The notes beneath the pieces were generated by a model. That model was not told the DNA's origin. It searched no databases and saw only the letters and a list, made by a program, of their open reading frames with translations. Made by a program: the position numbers and the translations under genes. From Ruania suaedae (lineage in GTDB: Bacteria > Actinomycetota > Actinomycetes > Actinomycetales > Beutenbergiaceae): a stretch of DNA of 64,000 nt. The DNA lies in NCBI RefSeq assembly GCF_021049265.1, contig NZ_CP088018.1, positions 2,480,001-2,544,000 on the forward strand. Reading direction: 5' to 3'. Below, in pieces: positions 1 to 64,000 of this stretch (positions are counted from its first letter, which is position 1; each line of letters opens with the position of its first letter).

Positions 1-59
1 GCGAGACCGCCGACGATGAGCTGGCGGCGGCCCAGGACTGGCTTGAGTACAGGGTTCAT
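1..59 (-). CDS. 5' end of an unrecognised leftward gene (partial)
   Basis: An ATG on the minus strand at 59-57 opens a frame that runs off the left edge; it reads MNPVLKPVLGRRQLIVGGL. A GAGAGG-like ribosome binding site lies about 8 bases before the ATG, and a promoter with good -35 and -10 hexamers sits at 138-166, so a real gene is likely. The visible residues are too few to name a family; a basic segment followed by hydrophobic residues would fit a membrane protein. The palindromes around its promoter (125-184) suggest it is tightly regulated. Confidence 0.5.
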   Translation of the reverse strand, partial: MNPVLKPVLGRRQLIVGGL

Positions 60-124
60 GAGTGCACCTCTCGTCCTTGAGTGCGTCAGGTGGCGTCGAA
101 GCCGACACCGGGCGCGTGGGGAAG

Positions 125-184
125 CGTTGTCCACGACAGGTTAGGACAACGTGGTCAGATTCTCAAGGTTTGTCCGGACAAACC
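125..184 (-). promoter_or_regulatory. Promoter with palindromic operator sites for the leftward gene at 59
   Basis: On the minus strand, TTGAGA (166-161) and TAACCT (143-138) are separated by 17 bases, a good vegetative promoter. A perfect 18-bp palindrome, GGTTTGTCCGGACAAACC (167-184), abuts the -35 box. A second inverted repeat, CGTTGTCC (125-132) with GGACAACG (144-151), brackets the -10 box. All share the half-site TTGTCC/GGACAA, as expected for a dimeric repressor binding twice. The regulator is unknown. A weaker repeat, GTCACA (187-192) with TGTGAC (204-209), lies just beyond. Confidence 0.55.
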
Positions 185-216
185 AGGTCACAAGTCGGAC
201 ACATGTGACAACCGCC

Positions 217-975
217 TCAGCCGGCTGACCCGGCTGAGCGAGCGAGATCGGCCAGCGCACGCGCCACCGGTGCGGGAGCCTCAACGGCGCTGAGGTGTCC
301 TGCGCCGGCGAGCTCCACCGTCTCGGTGCCCAGCGTGGCGGCCATCCGCTCATGGTCCTCGCGCGAGGCCGGCGCGTCCTCCTCGCCCCGCAGCACGAGC
401 GCCGGGATCCGGAGCCGCTCGAGTGCGGCCAGCCGGTCGGGCCGGGCTGCCATCGCCCGCTGCGCCCAGGCAATGCCAGACGGCGGAGCCTGGGAGAGCC
501 ATTCACCGACCTGCGTCCGGGTCGCCTCGGAGGCGGAGGCGGCAAGCAGGGTGTCGATCATCGGAGCGACCACCGAGGCACCCTCCCGGGGCGCGGCCTC
601 GGCCATCTCCAGGCGCGCGTGGCGAGCATGCTCGGGGTCGACGCCGGCCTTGGTGTCGAGCAGTCCGATCCCGGCGAGCACGTGCGGATGGCGTTCGGCG
701 AACGCCAGCGCGGCGTATCCCCCCATCGAGAGGCCGGCCACGACGGCGCGCTCGATCCCTCGATGGGCCAGCGTCTCGGCGAGGGAATCGGCGTAGGCCT
801 CCAGGCCGCCCTCCACCGGGGGCGAGGCACCGAAGCCGGGGGCATCGACGGTGAGGACCGGCAGATCCCGTAGCTCTGCCAGGACCGGCCCCCACATCCG
901 TGAGTCCAGCGGGAAGGCGTGCAGCAGGACCAGCGGCGTGCGGCCGGCTGGGCCATGGGTATCGACGGAGAGCAT
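217..975 (-). CDS. alpha/beta hydrolase
   Basis: A single-domain alpha/beta-hydrolase of 252 residues. The N-terminal strand ends in VLLHAFPLD (oxyanion-hole region), the nucleophile elbow is GLSMGG, a candidate catalytic Asp is in RGEEDAP, and the catalytic His is in GAGHLS near the C-terminus, so the triad looks intact. The reading frame extends upstream to 1020, but the ATG at 975 has AGGAAGGA about 6 bases before it and the usual start of the fold follows at once, so I chose it. It is transcribed divergently from the glutamate-cysteine ligase-like gene at 1095. The substrate cannot be inferred; esterase or lactonase activity is typical of the family. Confidence 0.85.
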   Translation of the reverse strand: MLSVDTHGPAGRTPLVLLHAFPLDSRMWGPVLAELRDLPVLTVDAPGFGASPPVEGGLEAYADSLAETLAHRGIERAVVAGLSMGGYAALAFAERHPHVLAGIGLLDTKAGVDPEHARHARLEMAEAAPREGASVVAPMIDTLLAASASEATRTQVGEWLSQAPPSGIAWAQRAMAARPDRLAALERLRIPALVLRGEEDAPASREDHERMAATLGTETVELAGAGHLSAVEAPAPVARALADLARSAGSAG

Positions 976-1094
976 GGGGTCCTTCCTCGTGCGGGTGCGC
1001 CCCTGAGGGTACTGAACCACTCGCGCGCCGCGCCCGGGGATGGTGGGATGGGAGCACGCCGGACGGCGTTCGGGCGGGCGTGAAGGAGAGCGCG

Positions 1095-2573
1095 ATGGGC
1101 GAGGACATCAGCACCACGTCGTTCTCACGGGAGCACCGGCAGCGCTATCGGGAGAAGGTCCGGCGCTGCCTGGACGTCTTCGAGGAGATGCTCACCTCGC
1201 ACCACTTCGAGCATGCTCCCTCGCGCACCGGGATGGAGATCGAGCTGAACCTGGTCGGTGCCGACCAGCAGCCCACGATGAAGAACGCCGAGGTGCTCGC
1301 CGAGATCGCCGATCCCGCGTTCCAGACCGAGCTCGGGCGCTACAACATCGAGCTGAACGTCCCGCCGGCCGAGCTCTCCGGTGAGGCCGTCCTGGAGCTG
1401 GAGCACAAGCTGCGCCAGGATCTCAACCACGCGGAGCAGCGTGCGGCGCGCCACGGGGCCGCCATCGCCATGATCGGCATCCTGCCCACCCTGCGCCCGG
1501 AGCACCTGGCCGGCAGCTGGATGAGCGCCAGTCCGCGGTACCGGGCGTTGGAGGAGGCGATCTTCGCCGCGCGCAGAGAAGATCTGGATCTCGACATCGA
1601 TGGGCCGGAGCCCTTGCAGATGAGCACCGGGACGATCGCGCCCGAGTCGGCGTGCACCTCGGTGCAGCTGCACCTGCAGGTCGCCCCCACCGACTTCGCC
1701 GCGCACTGGAACGCCGCCCAGCTCCTCGCCGGACCGCAGCTGGCGCTGGCGGCGAACTCGCCGTATCTGTTCGGCCACCAGCTCTGGCCCGAGACCCGCA
1801 CCGAGTTGTTCCTGCAGGCCACCGACACCCGCTCGCCCGAGCTGCGCAACCAGGGGGTACGTCCACCGGTCCACTTCGGTGACGGGTGGATCACCTCGAT
1901 CTTCGACCTGTTCGAGGAGAACGTGCGCTACTTCCCCGCGCTGTTGCCCGAGTGCACCGAGGAGGACCCGGAGGCCGTCCTGGCCGGCGGGCACACCCCG
2001 CAGCTGCACGAGCTCCGGCTGCACAACGGCACGGTGTACCGCTGGAACCGCCCGGTCTACGACGTCGTCGACGACGCCCCGCACCTGCGCGTCGAGAACC
2101 GGGTGCTGCCGGCCGGTCCGACGGTGGTGGACACGCTGGCCAACGCCGCCTTCTACTACGGCGCCATGGAGATGCTCGCCCGGGAGGAGCGCCCCACCTG
2201 GACGCGGATGTCCTTCGCCGCCGCCCGCGCCAACTTCACCGCCGGTGCCCGCGCGGGGGTCGAGGCCGAGCTCTACTGGCCCGGCTTCGGACAGGTGCCC
2301 TGGGACGAGCTGGTGCTGCGTCACCTGCTACCGATGGCAGCCGAGGGACTGGCCCAGCGCGGCGTCGCCGCCAGCGTGATCGACCGCTACCTGCCGATCA
2401 TCGAGGCGCGGTGCACGTGGCGGCGCAACGGCGCGTCGTGGCAGACCGGGACCGTCGCGGCGCTGGAGCGCCGCGGGCTCGACCGGCCGGCGGCGCTGCG
2501 GCAGATGCTCCGGCTCTACCTGACCGGGATGCACGCCAACGAGCCGGTCCACACCTGGGAGACGCCGTCCTGA
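1095..2573 (+). CDS. Glutamate-cysteine ligase family protein (GCS2-like)
   Basis: 492 residues resembling the GCS2 carboxylate-amine ligase superfamily. The N-terminal glutamate/ATP-binding region has RTGMEIELNLVG and RYNIELNVPPAEL, and later blocks include FLQATDTRSPELRNQG and HELRLHNGTVYRWNRPVYD. Members use ATP to join glutamate to an amine or cysteine; some actinobacterial homologues serve ergothioneine or thiol synthesis, but no ergothioneine genes are nearby, so the real substrate is open. The ATG at 1095 has AAGGAGAG about 5 bases upstream and is preferred over the in-frame extension to 900. The gene stands alone. Confidence 0.75.
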   Translation: MGEDISTTSFSREHRQRYREKVRRCLDVFEEMLTSHHFEHAPSRTGMEIELNLVGADQQPTMKNAEVLAEIADPAFQTELGRYNIELNVPPAELSGEAVLELEHKLRQDLNHAEQRAARHGAAIAMIGILPTLRPEHLAGSWMSASPRYRALEEAIFAARREDLDLDIDGPEPLQMSTGTIAPESACTSVQLHLQVAPTDFAAHWNAAQLLAGPQLALAANSPYLFGHQLWPETRTELFLQATDTRSPELRNQGVRPPVHFGDGWITSIFDLFEENVRYFPALLPECTEEDPEAVLAGGHTPQLHELRLHNGTVYRWNRPVYDVVDDAPHLRVENRVLPAGPTVVDTLANAAFYYGAMEMLAREERPTWTRMSFAAARANFTAGARAGVEAELYWPGFGQVPWDELVLRHLLPMAAEGLAQRGVAASVIDRYLPIIEARCTWRRNGASWQTGTVAALERRGLDRPAALRQMLRLYLTGMHANEPVHTWETPS

Positions 2574-2592
2574 GCGCGTGGCGGCCCGCCGC

Positions 2593-2919
2593 TCAGCGTG
2601 GGCCGCGACGGTGCCGGGCGCGCCAGCACCCCGAGTGCCAGTGCCGCCGCTCGGCCAGCGCCGCCTCCGCGCCGAAGAGGTGGTCCTCGCCCCAGGCCAC
2701 CACGTGGGCCACCCCGGGTGGGATCTCCTGATCGCAGCCCGGGCACCGGTAGGCCTTGTCCGAGCCGGCGACCGGCCGGACGTTCCAGCGGCCACCGCCC
2801 GGACCGGGCTCGACCCGCGGTCGCCCGCGCAGCACGGCCTCCGCGTCGAGCTCGGGATGCGGCTCGGCGTAGCGGCGCTTGCGGGATCGGCGGACCACAC
2901 CCCCAGTATCCCTGCCCAC
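2593..2919 (-). CDS. Conserved actinobacterial zinc-ribbon-like small protein
   Basis: 108 residues with a GTG start. The first half is basic and low in conservation; the second half carries YRCPGCDQEIPPGVAHVVAW and, after a charged stretch, RRHWHSGCW. The CxxC plus a later HxxC looks like a treble-clef or zinc-ribbon metal site. Short proteins with this CPGCDQ...HVVAW...RHWH pattern are widespread in actinobacteria, often annotated only as ATP/GTP-binding or hypothetical, and no function is established. A second GTG at about residue 8 is an alternative start. It is convergent with the ligase gene and divergent from the binding-protein gene at 2999. Confidence 0.7.
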   Translation of the reverse strand: MGRDTGGVVRRSRKRRYAEPHPELDAEAVLRGRPRVEPGPGGGRWNVRPVAGSDKAYRCPGCDQEIPPGVAHVVAWGEDHLFGAEAALAERRHWHSGCWRARHRRGPR

Positions 2920-2960
2920 GGCAGCGTCGGGTCGCGGATCCGGGCGGAGTGGGTGAGAGT

Positions 2961-2975
2961 GGTGCCCGGGGCACC
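2961..2975. promoter_or_regulatory. Perfect palindrome upstream of the first sugar-binding protein
   Basis: GGTGCCCGGGGCACC is a perfect inverted repeat (7 + 1 + 7), flanked by GTGA and TCAC, 23 bases before the ATG at 2999 in the short gap between divergent genes. It differs from the AAGCGCTT operators of the second transporter, so it may be the site of another regulator or a leader hairpin. No convincing -10/-35 pair was found beside it. Confidence 0.35.
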
Positions 2976-2998
2976 GTCACCGTGGATGGGGAGAATCG

Positions 2999-4393
2999 AT
3001 GCACAGTCGCACACCCGGACCAGCCGCGTCCGCACGGGGGCCGGACCGCCGCACCGTGCTCAAGATCGCCGGCGGGAGCGTCCTTGCGCTCCCGATCGCC
3101 GCCTGCGCCGGCAATTCGGCGGACCCGAACACCGTGCGCATCAGCTACCAGCAGTTCGGATCGGGCACGATCATGCGTGACTACCTCACCGGGGTGATCC
3201 AGACCTATACCAGCGACCACCCCGAGGTGACTGTGGAGCTGGTTCCGCTGGTGGCCGCCGAGGAGGACTACTTCACCAAGTCCGAGCTGATGATGTCCTC
3301 CGCCCGCACCACCCCGGACCTGGTCTACGAGGACACATTCATCCTGCAGTCCGACGTCGCCGCCGGGTACCTGCGGCCGGTGGGCGACTACATCGAGGGC
3401 TGGGACCTGTGGCAGCACTTCTACCAGCCGGCCAAGGATGCGGTGACGGCCGAGAACGGCGATCTCTACGCCGTTCCCACCCATACCGACACCCGGGCGC
3501 TCTGGTACAACCGGCGCCTGCTCGAGGAGGCCGGTTTCCCCCATCCGTGGGAGCCCGGCTCCTGGCAGGAGCTGCTGGAGGCGCTGCGCGCCGTCCAGTC
3601 CACGCACCCCGACGTCGTCCCGATCAATGTCTACTCGGGCAAGCCGCAGGGTGAGAAGGCCAGCATGCAGGGGTTCGAGATGTTGCTCTACGGCACTCCG
3701 GACCGGCTCTACGACCAGGAGGAGAAGGCCTGGATCGTCGGTAGCCAGGGCTTCATCGACTCCCTGGAGATGATCCGGACGCTGTTCACCGAGGAGCTCG
3801 CCCCGGCTCTGAACCGGGCGCTGGATCCCAATCTCTCCGAGCTCGTGGCCAACACCTGGATGCCGGAGGAACAGATCGCGGTGGTCCTCGACGGCAGCTG
3901 GATCAGCGCGCCGTGGGCCTCCGGCGGCGCCTCCCCCTGGCCGGAGTGGGAGGAGGTGCTAGACGTGGCACCGATGCCCACCCAGGAGGGCCAGGACCCC
4001 GGCGTGGTCACGCTCGCCGGCGGCTGGTCCTGGGCAATCCCGGACCTGTCACCCCGGCCCGACCTCGCCTGGTCCTTCCTGACCGAGATGCTCACCACCG
4101 AGAACATGGCGGCGCTGGCGGCCACGGACAACCAGGTGACGATCCGGGAGGACGTCGCCCAGCACCCCGACTACCAGGGGTACTCCCCCACGATCGACTT
4201 CTTCACCGACCTGGTCGAGGACGCGGAGTACCGGCCGGCCTATGCCGCCTACCCGCAGATCTCGGCGCAGATCCAGGCGGCGATGGAGACGGTGATGACC
4301 GGTCAGGGCACGCCCGAGCAGGCGGCCCAGAGCTACGACGCGGCGGTCCGGGAGATCGTCGGGGCGGAGAACACGATCGAGGCACAGCGATGA
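2999..4393 (+). CDS. Sugar ABC transporter substrate-binding lipoprotein (cluster 1)
   Basis: 464 residues of the family 1 (MalE/UgpB-like) extracellular binding proteins. The N-terminus has a twin-arginine motif (RRTVLK), a hydrophobic stretch and a lipobox ending IAAC at about residue 38, so it should be exported (probably Tat) and lipid-anchored. Sugar-binding-protein hallmarks include DLVYEDTFILQSDVAAGYL and WYNRRLLEEAGFPHPWEPGSW. GGGGAG precedes the ATG. Its stop overlaps the start of the first permease (ATGA), so the three genes form one operon. No ATPase gene is present. The ligand is probably an oligosaccharide, judging by the neighbouring glycosidases. Confidence 0.9.
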   Translation: MHSRTPGPAASARGPDRRTVLKIAGGSVLALPIAACAGNSADPNTVRISYQQFGSGTIMRDYLTGVIQTYTSDHPEVTVELVPLVAAEEDYFTKSELMMSSARTTPDLVYEDTFILQSDVAAGYLRPVGDYIEGWDLWQHFYQPAKDAVTAENGDLYAVPTHTDTRALWYNRRLLEEAGFPHPWEPGSWQELLEALRAVQSTHPDVVPINVYSGKPQGEKASMQGFEMLLYGTPDRLYDQEEKAWIVGSQGFIDSLEMIRTLFTEELAPALNRALDPNLSELVANTWMPEEQIAVVLDGSWISAPWASGGASPWPEWEEVLDVAPMPTQEGQDPGVVTLAGGWSWAIPDLSPRPDLAWSFLTEMLTTENMAALAATDNQVTIREDVAQHPDYQGYSPTIDFFTDLVEDAEYRPAYAAYPQISAQIQAAMETVMTGQGTPEQAAQSYDAAVREIVGAENTIEAQR

Positions 4394-5301
4394 CCGCGAC
4401 CACCGCCGCCCAGGCGCCCGCCAAGCCCGACCTGCGCCGCACCGCCACCCGCGGGCTGCCGCTGGCCCCGGCGGTGGTGCTGCTGGTGCTGTTCCTGGCG
4501 GGCCCGATCGTCTACGCCGTCTACCTGGCGTTCACCAACCGCGCGCTGCGCGGGGAGGGCGCCGACACCACCGACTTCGTGGGCCTGGCGAACTTCACCG
4601 ATGCGCTGAGCAACCCGGAGTTCTGGAACTCGGTGGTGCTCACGCTCGTCTTCACGATCGTCTCGGCCATCATCGGCCAGAACATCCTCGGGATGGTGCT
4701 GGCGCTGCTGATGCGGCGCGCGGCCAAGATCGTGGCCGGGATCACCGGGGCCATCGTCGTCTGCGCGTGGATCCTGCCCGAGGTGGTCGCCGCCTACCTG
4801 TGGACCACATTCCTCGGCGACGAGGGCTCCCTGAACCGCATCCTCGGCACGCTCGGCCTGCCGGACCAGAACTGGCTGTTCGCGCTGCCGATCCTGGCGG
4901 TCTCCTTCGCCAACATCTGGCGCGGGGCCGCGTTCACCATGCTGATGTACACCGCGGCGCTGTCGGAGGTCTCCACCGATGTGGTCGAGGCCGCGCAGAT
5001 CGACGGTGCCGGCGCGGTGCGCCGGTTCGTCTCGATCACGGTGCCCATCATCCGGCGCACGATCATGACCAACCTGATGCTGATCACGCTGCAGACGCTG
5101 AGCGTGTTCGGGCTCATCTTCATCATGACCGGGGGCGGGCCGGGAACCTCGAGCCAGACCCTGCCGCTGTACATGTACGAGCAGGCCTTCTCCTTCGGCC
5201 AGCTCGGTTACGGCACGGCGGTGGCTCTGCTGCTGCTGCTGATCGGAGCGCTGGCCTCGATCGCCTATCTCCGTATGCTCCCGCGAGAGGAGAAGATGTG
5301 A
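4390..5301 (+). CDS. Sugar ABC transporter permease (MalF type, cluster 1)
   Basis: 303 residues with six predicted membrane segments, starting at the helix with LPLAPAVVLLVLFLAGPIVYA. The cytoplasmic EAA loop that docks the ATPase is present (EAAQIDGAGAVRRFVSITVP), as is the conserved Trp/Arg turn NIWRGAAFTM. It is the first of two inner-membrane subunits of the importer whose binding protein is encoded just upstream. Start and stop overlap both neighbours (ATGA before, GTGA after), indicating translational coupling. The ATPase partner must be encoded elsewhere, as is usual for actinobacterial sugar importers that share an MsiK-type protein. Confidence 0.93.
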   Translation: MTATTAAQAPAKPDLRRTATRGLPLAPAVVLLVLFLAGPIVYAVYLAFTNRALRGEGADTTDFVGLANFTDALSNPEFWNSVVLTLVFTIVSAIIGQNILGMVLALLMRRAAKIVAGITGAIVVCAWILPEVVAAYLWTTFLGDEGSLNRILGTLGLPDQNWLFALPILAVSFANIWRGAAFTMLMYTAALSEVSTDVVEAAQIDGAGAVRRFVSITVPIIRRTIMTNLMLITLQTLSVFGLIFIMTGGGPGTSSQTLPLYMYEQAFSFGQLGYGTAVALLLLLIGALASIAYLRMLPREEKM

Positions 5302-6158
5302 GCGCCGTGGCCACCGCTCCCGCCAGCGGTCGACCGACCCGCGCCCGTGTCGCCGACGGGATCTCCAACACCCTGCTGGTGCTGATCGCCGCCCTGTTCT
5401 CGGTGCCGCTGCTGTGGGTCATCTTCGCCTCGATCCACCCCGACGCCACCCTGGCCGTGCAGTTCCCCACGAGTCCGACGCTGGGCAACTACGACGCCGT
5501 GCTGAACGAGGAGACCACGTACCGGCCGATGTGGAACTCGCTCGTGCTGTGTGGCGGCGGCACCCTGATCACCGTGGTGTGCTCGGCCCTGGCGGCCTAT
5601 CCGCTCTCGCGGTACAGCTCCCGGGCCAAGCGGCCGTTCCTGCTGACGATCATCTTCGCCACCGGACTGCCCATCACCGCGGTGATGATCCCGGTGTACG
5701 CGATGTTCGTCCAGGTCAACCTGGTGGACTCGATGCTCGGCGCGACAGTGTTCCTCGGGACCTCCGCACTGCCCTACGGCATCTTCCTCACCAAGAACTT
5801 CATGGACGGGGTGCCCAAGGAGCTGGAGGAGAGCGCCTGGACCGAGGGGGCGACGATGATGCAGACGCTGCGCAAGATCGTGCTCCCGCTGATGCGCCCG
5901 GGCACGGCTGTGGTCACCATCTTCACCTTCGTGCAGATGTGGGGGAACTTCTTCGTGCCGTTCATGCTGCTGCTCTCGCCCGAGAAGCTGCCGGCGGCGG
6001 TGAGCCTGTACACCTTCTCCAGCCAGTACGGGCAGGTCGCCTACGGCCAGCTCGCCGCCTTCTCGATCCTGTACTCGCTGCCGGTGGTGGTGCTGTACCT
6101 GCTGCTCGGACGGCGCCTGGGCGCCGGCTTCGCGATGGCGGGCGGGGTCAAGGGGTGA
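5298..6158 (+). CDS. Sugar ABC transporter permease (MalG type, cluster 1)
   Basis: 286 residues, GTG start overlapping the previous stop. Six membrane helices and a MalG-type EAA loop ([20 protein letters not shown]) mark it as the second permease; the C-terminus [10 protein letters not shown] is the usual MalG-family ending. It completes the importer begun at 2999. Its last 11 bases overlap the 3' end of the convergent beta-glucosidase gene, so the two transcripts are antisense at their ends and no terminator fits between them. The two permeases do not resemble the second transporter's pair closely enough to suggest a recent duplication. Confidence 0.92.
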
Positions 6159-7545
6159 GCGGGTCCAGCTCACCGGTCGCGACGAGACGGGCGTACCAGC
6201 GCGCCGAGTCCTTCGGGGTGCGCGCCTGGGTGTCGTAGTCCACCCGGACGATCCCGAACCGGCGCTCGTAGCCGTAGGCCCATTCGAAGTTGTCGAACAG
6301 CGACCACACGAAGTAGCCACGCACATCCGCGCCGGCCTCACGTGCGCGACGGACGGCATCGATGTGCCCGCGCAGGTAGCCGATGCGGTGGGCGTCGTGG
6401 ACGATGCCGTCGGCACCCACCTCGTCCTCGAACGCGGCGCCGTTCTCGGTCACCATCATCGGGACGCGGTACTCGTGGTGCAGGCGCACGAGCAGCTCCA
6501 CCAGGCCGTCGGGATCGATGTTCCACCCCATGGCCGTGTGCGGGCCGGGTACCGGTGGCAGCTCCACATCGTCGGCCCCGACCCACGGGCTGTGAGGAGA
6601 GTCGCCGTGCGTGGTCGAGCTCTCGCGCGCGCCCCCGCGATGTGCCCGGGCGATCCCGGTGCAGTAGTAGTTCACGCCGAGCACGTCGACCGGCTGGTGG
6701 ATCAGCGCCGTGTCCCCCTCGTGCACGAAGGAGAAATCGGTGAGGTGGGCGACGTCGTCGAGCAGATCCTGCGGGTAGTACCCGCGCAGCATCGGGTCGA
6801 GGAAGATCCGGTTCCCGACGGCGTCCACTCGCCTCACCGCGTCCACGTCACCCGGGTCGCCGGGGTCAGCCGGGCGATTGACGTGGGTGTTGAGCGTGAC
6901 CGCGAGGGTCACGTCCGAACCCAGCTCATCGCGGATGGCCGCCACGGCGAGGCCGTGGGCGAGGTTCAGGTGGTGGGCCGCCTGCAGGGCCGCGACGGGA
7001 TCGGTGATCCCCGGGGCATGCACACCGGAGGCATAGCCGAGGAAGGCGGCGCACCAGGGTTCGTTCAGGGTGGTCCACATCCTCACCCTGCCCCCGAGCT
7101 CGCCGGCCATGAGGCGGGCGTACTCGGCGAAGGCATGGGCGGTGTCCCGGTTCGTCCAGCCGCCCGCGTCCTGCAGCTCGGCCGGCAGATCCCAGTGATA
7201 GAGCGTGACCACGGGGGTGATGCCGGCTTCGAGGAGCGCGTCGACCAGGCCGGAGTAGAACGCGACGCCCTCGGGGTTGAGCTGCCCGCCTCCCCCGGGC
7301 TGCACGCGCGGCCAGGAGATGGAGAAGCGGTAGGCACCCAGGCCGAGGTCAGCCATCAGCGCGACGTCCTCACGCATCCGGTGATAGTGGTCGATCGCCA
7401 CATCGCCGGTGTCACCGTTGAACGTCCTGCCCGGAGTATGGGAGAAGACGTCCCAGATCGAGGGGCCGCGCCCGCCCTCGGTGGCGGCACCCTCCACCTG
7501 GTAGGCGGCGGTGGCCGAGCCCCAGACGAAGTCGGGTCCGAACAT
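6148..7545 (-). CDS. GH1 beta-glucosidase
   Basis: 465 residues, a full-length glycoside hydrolase family 1 enzyme without a signal peptide, so cytoplasmic. It begins with the typical [14 protein letters not shown]. The acid/base Glu is in TLNEP (about E162) and the nucleophile in VTENG (about E367); [13 protein letters not shown] near the C-terminus is the aglycone-site signature. It should remove non-reducing beta-glucosyl residues from imported oligosaccharides. It starts 5 bases after the stop of the GH31 gene with GAGGAG upstream, so the two are co-transcribed. The ATG at 7545 is supported by homology; an upstream extension of the frame is noise. Confidence 0.95.
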
Positions 7546-7550
7546 GCGCC

Positions 7551-9821
7551 TCACTCCTCGATCGTGACGGTGAGGCTGCTCCCGGCAGCCTCCTGCCGCC
7601 GCCCCCGGTGCACCAGCGCCCACCCGGGCGCCTGGCCCCGCACGAGCGCGGTCTCCAGCCGGCCACCGGACCGGCGCACGGTGAACTCGGCGGCGCACCC
7701 TCCGCCGTCGGGGGTGGGCACCTGCACGGACACCTCGGCGCCCTCGGCCGGCTCGAAGACGTGCAGCTCGACGCCCTCGGCGTAGGGATAGTCCGGGCGA
7801 TCGGTGCGGGATCCGAAGGCGATCACGCTGCCCGGGCGTGCGAGGAGTGGGACGGAGTCGAAGCCGTGCCGCTCGCGCACCCACCGGCCGCCGCTCACGC
7901 GCTCGCCAGTGAGCACGTGCGTCCAGGTGCCCTCGGGCAGGTAGTACTCGACCTCGCGCGGATCGAAGACGGGTGCCACGAGCAGATCCGAGCCCAGCAT
8001 GTACTGCGTGTCGGCAGCCGAGGCGGAGCGGTCCGCGGGGAAATCCATCATCATCGGGCGCATCACCGGCACGCCCTCGGTGGTGGCGACCTGCCCGGCG
8101 CGGGCGAGATAGGGCATCAGCCGGTGCTTGAGGTGGGTGAAGGTGCGGGTGACCCTCACCGACTCCTCGTCGAAGGCCCACGGCACCCGGTAGGAGCTCG
8201 AACCGTGCAGCCGGCTGTGGGAGGAGAGCAGGCCGAAGGCCACCCAGCGCTTGAAGACCTCCGGGGCCGGCGTGCCCTCGAAACCGCCGATGTCATGACT
8301 CCAGAAGCCGAAACCGGAGGCCGCCAGGGAGAGCCCGCCGCGCAGCGATTCGGCCATCGCGAGAAAGGTGGACTCGCAGTCCCCACCCCAGTGCACCGGG
8401 AACTGCTGCCCACCTGCGGTGGCCGCGCGGGCGAAGACGACAGCCTCGCCCCGACCCCGCTCGTCCTCCAGCACCTCGAAGACGCACTGGTTGTACAGCT
8501 GGGCGTAGTAGTTGTGCATCCGTTGCGGATCCGAGCCGTCGTGCCAGCGGACGTCAGTGGGGATGCGCTCCCCGAAGTCGGTCTTGAAGGCGTCCACCCC
8601 CTGGCGCAGCAGCGTGCGCAGATGCCCCTGGTACCAGGCCCACGCCTCGGGGTTGGTGAAGTCCACCAGTGCCATTCCCGCCTGCCACATGTCCCACTGC
8701 CAGACGTCGCCCTCGGCGGTGGTGACCAGGTACCCCTTCTCGGCGCCCTCGGCGAAGAGGCGGGAGCGCTGGGCGATGTAGGGGTTGATCCACACGCACA
8801 CCTTCAGGCCACGCTCGTGCAGGCGCCGCAGCATGCCCTCCGGGTCGGCGAAGGTCGCCGGATCCCAGACGAAGTCGGACCAGTGGAACTGCCGCATCCA
8901 GAAGCAGTCGAAGTGGAAGACCGACAGCGGCAGGTCGCGCTCGGCCATGCCGTCGATGAAGGAGGTGACGGTGGCCTCGTCGTAGTCGGTGGTGAACGAG
9001 GTGGACAGCCACAGCCCGTAGGACCAGGTGGGCACCTGCGCGGGGCGGCCCGTCAGCGCGGTGTAGCGGCGCAGCACGTCCTTCGGGTCCGGGCCGTCGA
9101 TCACGTAGTACTGCAGGTGCTGACCGGCGACGGAGAACTGGGTGCGGGAGGCCACCTCGGAGGCGATCTCGTAGGAGACCCGCTCGGGGTGATCGACGAA
9201 GACGCCGTACCCGCGGTCGGAGAGGTGGAAGGGCACGTTCTTGTAGGCCTGTTCCGAGGAGGTACCGCCATCGGCGTTCCAGACGTCGATGCTCTGCCCG
9301 TTCTTGACGAGCGGACCGAATCGCTCGCCGAGGCCGTACAGGTGCTCACCGATCGCCAGGTCGTGCTGCTCTCGCACGTAGGACCCGTCCGGGGCGTCGA
9401 TGACAGCGGTTCCCTCGGCGCTCGCGGTGGTCAGGATCGTACCGTCGCCGCGGACCAGGTCGAGCCGCCAGGGACCGGCAGCGGCGACGCGCGCGGTCAG
9501 ATCGCCCGTGGTGAGGGTGGCCGGGCCGTCCGCAGGCACCTCGGTGGACACCGGTGCGCTCCCGGTGGCGAGAGCGAAGTGGGGACCGCGCGGGCGGCGA
9601 CCGGCGAAGTGCTCGATCCGGACACCGATCACGCCCTCTGCCGGTGAGTCGATCCGGATGGTGATCATCGGCCGGTTCAGCGTGTCCCCCCGACGGCGCA
9701 GCGGCGCGGTGGCCGCATGCACGAGGAGGTGGTCGCCGCCGTCCTCGACGCTCTCGACCTCCCGGGGGCGCAGGATCTGCACTCCCTCGCGCGGGAGCCA
9801 GTAGCCGTCGGTGAACTTCAT
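7551..9821 (-). CDS. GH31 alpha-xylosidase (YicI-like)
   Basis: 756 residues with the full GH31 layout: N-terminal beta domain, barrel with [14 protein letters not shown] holding the nucleophile (D415) and HWGGDCEST holding the acid/base (D481), then C-terminal beta domains. These positions nearly match E. coli YicI (D416/D482), and [11 protein letters not shown] is a YicI-type substrate motif, pointing to alpha-xylosidase rather than alpha-glucosidase. No signal peptide, so it acts on imported sugar. GAGGAG precedes the ATG; an earlier in-frame start to 9977 would run through the LacI operator and is rejected. First gene of a two-gene unit with the GH1 enzyme. Confidence 0.93.
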
Positions 9822-9885
9822 GCTCGTCTCCTCGCGGGCCACGTGCCCGGACATGGTGTTGGCGCAGCTGGACTTCGACTCTCGT

Positions 9886-9903
9886 TGTCGAAGCGCTTCA
9901 ACA
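9886..9903. promoter_or_regulatory. LacI-type operator O1 in the GH31/lacI divergent region
   Basis: TGTCGAAGCGCTTCAACA is nearly palindromic around the central CG, the signature of LacI-family sites. It lies 65 bases before the GH31 ATG and 67 bases before the lacI GTG, so one bound repressor could control both. For lacI, TTGTCG (9885-9890) and TACCGT (9907-9912), 16 bases apart, make a plausible promoter with the operator in between, which predicts autorepression. The same core recurs at 11025 and 11113. Confidence 0.75.
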
Positions 9904-9969
9904 CGGTACCGTCGGCACTGTACGGGCCGGTGGAGCTCCGGCGCAAAAGTGAGGACGAGGAGGACGACG

Positions 9970-11001
9970 GTGGCCACGATCGACGATGTCGCCCGCCACG
10001 CGGGTGTCGCCGCCTCGACCGTCTCCTACGTGCTCTCGGGTAAGCGTTCGATCTCCGCCGCGACGCGCACACGGGTCGAGGCCGCGATCAGCGAACTGGG
10101 CTATCACCCGCATGCCGGGGCCCGCGCCCTCGCCTCGGCGCGCACTCAGGTGATGGCGTTGATGGTGCCGCTCCCGCTCACTCCTGGGACCTCGATGCTG
10201 CGACCGGAGGTGGATGTCAATGTGCTCATGCAGTTCGTGGCCGGCATCGCTCCCCGGGCCCGGGTCCAGGGCTATGACGTCCTGCTGGTGACAGACGACG
10301 ATCCGGCGGCCGGCCAGCGCCTGTGGGCGGGCTCGACCGCAGACGCGATCATCGCGATGAGCGTGCAGACCGATGACCCCCGCATCGATCACCTGGCGCG
10401 GGCGAAGGTGCCCGCGATCCTGATCGGGCTCCCGGCGGATCCGCACGGGCTGAGCTGCGTCGACTTCGACTTCGAGGATGCGGGTCGCCTGGCCGTCCGG
10501 CACCTGGCAGGCCGAGGCCACCGCCGGATCGCACTCGTCGGTCCGCCTCCGACGACCTTCGAGCGGCGGATGTCCTTCGTCGAACGCATGGTGCGGGGGC
10601 TCGCGCAGACCGCTTCCGCATGCGACGTCCGCCTCGATGTCATCCCGACGGCCGCTCGGCGTGATGCGGTGGCCGCCTCGATGAGCGAGGTCCTCGACGT
10701 GGCGGACCGCCCGACGGCGCTCGTGGTTCATCACGAGGCCGCCCTCCCGAGCGTGCTCGACGTGCTTCGCGACCGCAACTGGCGCATCCCCGAGGACATC
10801 TCGGTGATCGCCGTGGCGCCGCCGAGCATCGCCGAGCAGCAGGCCGCGCCGCTGAGCTCGATCGAAGTGCCTGCGCACGCCATCGGCGCGACGGCCGTGG
10901 ACATGGCGGTCGCGGCACTGAGCGGTGCCGGCGTCCCGGAGACCAGGCTCGTCCGCGCCGGACTCACCGACCGCGCCAGCACGGCGGCGCCCCCCGCCTG
11001 A
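9970..11001 (+). CDS. LacI-family transcriptional regulator of the sugar cluster
   Basis: 343 residues from the GTG at 9970. The N-terminal helix-turn-helix is classical (TIDDVARHAGVAASTVSYVL, followed by hinge helix PHAGARALAS), and the rest is a periplasmic-binding-protein-like effector domain. GAGGAG sits about 9 bases upstream; the longer in-frame extension lacks homology and crosses its own operator. It is divergent from GH31-GH1 and upstream of the second transporter and GH42 gene. Matching operators at 9886, 11025 and 11113 make it the probable local repressor, relieved by a sugar or oligosaccharide from the pathway. The inducer is not known. Confidence 0.93.
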   Translation: MATIDDVARHAGVAASTVSYVLSGKRSISAATRTRVEAAISELGYHPHAGARALASARTQVMALMVPLPLTPGTSMLRPEVDVNVLMQFVAGIAPRARVQGYDVLLVTDDDPAAGQRLWAGSTADAIIAMSVQTDDPRIDHLARAKVPAILIGLPADPHGLSCVDFDFEDAGRLAVRHLAGRGHRRIALVGPPPTTFERRMSFVERMVRGLAQTASACDVRLDVIPTAARRDAVAASMSEVLDVADRPTALVVHHEAALPSVLDVLRDRNWRIPEDISVIAVAPPSIAEQQAAPLSSIEVPAHAIGATAVDMAVAALSGAGVPETRLVRAGLTDRASTAAPPA

Positions 11002-11023
11002 GGTCGGCGCCGCACGAGGGGAA

Positions 11024-11035
11024 CAAGCGCTTCGA
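11024..11035. promoter_or_regulatory. LacI-type operator O2 downstream of lacI
   Basis: CAAGCGCTTCGA contains the same AAGCGCTT core (11025-11032) as O1 and O3. It lies about 40 bases upstream of the -35 box of the second transporter promoter. Its centre is 89 bp from that of O3, about eight and a half helical turns, so co-operative binding or looping between the two is possible. Confidence 0.6.
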
Positions 11036-11068
11036 CGCGGACCGGCCGCTCTGTTTCACGTACTGCCG

Positions 11069-11125
11069 TTGACACCGCCGCCCGGAGCGGGTCATGATCA
11101 TGCGGTTCAGTCGAAGCGCTTCACC
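11069..11125 (+). promoter_or_regulatory. Promoter of the second sugar transporter with operator O3
   Basis: TTGACA (11069-11074) is a perfect -35 box; TCATGA (11092-11097) or CATGAT (11093-11098) gives a -10 at 17 or 18 bases. The expected start is near 11104. GTCGAAGCGCTTCACC (11110-11125) repeats the O1 core and sits directly over the start of transcription, so a bound LacI protein would block initiation. The first codon of the binding protein follows at 11171. Confidence 0.75.
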
Positions 11126-11170
11126 AATGTCGGTCGGGCGTGCTTCACAACGTCGAAGGAGATGTCACAC

Positions 11171-12475
11171 ATGCGCAGACGCCTCATGGCCGCAGCAACG
11201 GCGACCGCGACGGGCCTCACCCTCGTCGCCTGTTCCCCGGACGAGGGGTCCGCGGCCGACGAGGGCGACTCCCCGGAGGGCCCGATCACCATCGACTACT
11301 GGGCGTGGGGCACCGCCCAGCAGCCCATGGTGGACGCGTGGAACGAGGCCAACCCGGACATCCAGGTGGTACACACCGATGCCGGTGGTGGCGGGGACTC
11401 GTCCGCGAAGCTGGTCACCGCGACCCGCGCGGAGAACGCCCCGGATGTGGCACTCGTGGAGTACAACACGCTGCCCGCGATGATCGTGGCCGGCGTGGCC
11501 GCTGACATCAGCGAGTACACGGGCGACCTGGAGGGCGAGTACGCCCCGGGGGTCTGGAGCCAAGCCACCTTCGACGGTGCCAGCTATGGCGTGCCGCAGG
11601 ACGCCGGGCCGATGGCGATGACCTACAACCAGGCCCGCTTCGATGAGCTCGGGGTCGAGGTCCCGACTACCTGGGAGGAGTTCGCGGTGGCGGCCGAACA
11701 GGTCCGCGACGCCGATCCGGACACCTACATCGCCACCTTCGCCCCGGGCGAGTTCGGCGGATTCGCCGGCTTCGCCCAGCAGGCCGGGGCCGAGTGGTGG
11801 AGCGTGGACGGCGATGCCTGGACCGTCGGCATCGATAGCGAGGCCTCGCTCGAGGTCGCCGACTACTGGCAGGACCTGATCGACCGTGACCTCGTGCTCG
11901 CCGAGCCGCTGCTCACCCCGGAGTGGAACGCCGCGCTCAACGCCGGCGAGATCCTCGCCTGGCCCGCGGGACTGTGGGCGGCCGGAGTGCTCTACGGGAT
12001 CGCCGAGCCGATGGCCGGCGAGTGGGCCATGGCCCCGCTGCCCCAGTGGGAGGAGGGTGACCCGTCGGTGGCCTTCCAGGGTGGGTCCGCCGTGGTGGTG
12101 ACCACCTCGGCCGAGCAGGCCGAAGCCGCGTCCGAGTTCGCCGCGTGGATGGCGAGCGAGGAAGCAGCCGCGATCCAGATCGAGCAGGGGCAGTACCCCG
12201 CCTCGCTCAGCGGTCAGCAGCTCACCCTCGACTCCGAGCCGCCGTTGCTCATGCCCCAGCAGGAGGACTACTGGCAGGTCGCCGCCGAGATCGCCGCGAA
12301 CACCGTCCCGGACATCAGCTGGGGGCCGAACGTGAACGTGGCCTCGAGCGCCTTCCAGGACGCGATGGCCTCCGCCATCGAGAACGACACGCCACTGAGC
12401 GAGGCGCTGGCCACGACGCAGGACGTCGTGGTCGAGGACATGGAGACCGCCGGCTTCACGGTCACCTCCGACTGA
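11171..12475 (+). CDS. Sugar ABC transporter substrate-binding lipoprotein (cluster 2)
   Basis: 434 residues, family 1 solute-binding protein. A short lipoprotein signal (MRRRLMAAATATATGLTLVAC) ends in lipobox LVAC with Cys at about residue 21, followed by an acidic linker. Binding-protein motifs include NTLPAMIVAGVAADISEY and GVPQDAGPMAMTYNQARFDELG. AAGGAG lies 9 bases before the ATG at 11171; the ATG at 11162 is too close to that site. It leads the operon with two permeases and the GH42 gene behind a LacI-controlled promoter. It differs in signal type from the cluster 1 binding protein, which has a twin-arginine signal. Confidence 0.92.
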   Translation: MRRRLMAAATATATGLTLVACSPDEGSAADEGDSPEGPITIDYWAWGTAQQPMVDAWNEANPDIQVVHTDAGGGGDSSAKLVTATRAENAPDVALVEYNTLPAMIVAGVAADISEYTGDLEGEYAPGVWSQATFDGASYGVPQDAGPMAMTYNQARFDELGVEVPTTWEEFAVAAEQVRDADPDTYIATFAPGEFGGFAGFAQQAGAEWWSVDGDAWTVGIDSEASLEVADYWQDLIDRDLVLAEPLLTPEWNAALNAGEILAWPAGLWAAGVLYGIAEPMAGEWAMAPLPQWEEGDPSVAFQGGSAVVVTTSAEQAEAASEFAAWMASEEAAAIQIEQGQYPASLSGQQLTLDSEPPLLMPQQEDYWQVAAEIAANTVPDISWGPNVNVASSAFQDAMASAIENDTPLSEALATTQDVVVEDMETAGFTVTSD

Positions 12476-12479
12476 CCCG

Positions 12480-13403
12480 ATGAGCACCGTCACCGAACAG
12501 ACACCGCGCCGCCGGCGGCGCTGGGTGGCCCCGTACGGCTTCCTGCTGCCGGCGGGTCTGCTGTACCTCGCCTTCCTCGCCATCCCGATCGGCTACGCGG
12601 TCTACCTCAGCTTCCGTGGACTGCGGGTCAGCGGCGGCGGGCCCTTCGGGGTGCAGGAGGAGACCTGGGTCGGCTTCCAGAACTACGTGGCCACCTTCAC
12701 CGACCCGGAGTTCCTCGCGGGATTCGGGCGGCTCGCCATCTACGGCATCATCGCCGTCCCGGTGACACTCGGCCTGGCGTTGACCTTCGCGCTGCTGCTC
12801 GACCTCCCCCGGGTGGCCGGCGCCAGGTTCGCCCGCACCGCGATCTTCATCCCGTACGCCGTCCCCGGTGTGATCGCCTCGCTGCTCTGGGGCTTCCTCT
12901 ACCTGCCCTCGACCAGCCCGCTCAACTACCTGCTGCGCCGGCTCGGCCTGGACCCGGTTGCGGTGGTGGAGGGGGGCATGCTGTTCCCCTCGGTGGCGAA
13001 CATCGCGATCTGGACCGGTGTCGGCTTCAACATGATCATCCTCTACACCTCGCTGCGGGGGATCCCCGGCGAGGTCTACGAGGCGGCCCGCCTCGACGGT
13101 GCCAACGAGTGGCACATCGCCTACCGGATCAAGATCCCGCTGGTCGGCCCCGCACTCGTCCTGACCGGCCTCTTTGCCCTCATCGGCACCCTGCAGGTGT
13201 ACGGCGAACCCACCACGCTGCGGCCGATGACCAACTCGATCTCCCAGACCTGGGTGCCGCTGATGAAGATCTACCGCGACGCCTTCGTCCGGGACGACCT
13301 GTCCCTCGCGGCCGCGTCCTCGGTGGTCCTCGCCCTCGGCACGCTGGTCGTGTCCGTCGTGCTGCTGCGCCTGACCCAGCGGCGCAGCCTGGGAGTGTCC
13401 TGA
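12480..13403 (+). CDS. Sugar ABC transporter permease (MalF type, cluster 2)
   Basis: 307 residues, six predicted membrane helices, with the first helix at about residues 18-40 (FLLPAGLLYLAFLAIPIGYA). The ATPase-docking EAA loop reads EAARLDGANEWHIAYRIKIP. It starts 4 bases after the binding protein stop and overlaps the next permease by one base (TGATG), so the genes are translationally coupled. It forms the membrane channel with the product of 13403. As in cluster 1, the energising ATPase is not encoded here. Confidence 0.93.
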   Translation: MSTVTEQTPRRRRRWVAPYGFLLPAGLLYLAFLAIPIGYAVYLSFRGLRVSGGGPFGVQEETWVGFQNYVATFTDPEFLAGFGRLAIYGIIAVPVTLGLALTFALLLDLPRVAGARFARTAIFIPYAVPGVIASLLWGFLYLPSTSPLNYLLRRLGLDPVAVVEGGMLFPSVANIAIWTGVGFNMIILYTSLRGIPGEVYEAARLDGANEWHIAYRIKIPLVGPALVLTGLFALIGTLQVYGEPTTLRPMTNSISQTWVPLMKIYRDAFVRDDLSLAAASSVVLALGTLVVSVVLLRLTQRRSLGVS

Positions 13404-14296
13404 TGACTGCCACCACCACGCTCGCACGGCCCGTCTCCGCTGCCGCAGCACCCGCAGCTCGCTCACGACGCCGCGGTCATGTGCTCCCGACGCTGGTGCT
13501 GATGCTCGGCGCCCTGTACTGCCTCGTACCGGTCGCCTGGGTGGTGATCGCCTCGACCAAGTCCAACTCGGAGCTGTTCACCACCTTCACCTTCGCCCCG
13601 GGAACGGGACTGGTGGAGAACGTGCGCGATCTGCTCGCCTACGGCGGCGGACAGTACGGGCAGTGGGTCCTCAACAGTCTCCTCTTCGCCGGCTTCGGTG
13701 CCTTCGCCTGCACACTGATCTCCACCATGGCCGGCTTCGCCCTCGCCAAGTACAGCTTCCCGGGCCGCCAGCTCGTCTTCTACGCGATCCTCGGTGGAGT
13801 GCTGCTGCCCGGGATCACCCTGGCCATCCCGCAGTACCTGCTGATGTCCGAGATCGGGCTGGCCGGCTCCTACTGGTCGGTCCTGCTCCCCTCGCTGATC
13901 TCACCGTTCGCCATCTACCTGGCCCGCGTCTTCGCCGGATCGTCGGTGCCGAGTGACACCATCGAGGCGGCCAGGATCGACGGCGCGAACGACGCCCGGA
14001 TCTTCACCGCCATCGCCCTGCCGATGATGATCCCTGGGATGGTCACGATCTTCCTGCTGCAGTTCGTGAGCATCTGGAACAATTTCCTGCTGCCGTTCAT
14101 CATGCTCTCCGACGAGCGGATGTACCCCCTCACCGTGGGCCTGTACACACTGCTGTCGAAGGGTTCGGGCACCCCATCGCTGTACAGCCTGGCGATCATC
14201 GGCGCCGCCGTGGCGATCATCCCGCTGGTGGTGATGATGCTGGTACTGCAGCGCTACTGGAGGGTGGACCTGCTCAGTGGCGGGATCAAGGGCTGA
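13403..14296 (+). CDS. Sugar ABC transporter permease (MalG type, cluster 2)
   Basis: 297 residues with a basic, alanine-rich N-terminal tail, six membrane helices and the EAA loop EAARIDGANDARIFTAIALP. It ends DLLSGGIKG, the usual MalG-family tail. Second permease subunit of the LacI-regulated importer. It is followed after 33 bases by the GH42 gene, which is probably in the same transcript, so uptake and hydrolysis of the substrate would be induced together. Confidence 0.93.
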   Translation: MTATTTLARPVSAAAAPAARSRRRGHVLPTLVLMLGALYCLVPVAWVVIASTKSNSELFTTFTFAPGTGLVENVRDLLAYGGGQYGQWVLNSLLFAGFGAFACTLISTMAGFALAKYSFPGRQLVFYAILGGVLLPGITLAIPQYLLMSEIGLAGSYWSVLLPSLISPFAIYLARVFAGSSVPSDTIEAARIDGANDARIFTAIALPMMIPGMVTIFLLQFVSIWNNFLLPFIMLSDERMYPLTVGLYTLLSKGSGTPSLYSLAIIGAAVAIIPLVVMMLVLQRYWRVDLLSGGIKG

Positions 14297-14329
14297 CCGC
14301 CCGCACGAGACGATCGAGAGGCACCCATC

Positions 14330-16360
14330 ATGACCACGCACGCCTTCCCCACCTCGTCCTTCCTGTTCGGCGGCGACTACAACCCCGAGCAGTGGCCCCG
14401 CGAGGTGTGGGCTGAGGACATGGAGCTGATGCGCCGCGCCGGTGTGAACACCACCACCATCGGGGTGTTCTCCTGGGCTCTGCTCGAGCCCCGCGAGGGC
14501 GAGTACGACACCGGCTGGCTGGACGAGGTCATCGACGCCCTCGACGCGGCCGGCGTCTCGTTCTTCCTCGCCACCCCGACGGCGTCCCCTCCCCCGTGGC
14601 TGACCCGCGCCCATCCCGACGCCCTGCCGGTGCGCCCGGACGGCAGCCGGGTGCTGCACGGTTCGCGGGACACCTACGCCATCAGCTCCCCGGCCTACCG
14701 GGACGCTGCCCGGCGCGTGGCGCGGATGCTCGCCGATCGGTACGGCCACCACCCTCGGCTGCGCGGCTGGCACGTGCACAACGAGTACGGCACCATCGAC
14801 CATGGCCCGCACGCCGCCGCCGCGTTCCGCCGCTGGCTGCAGCAACGCTACGGAAACCTCGAGGCGCTGAACGACGCGTGGTACACCGCCTTCTGGTCCC
14901 AGCACTACGGCGAGTGGGAGGACATCCTGCCGCCGATGCAGACCCAGTACCTCCACAACCCGGCGCAGGTGGTCGACTTCAAGCGGTTCTGCTCGGACGA
15001 GATGCTCGCCGCCTACTCCGAGCAGGTGGCCGAGATCCGCGACGCCGGATCGGCAGCCCCGGTGACCACGAACCTCATGCTGCCCACGTGGAACCACCTG
15101 GACCAGTGGAGGTGGGCCGAGCAGCAGGACCTGATCTCGATCGACCACTATCTCGACACCACCGGTCCCGACGGCGAGACGCACGTGGCCTACGCCGGTG
15201 ACCTGACCCGCTCGTGGGCCGGCGGACCGTGGCTGCTGATGGAGCAGAACGCCGTCGGCATCCGCGAGGGCGACCGCACCTACGTCAAGGATCCCGATCG
15301 GATGATCCGCAACTCCCTCGGGTACATCGCCCGCGGCTCCCAAGGGTCGCTGTTCTTCCAGTGGCGTGCCTCGGCCGCCGGTGCCGAGTCCTGGCACGGA
15401 GCGCTGGTGCCGCACGCAGGTCCCGAGAGCCGCGGATTCGAGGCCACCGTCGCCCTCGGGCGCATGCTCGAGCAGATCGCCGAGGTGGCCGAGCCGCCGG
15501 CCGAGGGCCCGCTGATCGAGACCGAGGTCGGCATCGTCTGGGATGCGAACGGCTGGTGGTCGCTGGAGACGCCCCATCTTCCGAACGAATCCCTCGACTA
15601 CTCGGCCGAGGTCCGCGCCACGCACCGCTCGCTGTGGCGGGCGGGCATCGCGGCCGAGTTCGTCCGGCCGGACGCCGATGCCTCCCGGTACCGGGTGCTG
15701 GCCGTCCCCAGCCTGTTCGCCATGGATGACGCCACCGTCGCCTGGCTGGAGGACTACGTGAGGAGCGGAGGGCACCTGGTGGTCGGCGCCTTCAGTGGAA
15801 TCGCCGACGAGCACCAGCGGGTCGTCCTCGGCGGCTATCCGGGCCGGATCCGGGAGCTGCTCGGGGTGCGCGTCGAGGAGATCTGGCCACTCGCGCCCGG
15901 TGAGACCGTCACACTGTCGGACGGTTCCACGGTCGAGGAGTGGACCGAACGCATGACACTGACAGGCGCTCAGGAGCTCGCCGCCTACGCGAGTGGCGAC
16001 CTGGCGGGCCTGCCGGCGATCGCACGCCACGCCGTCGGGACGGGCCGTAGCACCTACCTCTCGGCTCGCCTACGGCAGGACGCGCGCGATGACTTCTGGT
16101 CACGGCTGTGCGCCGCGGAGGGCATCACGCCCGAGGTGCCGGACGCCGTCGGGACGGGCCTGGAGGTGGTGCGCCGGCGCGGCGCGAACGGCGACTACGT
16201 GTTCTGCCTGCACCACGGCGACCAGGTGCTCACCGTGACCGGTCCCGGTCATGACCTGCTCACCGACCGGCCCACGGACGGCGGCCTGGTGATCCAGCCC
16301 GGCGGGGTCGCCGTCGTCCGCACGTCCCCGGGCACCACCTGGCGTGTTCACGCCGGTTGA
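14330..16360 (+). CDS. GH42 beta-galactosidase
   Basis: 676 residues, a complete glycoside hydrolase family 42 enzyme. Opening motif GGDYNPEQWP is diagnostic; the acid/base Glu is in HVHNEYG (about E152) and the nucleophile in LLMEQNAVG (about E305). A trimerisation domain with a Rossmann-like fold (VLAVPSLFAMDD...YVRSGGHLVVG) and a C-terminal beta domain follow. No signal peptide, so cytoplasmic. GAGAGG lies upstream of the ATG. It would remove beta-linked galactose (or arabinopyranose, seen in some family members) from imported oligosaccharides. Position after the permeases places it under the LacI-controlled promoter. Confidence 0.95.
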   Translation: MTTHAFPTSSFLFGGDYNPEQWPREVWAEDMELMRRAGVNTTTIGVFSWALLEPREGEYDTGWLDEVIDALDAAGVSFFLATPTASPPPWLTRAHPDALPVRPDGSRVLHGSRDTYAISSPAYRDAARRVARMLADRYGHHPRLRGWHVHNEYGTIDHGPHAAAAFRRWLQQRYGNLEALNDAWYTAFWSQHYGEWEDILPPMQTQYLHNPAQVVDFKRFCSDEMLAAYSEQVAEIRDAGSAAPVTTNLMLPTWNHLDQWRWAEQQDLISIDHYLDTTGPDGETHVAYAGDLTRSWAGGPWLLMEQNAVGIREGDRTYVKDPDRMIRNSLGYIARGSQGSLFFQWRASAAGAESWHGALVPHAGPESRGFEATVALGRMLEQIAEVAEPPAEGPLIETEVGIVWDANGWWSLETPHLPNESLDYSAEVRATHRSLWRAGIAAEFVRPDADASRYRVLAVPSLFAMDDATVAWLEDYVRSGGHLVVGAFSGIADEHQRVVLGGYPGRIRELLGVRVEEIWPLAPGETVTLSDGSTVEEWTERMTLTGAQELAAYASGDLAGLPAIARHAVGTGRSTYLSARLRQDARDDFWSRLCAAEGITPEVPDAVGTGLEVVRRRGANGDYVFCLHHGDQVLTVTGPGHDLLTDRPTDGGLVIQPGGVAVVRTSPGTTWRVHAG

Positions 16361-16371
16361 GCGGGGCCGGA

Positions 16372-17562
16372 CTATCCCTGCCGGACCTCGGCGCCATCGC
16401 GGACCACCCGTCGGACCTGCAGGTCGGCATCGGTGATCAGCACGTCCGCCCGGTAGCCGGCGCGCAGGGCACCGACGGGGGCCTCGGCGGTGCCGGCCAG
16501 CACCCCGGCCGGGGTCAGTGAGGCGGCCCGGACGGCGTCCACGAGCGGGACTCCCCCGGCCACGGTGAGGCGTACGACGTCGATCAGGTGCGCCGTCCCG
16601 CCGGCGATGGATCCGCCGTGGACCAGTCGCGCCACGCCGTCGGCGACCTGCACGTCCAGGCTGCCGAGCACGTAGTCGCCGTCCGCCATCCCGGCGGCGG
16701 CCATCGCATCGGTGACCAGCGCGACGTTCTCGGCACCGGCCGTGGCGACGATGTCACGCACCAGCTCGGGGTCCAGGTGCACGCCGTCGCCGATCAGCTC
16801 CAGCACGACCTCCCCCCGGCGGGCGGCGGCCAGCACCACCGGGATCGGCCCGGGTTCGCGGTGGTGCAGCGGGCGCATGCCGTTGAACAGGTGCGTGACC
16901 GTGGCACGGCGCCCCGTGCCTGCGAGGCGGCCCACGATGCGCTCGACGGCGGCGCGCGTGTCCGCGGCCGAGGCGTCGGTGTGCCCGATCGAGGGCAGCA
17001 CGCCGGCCTCCAGCAGCGCCGCCAGCACCTCGTCGGCGCCGGGGACCTCGGGGGCCACGGTCATGGTGCGCAGGTGACCACGGGCGGCCGCGGCCATCCG
17101 CCTCACCAGGGCGGGGTCGCCGTCGCTCAGGAACGCGGGGTCCTGCGCGCCACAGCGCGCCGACGCCAGGAACGGGCCCTCGGAGTGGATGCCCTCGATC
17201 TCACCGGACTCGGCCAGCTCGGCGAGCACGGCCGTGCGGGCCAGGAGGACCTCCGGGGAGGCCGTCACCAGCGACGCCAGCATCCGGGTGGTCCCGTGAC
17301 GGCGGTGCTCGAGCACCGCACCCATCGCCTCCGCGCCGCTCTCGACCGCGGGGATGCTCACCCCGCCACCGCCGTGGTTGTGCACGTCCACGAGCCCGGG
17401 CAGCACGAGCTGATCCGGCGCGGGATCGAGGTGGGCGGCCACATCGGTGGGCGCCTGCTCGGCGGCCCCGACGAAGGTGAGCCGCTCCCCCTCCCAGCAC
17501 ACGACGCCGTCGCCGATCTCCTGCTCGGGCGTGAGCACACGCCCGCGTACTGCCTGCACCAT
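16372..17562 (-). CDS. nagA: N-acetylglucosamine-6-phosphate deacetylase
   Basis: 396 residues of the amidohydrolase superfamily. Metal and catalytic motifs are present: VDVHNHGGGG (HxH), GIHSEGPF (metal Glu), SIGHTDA and THLFNGM (metal His) and VTDAM (catalytic Asp). It removes the acetyl group of GlcNAc-6-phosphate, the first committed step of amino-sugar catabolism and cell-wall recycling. AAAGGG lies 8 bases before the ATG at 17562. It follows nucS by 13 bases on the same strand and is convergent with the GH42 gene. No nagB or GlcNAc transporter is beside it. Confidence 0.93.
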   Translation of the reverse strand: MVQAVRGRVLTPEQEIGDGVVCWEGERLTFVGAAEQAPTDVAAHLDPAPDQLVLPGLVDVHNHGGGGVSIPAVESGAEAMGAVLEHRRHGTTRMLASLVTASPEVLLARTAVLAELAESGEIEGIHSEGPFLASARCGAQDPAFLSDGDPALVRRMAAAARGHLRTMTVAPEVPGADEVLAALLEAGVLPSIGHTDASAADTRAAVERIVGRLAGTGRRATVTHLFNGMRPLHHREPGPIPVVLAAARRGEVVLELIGDGVHLDPELVRDIVATAGAENVALVTDAMAAAGMADGDYVLGSLDVQVADGVARLVHGGSIAGGTAHLIDVVRLTVAGGVPLVDAVRAASLTPAGVLAGTAEAPVGALRAGYRADVLITDADLQVRRVVRDGAEVRQG

Positions 17563-17575
17563 GGCGGGTTCCCTT

Positions 17576-18268
17576 TCAGAACAGGCGGGAGTCGACGTCG
17601 TCGATCCCGCGCATCGCGTCGTAGTCGAGCACCAGGCACCGGATCCCCCGGTCGGTGGCCAGCACCCGGGCCTGAGGCTTGATCTCCTGTGCGGCGAACA
17701 CGCCCGCCACCGGGGCCAGCAGCGGGTCACGGTTGAGCAGCTCGAGGTACCTGGTCAGCTGCTCGACCCCGTCGATGTCCCCCCGGCGCTTGATCTCCAC
17801 CGCCACGTGCCCACCGGCACCCCGGGCGAGGATGTCGACCGGCCCGATCGCGGTCGGGTACTCGCGCCGCACCAGCGCGTGCCCGTCGCCGAGCAGCGCG
17901 ATCTGCTCGGCGAGCAGCTTCTGCAGGTGCGCCTCGACCCCGTCCTTGACCAGGCCCGGGTCCACACCCAGCTCGAACTGGTGGTCGGCCTCGACCTGGT
18001 GCAGGGAGATGACCAGCCGGTCGTCGGACTTGCTGTTCTGCACCGTCCAGACCGCGCTAACACCCTCCTCGCGCTGGTCCGGGGTCGGCTCGGACTCGGT
18101 GACACTGCAGGGCGGGGTCATCCAGTTCAGCGGCTTGTAGGAGCCGCCGTCGGAGTGGACCAGGACCGAGCCGTCGGCCTTGATCATCAGCACCCGAGGC
18201 GCCAGCGGTAGATGCGCGGTCAGCCGGCCGGAGTAGTCCACCGAGCAGGCGGCAACGACGATCCTCAC
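17576..18268 (-). CDS. nucS: Mismatch endonuclease NucS/EndoMS
   Basis: 230 residues, standard length for actinobacterial NucS. The N-terminal domain starts [15 protein letters not shown] and continues with [17 protein letters not shown] and [10 protein letters not shown]; the C-terminal nuclease domain carries the RecB-like core ([20 protein letters not shown], with catalytic Asp, Glu and Lys) and [14 protein letters not shown]. NucS cuts both strands at mismatches and replaces MutS/MutL in most actinobacteria. The GTG at 18268 is preceded by TATCGT with a 6-base gap (18275-18280), which suggests a leaderless transcript beginning at the start codon. Confidence 0.96.
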
Positions 18269-18270
18269 GC

Positions 18271-18684
18271 CTACACGATACGGGACGTCGTGTGGTCCGG
18301 AGGTGCAGCCTCCAGCCAGGAACGCAGCCCGTCGAGGGCTCCGTCCGGGGCCGAGAGCACGAACTCCTCACCGCGATAGGAGCACCGCGCCTCACTGACC
18401 GGTTCGGGGTGGCCGTGCACCTGCCGGCGGCGCCTGGCGATCATGTCCAGCTCACGCCGCGCCCAGCGCCGGGAGGGGCGCAACGACAACGAGACCACCT
18501 CGTAGAAGTCGAGGTGGTCCCGTGTGTAGTCGGCGATCCCGGACACCCAGCGGGAACCGCCGTGCACCGAGCACTCGAAGGAGCCGACACGACGGCCGAG
18601 CGCGTGCAGGCGCCAGAAGAACAGGGCGGCGAGCACGAGGGCAGCAATCATCACCACGACGACGGCGATGACGGCCACCCTCAT
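18271..18684 (-). CDS. DUF2550 family membrane-anchored protein
   Basis: 137 residues: one N-terminal membrane helix (about residues 3-25, [20 protein letters not shown]) followed by a basic soluble domain with [18 protein letters not shown] and [21 protein letters not shown], the pattern of actinobacterial DUF2550. Its function is unknown. The gene begins 7 bases after atpC in the same direction and ends 2 bases before nucS, the conserved actinobacterial order atpC-DUF2550-nucS. It may therefore ride on the ATP synthase transcript. Confidence 0.85.
18275..18280 (-). promoter_or_regulatory. Probable -10 box of a leaderless nucS transcript
   Basis: TATCGT on the minus strand lies 6 bases before the nucS GTG, inside the last codons of the DUF2550 gene. 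The spacing places transcription initiation at or next to the first base of the start codon. No ribosome binding site precedes that GTG. Confidence 0.45.
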
Positions 18685-18691
18685 GCGGCCC

Positions 18692-18973
18692 TCAGCTCTC
18701 GCCTACGCCGGCAGCGTCCTCCGACGTGCTGGGGTCCACGACGATCGTGACGTCGTCGGAGTCCACCGAGAGGAAGCCCCCGCTGACGTCCATGGTCACG
18801 GGCTCGCCCTCGGCCGGGCGTACCCGCACCGTGCCGGCACGCAAGACCGCCAGCACCGGCTGGTGGCCCGGGAGGATCCCCAGGTCACCGTCGGCGGCGG
18901 GTGCGCCGACGCTCTGCGCCTCGCCCGACCACCAGGTGCGGTCGGCCGAGACCATCTCCACCTTCAGCGGCAC
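18692..18973 (-). CDS. atpC: F1 ATP synthase epsilon subunit
   Basis: 93 residues with a GTG start, corresponding to the N-terminal beta-sandwich of epsilon (PLKVEMVSADRTWWSGEA, GDLGILPGHQPVLAVL, GGFLSVDSDDVTIVVD). The C-terminal helical hairpin that inhibits ATP hydrolysis in E. coli is reduced to a short tail, as in several actinobacteria whose epsilon is near 90 residues. It couples rotor torque between the gamma shaft and the c-ring. Last of the eight structural atp genes. Confidence 0.93.
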   Translation of the reverse strand: MPLKVEMVSADRTWWSGEAQSVGAPAADGDLGILPGHQPVLAVLRAGTVRVRPAEGEPVTMDVSGGFLSVDSDDVTIVVDPSTSEDAAGVGES

Positions 18974-19002
18974 GCCGCCTCCTTCGTTCGTCGTGAGTGG
19001 TC

Positions 19003-20496
<1,494 letters not shown>

Positions 20497-21390
20497 TCAG
20501 CTGGCGGCCAGGGCGTCGGAACCCGAGACGATCTCGCTGATCTCCTGGGTGATCTCGGCCTGCCGCGCCTGGTTGGCAAGCCGCGTGTACTTTCTGATGA
20601 TGTCCTCGGCGTTCTTGGTCGCCGTGTTCATCGCCCGCTGCCGCGCCGCCAGCTCGGAGGCGGCGGCCTGCAGCAGCGCATTGAAGAGCCTGCTGCGGAT
20701 GTAGCGCGGCAGGAGCGCATCGAGCACGGCCTCCGGGGAGGGCTCGAACTCGTACAGCGGCAACGTCTTCTCCCCGGCAGGGGCGACGCCGTCGACCACC
20801 TCGAGCGGGAGCAACCGGATGACCTGCGGCTCCTGGGAGACCATCGACCTGAACTGCGTGAACACCACGTGCAGCTCGGCCACCCCGCCCTGATCGGCCG
20901 GCGCCTGGAACGCCTCGAGCAGCGTGGTGCCGATCTCCTCGGCTGTCTCCAGATCCGGGCTGTCGGAGTTGCCGGTCCAGCTCCTGACGATCTCCCGGCG
21001 GCGGAACTGGTAGAAGCTCACGCCCCGGCGTCCGGTGACGTAGAGGGCGACCTCCTTGCCCTCCTCCTCCAGCTGCATCCGCAACCGCTCGGCCTCGCGC
21101 AGCACCGACGCCGAGTACGCACCGGCCTGGCCACGGTCGGCCGTCACCACGAGCACTGCCGCGCGGTTGGTGTCGGTGCGCTCGGAGGTGAGCGGGTGCT
21201 CGATGTCGGTGTGGGTGGCCACGGCCGAGACCGCCCGCGTGATGGCCCGCGCATAGGGGCTCGCCTTGACGGCGCGGTCGCGCGCCTTGCCGATCCGGGA
21301 GGCGGCGATGAGCTCCATGGCGCGGAACATCTTCTTGAGGGTCTGGGTGGACCTGATCCTCTGCTTGTAGATCCGCTGCTGGGCGCCCAT
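20497..21390 (-). CDS. atpG: F1 ATP synthase gamma subunit
   Basis: 297 residues, the coiled-coil rotor shaft of F1. It starts [20 protein letters not shown] and ends with the conserved helix [19 protein letters not shown]...[15 protein letters not shown]. The central Rossmann-like domain contains [13 protein letters not shown]. It begins 2 bases after the atpA stop, so the two are translationally coupled. Confidence 0.97.
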
Positions 21391-21392
21391 GC

Positions 21393-23024
<1,632 letters not shown>

Positions 23025-23091
23025 CTTGTGCGTCCTTCTCCTTAGACCGCCGAACGGTGGCGATCGGTTCGTTCTTCAGCGATGGGGCGGG

Positions 23092-23907
23092 TCAGCCGAC
23101 GAGACGCCGGCGGGCCTCGTCGAGGCGGGTGAGCGTGGTCGAGTCCACGACCTGGTCGCCGATCTGGATCCGGACGCCGCCTACGACGTCGGGCTCCACG
23201 GCCACGTTCAACTGGACGGCGCGCCCGTAGGCACGCTCGAGGATGCCACTCAGCTTCTCGCGCTGCGCGGCGGTGAGCGGCACGGCCGCAGTGACCGTGG
23301 CCACGAGCTGCTGCCGACGGGCCGCCGCCGCCTCGTTGAGCCGGACCAGTCCGGCCGTGAGCGTCGTGGACCGGCGGTTACCGATCGCGCGCGAGAGCAG
23401 CGCGGCAGTCTGCGGCTCGACCTTGCCCCGGACGAGGGAGGAGAGCAGTGCGGTGCGCTCGGCCAGGGTTCGTGACTTGTCCGACAGCGCCAGGCGCAGC
23501 TCGCGGTTGTCCGCGAGCAGGCGGATGACCGAGAACAGCTGGGTCTCCACCTCGAGCAACGTCCCGGCCGCCTCCGCACTGGCCAGGACGGCGTCGGTAC
23601 CGACGATCTCGGTGGCGTCGGAGATGTCGGCGTCGGCCGACCAGCGCCCACGGGCCAGACCCGCGAGCAGGTCGCTGACCTGTTCACTGACCTTGCCGCC
23701 GAAGACATCGGTCATCACCGCGGCCTTGTCCGAACCCTCGCGGGAGGGATCGGTCACCGCACGGCGCAGACCTGCCGCCGAGTCGAGCACGTCCACGACG
23801 GCGAACAACTCACTGCCGTACTGGTCCGCCCCCGCACCAGCCGCACGCAGCACGGGCTCGAAACGCTCACGAGCGGCATCGGTGGTGGCCTGGCTGTTCG
23901 CCCGCAT
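23092..23907 (-). CDS. atpH: ATP synthase delta subunit
   Basis: 271 residues, the long actinobacterial form of delta (about 180 in E. coli). The C-terminal OSCP-type end is recognisable (LNVAVEPDVVGGVRIQIGDQVVDSTTLTRLDEARRRLVG). It links F1 to the b stalk. The ATG at 23907 overlaps the atpF stop by one base (TGATG); a GTG one codon upstream is possible, but GGAGG is better spaced for the ATG. The extra N-terminal domain resembles the added domain in mycobacterial delta, but it is not fused to b here. Confidence 0.93.
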   Translation of the reverse strand: MRANSQATTDAARERFEPVLRAAGAGADQYGSELFAVVDVLDSAAGLRRAVTDPSREGSDKAAVMTDVFGGKVSEQVSDLLAGLARGRWSADADISDATEIVGTDAVLASAEAAGTLLEVETQLFSVIRLLADNRELRLALSDKSRTLAERTALLSSLVRGKVEPQTAALLSRAIGNRRSTTLTAGLVRLNEAAAARRQQLVATVTAAVPLTAAQREKLSGILERAYGRAVQLNVAVEPDVVGGVRIQIGDQVVDSTTLTRLDEARRRLVG

Positions 23908-24488
23908 CACGCCTCCGACTGCGGCGAGGACGCGTTCGGCGTGGCCGGTGAACCAGCCGCGACGGGCTCGTCGACGGTGCTGTCGAGCTCGGCGAGGAAG
24001 CGGTCGATGACGCGCGACTGCCGGGCGTCATCGGCGAGGGACTCCCCGACGATGCGTGAGGCGAGCTCGGTGGCCAGCTCCCCCACCTCCGAACGCAAGG
24101 ACACGATCGCCGACTGGCGCTCGGCCTCGATCTGGCGCTGAGCGTTCTCCGCGATGCGGTTCGCCTCCGCCTGGGCCTTGCTCTTGGCCTCGGCGACGAT
24201 CTGGGCGCCGTCCGCCGTGGCTTCCTCCCGGATACCGGCCGCCTGCTTGCGGGCGGCGACGAGCTCGCGCTCGACCTCGGCCCGCGACTCGGCGGCCTCG
24301 GCCTTGGCCTGCTCAGCCAGCTGCAGCCCACCCTCGATCTTCGCGGCACGCTCGTCGAGGATCGCGTTCAGCTTCGGCAGCAGGTACCGGAAGAAGAAGA
24401 ACGCGATGATGACCGTGACGACGAGCGACCAGATGATGTCGTAGCCGGCCGGCAGCAGCGGCATGGGCGTCTCGCTTGCGGTGAACAT
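23907..24488 (-). CDS. atpF: ATP synthase b subunit
   Basis: 193 residues: one membrane helix near the N-terminus (GYDIIWSLVVTVIIAFFFFRYLLP) followed by a long charged coiled coil (ILDERAAKIEGGLQLAEQAKAEAAESRAEVE...), the peripheral stalk. A serine/proline-rich tail follows the coiled coil. The frame can be extended four codons to a TTG, but GGGAG is correctly spaced for the ATG at 24488 (product MFTASETPMP...). The product dimerises and binds delta at its C-terminus. Confidence 0.95.
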   Translation of the reverse strand: MFTASETPMPLLPAGYDIIWSLVVTVIIAFFFFRYLLPKLNAILDERAAKIEGGLQLAEQAKAEAAESRAEVERELVAARKQAAGIREEATADGAQIVAEAKSKAQAEANRIAENAQRQIEAERQSAIVSLRSEVGELATELASRIVGESLADDARQSRVIDRFLAELDSTVDEPVAAGSPATPNASSPQSEA

Positions 24489-24520
24489 GATGGCTCCCAA
24501 CGCCGAGTGTCAGGGGTCGA

Positions 24521-24745
<225 letters not shown>

Positions 24746-24815
24746 TCACGTCGAGCGTCGGGTGATGGGTGCTACGGGTGAGTGTGTGGTCCGCGGGCCT
24801 GCCCCCGTGCGGGGG

Positions 24816-25700
24816 TCAGTGCTCCTCTTCGAGGGCGAAGTTCAGGTAGATCGCGGAGAGCAGGGTGAAGATGTAGGCCTGGAGGACGGAGACGAAGACC
24901 TCGAACAGGGTGATGAACAGGCCGCCGCCGAGAGCCAGCAGCCCGGTGACCTTGATGAGCCCGCCGCCCTCGAGCAGCAGGAAGTGCGTGGCGGAGAAGC
25001 ACAGCACGAGCATCAGGTGGCCGGCCATCATGTTGGCCAGCAGACGCAGGGTGAGCGTGGCCGGGCGCAGGACGAAGACCTGCAGGATCTCGATCGGGGT
25101 GATCAGGAAGTATGCCGGCCACGGCACGCCCGCGGGGAAGAGCTGGGACTTCAGGTACTTGCCGATCCCGTGCGCACGGACACCGGCGGCCAGGTAGGCG
25201 ATGAACACCCACAGCGCCAGCACCAGCGGCAGACCCACGCGGGAGGTGCCGCCGATGTTCAGGAACGGGACGACGCCGGCGAGATTCATCGCCAGCACCG
25301 TGAAGAAGATCGTGGTGAGCATCGCCAGGTGCGGCCGGGCGCGCTCCTTGCCCATGATCTGCTCGGCGATCTGGTGACGCACGAAGCCGACACCCAGCTC
25401 GACCAGGCTCTGGCCGCGACCAGGGATCAGGGACGCGCGCCGCGTGGCCAGCCACAGCAGGAGCAACAGCACGACCACGACGACGAGCCGGACCAGCATG
25501 ATCCGGTCGAAACCGAAGAACGAGCTCAGCTCGGTGCTACCGAAGATGGCACCGGGGAAGAACTCCTCCATGCCGGGGGCGTGGAAGCCGCCGTCGTCTT
25601 CGCCCTCGGCACGGATGGGCACGGCGATCGCTGCGGTGGACAGGGTGAACTCCCCAGGAACATCGAGCTCGACGTGGTGCTGACCGGCTCCGGGCAACAC
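24816..25700 (-). CDS. atpB: ATP synthase a subunit
   Basis: About 294 residues with five or six membrane helices. The essential Arg is in LRLLANMMAGH, and the last two helices include FEVFVSVLQAYIFTLLSAIYL. It forms the proton half-channels against the c-ring. The start is uncertain: the first in-frame start is GTG at 25700, but no ribosome binding site precedes it. A GGGGAG motif lies six bases before a CTG at 25643 (reading LSTAAIAVPIRAEGED), close to where homologues usually begin. A hairpin and a possible promoter lie just upstream (25716-25751). Confidence 0.93.
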   Translation of the reverse strand: MLPGAGQHHVELDVPGEFTLSTAAIAVPIRAEGEDDGGFHAPGMEEFFPGAIFGSTELSSFFGFDRIMLVRLVVVVVLLLLLWLATRRASLIPGRGQSLVELGVGFVRHQIAEQIMGKERARPHLAMLTTIFFTVLAMNLAGVVPFLNIGGTSRVGLPLVLALWVFIAYLAAGVRAHGIGKYLKSQLFPAGVPWPAYFLITPIEILQVFVLRPATLTLRLLANMMAGHLMLVLCFSATHFLLLEGGGLIKVTGLLALGGGLFITLFEVFVSVLQAYIFTLLSAIYLNFALEEEH

Positions 25701-25715
25701 CGCAGAAATCGAACT

Positions 25716-25751
25716 CAGGTGGGCTGGAAGTGACTGCGGTCAGCCTACCTG
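25716..25751 (-). promoter_or_regulatory. Hairpin and probable internal promoter before atpB
   Basis: CAGGTGGGCTG (25716-25726) and CAGCCTACCTG (25741-25751) form an 11-bp stem with one G-T pair and a 14-base loop, between the atpI-like stop and atpB. On the minus strand the stem contains TAGGCT (25747-25742), the hexamer that recurs as a -10 box before rho, kgd, sigR, aroA and tRNA-Arg in this window. It may be the main atp operon promoter, an attenuating hairpin, or both. Confidence 0.45.
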
Positions 25752-25752
25752 A

Positions 25753-26295
25753 TCACGCACGTGGATCGTGACGCTCCTGTGAAGGCTGGTCCGCCTCGCC
25801 GCGGTCGGGTGAGTCGCCCTCGGGGCCATCGCCCGGCTCGGGCGTGACCTGGGTCTGCGGGGTGACATAGGGCACCTTCGAGGAGGCGATCGTGATCAGC
25901 TCGACGAGCACGGCGGCGATGACCGCGACGAACAGGGTGCCGAGGAAGACGCCACGGTGGTAGAAGTCCTGGTCACGCAGCCACAACAGCGCGACGGCCA
26001 GCAGTGCCATCTTCACCAGCCACCCGCCCAGCAGCACGATCTGGAGCAGTTCCGGGCCCCGCCCGGCCACCAGGTGGAGCCCCAGGACCGTGGTGGCGGT
26101 GAACACCAGCGAGATCCCGGCGGCGAGAAGGCCCGCCCACACCCCGGGCAGACCGGCCACGAGCAGACCGACGAGCACGGACAGCACGGCGATGGCGGCG
26201 GAGGCGAGCAGCAGTCGCCGCAGCACGGTCCGGATCAGCGCGAGCACCGCATCGGTGCGGATGTAGCGGTCGTTGAGGAACGCAGGTTCGGGCAC
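25753..26295 (-). CDS. AtpI-like membrane protein of the ATP synthase operon
   Basis: 180 residues with a GTG start preceded by GAAGGA. Four hydrophobic segments (about residues 24-46, 48-70, 80-102 and 115-137) and a long acidic, proline-rich C-terminal tail. Sequence similarity to E. coli AtpI is weak, but position directly before atpB, size and topology match the actinobacterial ATP synthase protein I/assembly factor, which helps c-ring assembly or cation supply. It lies 11 bases after the transferase gene at 26307, so it could belong to either operon. Confidence 0.7.
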   Translation of the reverse strand: MPEPAFLNDRYIRTDAVLALIRTVLRRLLLASAAIAVLSVLVGLLVAGLPGVWAGLLAAGISLVFTATTVLGLHLVAGRGPELLQIVLLGGWLVKMALLAVALLWLRDQDFYHRGVFLGTLFVAVIAAVLVELITIASSKVPYVTPQTQVTPEPGDGPEGDSPDRGEADQPSQERHDPRA

Positions 26296-26306
26296 GGTGG
26301 TGTCCT

Positions 26307-27428
26307 TCAGCTCGAGCGGCGGCCGACCGTACGCTGTTTCATGAACGACGGCGTCGGGATGGGCACCACCGTAATCACCGTGGCGAGCGCCGCACCAATC
26401 ACGGCCCCGATCAGCACCTGCCGGACCGGGAAGACGACCAGCGCGGCCGCGGAGAAGGAGACCACCGTGGTCCAGGCGTACATGATCGCCACTGCCCGGC
26501 GGTGGGAGTGCCCGAGGTCGAGCAGCTTGTGGTGCAGGTGGGTGCGGTCGGCGTGGAAGGGCGACTTGCCCTTGAGCAACCGCCGCACACTCGTGATCGC
26601 CACATCGAGCAGCGGCAGCAGCAGCACTGCGACCGGGAGCACGATCGGCACGAACGCCGGCAGAGCCTGCCGGGACTCGAGCACGGCCGGGTCGATCTGG
26701 CCGGTCACCACGATGGCGGCCGCCGCGATCGTCATCCCCAGCGGCATGGCGCCGGAGTCACCCATGAAGATGCGGGCCGGGTGGAAGTTGTGGGGAAGGA
26801 ACCCGAGGCAGGCCCCCACGAGGGCCGCGATCACCACGGTGGCCAGGTCGGAGTAGTCCGTCGGATTGTTGTTCCTGGTCAGCAGGTAGGTGTAGACGAA
26901 GAACGCGCTGCCACCGATGGCGATCACCCCGGCAGCGAGCCCATCGAGCCCGTCGACCCAGTTGACGGCGTTGATGGCCACCACCACCACCAGCACCGTG
27001 GCGAACAGGATCAGCCGGCCGGACCCGATCGTCAGGCCGAAGATCGGCAGCGTCACCAGCGCCACCCCCTGCCAGGCGAGCACACCGGCCACCAGCACCT
27101 GCCCGATGAGCTTGGTGATCCAGTCCAGGTCCCAGATGTCGTCCGCCACGCCGAGCAGGCACAGCGCGGCCGCGCACACGAGGATGGCCCAGGGCAACGT
27201 GTCGTCGAAGACCGGGCCGAGGAACTCGGTGCGCGAGGCGAACAGCAGCGCGCAGCCGAGCCCACCGACCATCGCCACACCGCCGAGCCGGGGCGTGGGC
27301 ACCGTGTGCACGTCGCGGGCCCGTACTGCCGTGACCGCACCGACCCGCTGCGCCAGCCGGCGGGCCAGCGGCGTGGTCAGGTAGGTGACGACCGCCGCGA
27401 CGGCGAGCACCAGCAGGTAGACCCTCAC
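26307..27428 (-). CDS. Polyprenyl-phosphate sugar-1-phosphate transferase (WecA/TagO/MraY family)
   Basis: 373 residues with about ten membrane helices. Family motifs are all present: GVADDIWDL, the catalytic NAVNWVDGLDGLAAG, IFMGDSGAMPLG and HADRTHLHH. The HADRTHLHH block places it with WecA/TagO/Rv1302-type enzymes, which move GlcNAc-1-phosphate onto decaprenyl phosphate to start arabinogalactan, teichoic acid or polysaccharide synthesis, rather than with MraY. Its GTG overlaps the stop of the threonylcarbamoyl-AMP synthase gene (GTGA), and this pair ahead of the atp genes is conserved in actinobacteria. Confidence 0.92.
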   Translation of the reverse strand: MRVYLLVLAVAAVVTYLTTPLARRLAQRVGAVTAVRARDVHTVPTPRLGGVAMVGGLGCALLFASRTEFLGPVFDDTLPWAILVCAAALCLLGVADDIWDLDWITKLIGQVLVAGVLAWQGVALVTLPIFGLTIGSGRLILFATVLVVVVAINAVNWVDGLDGLAAGVIAIGGSAFFVYTYLLTRNNNPTDYSDLATVVIAALVGACLGFLPHNFHPARIFMGDSGAMPLGMTIAAAAIVVTGQIDPAVLESRQALPAFVPIVLPVAVLLLPLLDVAITSVRRLLKGKSPFHADRTHLHHKLLDLGHSHRRAVAIMYAWTTVVSFSAAALVVFPVRQVLIGAVIGAALATVITVVPIPTPSFMKQRTVGRRSS

Positions 27429-28204
27429 GGCTGGGCAGCACCACCGCGCTCGTCGTCGGCGCTGCCACTGACACCGTCGCCGGCCTCGTCCGGGGCGGAG
27501 TCGTGCTCAGCCGTGCCGGCCTCCGGCTCGGCCTCGACCTCGTCGTGTGGCTGGTTCTCCGGCAGCAGCTCGGGAGCGATCGAGCCGAGCTCCTCGGCGG
27601 TGAGCGCCCCCTCGCGCACGATCCGCAACTGCGCCCCGGTCGCGTCAACGATGGTGGACGGCACCGGACCAGGGGTCGCTCCGCCGTCGAGGTAGACCTT
27701 CACGGACCGGCCGAGCTGCTGGGCGGCGACGGCACAGGTGGTGGCCGAGTCCTGGCCCGTCTTGTTCGCGCTGGAGACCGCGAGCGGACCGGTGCGTCGC
27801 AGCAGCGCCAGCGCCACCTCGTCGTCGGGCATGCGCAGTGCCACGGTGCCGTGGGTCTCCCCCAGGTCCCAGTGCAGGCTCGGTTGCGCGGTGAGGATGA
27901 TCGTCAACGGTCCGGGCCAGAACTCGGCGACCAGGTCCCGCACGGCCGGCGGGATCTCGGTCGCCAGCCCGTCCAGCGTGCGGACGTCCCCGATCAGCAC
28001 CGGCGGAGGCATCTGCCGGCCCCGGCCCTTCGCGCGCAGCAGCGACGCGACCGCCTTCGGCGTGAAGGCGTCGGCAGCGACGCCGTAGACCGTGTCGGTC
28101 GGCAGCACGACGAGCTGGCCGCTCGCCAGCGTGGAGACGGCGGCATCGAGATGGCCGGCTCGCGAACCGGCGTCTGAACAGTCCCTCAGGTGTACCTCGC
28201 TCAC
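27425..28204 (-). CDS. L-threonylcarbamoyladenylate synthase (Sua5/YrdC family)
   Basis: About 259 residues. The YrdC core is clear: VVLPTDTVYGVA, RAKGRGRQMPPPVLIG, FWPGPLTIIL and LAVSSANKTGQDS. It makes threonylcarbamoyl-AMP from Thr, bicarbonate and ATP for the t6A modification of ANN-decoding tRNAs. After the core there is an acidic tail of about 60 residues (DEVEAEPEAGTAEHDSAPDE) with no recognisable domain. I place the start at the GTG at 28204 because homologues start near MSEVHLRDC; GTG at 28222 is an alternative. Divergent from the VanZ-like gene. Confidence 0.9.
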   Translation of the reverse strand: MSEVHLRDCSDAGSRAGHLDAAVSTLASGQLVVLPTDTVYGVAADAFTPKAVASLLRAKGRGRQMPPPVLIGDVRTLDGLATEIPPAVRDLVAEFWPGPLTIILTAQPSLHWDLGETHGTVALRMPDDEVALALLRRTGPLAVSSANKTGQDSATTCAVAAQQLGRSVKVYLDGGATPGPVPSTIVDATGAQLRIVREGALTAEELGSIAPELLPENQPHDEVEAEPEAGTAEHDSAPDEAGDGVSGSADDERGGAAQP

Positions 28205-28259
28205 GAGGTCAGAGTCTGTCACGCCCCGGCACGGGACACGCACATGGCAGGCTGTCGCC

Positions 28260-28670
28260 GTGCCCGAATCCCCCCACTCCCGCCGCGAGGCGCCGGACCC
28301 GACCCCGAGGCAGCCGGCCTCCGCGAGCACCTGGGTGCTGCGCCTGGCCTTCGCCGGCGCGGTCGGGATCCACCTCGTAGCCCTCTACCTGCCGACCACC
28401 CCCGGCGGACCATCCGGCCCGCCCGGCGCGGACAAGGCAGTCCACGTGCTCGTGTTCGCCCTGGTGATGCTCACCGGACGGCTGCTGCGGCTGCCGGGCG
28501 TCCCGCTCGCGGCCGTCCTGGCCGTGCACGCGGGCGTCAGCGAGCTCGTCCAGCACCTGGTGCTGCCCGGGCGCACCGGGGACGTGGCCGATGTCGTGGC
28601 CGACCTCGCCGGTGTCGGGCTGGGCTGGTACGTGGCGACGATGATCACCCGGCACCGCCTGCAGCGCTGA
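28260..28670 (+). CDS. VanZ-like membrane protein
   Basis: 136 residues, GTG start. After a basic proline-rich leader of about 22 residues come three or four hydrophobic segments with DKAVHVLVFALVMLTGRLL and a GRTGDVADVVADLAGVGLGW segment, the His/Glu/Asp pattern of VanZ-like proteins. Family function is obscure (teicoplanin resistance in one case, otherwise unknown). CAGGCT lies 6 bases before the GTG and could be the -10 box of a leaderless message. It is convergent with prmC. Confidence 0.8.
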   Translation: MPESPHSRREAPDPTPRQPASASTWVLRLAFAGAVGIHLVALYLPTTPGGPSGPPGADKAVHVLVFALVMLTGRLLRLPGVPLAAVLAVHAGVSELVQHLVLPGRTGDVADVVADLAGVGLGWYVATMITRHRLQR

Positions 28671-28679
28671 GGAGCGAAC

Positions 28680-29552
28680 CTACCGGCGCCGCGCCACCAG
28701 CATCCGGTCACGGCCGGTCAGATCGACCCCGGTGCTGATCTCCTCGAGCGCGCCACTCTCGCGGGCCAGAGCCCGGACGGCGGCCGCCTGCACCTCCGCG
28801 TGCTCCATCACCAGCAGTCCACCCGAGCGCAGCAGTGCGATCCCGCGGCCGAGCACTCCGCGCGGGATCTCGAGACCGTCGCTCCCACCGCCGTAGAGGG
28901 CCAGGTCGGGATCGTGGTCGCGCACCTCGGGATCGACCGGCACGGCGTCGGGCGGGATGTAGGGCGGATTCGCCACGACGACGTCGACCCTCCCGTCGAG
29001 CTCGCGCAGCGTGCCAGGTTCGGTGGCATCGGCGCGGACCACCCGCACCGACAGACCGAGCCGCCGCGCGTTCGCCTCGATCGTGGCGACGGGCTCGGCT
29101 CCCAGCTCGACGGCGGTGACCACCGCCGCGTGCACCTCCCGGGCGACGCTCAGTGCGATCGCACCGCTGCCCGCGCACAGGTCCACCACCACGGGCCGGG
29201 CCCGCGTGCACGCCTCCTCGATCGCCGCGCCGGCCACCACCTCGGTCTCGGGCCGGGGGACGAAGACACCGGGCCCGACCTCCAGCCGCAGGTAGCGGAA
29301 GTGCGCCGCGCCGGTGATGTGCTGCAGCGGCACGCGTCGCCGGCGGCGGTCCACCGCCTGCGCGTACCGCCCCGGGAAGTCGGCGGGAGGCTCGGGGGCC
29401 GTCGCCAGGACCAGTCGCTCCAGGCCCAGCACGTGCTCGGCGAGGGCGAGCGCATCGGCCTGCGGGGACGCGACGCCGGCCTCCGCGAGCACGGCGGTGG
29501 CGGCTCGGACCAAGTCAGCCAGCGCAGGCGCAGGTCCCGGTCGCGGGCTCAC
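28680..29552 (-). CDS. prmC: Release factor glutamine methyltransferase
   Basis: 290 residues. The N-terminal helical domain is followed by a SAM-binding Rossmann fold with [17 protein letters not shown] and the catalytic motif [10 protein letters not shown], which methylates the Gln of the GGQ loop in release factors. Its GTG overlaps the prfA stop by four bases (GTGA), so enzyme and substrate are translated together, the usual arrangement. Confidence 0.95.
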
Positions 29553-30634
29553 ACCTCACCGGCGCCGGCGAGCCGCTCCGCCTCGTCCATCGCGATTGCG
29601 GATCCGATCACCGGGCCGAGCTCGCCGGCGAGGACCTGGTCGAGGTTGTAGGCCTTGTATCCGGTGCGGTGGTCGGCGATGCGGTTCTCGGGGAAGTTGT
29701 AGGTCCGGATGCGCTCGGAGCGGTCCACGGTGCGCACCTGGGAGCGGCGCAGCTCGGCGGCCTCGGCGTCGGCGGCCTCCTGCTGGGCGGCGAGCAGCCG
29801 GGCGCGCAGCACGCGCATGGCCTGCTCCCGGTTCTGCAGCTGTGACTTCTCGTTCTGCATCGAGACCACGATGCCGGTGGGCAGGTGCGTGATCCGCACG
29901 GCCGAGTCGGTGGTGTTGACGCTCTGCCCACCCGGCCCGGAGGACCGGAAGACGTCGATGCGCAGGTCGTTCTGGTCGATCTCGACCTCGCCGGCGTCCT
30001 CCACCTCGGGGAAGACCAGCACGCCGGCCGCCGAGGTGTGGATGCGCCCCTGTGACTCCGTCACCGGCACACGCTGGACCCGGTGTACCCCGCCCTCGTA
30101 CTTCAACGATGCCCACACGCCCTCGGCCGGGTCGTTCGAGCGTGACTTCACCGCGAGCGAGACGTCCTTGTACCCACCCAGATCGGACTGGGTGTGGTCG
30201 AGCAGCTGGGTCGTCCAGCCCTGCCGCTCGGCGAACCGCTGGTACATGCGCACCAGGTCGGCGGCGAACAGCGCGGACTCCTCGCCGCCTTCGCCGGCCT
30301 TCACCTGCAGGATCACGTCGCGTCCGTCGTCGGGGTCGCGCGGCACCAGGACTCGGCGCAGCGTCTCGGACGCCGCAGCCGCAGCCTCGCGCAACGGCTC
30401 GATCTCGGCGGCGAAGGCCGGGTCGTCAGCGGCCAGCTCGGCCGCGGCCTCCGCGTCCTCGCACGCAGCCCGCCAGGCCCGGTAGGCGCCCACCACCCGG
30501 CCGAGCTCGGCGTAGCGGCGCCCCAGGGTGCGGGCGCGCGCCTGGTCGGCGTGCACCTGCGGGTCCGCCAGGGCAGCCTCGATCTCGGTGTACTCCGCGA
30601 GCAGCGGATCCACCGCGACGAACTCCTCGCTCAT
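29549..30634 (-). CDS. prfA: Peptide chain release factor 1
   Basis: 361 residues. The GGQ loop is in [21 protein letters not shown] and the domain 1 helices occupy the N-terminal third. It releases peptides at UAA and UAG. GGGAAGG precedes the ATG. It lies 44 bases after rho and overlaps prmC, forming the classical rho-prfA-prmC set. Confidence 0.97.
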
Positions 30635-30678
30635 CTGTGACCTTCCCTCGACGCCGATCGTGATCCTGCGCCGGACCG

Positions 30679-32613
30679 CTAGTCGTGCGTGGGCGTGGTC
30701 TTGTTGACCGTGAGCAGGAACTCGGCGTTCGAGGCGGTGCTGCGCAGCTTGGACTGGATCAGTTCGATCGCCTGCTGCTGGTCGAGCGAGCCCAGCAGCC
30801 GCCGCAGCTTGAAGATGATCGCCAGCTCCTCGGCCGAGGCCAGCAGCTCCTCACGGCGGGTCCCGGACATGTTGACGTCCACGGCGGGGAAGATGCGCTT
30901 GTCGGCCAGGTGACGCGAGAGCCGCAACTCCATGTTCCCCGTGCCCTTGAACTCCTCGAAGATCACCTCGTCCATCTTGGAGCCGGTCTCCACCAGCGCC
31001 GAGGCGAGGATGGTCAGCGACCCGCCGTGCTCGATGTTGCGCGCCGCGCCGAAGAACTTCTTCGGCGGGTACAGCGCCGAGGCGTCCACCCCACCGGAGA
31101 GGATCCGGCCCGAGGCCGGCGCCGCGAGGTTGTAGGCCCGGGAGAGCCGGGTGAGCGAGTCCAGCAGCACCACCACGTCCTGACCGAGCTCGACGAGGCG
31201 CTTGGCGCGCTCAATCGCCAACTCGGCCACGATGGTGTGATCGGAGGCGGGGCGGTCGAAGGTCGAGGCGATCACCTCACCGGAGACCGTGCGCTCCATG
31301 TCGGTGACCTCTTCGGGCCGTTCGTCCACGAGGACGACCATCAGGTGCACATCGGGGTTGTTGGCGGTGATGGCGTTCGCGATGTGCTGCATCACGATCG
31401 TCTTCCCTGCCTTCGGCGGGGCGACGATCAGGCCGCGCTGCCCCTTGCCGATCGGGGCGACGAGATCGACGATCCGGGTGGTGAGGTCCTTGCTGTCGCG
31501 CTCCAGCCGCAGCCGCTCCTGCGGGTAGAGCGGCGTCAGCTTCGAGAAGTCCGGACGGGTCCCGACCTCCTCCAGCGGCACGCCGTTGACCTGGTCCAGA
31601 CGCACCAGCGCGTTGTACTTCTGGCGCTGGTTGTTCTCACCCTCCTGGGGCTGGCGGACGGCGCCGAGGATCGCGTCACCGCGGCGCAGCCCGTACTTCT
31701 TGACCTGTCCCAGGGAGACGTAGACGTCGTTGGATCCGGGCAGGTACCCGCTGGTGCGGACGAAGGCGTAGTTGTCGAGCACGTCGAGGATGCCGCCCAC
31801 GGGGAGCAGCACGTCGTCCTCGTTGACCTCGACGTCCTCCTCGACCGGCTCCGGGCCACGCCCCCGGCGCTTGCGGTCGCGGTAGCGGTCGCGCCCCCGC
31901 CGACGGCGCCCGGAGCGGTCGTCCTCGGCATCGTTACGGTCGTTACGGTCACTGCGGTCACTGCGGTCACTGCGCTGGGAGTCCCGACCGGCCGAGCCCT
32001 GCGCCGGGGAGTTCTGCTCCTCCTGGCCGTCGGGCCGCCGGCCCTCCGGCAGGCGGATGTCGTCCAGGGACGGCGTGCGGGAGGACTCGCCGCCGGACCG
32101 GTTCGACTCGGGCAGCTCGAGCTGCTCCTGACGACCGGACGAACGAGCGCGCCGGTTCCGGCGTTGCCCGCCGTCCTGACCGCCCGCGTCCTGCCCGCCC
32201 GCGTCCTGCCCGGCGACGTCCTGGCCGCCCGCCGGCTGATCGCTCGCACCCCGGGTCTGCTGCGTCCGGTCCGGTCGCCCCTGGTCCTTGCGGCGCTGGC
32301 TCCGCGGCGCCTGCTCCTTGGGTGCCTGCTCCTTGGCGGCCTGCTCCTTCGGTGCCTGCTCCTTGACGGCCTGCTCCTTCGGTGCCTGCTCCTTGACGGC
32401 CTGCTCCTTCGGTGCCTGCTCCTTGGGGGCCCGGTCCACGGCGGCGCGCGCGCCACCGCGCGCCTCCCGGATGGCCGCGACCAGGTCGCTCTTGCGCATC
32501 CGGCCGGTACCGGCGATGCCCATCTCGGCCGCGAGCGCCTGCAGCTCGGCCAGCCGCAGCGTGGACAGCGCGCCGCTGCGGCCGCCGGTGGACGTGGGGG
32601 TGGGGTCTGACAC
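30679..32613 (-). CDS. rho: Transcription termination factor Rho
   Basis: 644 residues from a GTG with AGAAGGA upstream. Order: N-terminal HeH domain (about 14-52, [18 protein letters not shown]...[10 protein letters not shown]); a long charged, low-complexity insert (about 60-260) with KEQ, GGQD and RSD/RND repeats; RNA-binding S1-like domain ([21 protein letters not shown]); and the RecA-like ATPase with VAPPKAGKT (P-loop) and [16 protein letters not shown]. Rho is a hexameric RNA translocase that ends transcription. Inserts of this kind are normal in actinobacterial Rho and extend RNA contact; this one is unusually repetitive. A TAGGCT promoter lies 162 bases upstream. Confidence 0.97.
32310..32430 (-). 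repeat. Tandem 15-bp coding repeat in rho
   Basis: Eight near-identical 15-bp units, partly in a 30-bp higher-order period, encode the pentapeptide A-x-KEQ with x = P, V or A. The high nucleotide identity between units indicates recent expansion by slippage or unequal exchange, so the copy number may vary between strains. Confidence 0.85.
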
Positions 32614-32774
32614 GAGATTCCTTCTCTCGACGCGTACCCGATCAGAGGTGTCCGGTGCGCCGGATGACATCGGCCACGACGGGCCGGTACGGATGGGGGG
32701 CCACGCCCGCGGCAACGCCGCACGTGGACGGGCACGACCGACCGGGCCGGGGCCCAGACTCGGTATGCCCGCTC

Positions 32775-32780
32775 AGCCTA
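32775..32780 (-). promoter_or_regulatory. Probable -10 box of rho
   Basis: TAGGCT on the minus strand in the 197-base gap between thrB and rho. It predicts a leader of about 155 bases rich in G and C, long enough for the Rho autoregulation known in other bacteria. No distinct -35 box was recognised. Confidence 0.45.
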
Positions 32781-32810
32781 GCACCGCGGCTGCGACGAGG
32801 ACGTGGCCCG

Positions 32811-33737
32811 TCAGTGCTGCCCGCTCGCCCGCTGTGCCTCGGCGTGGGTCGGGATCGTGCGGGCTCCGTCGGCATCGATCGCCGGACGGCGCACGGTCCA
32901 CTCCGGCCCCAGGCCGGCGACCACCTCACCGCCGAGGTCGGCGAGCACGAGCACCGTCGGACCCGCGCCCGAGACGACGGCCGGATGGCCCGCCTCACGC
33001 AACCGGCCCACCAGGGCGATGCTGGCCATCATCGCGTCGGCGCGCTGTGCCTGGTGCAGCCGATCGGCCGTCGCCGGCAGCAGCAGATCCGGGCGGGAGC
33101 TCAGGGCAAGCGTGAGCAGTCCGGCGCGACCGGCATTGAAGGCGGCATCGGCGTGGGCCACGGTGGCCGGTAGCGCGGCACGGGCCCGGCTCGTCGGCAG
33201 GCGTTCGGTGGGAATCAGCACGGTGACGGCGATGCGGGGATCGACCTCGATCCGGGCCGCGTGCGCCTCGCGCCCGTTCATCCAGGCGACGGTCGCCCCA
33301 CCGAGCAGCGCCGGAGCCGCGTTGTCGGGATGTCCCTCGAACTCCGTCGCGAGCTGGAGCAGGACATGATCGTCCAGGGCCTCGGGCTCGCTGATCAGTC
33401 CGCGCGCCGCCACCAGACCGGCTACGACAGCGGCGGCGCTGGAGCCGAGTCCGCGCCCGTGCGGGATCGCGTTCTCGCAGTCCAGCGAGAACCCGGCCTG
33501 CGGGGCCCCGGCGTGGTCCAGGCCTGCGCGCAGGGCGCGCACGACGAGGTGATCGTCGCCGCCGGGCACCTCCCCCGCTCCCTCACCGAAGACGCGAACC
33601 TCCGTACGGCCGGCGGTGGCGCGCACGCGCACCCGGTCGTGGAGGGCGTGCGCCAGGCCGAAGGAGTCGAAGCCGGGCCCCAGGTTGGCGCTGGTGGCCG
33701 GCACCTGCACCCGGACCTCGTCGCGGACCAGTCGCAT
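32811..33737 (-). CDS. thrB: Homoserine kinase
   Basis: 308 residues of the GHMP kinase family. Motif 1 VPATSANLGPGFDSFG, motif 2 IPHGRGLGSSAAAVVAGL (the phosphate loop) and motif 3 AVVSGAGPTVLVLAD are intact. It phosphorylates homoserine in threonine synthesis. It starts one base after the thrC stop, forming a hom-thrC-thrB operon. Confidence 0.96.
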   Translation of the reverse strand: MRLVRDEVRVQVPATSANLGPGFDSFGLAHALHDRVRVRATAGRTEVRVFGEGAGEVPGGDDHLVVRALRAGLDHAGAPQAGFSLDCENAIPHGRGLGSSAAAVVAGLVAARGLISEPEALDDHVLLQLATEFEGHPDNAAPALLGGATVAWMNGREAHAARIEVDPRIAVTVLIPTERLPTSRARAALPATVAHADAAFNAGRAGLLTLALSSRPDLLLPATADRLHQAQRADAMMASIALVGRLREAGHPAVVSGAGPTVLVLADLGGEVVAGLGPEWTVRRPAIDADGARTIPTHAEAQRASGQH

Positions 33738-33738
33738 G

Positions 33739-34800
33739 TCAGTGCAGGCCGAGCGCGCGGGCCGCGTCCGCGACGTCGGTTCCGATCACCTGGGGATCGA
33801 CCGAGCGCTCCCCCAGCGCCGTGGCGGTGTCCTTGAGGCCGTTGCCGGTGACGGTGCAGACGATGGTGGCTCCCTCGGGTACCTCCCCGGCCTCGGCCCG
33901 GGCCAGCAGACCGGCGACCCCGGCGGCGGAGGCCGGCTCCACGAAGACCCCCACCTGCGAGGCGATCATGGCCTGGGCATCGAGGATCTGTGCGTCGGTG
34001 ACGGCGTCGATCCGGCCCCCGGAGTCGTCCCGGGCGGCCACGGCCAGCTGCCAGGAGGCGGGGTTGCCGATCCGGATCGCCGTGGCCACGGTCTCGGGGA
34101 ACTCCACCGGCTCTCCCTTCACCAGCGGGGCGGCGCCATCGGCCTGCACCCCCCACATCTGGGGTGTGCGGGTGGCGAGGCCGTCCGCGGCATACTCCCG
34201 GTAGCCCATCCAGTAGGCCGCGATGTTGCCGGCGTTGCCGACGGGCAGCACGTGGATCGCCGGTGCGTCACCGAGGGCGTCGACCACCTCGAAGGCGGCC
34301 GTCTTCTGCCCCTGCAGCCGGTACGGGTTGACCGAGTTCACCAGCGCGACCGGGTAGGCCTCGGCGAGCTCGCGCACGATCCGCAGGCAGTCGTCGAAGT
34401 TGCCGTCCACGGCGAGCAGGGTGGCGCCGTGCACGATCGCCTGGGCGATCTTGCCGGCGGCGATCTTGCCCTGCGGGAGCACCACCGCGCATCCCAGGCC
34501 CGCCCGGACGGCGTACGCCGCGGCCGAGGCGGAGGTGTTGCCGGTCGAGGCGCACACGACCACCTCGGTGCCGGTCCCGGCCACCTTGCTCATGGCCATC
34601 GTCATTCCCCGGTCCTTGAAGGACCCGGTGGGGTTGGCCCCCTCGACCTTGAGGTAGACCTGCGCTCCGGTGGCGGCCGAGAGGGACGGCGCCGGGACGA
34701 GCGGTGTCCCTCCCTCGCCCAGCGTCACGACGGGATCGCCGTCCTCGATCGGGAGCTTGTCGGCGTACTCGGCGATCACGCCGCGCCACGGCTTGGCCAT
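33739..34800 (-). CDS. thrC: Threonine synthase
   Basis: 353 residues, PLP-dependent fold type II. The PLP lysine is in [12 protein letters not shown], the phosphate cup in [13 protein letters not shown] and the substrate Ser/Thr loop in [15 protein letters not shown]. It turns O-phosphohomoserine into threonine. The ATG overlaps the hom stop by one base (TGATG). The compact size (about 350) matches the actinobacterial class. Confidence 0.96.
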
Positions 34801-36107
34801 CAGGTTCCTTCCACACGCAGGATCGAGGTGATCCGTTCGACGACGTCGAGGGTATCCAGGTCGGCCACGGTGGCGGCCAGGGCCGATTCGCTGGCCGAGT
34901 GCGTGACGATCACGAGCGCGGCCCCCTCCTCGGGGTCGCGCATCCCCTGGCGCACGGTCTCGATCGAGACCCCGTGCGCGGCGACCACCGCGGCGATCTC
35001 GGCGAGCACACCGGGCACGTCGAGCACGTCCAGGCGCATCTGGTACCGGGTGGTGACCGCCTGGGCGGGCATCGGCGGCAGTGCCGCGTGCGCGGACTCC
35101 GAGGGCGCCTTGCCCCCGTTCACGCGATGACGCGCCGCGGCGACGACGTCCCCCAGCACCGCACTCGAAGTCGCCTCTCCCCCGGCACCGGCCCCGTAGA
35201 ACATCAGCGTGCCGGCGGCCTCGGCCTCCACGAACACGGCGTTGTAGGGGCCGCGCACGCTCGCCAGCGGGTGATCGACCGGGACCAGCGCGGGGTGCAC
35301 GCGCACGGCCAGGCCGCCCACGCCGTCGTAGCTGCCCTGCTCGGCGATCGCGAGGAGCTTGATCACGTGCCCGGTCTGGGCGGCCGAGGCGATGTCCTCC
35401 GGGCTGATGGAGGTGATGCCCTGGACGGGAACGTCCTCGAGCCGGGTGCGGGAGTGGAACGCGAGCGAGGCGAGGATGGTGGCCTTCGCCGCGGCGTCCA
35501 GGCCCTCGACGTCGGCCGTCGGGTCCGCCTCGGCGTAGCCGAGCTCCTGCGCCTGGGCCAGGGCCTTCCCGAAGTCCAGCCCGCCGGAGGTCATCTCGTC
35601 CAGGATGTAGTTCGTGGTGCCGTTGACGATGCCGAGCACGCGGGTGATGCGGTCCCCGGCGAGGGACTCGCGCACTCCGCGCACCACCGGGACCGCACCG
35701 GCGACGGCGGCCTCGTAGAAGAGGTCGACGCGGGCGGCATCGGCGGCTTCGTACAGCTCCGAACCGTGCTGGGCGAGCAGGGCTTTGTTGGCCGTCACCA
35801 CGCTCGCTCCGGCAGCGAGTGCCTCGCGGATCAGGGCCCGGGCGGGTTCGATGCCACCCAGCAACTCGATCACGATATCGGCGCCGGTGACCAGGGCGTG
35901 CAGATCCTCGGTGAGCAGGTGGGCCGGGACGACCTCGGCGCGCGGTGTGGCGGTCGAGCGCACGCCGATACCCACCAGGTCCAGCCGGGTGCCGGTGCGT
36001 GCGTGGAGCTCGGGGGCACTCGTCACGAGGCGGCGGACCACCTCGGTCCCGACCACTCCGCATCCGAGCACGGCCACCCGGAGGGTGGCGGGGGCGCCGT
36101 CGTTCAT
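34800..36107 (-). CDS. hom: Homoserine dehydrogenase
   Basis: 435 residues: NAD(P)-binding domain ([19 protein letters not shown]), catalytic domain with [12 protein letters not shown] and [13 protein letters not shown], and a C-terminal ACT domain ([21 protein letters not shown]) that normally mediates feedback by threonine. AAGGAG lies 3 bases before the ATG at 36107; an upstream extension to 36188 is rejected. TATTGT (36145-36150, minus strand) is a possible -10 box, so hom may be transcribed separately from lysA 104 bases upstream. Confidence 0.96.
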
Positions 36108-36211
36108 GGTCTCCTTCACGAGATCTTCAGTCACAGTCGTGTCAACAATAGAGGTCCGGCGCGCGCGGGCGCCGGGCGTCCCACGCACCGGTCGGTCCCC
36201 GCGCCGGGGCG

Positions 36212-37549
36212 TCAGCCGAGGTCGAGCGCGAGCAGGTCGTCCACCGTCTCGCGCCGCACGATCTCGCGCGGCTGCCCCTCGCCCACGGCGACCACCGGCG
36301 GGCGCGGGACCAGGTTGTACTGGGAGGCCATCGAGCGGCCGTAGGCGCCGGTGGCGGGCACGGCGAGCAGGTCGCCGGTGCGGATGTCGGCGGGCAGGTC
36401 GACGTCACGCACCACGATGTCACCGCTCTCGCAGTGTTTGCCGACCACCCGGGCTGGCACCGGGCCGGCGGACGAGCTCCGTCCGGCGATCTCGGCGTGG
36501 TAGTCCGCCCCGTACAGGGCGGGGCGGATGTTATCGCTCATCCCGCCGTCCACCGAGACGTACAGCCGCGATCCGCCGCCGTCCAGCCGGACCGGCTTGA
36601 CGGTGCCGACGCGGTAGAGGGTGAGCATGTTCGGGCCGACGATCGCCCGGCCCGGCTCGAAGGAGTAGGACGGCTGCGCGGTGCCGAGCCGCTCACACTC
36701 CGCCCGGCACGCCGCGGCGAGCGAGCGCGCAAGCGCGTCGATGTCCACCGCCTGCTCCTGGGGGGTGTAGGCGATGCCGTACCCGCCACCCAGATCCAGC
36801 TCGCCCGCCAGGTGGCCCGTGCGCTGCACCAGCGTGGCGCGCAGGCCGAGGAGAGCGGCGGCCGCGGCGGCGAAGCCCTCGGGGTCGAGGATCTGGGAGC
36901 CGATGTGGGAGTGCAGACCGACCAGGTCGAGATGCTCGTGGGCGACGATCCGCTCCAGCGCCTCCAGCGCGGCGCCACTGGCGAGGGAGAGCCCGAACTT
37001 CTGGTCCTCGTGCGCCGTCGCGATGAAGTCGTGCCCGCCGGCGTGCACGCCGGTGGTCACCCGCACCATGACCGGAGCGCGCCGTCCGAGGGCGGCGGCC
37101 CGGGCCGCGACCAGGTCGATCTCCGGCAGGGAGTCGATGACCAGGCGACCGACGCCTCGCTCGAGCGCGAGATCGATCTCCTCGACGGACTTGTTGTTGC
37201 CGTGCAGGCCGATCGCGGCGCCCTCGACCCCGGCGGCCAGCGCGGTGGCGAGCTCACCGGCGGAGGCCGTGTCGATGCCCAGGCCCTCGGCCTGTACCCA
37301 GCGGGCGACGGCGGTGCTCAGGAACGCCTTGCCGGCGTAGTAGACGCTCACCTCGGCCGGGGCGAACGCCTCGGTGAAGGCGCGCCGGTAGTCGGCGGCG
37401 CGCCGGCGCAGGCCCGGTACGTCCAGCAGGTAGGCGGGGGTCCCGAAGGTCTGCGCCAGCCATGGCGCCGAGAGCCCGCCCAGGTGCAGCACGCCGTCGA
37501 CGACGGTGGTGCTCTCGGGCCACAGGTCGGGGCTGGTCGGGTGGGTCAC
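36212..37549 (-). CDS. lysA: Diaminopimelate decarboxylase
   Basis: 445 residues, alanine-racemase-like PLP fold. The PLP lysine is in VYYAGKAFLS, the barrel has LVGLHSHIGSQI, and GGGYGIAY binds the phosphate; KHCESGDIVVRD holds the active-site Cys and Glu from the partner subunit. It makes lysine from meso-diaminopimelate. The GTG start overlaps the nrtL stop by 4 bases (GTGA). Confidence 0.96.
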   Translation of the reverse strand: MTHPTSPDLWPESTTVVDGVLHLGGLSAPWLAQTFGTPAYLLDVPGLRRRAADYRRAFTEAFAPAEVSVYYAGKAFLSTAVARWVQAEGLGIDTASAGELATALAAGVEGAAIGLHGNNKSVEEIDLALERGVGRLVIDSLPEIDLVAARAAALGRRAPVMVRVTTGVHAGGHDFIATAHEDQKFGLSLASGAALEALERIVAHEHLDLVGLHSHIGSQILDPEGFAAAAAALLGLRATLVQRTGHLAGELDLGGGYGIAYTPQEQAVDIDALARSLAAACRAECERLGTAQPSYSFEPGRAIVGPNMLTLYRVGTVKPVRLDGGGSRLYVSVDGGMSDNIRPALYGADYHAEIAGRSSSAGPVPARVVGKHCESGDIVVRDVDLPADIRTGDLLAVPATGAYGRSMASQYNLVPRPPVVAVGEGQPREIVRRETVDDLLALDLG

Positions 37550-38292
37550 AGGTGCTCCGGGGCGTCGAGGCCGACGGCGTTCAGCTCCGCTGCGAGAGCG
37601 AGCGCGACGGCGTCGTTGATGGCCAGGCGGGTGCGGTGTGTCGAGGTTATCGCCTCCTGTCCACGGGGCGAGGCGCGCGTGGAGGTGAACCAGCGCTGGT
37701 GCGCCGCGGCCAGGGCGCGCGCGTGTGCCTGGACGGCTCGCTCGCGTCCGCTGCGCAGCACCCCGGGCGCACCCGCGAGAGTGGTGAGCAGCCTACGGTC
37801 GCTGACCGTGGCATCGTCGAGGCTGCCGTGGGCGGTATCCGGACCGACTCCGTGCGCACGCGCCGAGCGGGAGATCGAGCGCGCCCGAGCGTGGCACAGG
37901 CGCACCTCGGCGAGCTGCTCCGCCAGCGCAGGCCCGGCAGCCGCCGCCGGCCCGTCCGGCGGGGTGGGGAGGCCACCGAGCAGGATCTCCGGCACCACGC
38001 GCATCAGGCTCGCGATCGTCAGGGTGATGCTGACCGCGGGCCCCTCGGCGCGGCACGCGCGGACATCGGGATGGCGCTGCAACGCCTGCGCCAGCGTCGC
38101 GGCGGCCCGGTCGGCCTCACCGGGCAGGGTGCGCGCGACGTCGGTTCGCCAGTCCGCGTCCCCGGTGGTGACGGCGCGCAGCGGCACGTTCACCCGGCCA
38201 CCCAGATCGAGCGCCTCGACGATCGCCCGCGCCAGGTCCTCCGGCCAGACGAGCGGTCGGGGCTGCGGCGAGGAGCGTTGCGGATCGGTCAC
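37546..38292 (-). CDS. nrtL: ArgS-related anticodon-binding protein NrtL
   Basis: 248 residues corresponding to the DALR anticodon-binding domain at the end of arginyl-tRNA synthetase, without the catalytic HIGH/KMSKS domain. The C-terminal part (WFTSTRASP...HRTRLAINDAVALALAAELNAVGLDAPEHL) is typical of the DALR fold. The same stand-alone gene precedes lysA in streptomycetes and many other actinobacteria, so it is not a broken argS. Function is unknown; tRNA-Arg binding is a guess. GGGGAGG precedes the GTG at 38292, and the longer in-frame extension would run through the tRNA-Arg gene. That tRNA lies only 117 bases away. Confidence 0.85.
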   Translation of the reverse strand: MTDPQRSSPQPRPLVWPEDLARAIVEALDLGGRVNVPLRAVTTGDADWRTDVARTLPGEADRAAATLAQALQRHPDVRACRAEGPAVSITLTIASLMRVVPEILLGGLPTPPDGPAAAAGPALAEQLAEVRLCHARARSISRSARAHGVGPDTAHGSLDDATVSDRRLLTTLAGAPGVLRSGRERAVQAHARALAAAHQRWFTSTRASPRGQEAITSTHRTRLAINDAVALALAAELNAVGLDAPEHL

Positions 38293-38364
38293 GTGGCGAT
38301 CCTCCCCCCGAGGTGGCCCCTCGACCAACACCGGCGTGATTTCTCGCACCGGCCGATGCCCTGA

Positions 38365-38370
38365 TAGGCT
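38365..38370 (+). promoter_or_regulatory. Probable -10 box of tRNA-Arg
   Basis: TAGGCT 38 bases before the tRNA gene, in the divergent gap with nrtL. The predicted start is near 38377, giving a short 5' leader for the tRNA precursor. Confidence 0.45.
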
Positions 38371-38408
38371 CCCGTGCGGCGTCAGCCCCTGCGAATCAGC
38401 AGGAGTCC

Positions 38409-38481
38409 GCCCCCGTAGCTCAGTGGATAGAGCGTCTGCCTCCGGAGCAGAAGGTCGTGGGTTCGAATCCCGCCGGGGGCA
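38409..38481 (+). tRNA. tRNA-Arg (anticodon CCG)
   Basis: A 73-base cloverleaf. Acceptor arms GCCCCCG (38409-38415) and CGGGGGC (38474-38480) pair fully, with discriminator A at 38481. The D stem is GCTC/GAGC, the anticodon stem TCTGC/GCAGA with loop CTCCGGA (anticodon CCG, reading CGG), and the T arm is GTGGG-TTCGAAT-CCCGC. The 3' CCA is not encoded. CGG is a common Arg codon in such GC-rich genomes. The last 14 bases recur downstream in the 70-bp tandem repeat. Confidence 0.97.
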
Positions 38482-38640
38482 CCGAGGCGCTCGCGCCGTC
38501 GTGCTCCGGCTGGATTCGGGAGGAGCGAAGCGACGGCTCCCGCCGGGGGCACCGAGGCGCTTGCGCCGTCGTGCTCCGGCTGGATTCGGGAGGAGCGAAG
38601 CGACGGCTCCCGCCGGGGGCACCGAGGCGCTCGCGCCGTC
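38471..38640 (+). repeat. 70-bp tandem repeat starting inside the 3' end of tRNA-Arg
   Basis: Units 38471-38540 and 38541-38610 differ at one base; a third copy is cut off at 38640 after 30 bases. Each copy begins with the last 11 bases of the tRNA gene (14 if the shared TCC before it is counted). Each unit contains a GGCG-CTCG-CGCC hairpin and a CGGGAG...CTCCCG inverted repeat. The block fills the gap between the tRNA and the convergent gene ending at 38650. There are no spacers and no adjacent integrase. Confidence 0.9.
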
Positions 38641-38649
38641 AGGTCCCCG

Positions 38650-39906
38650 TCAGGGGGACCCGAGCAGCCCGTCGAGTAGGTCGTCGATGATGTCGACCAC
38701 TCCGCCGACGAGGCCGGGCGAGTTCTCGTCCTCGTCGGGCTCCGGCTCGGCGGGCGTGGTCGGGTTCGGCGTCGTCGGGCTCGGTGCGGGCGTCGTCGGG
38801 CTGGGCGCGGGCGGCGTGGTCGGCTCCGGCGGCTGCGTGGGGCTGGGAGCGGGCGACGTCGGCTCCGACGGCTGCGGCGCGGGCGTGGTCGGGCTCGGCG
38901 TCGGGCTCGGGCCGCTCGGCTGGGTGGGCTGCGTCGGCTCCGGCCCGCTGGGCTGCGAGGGGCTCGGGCTGCTCGGAGTGGTGGCGCCGCCGGAGGAACC
39001 GGTGGACGGCCCCGCATCGCCCGGCGGGACGGTCGATCCACCGGCGGCCGGAGCCGGGCCACCGGCGGTGCCCGGGGCCTGGTCCGCGGTGCTGCTCGAA
39101 GCGTCGGCTGTCTCACCGGAGGTGCCGCTCGGCGCGTCGGCCGCCTCACGGCCCTGCTGCTGGTCGAGCTGCTCGTCCTGTTCCTTGCCGGGGTCGGTGA
39201 CGATTCCGTCGGACTCGCGCAACCCACCGGACTCGCGCGCCAGTCCGGTGCCGGCGTCGTCACCTCCGTCATCGGCACCAGGAGCTGCCGGCTGCTGTGC
39301 CTGCTGCTCCGACTGCTGGGCGCCGGAGGCCAGCGGACCGAAGGCCGAGGGCAGCACGAGCACGAGCAGGCCCAGCAGCAGGAATGCCACGCCGACCGGG
39401 ATGCGCCACGGCACCGTCCGACGGCGGCTGTGCCGCTCGTCGGCCTGGTCCTCGAGGTCCACCGCACCGGGAGCGAGGAACATCGTGGCGGCCAAGGGGG
39501 CGAGGAATGCGTCCAGCTGAGCACCCGCCGTCGCGAGCGCACCGGTCTGGGCGCGGCATGGCGCACAGGTGCGGCCGTGCCGGGCGTCGGGTAGCTCCTT
39601 GCCCGCAACCGCCGCAGCGACCAGCCGCCTGCGGTACCTGTCGCAGATGACCCCGTCCGCAGCCGTGATGAGCGGCGCGAGGTGCGCGCGGCGGAACTGC
39701 CGATCGGCGTGGACGGCACGCGCGGCCATCGTCGTCACGTCCAGATCGAGCTCACGGGCGACGTCCTCCAGGGAGCGACCCTGCTGGCACATCCGGGCGA
39801 TGAGCAGGTGGGACTGCCGGCCAAGACCGGCCAGGGTCTCCTCGATGGGCGCCGCCGTCCGCGTCGAGGGCGGCTCCCCGCTCTCACCAGGCGTGGTCGT
39901 GCGCAT
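38650..39906 (-). CDS. Membrane protein with sigma-region-4-like N-terminus and Pro/Ser/Thr-rich exterior
   Basis: 418 residues, function not recognised. About 28-75 (LAGLGRQSHLLIARMCQQG...SLEDVARELDLDVTTMAARAVHADRQF) looks like a helix-turn-helix of the sigma-70 region 4 type. HGRTCAPCRAQ (about 105-115) resembles the HxxxCxxC zinc motif of anti-sigma factors. One membrane helix follows (about 165-187, IPVGVAFLLLGLLVLVLPSA), then a Gln/Glu/Asp-rich part, about 150 residues rich in Pro, Ser and Thr, and an amphipathic end (GLVGGVVDIIDDLLDGLLG). Predicted topology: DNA-binding part inside, stalk outside. GGGGGAG precedes the ATG. Divergent from the epimerase gene. Confidence 0.75.
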   Translation of the reverse strand: MRTTTPGESGEPPSTRTAAPIEETLAGLGRQSHLLIARMCQQGRSLEDVARELDLDVTTMAARAVHADRQFRRAHLAPLITAADGVICDRYRRRLVAAAVAGKELPDARHGRTCAPCRAQTGALATAGAQLDAFLAPLAATMFLAPGAVDLEDQADERHSRRRTVPWRIPVGVAFLLLGLLVLVLPSAFGPLASGAQQSEQQAQQPAAPGADDGGDDAGTGLARESGGLRESDGIVTDPGKEQDEQLDQQQGREAADAPSGTSGETADASSSTADQAPGTAGGPAPAAGGSTVPPGDAGPSTGSSGGATTPSSPSPSQPSGPEPTQPTQPSGPSPTPSPTTPAPQPSEPTSPAPSPTQPPEPTTPPAPSPTTPAPSPTTPNPTTPAEPEPDEDENSPGLVGGVVDIIDDLLDGLLGSP

Positions 39907-40017
39907 CGTCTCCCCCGATGGTCGGCCGTTGATCGAGCGTCCAGTATGCCCGCTCGGCCCCCGTCGGCGCGAGGGGCACTCGGGCACACCGGCCGCGAGC
40001 GACCCGCCCAGGGCCAG

Positions 40018-40023
40018 TAGGGT
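40018..40023 (+). promoter_or_regulatory. Probable -10 box of a leaderless epimerase transcript
   Basis: TAGGGT lies 7 bases before the GTG at 40031, the spacing expected when transcription starts at the first base of the coding region. Confidence 0.4.
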
Positions 40024-40030
40024 GAGTTCC

Positions 40031-40945
40031 GTGTCTTCCACCTCTCCCACCGGACAACAGTTCCGCATCACCCATGGCCAGGCGGTCGCGACCGTGACCG
40101 AGGTCGGCGCCCATCTGCGCGAGTTCCACGTCGGAGGCCGTGACGTCGTCGTCCCCTTCGCAGCGGACGAGCTCCCACCGGCCTCCAACGGCGCGGTCCT
40201 GACACCGTGGCCGAACCGCATCCGGGACGGTCGCTACACCTGGGACGCGGTCGACTACCAGCTGCCGCTGACCGAGCCCGCACGAGGGACGGCACTGCAC
40301 GGTCTGACGAGTTGGCAGCGGTGGCGGGTCGAGACGCACACCGACTCGAGCGTTGCGCTCGCGATCGACCTTCCCCCCACGCCGGGCTACCCGTTTGCGC
40401 TGACCGTGGCCGTGCGCTACCTGCTCGACGCCGAGGGGCTCCGCATCACCACCACGGCCACCAACACAGGCACGGCCGATGCCCCCTACGGGGTCGGCTT
40501 CCACCCGTGGCTCTCCCCCGGCCCGGGGTCCCTCGACGAGGCCGTCCTGCAGCTGGACGCCACCCGGTGGGTCCCCACGGACGAGCGCCTCCTGCCCACC
40601 GGCGTGAGCGAGCTACCCACTGACCTCGACTTCCGGGAGCCGCGTGCTCTGGGTAGCACCGAGCTCGACGACGCATTCCTCGGGGCCACCTATGACGCCG
40701 ACGGCCGCTCCTGGCTGCGCCTGCAGGGCACTGACGGTCGTACGGCCGCGGTGTGGATGGACCGGTCGATGAGTTGCTGGCAGATGTGCACCGGCGACCA
40801 CGTCGCTGCAGTGGCAGCCCAGCGCACGGGCCTCGCCGCGGAGCCGATGAGTTGCATCGCCGATGCCTTCCGCACCGGTGAGGACCTGGTGCGACTGACC
40901 CCCGGCTCCAGCCACACCGTCACCTGGGGGATGACGCTGGCCTGA
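40031..40945 (+). CDS. Aldose 1-epimerase family protein
   Basis: 304 residues of the galactose mutarotase fold. Key features: the N-terminal sheet ending NGAVLTPWPNRIRDGRY, the active-site LHGL (His), VGFHPWLSPG (second His) and, near the C-terminus, WQMCTGDHV and EPMSCIADAF, where the general-base Glu is in AAEPMS. It interconverts sugar anomers; sequence is closer to the generic actinobacterial epimerase group than to E. coli GalM. GTG at 40031 is chosen because TAGGGT sits 7 bases before it; GTG at 40022 is possible. It is transcribed alone. Confidence 0.88.
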   Translation: MSSTSPTGQQFRITHGQAVATVTEVGAHLREFHVGGRDVVVPFAADELPPASNGAVLTPWPNRIRDGRYTWDAVDYQLPLTEPARGTALHGLTSWQRWRVETHTDSSVALAIDLPPTPGYPFALTVAVRYLLDAEGLRITTTATNTGTADAPYGVGFHPWLSPGPGSLDEAVLQLDATRWVPTDERLLPTGVSELPTDLDFREPRALGSTELDDAFLGATYDADGRSWLRLQGTDGRTAAVWMDRSMSCWQMCTGDHVAAVAAQRTGLAAEPMSCIADAFRTGEDLVRLTPGSSHTVTWGMTLA

Positions 40946-40959
40946 GCAGGACGCTCAGG
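40941..40959. terminator. Hairpin between convergent epimerase and M23 peptidase genes
   Basis: CCTGAGC and GCTCAGG form a 7-bp stem with loop AGGAC, covering the stop of the epimerase gene and abutting the stop of the peptidase gene at 40960. There is no T-run, so it is at best a weak or factor-assisted terminator for either strand. Confidence 0.4.
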
Positions 40960-42132
40960 TCAGCCCTGGGTGCACTGGAGCGTCTCGGCGGTCAGCGGCA
41001 CCGCGTTCTCGGCCAGCCACACCGCCGGGTCGACGGTGGTGAGTTCCTCGTCGACGTGGACCTCGAGGTGCAGGTGCGGCCCGGTGGAGTTGCCATAGGA
41101 GCCGACCGCGCCGATGCTCTCACCAGCGCTGACCTCCTGACCCGCCTGCACGTACACGCCGTTCGGGTACATGTGGACGTACCAGGTCCAGAACTTCTCG
41201 CCGTCGACCTCGTGCTCGATGATCACCAGCATGCTGGAGCGCCCGTCCCGGCCGACACCGGCATAGGTGACGGTACCGTCCGCCACCGCGTGGATCGGGG
41301 TCCCGGCGGCGGCGGACATGTCCAGTCCGGTGTGCTGGCCGTAGCTGCCCCAGATCGGGTGCACGCGGTTGCCGTAGCGGGAGGTGAGCTGATAGGTCCC
41401 CTCGACCATCGGCTGCACGATCTCGGGGGCGACGACCTCGACCTCCGAGGCGAGCACCCCGTTGGCCTGCACCGGCGCACTGCCGCACGAGCTGGGCACG
41501 CGCTCGGCACCGCTGCGGCTGGCCGAGACCAGCGAACGCAGGGAGGCGAGCGGGTCGGCCGCGAGCGCCGCAGGAGCGGCGGAGTAGACGGGCGTCCCGC
41601 CGGTGGTCAGGAGCTCGTAGCCGCTACTCTCGGCGACCGGGTGACCGGTAGCCAGGTCCGTGGAGGTCGACTGCGTGGCCGCGCCGCTGAGCGGGACCAC
41701 CGTGGTCAGCGCACCGAGGGCGCCGAGCACCGCAAGCCGGGGAAGCCAGCGGTAGGACGCGCCGCCGGGTGTACGGGCGGCGGAGGTCCCCGCGCGGCGG
41801 GCTGCCCGCCGCTGCGCCCGGTTGACCGGCGGCGTCGCCGTCTCCCGGCGGGACGCGGCGGCGGTGGCCATCGAACGCGCGAGGACGAGCGGCTTGGCGG
41901 TCACGTCGGCGACGGTGACGGGGCCTTCCTCGGCCACGGGGACCTCGGAGTTCGGCTGGTCGTCGGCCGGTGCCGGCTCGGCCGCTCGCTCGCGGGCCCG
42001 GAGCTCGCGGCGGGTCAGCGGGCGCGGCTGAGCATGCTCGCTCACCTGGTCGGCCCGCTGCTGCTGTGCGGCCAGGCGGAGCTGGCGTCGGGTCGGGAGC
42101 GCGTCAGCGGAGGACACACGCTGGGGACTCAC
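40960..42132 (-). CDS. M23 family peptidoglycan endopeptidase
   Basis: 390 residues. A basic cytoplasmic N-terminus of about 120 residues (ALPTRRQLRLAAQQQR...) precedes a single membrane helix (about 128-148, WLPRLAVLGALGALTTVVPL), a linker and a C-terminal LytM/M23 domain. The zinc ligands are intact: QHTGLDM (HxxxD) and HLHLEVH (HxH), with RVHPIWGSYG before them. It should cut peptide bridges of the cell wall outside the membrane. The long basic leader is common in actinobacterial M23 proteins. Start is GTG with GGAGG upstream. A -10-like TAAACT lies at 42210-42215. Confidence 0.92.
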   Translation of the reverse strand: MSPQRVSSADALPTRRQLRLAAQQQRADQVSEHAQPRPLTRRELRARERAAEPAPADDQPNSEVPVAEEGPVTVADVTAKPLVLARSMATAAASRRETATPPVNRAQRRAARRAGTSAARTPGGASYRWLPRLAVLGALGALTTVVPLSGAATQSTSTDLATGHPVAESSGYELLTTGGTPVYSAAPAALAADPLASLRSLVSASRSGAERVPSSCGSAPVQANGVLASEVEVVAPEIVQPMVEGTYQLTSRYGNRVHPIWGSYGQHTGLDMSAAAGTPIHAVADGTVTYAGVGRDGRSSMLVIIEHEVDGEKFWTWYVHMYPNGVYVQAGQEVSAGESIGAVGSYGNSTGPHLHLEVHVDEELTTVDPAVWLAENAVPLTAETLQCTQG

Positions 42133-42209
42133 ACAACCTCCGAGGACAGGGGAGATGAAACCGTTCCGGGTGCGCGCTGCACCCGGAGTTGAGATGGGGG
42201 AAGGTCTCC

Positions 42210-42215
42210 AGTTTA
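42210..42215 (-). promoter_or_regulatory. Probable -10 box of the M23 peptidase gene
   Basis: TAAACT on the minus strand gives a leader of about 70 bases. The leader contains an 8-bp hairpin, CCGGGTGC with GCACCCGG (42165-42183 region). It is too short for the c-di-AMP riboswitch that often controls cell-wall hydrolases, and no conserved core of that switch is visible. Confidence 0.35.
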
Positions 42216-42345
42216 CGACGCGTTCCTCGGGGAACGCGACGACCGAACCAGATCACGAAAGCGTAACGGAAAGCGCCATCACCCGTCCACACCCTCCCCC
42301 GGCGGTGCGAGCGACCTCACAGCGCCGGTGTGCCAGAGTTTGCCC

Positions 42346-43086
42346 ATGACTGCCGACGCCGGGGTGACCGAGACCATCGCCGTCCTCATCGTGGAGGACG
42401 AGCCGGAGATCGCCACGCAGATCGCGCGCCGCCTCGAGACCGAGGGCTGGCGGCCCCACATCGCCGGGACCGGCCCCGACGGGGTGCGCTCCGCCGAGGA
42501 ACTCGAGCCGGACCTTATCGTGCTCGATGTGATGCTGCCCGGGATCGACGGGCTGGAGGTGTGCCGCCGGATCCAGGCAGGCCACGCCGGCGCCGGCACC
42601 ACGGCCCCGCCGATCCTCATGCTGACCGCGCGAGACGACGAGACCGACATGATCATCGGCCTCGGCGTCGGCGCGGACGACTACCTGACCAAGCCGTTCT
42701 CGATGCGCGAGCTGCTCGCCCGCCTCAAGGTGCTGCTGCGCCGGGTCGACCGCGCCCGGCAGATCCCCGCCACCGCTCCGGCCGAGGGCACGAGCGCCGC
42801 CCTCACGCTCGGCGATCTGGTGATCGACCAGGGCGCGCGCCGCGTCACCCGCAACGGCAACGAGGCCCACCTCACGCCCACGGAGTTCGACCTGCTCCTC
42901 TGCCTCGCCCGGAGCCCCCGCACCGTGCTCTCACGCGAGCGACTGCTCGCCGAGGTGTGGGACTGGGTCGACGCCTCGGGGACCAGGACCGTGGACTCCC
43001 ACGTCAAGGCGCTGCGCCGCAAGCTCGGGTCGGACCTCATCCGCACCGTGCACGGGGTGGGGTACGCGCTCGAACCGACCGCATGA
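42346..43086 (+). CDS. OmpR-family response regulator
   Basis: 246 residues: receiver domain with the acidic pocket (VEDEPE), phosphorylated Asp in LIVLDVMLPGIDG, Thr in MLTARD and Lys in LTKPFS, then a winged-helix DNA-binding domain (LTPTEFDLLLCLARSP...VDSHVKALRRKLG...VHGVGYAL). Partner of the histidine kinase 10 bases downstream. CAGAGT lies 6 bases before the ATG and no ribosome binding site is evident, so a leaderless start is possible. The regulated genes are not evident; the divergent M23 hydrolase is one candidate. Confidence 0.95.
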   Translation: MTADAGVTETIAVLIVEDEPEIATQIARRLETEGWRPHIAGTGPDGVRSAEELEPDLIVLDVMLPGIDGLEVCRRIQAGHAGAGTTAPPILMLTARDDETDMIIGLGVGADDYLTKPFSMRELLARLKVLLRRVDRARQIPATAPAEGTSAALTLGDLVIDQGARRVTRNGNEAHLTPTEFDLLLCLARSPRTVLSRERLLAEVWDWVDASGTRTVDSHVKALRRKLGSDLIRTVHGVGYALEPTA

Positions 43087-43096
43087 GCACGCACGC

Positions 43097-44209
<1,113 letters not shown>

Positions 44210-44315
44210 CCCGCCGTTGACGAACGGTTGGCACCGGCCGTGCGGGTGATGTCACGATCCGGGACTGATCACCTCGAACCACCGCTATCTTGTGCCCTCA
44301 CCACGCTCGTTCGCC

Positions 44316-44321
44316 TAGGCT
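44316..44321 (+). promoter_or_regulatory. Probable -10 box of kgd
   Basis: TAGGCT, predicting initiation near 44328 and a leader of about 46 bases before the GTG at 44374. This is the only promoter-like element I could support in the 164-base gap after the histidine kinase gene. Confidence 0.45.
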
Positions 44322-44373
44322 GGAGGCCAACACATCCACATCGCGATCCAGCGTGAAAGAGGGCGATCCCCGA

Positions 44374-47300
44374 GTGTCCCAGCAGGCACCCCACGACGAC
44401 ACGTCAGCATCTGCGGCCTTCGGCGGCAACGAGTGGCTCATCGAGGAGATGTATGCCCAGTTCCGCGAGGACAAGTCACAGGTGGACCCGGCCTGGTGGG
44501 ACTTCTTCGAGTCCTATTCACCACGCGAGGTGAGTCCGGCCTCCTACGGTGAGGGCGAGGGCGCCTCGAGTTCCGCGAACTCCGCCGGCGCTGCCGCTGC
44601 CCGGCCGGTCCGGGACGGTCGTCAGGGCGATACCCCGACGCCCCCGAGCGCACCCGCCACCCCGGCCCCGAGCACGCCCCCCGTGCTGCCGGAGAAGCCC
44701 GTCGAGCCGGCCCCGGCCAGCACCGCGCAGGCCGACGACAACACTCCCCCGTCCCTGGATGTTCAGGGCGACGTGCCGCCCGAGCCGCCGCTGGCCACGG
44801 CCGAGGCACCCACGGCGGCCTACACCCGGTCGATGACCGGCGGTGGGCCACGCGACGCCGGCGGCGACGACGAGGTCTCCAAGCTGCGGGGGCCGGCCGC
44901 CCGCGTCGTCACCAACATGGAGGCGAGCCTGGCCGTCCCGACGGCGACCAGCGTGCGGACCGTCCCGGCGAAGCTGCTGGTGGACAACCGCATCGTGCTC
45001 AACAACCATCTTGCCCGCAGCCGGGGCGGGAAGGTCTCCTTCACCCACCTCATCGGCTTCGCGGTGGTCGAGGCGCTCGGGGACATGCCGGAGATGAATG
45101 CCGGTTACCGCGAGATCGACGGCAAGCCCGGTCTGGTCCGCCCCGCGCACGTCAACTTCGGCCTAGCCATCGACATGGCCAAGCCCGATGGCAGCCGCCA
45201 GCTGCTGGTGCCCTCGATCAAGGGTGCGGAGTCGATGGACTTCGCGGCGTTCTGGCGGGGCTACGAGGATATCGTCGCCAAGGCACGCGGCAGCAAGCTG
45301 ACGGTCGAGGACTTCGCCGGCACCACCATCACGCTGACCAACCCGGGCACCATCGGGACCGTGCACTCGGTACCGCGCCTGATGGAGGGTCAGGGCACCA
45401 TCGTCGGCGTCGGGGCGATGAACTACCCGGCCGAGTACCAGGGTGCCTCGCCGGAGACGATCGCCAAGCTCGGCATCTCCAAGATCCTCACGATCACCTC
45501 CACCTACGACCACAGGATCATCCAGGGCGCCCAGTCCGGTGACTTCCTGCGGATCGTGCACAGCAAGCTGATCGGCGAGGACGGGTTCTACGACCGGGTC
45601 TTCGCCTCGCTGCGGGTGCCCTACGAGCCCGTGCGATGGACCACCGACGTCTCCGCGGACTCCGTGGACGACCTGGGCAAGCCGGCGCGCATCGCCGAGC
45701 TGATCCACGCCTACCGCTCGCGCGGGCACCTGCTCGCCGACACCGACCCGCTCGCCTACCGCCAGCGCAAGCACCCCGACCTGGACGTGCAGAACCACCA
45801 GCTGACGCTGTGGGACCTGGATCGTACGTTCCCCACCGGCGGCTTCGGGGGCAAGCCCCGGATGCCGCTGCGCGACATCCTCGGGCTGCTGCGCAACTCC
45901 TACTGCCGCACCGTGGGCGCGGAGTACATGCACCTGCACGACGGCGCCCAGCGGCGCTGGTTCCAGCAGCGGCTGGAGTCCGGGTGGGCCAAGCCCGAGG
46001 TCGAGGACCAGCGGCGCATCCTGCGCACCCTCAACGCCGCCGAGGCGTTCGAGACCTTCCTGCAGACCAAGTTCGTGGGGCAGAAGCGCTTCAGCCTCGA
46101 AGGCGGGGAGTCCCTGATCCCGCTGCTGGACCGGATCCTCGAGCGCGCGGCCGAGGAGTCCCTCGACGAGGTCGGCATCGGGATGCCCCACCGCGGGCGC
46201 CTGAACGTGCTCGCCAACATCGCGGGCAAGTCCTACGCCCAGATCTTCGCCGAGTTCGAGGGCAACCAGGACCCCCGCACCGTGCAGGGCTCGGGCGACG
46301 TGAAGTACCACCTGGGCACCGAGGGGACCTTCACCGCCTCCTCCGGGGCCACCACGAAGGTCTACCTCGCCGCCAACCCCTCCCACCTGGAGGCGGTCGA
46401 CGGTGTGCTCGAGGGTGTGGTCCGGGCCAAGCAGGACCGTATCGACCTCGGGGGTGCCGGCTTCTCCGTGCTGCCGATCCTCATCCACGGCGACGCGGCG
46501 TTCGCCGGTCAGGGTGTGGTGACCGAGACGCTCCAGCTGTCCCAGCTGCGCGGTTACCGCACCGGCGGCACCGTGCACATCCTGATCAACAACCAGGTCG
46601 GGTTCACCACCGGCGCCTCGGCCTCGCGCTCGACCCTGTACGCCACCGACGTGGCCAAGGGCCTGCAGATCCCGATCTTCCACGTCAACGGCGACGACCC
46701 CGAGGCCGTCGCGCACGTGGCCGAGCTCGCCTTCGACTACCGGCAGCAGTTCAACAAGGACGTCATCATCGACATGGTGTGCTACCGCCGCCGCGGTCAC
46801 AACGAGGGTGACGACCCCTCGATGACGCAGCCGGTCATGTACTCCCTGATCGAGAAGAAGCGCAGCGTCCGCAAGCTCTACACCGAGGCGCTCGTGGGCC
46901 GCGGCGACATCACCGCCGAGGAGGCCGAGGAGTTCCTGCAGCACTACAAGGGCGAGCTGGAGCGCGTCTTCACCGAGGCCCGCGACGGCAGCCAGCGCTC
47001 GAGCGGGGACCAGGTGGCCGGGCTGGAGCCGCCGGAGTCCCAGCTCGAGGACGCGGGAGTGATGGTCGGCTGGCAGACCGCCGTACCGGAGAAGGTCCTC
47101 GCCCATATCGGCGCGGCCCACACCCGTCCGCCCGAGGGCTTCGACGTCCATCCCAAGCTCAACCAGCTGCTCGAGAAGCGCGAGGCGATGTCCACCAGCG
47201 GCGCCGTCGACTGGGGCTTCGGCGAGATCCTCGCCTTCGGCAGCCTGCTGATCGAGGGCACGCCGGTGCGGCTGACCGGGCAGGACTCGCGCCGCGGCAC

Positions 47301-48234
47301 GTTCGTGCAGCGCCACGCGGTCATGCACGACCGCCTCAACGGCGCCGAGTGGACGCCGTTGATGTACCTCACGCCCGAGCAGGCGAAGTTCTGGGTGTAC
47401 GACTCCTCGCTCAGCGAGTTCGCGGCCGTCGCCTTCGAGTACGGGTACTCCGTGGAGCGCCCGGACGCCCTGGTGCTGTGGGAGGCGCAGTTCGGTGACT
47501 TCGTCAACGGCGCGCAGGTGGTGATCGACGAGTTCATCACCTCCGCCGAGCAGAAGTGGGCGCAGACCTCCTCGGTGGTGCTGCTGCTGCCGCACGGGTA
47601 CGAGGGCCAGGGGCCAGATCACTCCTCGGCGCGCAAGGAACGGTTCCTGCAGCTGTCGGCCGAGGACAACATGATCGTGGCCGAGCCCTCCACGCCGGCC
47701 AACTACTTCCACCTGCTGCGGCGCCAGGCCTACCAGCGTCCGCGCCGGCCGCTGGTGGTGTTCACCCCGAAGCAGCTGCTGCGGCTGAAGGCAGCCACGT
47801 CCTCGCTGGAGGACTTCACCACCGGCACGTTCCAGCCCGTGATCGGGGACTCCGCCGTCGAGGCCTCCACGGTGCGCCGGGTGCTGCTGTGCAGCGGCCG
47901 GGTCTACTACGACCTGCTGGCCGAGCGGGCCAAGCGCGAGGACGACTCGGTCGCCCTCGTGCGCATCGAGCAGCTCTACCCCCTCGATGCCGCGGCGATC
48001 CAGGCCGAGCTGGAGCGCTACCCGAACGCCGAGTTCGTCTGGGTGCAGGACGAGCCGCGGAACCAGGGCGCCTGGACCTACCTGGTCACCCGGCTGCCGG
48101 GTTACGCCCCGGTCGTGGCCGATCGCGGGATCCGGGTCGTCTCCCGGCCGGCGTCCGCCGCTCCCGCAGCAGGCACCGCCAAGAAGCACCAGGCCGAGCA
48201 GGCAACCCTGCTGGAGGAGGCGTTCGCCCAGTGA
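44374..48234 (+). CDS. kgd: Multifunctional 2-oxoglutarate dehydrogenase E1/acyltransferase (alpha-ketoglutarate decarboxylase)
   Basis: 1286 residues, the fused actinobacterial form. Order: N-terminal E1 recognition helix ([20 protein letters not shown]), a Pro/Ala-rich linker (about 45-150), an E2-type acyltransferase domain ending in [10 protein letters not shown] (no lipoyl domain), then the thiamine-dependent E1 domain with [28 protein letters not shown] and [13 protein letters not shown]. It oxidatively decarboxylates 2-oxoglutarate in the TCA cycle; in mycobacteria it is regulated by GarA/OdhI. GTG at 44374 is favoured over GTG at 44353. Its stop overlaps the next gene (GTGA). Confidence 0.96.
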
Positions 48235-48842
48235 GCGCCCACGCCGCGGCGGGCTCGGACCGGCGGCGGATCTGCGTGGTCGGTGACGAGCTCGTCGCGG
48301 GCGTCGGTGACGCCCGCGGTATGGGCTGGACCGGCCGCGTGGCTGCCCGCACGCGCGCCGAGGAGCCGATCGAGCTGTACTGCCTGCCGGTGCCGGACGA
48401 GACCACCACGGCACTGTCGGGGCGCTGGGAGAGCGAGTGCAACCGGCGCTTCGGCCACGGTGAGAACCGCCTGGTGGTGGCGCCCGGGTCGGCCGACCTG
48501 CGCCAGGGCGTCTCGCTCGCGCGCAGCCGGCTGAACCTGGCCAACGTGCTCGACGATGCCTCCAACCGGAACGTGCCGGTCTTCGTACTCGGCCCACCAC
48601 CGCGCAGCGACGTGGATCCGGGCGCGCTCGGCGAGCTCTCGACGGCGTTCGCCGACGTCTGCTCCCGGCGCCGGGTGCCGTACGTGGAGACCTACCAGCC
48701 GCTGCGCGACCACGAGCAGTGGCACTCCGACCTGGCCACCACCGGCGGCCGCCACCCCGAGCAGGCCGGTTACGGCCTGCTCGCCTGGCTGGTGCTGCAC
48801 AACGGCTGGCACGAGTGGCTGGGCCTGCCCCAGGACGGGTGA
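48231..48842 (+). CDS. SGNH/GDSL hydrolase-like protein with altered nucleophile
   Basis: 203 residues of the SGNH fold. Block I reads [20 protein letters not shown]: the nucleophilic Ser of GDSL is replaced by Glu. Block V ([17 protein letters not shown]) keeps the His, and VFVLGPPP occupies block III without the usual Asn. The catalytic set is therefore incomplete, and the protein may be inactive as an esterase or may act differently. The GTG overlaps the kgd stop by 4 bases, so it is translationally coupled to kgd. No signal peptide. Function unknown. Confidence 0.8.
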
Positions 48843-48867
48843 GGCCCAGCCCTCCCTTCCCGGAGGT

Positions 48868-49026
48868 TCAGGTCGACGGCGGCGAGTCGGGCCTGCCGTC
48901 ACCGTCGATGTCGTAGGCCTCGGGCTCGTCCGGGTGGCCCCGCAGGTGGAGCAGTGCCGCCACGAGCCCTCCCCAGATCAGCAGCAGGGTCACCACCATC
49001 ATGATCAGTGCACCGGTGTCCATCAT
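48868..49026 (-). CDS. metS: MetS-like small subunit of the NSS transporter
   Basis: 52 residues: one membrane helix (about 4-26, ALIMMVVTLLLIWGGLVAALL), then a short acidic tail (HPDEPEAYDIDGDGRPD). Small proteins of this size directly after an NSS transporter match corynebacterial MetS, which is needed for methionine/alanine uptake. The ATG overlaps the stop of the transporter gene (ATGA); a second ATG at 49023 is equally possible, both behind AAGGAG. The gene is easily missed because of its size. Confidence 0.85.
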   Translation of the reverse strand: MMDTGALIMMVVTLLLIWGGLVAALLHLRGHPDEPEAYDIDGDGRPDSPPST

Positions 49027-50543
49027 CGGTCTCCTTTCGCGCGGACGGGCTCGTCGTGGAGGGCACCGGAGCGCCACGGGATCAACGACAGCACCACCGC
49101 GAGGGCGATCAGCAGGAGGGCCAGACCCCAGCCGTAGATGTTGACGTAGCCGGCGGGTACGTCGCCGTACCCCTCGGTGATCCGCGTGATCAGCCACTGG
49201 ATGAACATCACCCCGATCACGATCGGACTGACGACCCCGAGCATCACCCGCCACGGCGCACCGACCCGGAACGAGGAGATCTCGTTCAGGTGATCACCCA
49301 GGCTGCGCAGCCGCCGCAGGCCCCAGGCGACCGTGATCACCGAGACCAGGCCGGCACCGACGATGCCGAAGTTGTTGGCCCACTGGTCCACCACGTCGAG
49401 CAGGTTCAGGCCGGTCGTGGTCGGGAAGAGCAGCAGCGAGATCACGGCCATGCCACCGCCGACCGCGACGACGGACGTGGTGCGGGAGATGCCGGTCTTG
49501 TCCTCGACGGCGGTCAGCACGACCTCGACGATGCTCACCAGGGACGTGATCCCGGCCAGGACGAGGGCCGCGAAGAACAGCACCCCGAACACGGCGCCCA
49601 GCCCACCGCCGATGCTGGAGATGATCGAGGGGAAGGCCACGAACGCCAGGCCCGGCCCGGAGGTGGCCACCTCGGCGATGGCGACCCCCTGGGACTGGGC
49701 GAGGAAGCCCAGAGCGGAGAAGACGGCGATGCCGGCGAGGATCTCGAAGCCGGAGTTGGAGAACGCCACCACCAGGCCCGACCCCGTCAGGTTGGTCTTG
49801 CGCTTGAGGTGGGCGGCGTAGGTGATCATGATGCCGAAGGCGATCGAGAGCGAGAAGAAGATCTGACCGTAGGCCGCGATCCACACCTCCGCGTCACCGA
49901 GCGCGGCCCAGTTCGGGGTGAAGAAGGCGTTCAGGCCCTCGATCGCTCCCGGTAGCCGGACCGCCTGGATCACCAGCGCGATGAAGATCACCACGAGCAG
50001 CGGGATGAAGACCTGGGCGATCCGGGCGATGCCGTTCTGCATCCCGGCGCGGTGGACCAGGAGCGCGAACAGCCAGACGGCGGCCAGCGGGATGAGCACT
50101 CCCGGGACCCATTCGATCCCGACGGCGAACTCCCCGCTCTGCTGCAGGAACGTCCGGCCGAAGAAGCCCTCGGGGTCATCGCCCCACTCCTCGGTGGCCG
50201 AGAAGCCGACGTAGCGGATGGCCCAGGCGATGACCACCGCATAGTAGACGGCGATCACGAACGAGATGCCGACCTGCCACCACCCGATCGCCTCGGCCGG
50301 CCGGCCCAGCAGCCGCCAGCTCTTCGGAGCCGAGCCTCGGTACTTGTGCCCGATGGCGTAGTCCATGAACAGGATCGGGATCCCGGCCGTGAGCAGCGCG
50401 ACGAGATAGGGAATGATGAAAGCCCCGCCGCCACCTTCGTAGGCGACGTAGGGGAAGCGCCAGATGTTGCCGAGCCCGACGGCGGACCCGATCGCGGCGA
50501 AGATGAACGCCCGCCGCCCCTTGAACTGCTGTCTCTCGCTCAT
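49023..50543 (-). CDS. metP: Sodium-dependent amino acid transporter (NSS family, MetP-like)
   Basis: 506 residues, about twelve membrane helices in the LeuT/SNF fold. The NSS signature is at the N-terminus (FIFAAIGSAVGLGNIWRFPYVAYEGGGGAFIIPYL reads through helix 1, holding the sodium and substrate site). With the small subunit downstream it matches the MetPS system for methionine and alanine. GGAGG precedes the ATG at 50543. It is divergent from the bL37-like gene. Confidence 0.93.
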   Translation of the reverse strand: MSERQQFKGRRAFIFAAIGSAVGLGNIWRFPYVAYEGGGGAFIIPYLVALLTAGIPILFMDYAIGHKYRGSAPKSWRLLGRPAEAIGWWQVGISFVIAVYYAVVIAWAIRYVGFSATEEWGDDPEGFFGRTFLQQSGEFAVGIEWVPGVLIPLAAVWLFALLVHRAGMQNGIARIAQVFIPLLVVIFIALVIQAVRLPGAIEGLNAFFTPNWAALGDAEVWIAAYGQIFFSLSIAFGIMITYAAHLKRKTNLTGSGLVVAFSNSGFEILAGIAVFSALGFLAQSQGVAIAEVATSGPGLAFVAFPSIISSIGGGLGAVFGVLFFAALVLAGITSLVSIVEVVLTAVEDKTGISRTTSVVAVGGGMAVISLLLFPTTTGLNLLDVVDQWANNFGIVGAGLVSVITVAWGLRRLRSLGDHLNEISSFRVGAPWRVMLGVVSPIVIGVMFIQWLITRITEGYGDVPAGYVNIYGWGLALLLIALAVVLSLIPWRSGALHDEPVRAKGDR

Positions 50544-50695
50544 CCAGTCCTCCGTCGCACCGAGTTCAGCGGCCTCGCCACGCGACGAGGCTGCGGACAC
50601 CGTACCGGCTCAGCGGCCGGCGGGCATACGCATCGCCGTCGGCGGATGTGGGATCATGTCTCCTGGCCCTGACCCCCGAGACCCGAGGAGCTGCG

Positions 50696-50770
50696 ATGAG
50701 CAAGCGCGGACGCAAGCGCAAGGCACGCCGTCACGGCGCCGCCAACCACGGCAAGCGCCCCAACTCCTGA
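50696..50770 (+). CDS. Ribosomal protein bL37-like (24 residues)
   Basis: A 24-residue, highly basic product that begins MSKRGRKRKARRHG and ends NHGKRPNS. It matches mycobacterial bL37 in length, charge pattern and the NHGKRPN end; bL37 is a small large-subunit protein found in actinobacterial ribosome structures. GAGGAG lies 5 bases before the ATG, and a strong terminator follows 21 bases after the stop, so it is an independent gene. Similar proteins are sometimes annotated as AURKAIP1/COX24-domain proteins. Confidence 0.85.
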   Translation: MSKRGRKRKARRHGAANHGKRPNS

Positions 50771-50790
50771 CGCCAGGACGACGAGCGCAG

Positions 50791-50826
50791 AAGGCCCAGG
50801 CACCTCCACGAGGTGCCTGGGCCTTT
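50791..50826. terminator. Strong bidirectional terminator between bL37-like gene and rsrA
   Basis: AAGGCCCAGGCACCTC (50791-50806) and its exact complement (50810-50825) form a perfect 16-bp stem with a 3-base loop, followed on the plus strand by TTTCG and preceded (minus strand) by a TT run. It lies between the ends of two convergent units and should end both. Confidence 0.85.
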
Positions 50827-50854
50827 CGCCTGTCGACGGCGCCGCGTGAGGGTC

Positions 50855-51118
50855 TCAGCGGCGCTGGCGCAGCAGCGTCAGCTGCGTGCGCACCCGCAAC
50901 CGCAACTCATCAGGTGCCACCTCGACGCAGGACTTGCGCAGGATCACCCGCACCTCCTGCTCCCGGCTGACGGCGTCCAGACACGTCTCGCACTCGGCGA
51001 TGTGAGCCTTGAGGCGCTCCAGGTCACCGTCCGACATCTCGCGGTCGATGTACTCGTAGAGGTGCTCCAGCGCTTCCTCGCAGTGGCACGCACCATTCTG
51101 CTCTCGGGGCGAACTCAC
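50855..51118 (-). CDS. rsrA: Mycothiol-system anti-sigma factor RsrA
   Basis: 87 residues of the zinc-associated anti-sigma (ZAS) group. The metal-binding residues are in CHCEEAL and HIAECETCL (HxxxCxxC), with a further Cys at RKSCVE. In reduced form such proteins hold SigR; oxidation forms disulphides, releases zinc and frees the sigma factor. The GTG overlaps the sigR stop by 4 bases, so the pair is made in equal amounts. The next gene is convergent across a strong terminator. Confidence 0.93.
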
Positions 51119-51723
51119 GATGTCTCTCCCACCTTCATGCCCAGCGACCGCGCGTGCTCGGCGAGCATCTGGCGCAACTGGCCTCGACCACGGTGCAACC
51201 GGGACATCACCGTCCCGATCGGGGTGTCCATGATCTCGGCGATCTCCTTGTACGCGAACCCTTCGACGTCGGCGAGGTAGACGGCCAGGCGGAAGTCCTC
51301 CGGCAGCGCGGCCAGGGCCTCCTTGACCTCCGAGCTGCCGAGGGAGTCGAGCGCCTCGGCCTCCGCCGAGCGCAGCCCCGTGGAGGTGTGCGAGGCGGCG
51401 CGCGCGATCTGCCAGTCCTCGATCTGATCGGCGTCGGACTGCTGCGGGGTGCGCTGCTTCTTGCGGTAGGTGTTGATGAACGTGTTGGTCAGGATCCGGT
51501 ACAGCCACGCCTTGAGGTTGGTCCCGGGCTTGTACTGGGCGAAGGCGGCGTACGCCTTCGCGAACGTCTCCTGCACCAGGTCCTCGGCGTCGGCCGGGTT
51601 GCGGGTCATCCGCAGGGCTGCGCCGTAGAGCTGGTCGAGGTAGGGCATGGCGTCGGCCTCGAACCGGCGGTCACGGTCGCTCGCCGTCTCGCTCTCCGGT
51701 GCCCGTTCGCTCTCGTCGCTCAT
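51115..51723 (-). CDS. sigR: ECF sigma factor SigR/SigH (thiol-oxidative stress)
   Basis: 202 residues with an N-terminal acidic extension, region 2 ([30 protein letters not shown]...[22 protein letters not shown]) and region 4 ([45 protein letters not shown]). Together with rsrA directly downstream this is the SigR regulon controller of actinobacteria, driving thioredoxin and mycothiol genes. ATG at 51723 directly follows a GTG. TAGGCT (51737-51732) is a vegetative-type -10 box; I found no GGAAT/GTT autoregulated SigR promoter in the gap. Confidence 0.95.
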
Positions 51724-51731
51724 CACCCCTG

Positions 51732-51737
51732 AGCCTA
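51732..51737 (-). promoter_or_regulatory. Probable -10 box of sigR
   Basis: TAGGCT 8 bases before the sigR ATG (5 before the preceding in-frame GTG), giving a leaderless or nearly leaderless message. The 259-base divergent gap to the DoxX gene holds no other element I could support. Confidence 0.45.
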
Positions 51738-51982
51738 GTGCGCCCAGCGTTGTCGCGGAGACCGGAAGGCTGCGACGGCGCGACCGGGGCCGGCTCGCCG
51801 GGGTCGGTCGGGTCGGCGGGGGCCGCAGGCGGGCGCGGCCCGGCGTCCCCCGCGGTGCGGTCATCGCTGCTGCAGTCACGTTCGGCACAACACGCCACCG
51901 CGGCCACACATTCCGACGAACTACCGGACGACATGTGCCCATCCGGTTCGCACACGGGCCCGATCTGCGGTAGCAATGAGGT

Positions 51983-52552
51983 ATGGATCCTGTGCGCGCA
52001 CTCGCCCGCCCTCTGCTCGCCTCCGTCTTCGTGGTCGATGGCGTCGACGCCATCCGCCATGCCGAGGAGCACGCCGTGCTGCTCGAGCCCTGGGAGCCCG
52101 TGCTGGCCAAGGCCGCCGAGAAGGTCCCGGGCATGCCCACCAAGCGCACCACGCTGGTACGGGTGATGGGCGGCACGAGCGTCGCGGCCGGCCTGCTCCT
52201 GGCCTCCGGCAGGGCGCCGCGGCTCGCTGCCGGTGTGCTCGCCGTCGTCGCGTTGAAGCAGACGGTGGTGCGCTATCCGTTCTGGAGCGCGAAGGGCGCC
52301 GAGCGCCGCGAGAAGCTCAACGGCTTCGTGCGCAACGCCGCCCTCGTGGCCGGGCTCGTCTTCGCCGCCAACGACCGCCAGGGCAAGCCGTCGCTGGCGT
52401 GGCAGGTGGAGAACTGGCGCGAGCACCGCAGCGACCTCGGGGACGTCAAGTCCAGCCTGGAGGACCAGCTGCGGATCGCCAAGGCCGAGATCAAGGCCGG
52501 GAAGGCCGAGCTGAAGTCCGGTCTGCGCGGGGTGCAGGCGAAGATCTCCTGA
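51983..52552 (+). CDS. DoxX family membrane protein
   Basis: 189 residues. The first about 125 form the four-helix DoxX module, starting [24 protein letters not shown] with [20 protein letters not shown] between helices. The remaining 60 residues are a soluble charged helix ([23 protein letters not shown]), probably a coiled coil. DoxX proteins are often linked to thiol-redox defence (for example with SodA and SseA in mycobacteria), which fits its place opposite sigR. TAGCAA 6 bases before the ATG suggests a leaderless start. Confidence 0.85.
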
Positions 52553-52580
52553 CCCTGGGGCTGAGGACCGGTGAGGTCCG

Positions 52581-53201
52581 TCAGCCGATCCGGTCCCCGG
52601 TGACCTCCAGGTAGCAGAGCCCGCACCGTGCCTCGTAGGCCACCTGCCGGCCGTCGATAGCGACCTGGTCGCCGTCGAGGACCACCTGCCCGTCCACCGT
52701 CCGGGTGGTCAGCACCGCCTTGCGCCCGCAGCGGCAGATCGTCTTGAGCTCCTCGAGCGTGTGCGCCAGCTCCAGCAGCCGTGCCGAGCCCGCGAAGGCG
52801 CGGGTGCGGAAGTCAGTGCGGATCCCGTAGGCGAGCACCGGCACCCCGTCCGTGACGGCGATCCGGAACAGGTCCTCGACCTGTGCCCCGGTCAGGAACT
52901 GGGCCTCGTCCACGAGCAGACAGGCGACCGGGGGCATGTCGACCGCCTGCAGCGAGCCCGGGTCCTGTCCCGCGGCATGCGTGGCGAACAGTTCGCGCAC
53001 GTCGTCGGCCGGCCTGATCAGCACGTCGACCTGCCGGGTGACGCCGAGGCGGGAGACGATGTCGGCGTCACCCTTGGTGTCGAGCGCGGGTTTGGCGAGC
53101 AGCACCCGCTGCCCCCGCTCCTCGTAGTTGAAGGCCGCCTGCAGCAGTCCCGTGGACTTGCCGGAGTTCATCGCCCCGTACCGGAAGTAGAGCTTGGCCA
53201 C
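52581..53201 (-). CDS. tdk: Thymidine kinase (type II)
   Basis: 206 residues. P-loop GAMNSGKST, Walker B VACLLVDEAQFLTG, lid region and thymidine-binding part YGIRTDFRTRAFAGSARLLELA, plus zinc ligands in TICRCGRKA and EARCGLCYLEV. It phosphorylates thymidine for salvage. The GTG at 53201 has AAAGGA upstream. Many actinobacteria lack this enzyme, so its presence is a useful lineage marker. Confidence 0.95.
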   Translation of the reverse strand: MAKLYFRYGAMNSGKSTGLLQAAFNYEERGQRVLLAKPALDTKGDADIVSRLGVTRQVDVLIRPADDVRELFATHAAGQDPGSLQAVDMPPVACLLVDEAQFLTGAQVEDLFRIAVTDGVPVLAYGIRTDFRTRAFAGSARLLELAHTLEELKTICRCGRKAVLTTRTVDGQVVLDGDQVAIDGRQVAYEARCGLCYLEVTGDRIG

Positions 53202-53280
53202 GCACCGTCCTTTCGCCGCCCGTACTCTACCGACGGCGCCCGCACCCCTCCCCCGGCTGCCTGCGGCCCAGGTGCGCCAG

Positions 53281-53286
53281 TAGGCT
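53281..53286 (+). promoter_or_regulatory. Probable -10 box of a leaderless aroA-rsgA transcript
   Basis: TAGGCT lies 6 bases before the aroA GTG at 53293, with no ribosome binding site between, so transcription should begin at or beside the start codon. Confidence 0.5.
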
Positions 53287-53292
53287 GGAGCC

Positions 53293-54639
53293 GTGGTGAA
53301 CTCTCCCGGCCTGTGGCCCGCTCCGCTCGCGACCGGACCGCTCGAGGCGAGCGTGACGGTCCCCGGCTCGAAGTCGCTGACCAACCGCGCCCTGCCGCTG
53401 GCAGCGCTGGCCAACGCTCCCACCACCATCCGTGGTGCTCTGCGCTCGCGCGACGCCGAGCTGATGATCGGCGCACTGCGCGCGCTGGGCGCCCAGGTGG
53501 AGAGCTCCGACGGCGGAGCATCCGTGCGCGTGGTTCCGGCGCCCCTGCGCGGGGGCACGCCGATCGACTGCGGGCTGGCGGGCACCGTGATGCGGTTCGT
53601 CCCGCCGCTCGCGGCGCTCGCCGACGGGCCGGTGCTGCTCGACGGCGACCCGGGAGCCCGGGTGCGGCCCATGGGGCCGGTGCTGCGGGCGCTCGCGGCG
53701 CTCGGGGTGGCGGTGACCGCGCCGGGCGAGGCGCCGCGTGCCGGCGGCCCGCTCGATCCTGGGAGCTCGCCCGCGGCCGGCGACGTCCCCCAGTTCCTTC
53801 CGGTGGTGGTGCACGGCACCGGCCTGGTGCGCGGTGGCGAGATCGAGGTGGATGCGTCCACCTCCTCCCAGTTCGTCTCGGGGTTGCTGCTGGCCGCCCC
53901 CCGGTTCGAACACGGCCTGACGCTGCACCACGTGGGCGAGGTGCTGCCCAGCCAGCCGCACATCGACATGACGATCGCCGTGCTGCGCGAGCGGGGCGTC
54001 GAGGTCGACGACATCGCACCCGGGAAGTGGCGCGTCGAGCCCGGGGAGATCGCCGGCGGCGAGGTGGTGATCGAGCCGGATCTGTCGAACGCGGGGCCGT
54101 TCCTGGCCGCGGCACTGGCGGCGGGAGGCCGGGTGAGTGTGCCGCACTGGCCGGCCTCGACCACGCAGCCGGGTGCGTTGCTTCCGGAGATCCTCACCAC
54201 CCTGGGTGGCTCGGTCACACTCGAGGGGGGCGTGCTGACGGTCACCGGATCGGGCCAGGTGCAGGCGGCGGACCTGGACCTGACCGCGGCCGGGGAGCTC
54301 GCGCCGACGATCGCCGCCCTGCTGGCCCTGGCACCTGGTGAGTCCCGGTTGACGGGGATCGCGCACCTGCGAGGTCACGAGACGGACCGGCTGGCGGCGC
54401 TGGTCACCGAGATCACCCGGCTCGGCGGCCACGCCGAGGAACTGGCCGACGGGCTGCTGATCCGCGGCGGCGGCCTGCACGGGGCCGACGTGGCGACCTA
54501 TCACGACCATCGGATGGCGACCTTCGCCGCGATCGTCGGGCTCGCCGTCGACGGGGTGCAGGTGGAGGACGTGGGCACCACGGCCAAGACGTTGCCCGAC
54601 TTCCCGACGATGTGGCACGCGATGCTCGGCCGGCGATGA
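53293..54639 (+). CDS. aroA: 3-phosphoshikimate 1-carboxyvinyltransferase (EPSP synthase)
   Basis: 448 residues, two inside-out alpha/beta domains. Substrate motifs: VPGSKSLTNRALPLAALA (shikimate-3-phosphate Lys and Ser), CGLAGTVMRFVPP, DGDPGARVRPMGPV (Arg), STSSQFVSGLLLAAP and DYHDHRMA-type segment TYHDHRMATFAAI. It joins phosphoenolpyruvate to shikimate-3-phosphate for aromatic synthesis. The glyphosate-contact loop reads LAGTVMRF, where most sensitive enzymes have NAGTAxR; class is uncertain. Start is a GTG that may be leaderless. Overlaps rsgA by 4 bases (ATGA). Confidence 0.96.
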   Translation: MVNSPGLWPAPLATGPLEASVTVPGSKSLTNRALPLAALANAPTTIRGALRSRDAELMIGALRALGAQVESSDGGASVRVVPAPLRGGTPIDCGLAGTVMRFVPPLAALADGPVLLDGDPGARVRPMGPVLRALAALGVAVTAPGEAPRAGGPLDPGSSPAAGDVPQFLPVVVHGTGLVRGGEIEVDASTSSQFVSGLLLAAPRFEHGLTLHHVGEVLPSQPHIDMTIAVLRERGVEVDDIAPGKWRVEPGEIAGGEVVIEPDLSNAGPFLAAALAAGGRVSVPHWPASTTQPGALLPEILTTLGGSVTLEGGVLTVTGSGQVQAADLDLTAAGELAPTIAALLALAPGESRLTGIAHLRGHETDRLAALVTEITRLGGHAEELADGLLIRGGGLHGADVATYHDHRMATFAAIVGLAVDGVQVEDVGTTAKTLPDFPTMWHAMLGRR

Positions 54640-55655
54640 GTCAGAGCCGGCACTCCTGGAGCGAGGCCGACGTCCGCGTGCGGCCGAACCGCAAGGGGTC
54701 GCGCCCACGGAGCAAGCAGCGCCCTGAGCACGCCGACGCCGTGCCCGCGCTGGTGACCGCGGTCGATCGCGGCCGGTACCAGGTGCTCACCGACGCCGGC
54801 ACACCGGTGGTCGCGATCAAGGCGCGGGAGCTGCGGCGTGGCGCCGTGGTGGTCGGGGACCGGGTGGACGTGGTGGGCGACGTCTCCGGCGCGGAGGGCT
54901 CGCTCGCGCGCGTGGTGCGGGTGCAGCAGCGGCGTACGCTGCTGCGTCGCAGCGCCGATGACACCGATCCCACCGAGCGCGGCATCGTCGCCAACGCCGA
55001 CCAGCTGGTGATCGTGACGGCCCTCGCCGATCCCGAACCCCGCCCCCGGATGGTGGACCGTTTCCTGGTGGCCGCCTTCGATGCGGGGATGGACACGTTG
55101 CTGGTGCTGACCAAGGCCGACCTGGTGAGCGCGGCCGATGCTGCCGGGTTCGCGGAGCGCTATGCGGCCCTGGACGTCCGCGCCGTGGCCACCCGCCATG
55201 CCCGGGGCAGCACGGACTGGGTGGAGGCGGTCGGTGAGCACCTCGACGGGCGGGTCTCGGTGCTGGTCGGTCACTCCGGCGTCGGGAAGTCCACGCTCGT
55301 GAATGCCCTCGTCCCGGACGCCCACCGCGCGACCGGCGGTGTGAACGAGGTGACCGGCCGGGGCCGGCACACCAGCTCCTCCGCGGTGGCGCTGCCACTG
55401 CCCGCGGGCGGATGGATCATCGACACCCCCGGCGTGCGCTCCTTCGGGCTGGCCCACGTGGACCCGGCGCGTTTCGTGGCCGCCTTCGAGGACCTGGCCC
55501 AGGTGGCGGCTGAGTGCCCCCGCGGCTGCACACACATGGCCTCCGCGCCCGACTGCGCCCTGGACCCGTGGGCCGAGGCCGGTACCGAGGCCGACCGCGC
55601 GCGGCTGGACTCCTTCCGGCGCCTGCTGACGAGCCGGCAGGCCGCGGACGCCTGA
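54636..55655 (+). CDS. rsgA: Ribosome small-subunit biogenesis GTPase RsgA
   Basis: 339 residues. An OB-fold is followed by a circularly permuted GTPase: G4 LTKADL comes before G1 GHSGVGKSTLVNAL and G3 IIDTPGVRSF, then a zinc domain with CPRGCTHMASAPDC. It assists late 30S assembly. The ATG overlaps the aroA stop. The stop is 15 bases from the left 49-bp inverted repeat, with no terminator in between. Confidence 0.95.
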   Translation: MSQSRHSWSEADVRVRPNRKGSRPRSKQRPEHADAVPALVTAVDRGRYQVLTDAGTPVVAIKARELRRGAVVVGDRVDVVGDVSGAEGSLARVVRVQQRRTLLRRSADDTDPTERGIVANADQLVIVTALADPEPRPRMVDRFLVAAFDAGMDTLLVLTKADLVSAADAAGFAERYAALDVRAVATRHARGSTDWVEAVGEHLDGRVSVLVGHSGVGKSTLVNALVPDAHRATGGVNEVTGRGRHTSSSAVALPLPAGGWIIDTPGVRSFGLAHVDPARFVAAFEDLAQVAAECPRGCTHMASAPDCALDPWAEAGTEADRARLDSFRRLLTSRQAADA

Positions 55656-55670
55656 GCGCCGGCCACCCAG

Positions 55671-55719
55671 GGGCCGAATATTTGACCCCTTCTCGGGTTG
55701 CACCCTGACTTTCGGACCC
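55671..55719 (+). repeat. Left 49-bp inverted repeat of the nuclease-like cassette
   Basis: The unit starts GGGCCGAATATTTGACC and ends TGACTTTCGGACCC, immediately before the ATG at 55720. It matches the complement of 56707-56755 at 44 of 49 positions. It is itself an imperfect palindrome: GGG and CCGAA at one end pair with TTCGG and CCC at the other across a single bulge, and the centre GGGT-TGC-ACCC can form a small hairpin. Confidence 0.9.
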
Positions 55720-56694
55720 ATGGAACGGCGGCTGTGGATAGCGAGCACACCGGTCGGCAATCCCGTGGACCCTGGTCCGATGCAGCGTGCTCCCCTACCG
55801 CCCGACCTGGCGGCCCGCCCGTTCCTTGTCCGCGAGGCCCGCAGGCGCGGGGTCGGGCAGAGCCGGCTCTACGACTCCGGCCTCTACCGCCCGACGCACG
55901 GCGTGCGCACCGTGAGAGAGCCGGCGAGCGTCGTCGAACTCGCTCGAGCCACGGCACACGCCCTCCCTGACGACGCCGCCTTCTCCGGCGTGACGGCAGC
56001 CGAGATCCACCAGCTGCGCCTACCCGTCAGACCCGAGCTGACCGACGATCTCGAGGTGATGCGGGAGACCGACCGAGCGCGAGTCCGCCGCCGGGGGTGC
56101 GCACATCAGAAGGGACTGGAGTTGCGTGAGGTGGTTGTCGTCGCAGGCGTCCGCGTCACGGGCCTGGTCGATACGTGGTGCGACCTGGCCAGCAGAATGT
56201 CCATCATCGATCTCGTGGTCCTCGGCGATTCCATCGCCAATCGCCTGGGATCGCTGGATCCGCTCCTGGAGCGGGTCAGTCGTCGGCGGGCCCGTGAGAT
56301 CGGCCGGGTACGGCGAGCGGCACGATGGGTCAGAGTCGGCTCACGCTCGCACATGGAGTCACGCGTCCGCCTGGCGGTCGCATGGGCACGGCTACCGGAC
56401 CCCGAACTCAACGTGGCACTCGACGACGTCATCGGAGGCTGGATCGGTGAAGGCGACCTGGTCTGGCAGGATAGGCGGGTCGTCGTCGAGTACCAGGGCA
56501 AGGACCACTTCACCCCCGACCGCGGCCCCGCCGACATCACCCGACGGGCCGCTGCTGAGGCCAACGGCTGGACCTACATCGAGATCGTCGCGGCCGACTA
56601 CTACAACAGCGCACGTCGTCACCAGTTCCTCACGCGGCTGGGACACGCTCTCGGTTGCCGCGTCGATACCGACGACTCCTACCGTGAGCGCTGA
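55720..56694 (+). CDS. AbiEi-like winged-helix plus Vsr/DUF559-like nuclease domain protein
   Basis: 324 residues (304 if started at the ATG at 55780, where family members usually begin). N-terminal part (PFLVREARRRGVGQSRLYDSGLYRPTHGV) resembles the AbiEi antitoxin winged helix; C-terminal part (ESRVRLAVAWARLP, GEGDLVWQDRRVVVEYQGKDHF, DITRRAAAEANGWTYIEI) resembles the Vsr/DUF559 nuclease fold, with Asp and the E-x-Q variant of the E-x-K motif. Such genes are scattered as singletons in actinobacteria; function unknown. There is no ribosome binding site before either ATG. It is bounded on both sides by the 49-bp inverted repeats, and codon use is looser than in its neighbours. Confidence 0.75.
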   Translation: MERRLWIASTPVGNPVDPGPMQRAPLPPDLAARPFLVREARRRGVGQSRLYDSGLYRPTHGVRTVREPASVVELARATAHALPDDAAFSGVTAAEIHQLRLPVRPELTDDLEVMRETDRARVRRRGCAHQKGLELREVVVVAGVRVTGLVDTWCDLASRMSIIDLVVLGDSIANRLGSLDPLLERVSRRRAREIGRVRRAARWVRVGSRSHMESRVRLAVAWARLPDPELNVALDDVIGGWIGEGDLVWQDRRVVVEYQGKDHFTPDRGPADITRRAAAEANGWTYIEIVAADYYNSARRHQFLTRLGHALGCRVDTDDSYRER

Positions 56695-56706
56695 TCACCG
56701 CTCCGC

Positions 56707-56755
56707 GGGCCCGAAACTCAGGGTGCAACCCGAGAATGGGTCACACATTCGGCCC
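56707..56755 (-). repeat. Right 49-bp inverted repeat of the nuclease-like cassette
   Basis: Complement of the left unit at 55671-55719 with five mismatches (positions 10, 12, 19, 39 and 46 of the unit). It begins 13 bases after the nuclease stop codon and ends 27 bases before the sdhB stop codon. No target-site duplication is visible outside the pair. Confidence 0.9.
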
Positions 56756-56782
56756 GGGGAGCCGGGCCGGGGACCGGCCGGT

Positions 56783-57525
56783 TCAGCGACGGTGGGCCAG
56801 CGCCCCGAGCACGTCGCGCTGCATCCGGGAGATCAGGTCGATCTGGATGCCCTTGGGGCAGGCGGCGGTGCATTCACCGATCTGGGTGCAGCCACCGAAG
56901 CCCTCGTGGTCGTGCTGGGCGACCATGTCCAGGGCGCGGGAGTCGCGCTCGGGCTGGCCCTGCGGGAGCAGACCCAGGTGCGCCACCTTGGCCGCGACGA
57001 ACAACGACGCCGACCCGTTCGGGCAGGCCGCCACGCACGCACCGCAGCCGATGCAGGTGGCCGCGTCGAAGGCGGCGTCCGCGTCGGCCTTGGGGATCGG
57101 CACGGCGTGCGCGTCCGGCGCGGTGCCCGTCGGGGCGCTGATGTAGCCGCCGGCCTGGATGATCCGATCGAACGAGGACCGGTCCACCACCAGGTCCTTG
57201 ATGACGGTGAACGGCTCGGCCCGCCACGGCTCGATGTCGATGACGTCGCCGTCGGAGAAGCTGCGCATGTGCAGCTGGCAGGTCGTCACCAGGCTGTTCG
57301 GCCCGTGCGCAAGTCCGTTGATGACGAGCCCGCACGCTCCGCAGATGCCCTCACGGCAGTCGCTGTCGAAGGCGATCGGGTCGTCCCCGGCCATCGTGAG
57401 CTGCTCGTTGAGCACGTCGAGCATCTCCAGGAACGACATATCCGGCGAGACGTCGGCCACCTGGTAGGTCTGCATCGCGCCGGGCACGTCGGAGTTCTGC
57501 TGCCGCCAGATGCGAAGGGTGATGT

Positions 57526-57529
<4 letters not shown>
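56783..57529 (-). CDS. sdhB: Succinate dehydrogenase iron-sulphur subunit
   Basis: 248 residues. [2Fe-2S] ligands in [10 protein letters not shown] and a later Cys (TTCQLH); [4Fe-4S] and [3Fe-4S] ligands in [12 protein letters not shown] and [14 protein letters not shown]. It passes electrons from FAD in SdhA to the membrane quinone site. GTG overlaps the sdhA stop (GTGA), with GGAG just before it. The gene end faces the nuclease cassette. Confidence 0.96.
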
Positions 57530-59478
<1,949 letters not shown>

Positions 59479-60195
59479 TTAGCCGACCAATCCGAAGAGA
59501 ACCGCGTACGGCGGGATCAGGAACCCGACCGTGATGACGAGGGCGACGATCGTCGCCAGGACGTTCAGGTGCCGCCGGCGCCGCTGGCTGGTGTTGGCGC
59601 CGAGGCTGGCCAGGGCCGCCCAGGTGCCGTGCCAGAGGTGGAAGCCCACGGCCAGCAGCGCGATGGTGTAGGTGAGCACCACCCACCAGATCTCGAAGCC
59701 GTTGACCAGCCGCTCGTAGGGGCTGTCCGAGGCCCCGCCCGGGGAGATCGTGTTCCAGGTGAAGTGCATCAGGTGGTAGATCACGAACAGCGCGATCGTC
59801 AGCCCGCCCCAGCGCATCGTGAACGAGGCGTAGCCCCGCTGGCTGCCACGCCGCGAGCGGGAGCTCACGTACCGCAGGCTGCCCTTGCCGCCGGTGGCCG
59901 CGCGGGCGCGCCGCCACAGCGTCACGGCCGCGAAGATGTGGGCCCCGACGGCGGCCAGCAGCGCGATCCGGATGATCCACAGGGCGCCGCCGTAGGGCAG
60001 CAGGGGTTCACCCAGCTCTCGCAGGTGGTGGGAGTAGTCGTCGAACGCCTCCTGGCCCGAGAAGACCTTCAGGTTCCCGTACATGTGGGCGACGAGGAAG
60101 CCCACCATCACGAGACCGCTGAGGGCCATCACGACCTTCAGGACGACGGTCGACCGCCACACCGGGGTCCGAGGGGTCATTGATCGCGTTGCCAC
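59479..60195 (-). CDS. sdhC: Succinate dehydrogenase cytochrome b subunit
   Basis: 238 residues from the GTG at 60195, five membrane helices in one polypeptide (type B), with haem-ligand His in the helices (FLVAHMYGNLKVF, GAHIFAAVTLW, VIYHLMHFTWN, GFHLWHGTWAAL). No sdhD is present or needed in this type. The ATG at 60180 is an alternative. The GTG is preceded by TAAGTT with a 7-base gap and lacks a ribosome binding site beyond an overlapping AGGGG, so a leaderless transcript is likely. First gene of sdhCAB. Confidence 0.92.
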   Translation of the reverse strand: MATRSMTPRTPVWRSTVVLKVVMALSGLVMVGFLVAHMYGNLKVFSGQEAFDDYSHHLRELGEPLLPYGGALWIIRIALLAAVGAHIFAAVTLWRRARAATGGKGSLRYVSSRSRRGSQRGYASFTMRWGGLTIALFVIYHLMHFTWNTISPGGASDSPYERLVNGFEIWWVVLTYTIALLAVGFHLWHGTWAALASLGANTSQRRRRHLNVLATIVALVITVGFLIPPYAVLFGLVG

Positions 60196-60202
60196 AACCC
60201 CT

Positions 60203-60208
60203 AACTTA
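60203..60208 (-). promoter_or_regulatory. Probable -10 box of a leaderless sdhCAB transcript
   Basis: TAAGTT on the minus strand, 7 bases before the GTG at 60195. About 70 bases further upstream, ACGTTT (60279-60284) and AAACGT (60295-60300) form an inverted repeat that could bind a regulator. Confidence 0.45.
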
Positions 60209-60338
60209 ACGCCTCCGCAGGGTTGTTCACGCATCGAGCGGGTGGTAGCGCGCACACCGATGCAACACCGAGATATGAACGTTTCCCGTCACGAAAACGT
60301 GCGCCACGCTCGGCCTCGGACCGATGGGCGGAGCGACG

Positions 60339-61697
60339 TCAGCTGGGATCGGACACCAGGACCAACCGCTCGTGCTGCTCACCGACCGCATCCCGGTACG
60401 GCAAGGAGACCAGCGTGCCCGACGGCGTGACCCCGCTCACCCTCGGATCCTCGCCATACGGGCCGTCCACTTCTCTCAGCTCGCCGGTCCTGGAGTCGAG
60501 GAGGCCATACCCGAGCACGCCGCCGTCGGAACCGCGATCGACCACGAGCAGCGTGCGCGTGCCGTCGACGTTCACATGCGCGTGCCGGGGGATCGTCCAC
60601 CCGGCCGGTGGTTCCACGGTGGTCAGTTCCCCGCTGGCGCTGTCTAGCCACTGCACACGCGTCGAGGTCGCGATCCTCAGATCGGTGCCGACCGGCTCGT
60701 AGAAGACGCTCGTGGTGAAGTTGTCGACCTCCGTCTGCCACCCCTCGCCCCCTCGCAACGCAGTCCCGACCGCGACGCGCTGCTGGTCGTCGAAGGCGAA
60801 GGTGATGAGGGTGTCGCCGGCGATCGCCCAGTCGAAGACCGAGAACTCCTCGGGGTTCAGGTCCGCCGCAGGGACACCCGTGCGTGCGTCGAGGACTTGG
60901 TACTGGTTCCTCTCGCGATCCCCGACCACGATCCAGTCCGCGTGTGCGGTCCAGCGGAACGCATCGTGGTGGCCCGAGCCCTCCGTGCTCGCGGCGATAT
61001 CGCCGGCCATCTCCCATCGCTGGTCCCCGGAGTCCCGGTCCACGGCACGTACGCGCTCGCGATCGGCGAGCACGATGACGTCCTCGTTGGCGGCCACGGG
61101 GATCGCTTCGCCGAGCTCGACCGACCACTGCGTCTGGCCCGTCGCCGTCGAGAGGGAGACCACCGGTCCGCCCCCTCCTCCCCCCGCGGGGTAGGTGAGG
61201 ACCGAGTCGCCCGCGTGCACCGCGTACCGGAAACCGCCGGCGTACCCGTCCTCGCTCGACCACGTGAGCTCACCGTCGAGCGAGTAACCGATGACCGCTG
61301 ATCGCTCGGAATCCATGATGACCAGGAGGTCGTCATCGCGACCGATCTCGGTGACGTCGTCGCGGTCCTCGGTCGGTGGCATGAAGGCAGGAAGCGCGTG
61401 GGTGCCCGGTGGGAGCGCAGGCGGGACACCGACGACGAGGACTCCAGCGGCGACGAGCCCGCCCGCAGCGACGAATCCGATCACCGTGGAGATCCGGGTG
61501 CCACTCAACGCGCACACGAGGGCGAGCCCGCTCGCAGCGAGCGCCAGGATCCACAGGCCCCAGCCGAGGTCGGCCACGATGCTCGCGACACCGATCGCCG
61601 GCCCCAGGACGCCGAGGATCAGACCCGTGATGAGCCAGTGGATCCTCGGTATCGCCAAGATCGACCGTCGACCCTGCTCTCGCACCGGCTCCGTCAC
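60339..61697 (-). CDS. Membrane-anchored PQQ-like beta-propeller protein
   Basis: 452 residues, not assignable to a named family. The N-terminus has three or four membrane helices (about 18-100, IHWLITGLILGVLGPAIGVA, LGWGLWILALAASGLALVCA, ISTVIGFVAAGGLVAAGVLV), followed by repeats of the PQQ/quinoprotein type (LSTATGQTQWSVELG, VDRDSGDQRWEMAG, LDARTGVPAADLN, LDSASGELTTVEP, LDSRTGELREVDG), probably a propeller outside the membrane. Similar actinobacterial proteins may help outer-surface assembly or sensing; the role is unknown. GAGGGG precedes the GTG at 61697. GC content appears somewhat below the neighbours. Confidence 0.75.
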   Translation of the reverse strand: MTEPVREQGRRSILAIPRIHWLITGLILGVLGPAIGVASIVADLGWGLWILALAASGLALVCALSGTRISTVIGFVAAGGLVAAGVLVVGVPPALPPGTHALPAFMPPTEDRDDVTEIGRDDDLLVIMDSERSAVIGYSLDGELTWSSEDGYAGGFRYAVHAGDSVLTYPAGGGGGGPVVSLSTATGQTQWSVELGEAIPVAANEDVIVLADRERVRAVDRDSGDQRWEMAGDIAASTEGSGHHDAFRWTAHADWIVVGDRERNQYQVLDARTGVPAADLNPEEFSVFDWAIAGDTLITFAFDDQQRVAVGTALRGGEGWQTEVDNFTTSVFYEPVGTDLRIATSTRVQWLDSASGELTTVEPPAGWTIPRHAHVNVDGTRTLLVVDRGSDGGVLGYGLLDSRTGELREVDGPYGEDPRVSGVTPSGTLVSLPYRDAVGEQHERLVLVSDPS

Positions 61698-61876
61698 GAC
61701 GCCCCCTCGTCTCGGCACTGACCACCCCTGTCGTTCCGACCGATCGCAGCGTAGCGGTGTGACCACCGACCGTGGCTCACGCCGCCGATCCCGCGAGCCC
61801 TGCGCCGGCTGCGGTGGGCCGGCGGGCAGGGTCCCGTCGTCCCGTGCGCCTGCGCCGCCTGCCCACCACCCCGCGA

Positions 61877-61882
61877 TACGTT
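61877..61882 (+). promoter_or_regulatory. Probable -10 box of a leaderless hisN transcript
   Basis: TACGTT lies 7 bases before the ATG at 61890, with no ribosome binding site in between. Confidence 0.45.
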
Positions 61883-61889
61883 GGCGGTC

Positions 61890-62693
61890 ATGGTCTCCAT
61901 CAACAACGCGCCCCGGTACGACGACGACCTCCGGCTGGCGCACGTGATCGCCGATCAGGTGGACGCCCAGACGATGTCGCGGTTCAAGGCCCTCGACCTG
62001 CACGTGGAGGCCAAGCCGGACACCACCCCGGTCACCGACGCCGACCGCTCCGCCGAGGAGATCGTGCGCGCCCAGCTCGCCCGTGCCCGGCCGCGGGACG
62101 CCGTCCTCGGCGAGGAGTTCGGCAGCACCGGCCACGGAGCGCGCCAGTGGGTGATCGATCCGATCGACGGCACCAAGAACTTCGTGCGCGGAGTCCCGGT
62201 GTGGGCCACCCTCATCTCGTTGATCGACGAGGGCCGGCCGGTCCTGGGGGTGGTGAGCGCGCCGGCGCTGAGCCGGCGCTGGTGGGCCGCGCTCGGCTCG
62301 GGCGCCTGGACGGGCCGCTCCCTGTCGAAGGCGTCGCGCATGCACGTCTCGGGCGTGGGTGAGATCACCGATGCCTCGTTGTCCTACTCGAGCCTGAGCG
62401 GCTGGGAGGCGCTGGACCTGCTGGACGAGTTCCTGATGCTGGAGGCCAGCTGCTGGCGCAGCCGCGCCTACGGGGACTTCTGGTCGTACATGCTGGTGGC
62501 CGAGGGCGCGGTCGACATCGCGTGCGAACCCGAGCTCGCGCTCCACGACATGGCCGCGCTCGTGCCGATCGTCACCGAGGCCGGTGGGCGCTTCACCTCA
62601 CTGGCGGGCGAGGACGGGCCGTTCGGCGGGAACGCGCTGGCCACCAACGGGCTGCTGCACGAGGAGTCACTGACCCAGCTCACCCGGCACTGA
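61890..62693 (+). CDS. hisN: Histidinol-phosphatase (inositol monophosphatase family)
   Basis: 267 residues. Metal-binding motifs: LGEEFG (Glu), [15 protein letters not shown] and [22 protein letters not shown]. The family also contains inositol-phosphate and FBP phosphatases, but the [23 protein letters not shown] block is of the HisN type used by actinobacteria for the penultimate histidine step. A TTG three codons upstream is possible, but the ATG at 61890 fits a leaderless start (TACGTT 7 bases before). No other his genes are near. Confidence 0.88.
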
Positions 62694-62696
62694 GTC

Positions 62697-63143
62697 TCAC
62701 CGCTGGGAGACGAGCAGGCTCCGTTCGGTCACGTCGTACCAGAGCAGGTCTTCCTCCCCGACGGCGGAGATCGCGTCCGCCTCGCCGGCGGCCGCCCGCT
62801 CGAGCAGGGCGTGCATGGAGGGGTTGTCGGCGTCGACGTGGAAACTGACCACGTCCTCCCAGGCACTGGCCGGTACGTGCACCCGCGCGAGCTGCTCGCC
62901 GGGCGTCACCTCGGCGTCGGCGACGTCGGCCGCGACCACGACCCGGCACCATCCCGACTCCGGGCCGAGCAGACCGAGGGAGTCCTCGGCGGCCAGGACC
63001 AGGGCGGCGTACTCGGCCATCTCCTCGTCGGTGTCGGCGCCGAGCGCCTGCTGTAGGGAGGCCGTGACCGCACGGGCCGGACGGGCGGAGAGCCCGTCGT
63101 CGCTGTCGAGATCGCCGAGGGTGGCACCGAGGTAGACGCGCAT
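62697..63143 (-). CDS. DUF6912 family protein
   Basis: 148 residues from the ATG at 63143 (MRVYLGATLGDL). Features: MRVYLxATL start, DEEMAEYAALVLAAEDSLGLL and CRVVVAADVADAEV, an all-soluble protein with acidic character, matching actinobacterial DUF6912 proteins of unknown function. It lies 4 bases from the ParA-like gene in the same direction, so the two are probably co-transcribed. CAGACT lies 6 bases before the ATG. Start at 63182 is rejected on sequence grounds. Confidence 0.75.
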   Translation of the reverse strand: MRVYLGATLGDLDSDDGLSARPARAVTASLQQALGADTDEEMAEYAALVLAAEDSLGLLGPESGWCRVVVAADVADAEVTPGEQLARVHVPASAWEDVVSFHVDADNPSMHALLERAAAGEADAISAVGEEDLLWYDVTERSLLVSQR

Positions 63144-63147
63144 GCGC

Positions 63148-64000
63148 TCAGTCTGCCGTACGGCGCCGACGTCGCAGCCCACGGGCCTCCCGGCGTGCCC
63201 GACGACGGCCCGCGTCCGCGGCCGGTTCGCCCGCCTCGTCCGTGAGCCGCCGCGCCAGGTCGCGCACGGCGAGCCGGGCCGGGGACATCGGTCCGGCGCT
63301 GCGCCACGTGCTCGCGGTGAGCAGCGCGCGATCGGCCAGGGCCCGGTCGTCGGGAATCAGCACCGGCTCCCCCACTCCGGCGAAGCGATGCAGCGCCTCG
63401 GCCACCGACAGATCCGGGTGCGGCCCGGCCGCCGACAGCCGCAGCCGGTTGACCACGGTGCGCCGGGCGGGCAGGCCGGGGACGTCGTCGAGGTCGAGCA
63501 GTGTCTGCACCAGGCGCTCCAGACCGATCGGCTCGGCGGCGCCCACGACGACGAGCTCATCGGCCTCGGCGAGGAGCGTGTGCGCCACCGCGTTCCGGCA
63601 GGGCCCGAGATCGAACCCGGGCTCGTCCTCGGGCACCAGCACCGGCGCCTCGACCACCAGCCAGTCGGCACCCGCGCGGGCGCGGGTGAGGACCGCCTCC
63701 AGGCTCTCCGGGCCGACCTCGCGCCACCGGGAGGCCCGCGCCAACCCGGTGAGAACCCGCAGCCGGTCCGAGACCGGGACGAGCAGTCGGCTGAGGGCGG
63801 CATCGTCCAGCACCCCCTTGTCGGCGGCGCGGATCGCCGCCGAGAGGCCGGCGGTGTCGGCCACCAGGCCGAGGGTCTGCGCCACCGATCCGCCCCACAG
63901 GTCGGCGTCGATGAGCACGACCTGCCCCCCGGCGGCGGCCAGCTCGTCGGCCAGGGCCACCGCGAGCGTGGTCCGCCCCGGGGCACCCGCGGCGCCGGTG
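63148..64000 (-). CDS. ParA/MinD-type (CpaE/septum-site-determining-like) ATPase, 5' end beyond the window
   Basis: The visible 283 residues carry a deviant Walker A at the edge (TGAAGAPGRTTLAVALA, where the usual GKT Lys is Arg), a switch-like VVLIDADLWGGSVAQTLGL, DWLVVEAPVLVPED and VVVGAAEPIGLERLVQTLLDL. This group of SIMIBI ATPases occurs beside tad/flp pilus or septum genes in actinobacteria. The frame is open to the window edge, so the N-terminal part, commonly a receiver-like domain in CpaE, is missing from view. A GTG at 63960 would cut the ATP site and is not the true start. Confidence 0.8.
   Translation of the reverse strand, partial: TGAAGAPGRTTLAVALADELAAAGGQVVLIDADLWGGSVAQTLGLVADTAGLSAAIRAADKGVLDDAALSRLLVPVSDRLRVLTGLARASRWREVGPESLEAVLTRARAGADWLVVEAPVLVPEDEPGFDLGPCRNAVAHTLLAEADELVVVGAAEPIGLERLVQTLLDLDDVPGLPARRTVVNRLRLSAAGPHPDLSVAEALHRFAGVGEPVLIPDDRALADRALLTASTWRSAGPMSPARLAVRDLARRLTDEAGEPAADAGRRRARREARGLRRRRRTAD

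Follow-up and report, generated by a model that had tools for sequence, protein, structure and literature searches.

Closest Described Systems

Among the described systems closest to the one reported here is the REPtron (RAYT/TnpA-REP), in which, going by the portions of PMC3733652 and PMC6006769 available to us, a RAYT gene is flanked by palindromes and its dispersed, gene-specific repeats have a patchy distribution. CGTC repeats, by the abstract of PMC3733652, apparently lack a dedicated transposase. The accessible text of PMC12306157 names no RAYT, transposase or endonuclease and has one table line on Actinomycetota. On the protein side, the available part of PMC3943268 describes I-Bth0305I, a Vsr-like homing enzyme, as dimerising on a target of nearly 60 bp, and that of PMC3985639 describes AbiEi as binding inverted repeats in its own promoter and repressing that promoter. 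No description of DUF559/Vsr-type nucleases paired with dispersed palindromes was found in the open-access literature, a scope that most subscription papers fall outside, and among open-access papers using the term DUF559 no title or abstract start describes such repeats.

The gene examined here lies in a 64,000-nucleotide stretch of the Ruania suaedae genome (the window). Like a REPtron, it has palindromes on both sides, further copies of which are scattered between genes, and its relatives have gene-specific repeat families, several per genome, with a patchy distribution. It differs in its enzyme, which is predicted to be of the Vsr/DUF559 type with an AbiEi-like domain whereas the REPtron has an HUH/Y1 transposase, and in its units, which are longer and lack the GTAG tetranucleotide at one end. 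Since the enzyme is not an HUH transposase, we do not file the system as a REPtron despite its REPtron anatomy. The comparison with REP-associated transposases made in the original prediction was nonetheless the right lead, as the repeat is found dispersed, goes with the gene across the genus and is specific to it.

Repeats and Layout of the Locus

The features of the locus are as follows:

54636..55655, + strand: rsgA, left neighbour (ORF with inferred start; orthologs in 23/23 genomes searched)
55671..55719, + strand: left 49-bp palindromic unit (arm reaches 55728)
55732..55742, + strand: DnaA-box-like motif CTGTGGATAGC
55780..56694, + strand: palindrome-paired nuclease gene, 304 aa (alternative in-frame start 55720)
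55873..56289, + strand: PADLOC AbiEi-matching region, residues 32-170 of 304 (E 8.5e-4)
56356..56544, + strand: nuclease-domain residues E193 to R255 (E193, D226, E237, G240, H243, D252)
56707..56755, − strand: right 49-bp palindromic unit
56783..57529, − strand: sdhB, right neighbour (inferred start)

The original prediction was of two 49-bp inverted repeats around one gene, and this held: the left and right units agree at 44/49 positions in inverted orientation, and a repeat search of the locus gave 58-nt arms at 86% identity. The local inverted-repeat score is 41, whereas the highest among 966 random window positions of the same spacing is 24. A chance inverted repeat is ruled out by this difference and by the 2/170 control genes with inverted flank similarity (see below). 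Each unit can be drawn as had been proposed, its outer palindrome bulged and enclosing a hairpin that is likewise bulged; in single-strand DNA folding the stability of the arms was not unusual (z −0.16 and −1.85). A check of pair covariation, on seeds picked for conservation, found 0 compensatory changes, so an RNA-type structure is unsupported, and no known RNA family was found in 54500-58000.

The gene lies alone between the convergent rsgA and sdhB, and both the ORFs and the neighbour comparison agree with the predicted cassette holding no other gene. The left copy does end directly before an ATG (55720), but this ATG is probably not the true start. Because homologs align from about residue 21 (M21, 55780) of the long reading, the gene probably starts at 55780, which would place the end of the left repeat 60 bp upstream of the start and leave room for the DnaA-box-like motif in between. 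On the right, the copy starts 12 bases past the stop codon (56692-56694) and not the 13 first given.

The Nuclease Gene and Its Product

From its profile matches, the protein is predicted to combine an AbiEi-like DNA-binding domain with a nuclease of the Vsr/DUF559 type. Of these two domains, both named in the original prediction, the first is found in the window protein itself (E 8.5e-4), whereas the second is weak there (MTES_1575 REase, E 0.11) and is matched by many family members. The alignment (A1) took in 53/69 family members, and at E ≤ 0.01 MTES_1575 is matched by 42/53, DUF559 by 25/53 and one AbiEi model by 33/53. E193 is invariant over the 66 members of the tree, from which L109, L121 and L129 (truncated or aberrant) were excluded, as they were from the residue counts; D226, E237, H243 and D252 are kept in 62-63/66. 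An AlphaFold model built from two sequences had a pLDDT of 37. The absence of a transposase also held up, with no HUH/Y1 or other transposase family match for the window protein or the family in Pfam and NCBIfam.

Against the PDB, the family profile matched 3hrl (E 3.2e-4) and the mobile-intron protein 3r3p (E 0.0054, over an alignment of 59 positions only). We take 3r3p to be the catalytic domain of I-Bth0305I, and this match suggests a catalytic domain that may be related to that of the free-standing EDxHD (Vsr-like) homing endonucleases. Unlike an I-Bth0305I-type gene, the gene here is not in an intron or intein, and it is flanked by and linked to dispersed palindromes. With the AbiE type IV toxin-antitoxin systems it shares the AbiEi-like N-terminal region, but here a nuclease domain is part of the same protein and the adjacent genes, rsgA and sdhB, include no AbiEii nucleotidyltransferase. 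An addiction cassette, which had been suggested, gained no support. The related reading, in which the gene serves defence or belongs to a toxin-antitoxin system and the repeats have nothing to do with it, is very improbable; the AbiEi-like domain would fit it, as would the Vsr-type REase domain, which the accessible part of PMC3710099 also places in proposed conflict systems, but the missing partner gene speaks against it and it leaves the dispersed palindromes unexplained.

The nuclease gene is under purifying selection, as judged from a dN/dS of 0.07-0.25 over seven ortholog pairs; five of these pairs have a dS close to 0.9 or higher. For comparison, dN/dS between the congeners G003 and G006 is 0.05 for rsgA and 0.02 for sdhB.

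The rsgA-sdhB Junction in the Genus

The genome of the window (G000) was compared with seven congeners (G001-G007). An ortholog (67-70% amino acid identity) with the same repeat occupies this junction in G001, G003 and G006, whereas in G002, G004, G005 and G007 the rsgA and sdhB matches are only about 10 to 175 bp apart. The gene and its repeats are therefore not at this locus in all relatives, being present in 4/8 genus genomes. The search for an empty site in relatives found a clean one in G004, where the stop codons of rsgA and sdhB meet at TGATCA. In a tree of rsgA and sdhB, gene-less G004 groups with the carrier G001, inside the carriers. Only one relative came out of a scan of named genomes, located on a contig of Ruania rhizosphaerae.

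At the G005 junction (L062/L246) there is a near-perfect palindrome of about 60 bp without a gene. Exact copies of its core, CTTTTGTGACAC, number 3 in G005, none of them at the family matches listed for that genome, and 0 in the seven other genus genomes.

With the gene at the same junction in these four genomes and its divergence purifying, the gene is vertically inherited within the genus, where movement of the gene itself lacks support. Inverted repeats around one gene together with solo non-coding copies are also seen with insertion sequences and their MITEs, but here there is no transposase match and no target-site duplication is visible, the G004 flanks being too diverged for exact ends.

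Dispersed Units in the Genus

The core TTCTCGGGTTNCACCC, at ≤1 mismatch, occurs 13 times in G006, 8 in G003, 3 in G000 and once each in G001 and G005, the G005 match not being a unit by inspection; there were 0 in G002, G004 and G007, and the reversed-pattern control gave 0 in all eight genomes. Units were then counted with R1, a covariance model of 22 units from G000, G003 and G006 among others, seeded at ≤1 mismatch in a 16-base core and thus favouring conserved copies. R1 found at least 15 units in G000, at least 5 in G001, at least 28 in G003 and at least 32 in G006, these being lower bounds as 150 of about 1,560-2,600 first-look candidates were scored per genome. With the same 150 candidates scored per genome, there were none in the four gene-less congeners or in four other genomes. 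Four carriers against four non-carriers are one genus and not eight independent cases.

Two of the G000 units are at the gene and 13 are at 12 other loci. A closed two-copy cassette is ruled out by these numbers, with at least 15 units in the genome and most of them without the gene. The minimal unit originally envisaged is thus right as to the repeats around the gene, and incomplete as a closed two-repeat picture since most copies lie elsewhere. The proposed search of the genome and its relatives for the 49-bp unit accordingly returned mostly solo copies. The 22 aligned units start with GGGCC or GTGCC and end with GGCCC, GACCC or similar, with no GTAG tag.

By the gene caller, 28/31 solo sites examined in four genomes are intergenic, and these 31 sites showed no clear excess at convergent gene ends. 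G003 and G006 have many units in common at orthologous positions. At two sites that could be matched between the genomes, units are found in G000, G003 and G006, and in G004 there is just a short piece of DNA free of units, with flanks too diverged to fix the exact ends of an inserted unit; G001, G002, G005 and G007 had no unit at either site (for the second, in the 200 bp read beside one flank). The number of copies differs at one site, with three units in G006, two in G003, and a complete plus a partial copy in G000.

Flanking Repeats and an Upstream Motif across the Family

We took 70 loci, 30 from the first homolog search, 37 from further hits and 3 junction loci. All hold a family ORF except L132 (69/70), and L032, whose upstream flank is too short, was left out of the flank and motif tests, giving 68 testable loci from across the order. 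The 170 control genes came from 20 arbitrary 20-kb stretches and the window, and flank similarity was called significant when beyond all 200 shuffles. Inverted similarity between the upstream and downstream flanks was found at 46/68 family loci against 2/170 controls, and direct similarity at 43/68 against 3/170; 54/68 have one or the other and 14/68 have neither. A flank stem score of at least 12 is more frequent than in controls but far from universal, with 21/69 upstream and 19/69 downstream against 7/170 and 16/170 in controls. Family genes lie between convergent neighbours in 38/69 cases (controls 28/170) and between neighbours that both point away in 0/69 (controls 28/170).

Further family matches in G000 are at C1:928063-928959 (L094), C1:2657317-2658174 and C1:3302459-3302827, the last a fragment, and L094 has no significant flanking inverted repeat. 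L109 (G001) and G005:C1:379534-380255 look split or truncated, which suggests that some copies decay.

TGTGGAY or its complement is found within 200 bp upstream at 52/68 family loci against 5/170 controls, and within 200 bp downstream at 2/68 against 6/170. Of 60 boxes, 53 fit TGTGGAYRR, a class that includes the complement of TTGTCCACA, which the available part of PMC4285127 lists as a high-affinity DnaA box of Streptomyces coelicolor and Mycobacterium tuberculosis. DnaA may bind this putative box, going by the motif. That so highly diverged a family should have a DnaA-box-like motif upstream, at a distance that varies little, is unusual for a nuclease gene.

Repeat Identity Follows the Protein

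Two loci were taken to share a flanking repeat at a score of at least 26. By amino acid identity, 17/20 pairs share repeats at ≥60%, 3/8 at 50-60% and 11/2,117 below 50%, five of these last 11 being attributed to common rsgA/sdhB neighbour sequence, and no same-genome pair does so (0/38). In these comparisons the repeat sequence tracks the protein clade and not the genome. Most repeat-sharing pairs are syntenic, as vertical descent predicts; among pairs of ≥50% identity without synteny on either side, 3/8 share repeats (L030/L039, L051/L110 and L050/L051).

It had been allowed that the repeats might be generic palindromes with no link to this gene family, and the data speak against this, no unit being found among the candidates scored in gene-less congeners and the repeat following the protein clade. 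The same two results already disfavour the reading that the repeats are older host elements, such as terminator-like palindromes, among which the nuclease gene merely inserts; the mostly intergenic solo sites (28/31) and the frequent position of family genes between convergent genes (38/69 against 28/170) would suit it, and we regard it as improbable. Least probable of the readings weighed here is that the palindromes are spread by a transposase, RAYT or other, encoded at another place in the genome, with the nuclease gene as a passenger, for although the units are REP-like in form, the gene they flank is repeatedly this nuclease, with clade-specific repeats.

Dispersed solo copies were found in two other genera besides Ruania. 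GGTGCGATCTCA, the core of the junction elements of genus g4, has 18 copies in G010, 21 in G017, 10 in G020 and 5 in G023, with 0 in G000 and 0 in the control. Twenty of its places in G010 and G017 were read, and most are palindromic by eye (L167, L171 and L176 are not). In 1.2 Mb of G028 solo copies were found for 3/6 paralogs (L095, L096, L097) and one weak hit for L031, with no dispersed copy for L103 or L119 and 0 in the reversed-sequence control. Many family genes thus appear each to have an intergenic palindrome family of their own (49 to about 61 bp here), flanking the gene on both sides and often dispersed where looked for. Carriage by plasmids or phages found no backing, with no detectable relative in plasmid and phage collections at 1e-5 and none in viral contigs, by a search that reaches close relatives only.

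In G010 and G017 of genus g4 the rsgA-sdhB junction holds a family member from a distant clade whose palindromes differ, so this place has probably been occupied more than once. This, and the three non-syntenic repeat-sharing pairs, give indirect support to gene movement on a wider scale; the mobile unit of the original prediction may thus apply at that scale, and lacks support within the genus as far as the gene is concerned. In genus g8, three family members from another clade, L043, L045 and L046, are located 3′ of sdhB, and it is possible that the sdhB neighbourhood is a hotspot for family genes that includes this third genus. In G023 (L132) the rsgA-sdhB gap is about 4.3 kb and holds no family gene, yet this genome has 5 copies of the g4 core, possibly the result of decay after gene loss.

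Proposed Mechanism

The reading that we prefer, with a probability of about 0.5, is that the window gene belongs to a large group of actinobacterial nucleases paired with palindromes, each protein binding and cutting its own palindrome and host repair spreading the copies. The pairing of nuclease and repeat is well supported by the comparisons above. It is likely that the protein binds its palindrome, and it would do so through the N-terminal domain and probably as a dimer. We infer that it cuts or nicks at or near the palindrome, and that host repair of the break would copy the palindrome, and rarely the gene too, into new intergenic sites. The pair could then persist in the manner of a REP-RAYT pair or a free-standing homing endonuclease, and a DnaA-responsive promoter may couple the system to replication. 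Since a hydrolytic nuclease has no ligation step, spread to unit-free sites would need a host contribution that is unexplained. Also pointing against this reading are the 14/68 loci without a flanking repeat, the two G028 paralogs without a dispersed copy and the third with one weak hit, the G001 count of at least 5 units, the 5 copies in G023 without a junction gene, and the lack of a clear excess of solo units at convergent gene ends.

The main rival is a domesticated DNA-binding factor, with the flanking units as operators for autoregulation and the dispersed units as a selected regulon or chromosome landmarks that are not mobile. We rank it first among the alternatives because AbiEi binds and represses through inverted repeats in its own promoter (PMC3985639, in the part available), and the purifying selection on the nuclease gene and the many units at orthologous sites of G003 and G006 would also fit. 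However, autoregulation needs no downstream copy, each paralog in one genome has different repeats, unit numbers vary among carriers (at least 5 to at least 32) and the catalytic residues are conserved, and we consider such a regulator rather unlikely.

If the nuclease does cut and spread its palindrome, the family might, more tentatively, be a second and independent REP-RAYT-like design in Actinobacteria. This design would have a hydrolytic Vsr/DUF559-type nuclease, a fast-changing AbiEi-type recognition domain, cutting of its own palindrome, copying by host repair into intergenic DNA, several specificities per genome and a DnaA-linked promoter.

Significance

The origin and spread of extragenic palindromes are open for families without a RAYT. 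Here the clade of the nuclease predicts the repeat in each of several unrelated palindrome families, and this makes recognition and spread testable pair by pair. The pairs point to a kind of system, little known so far, that spreads repeats or reads them. Should binding be confirmed, the family would amount to a naturally occurring library of long-palindrome readers, and a role could be given to common genes of actinobacteria that now bear only a DUF559 or AbiEi-like annotation.
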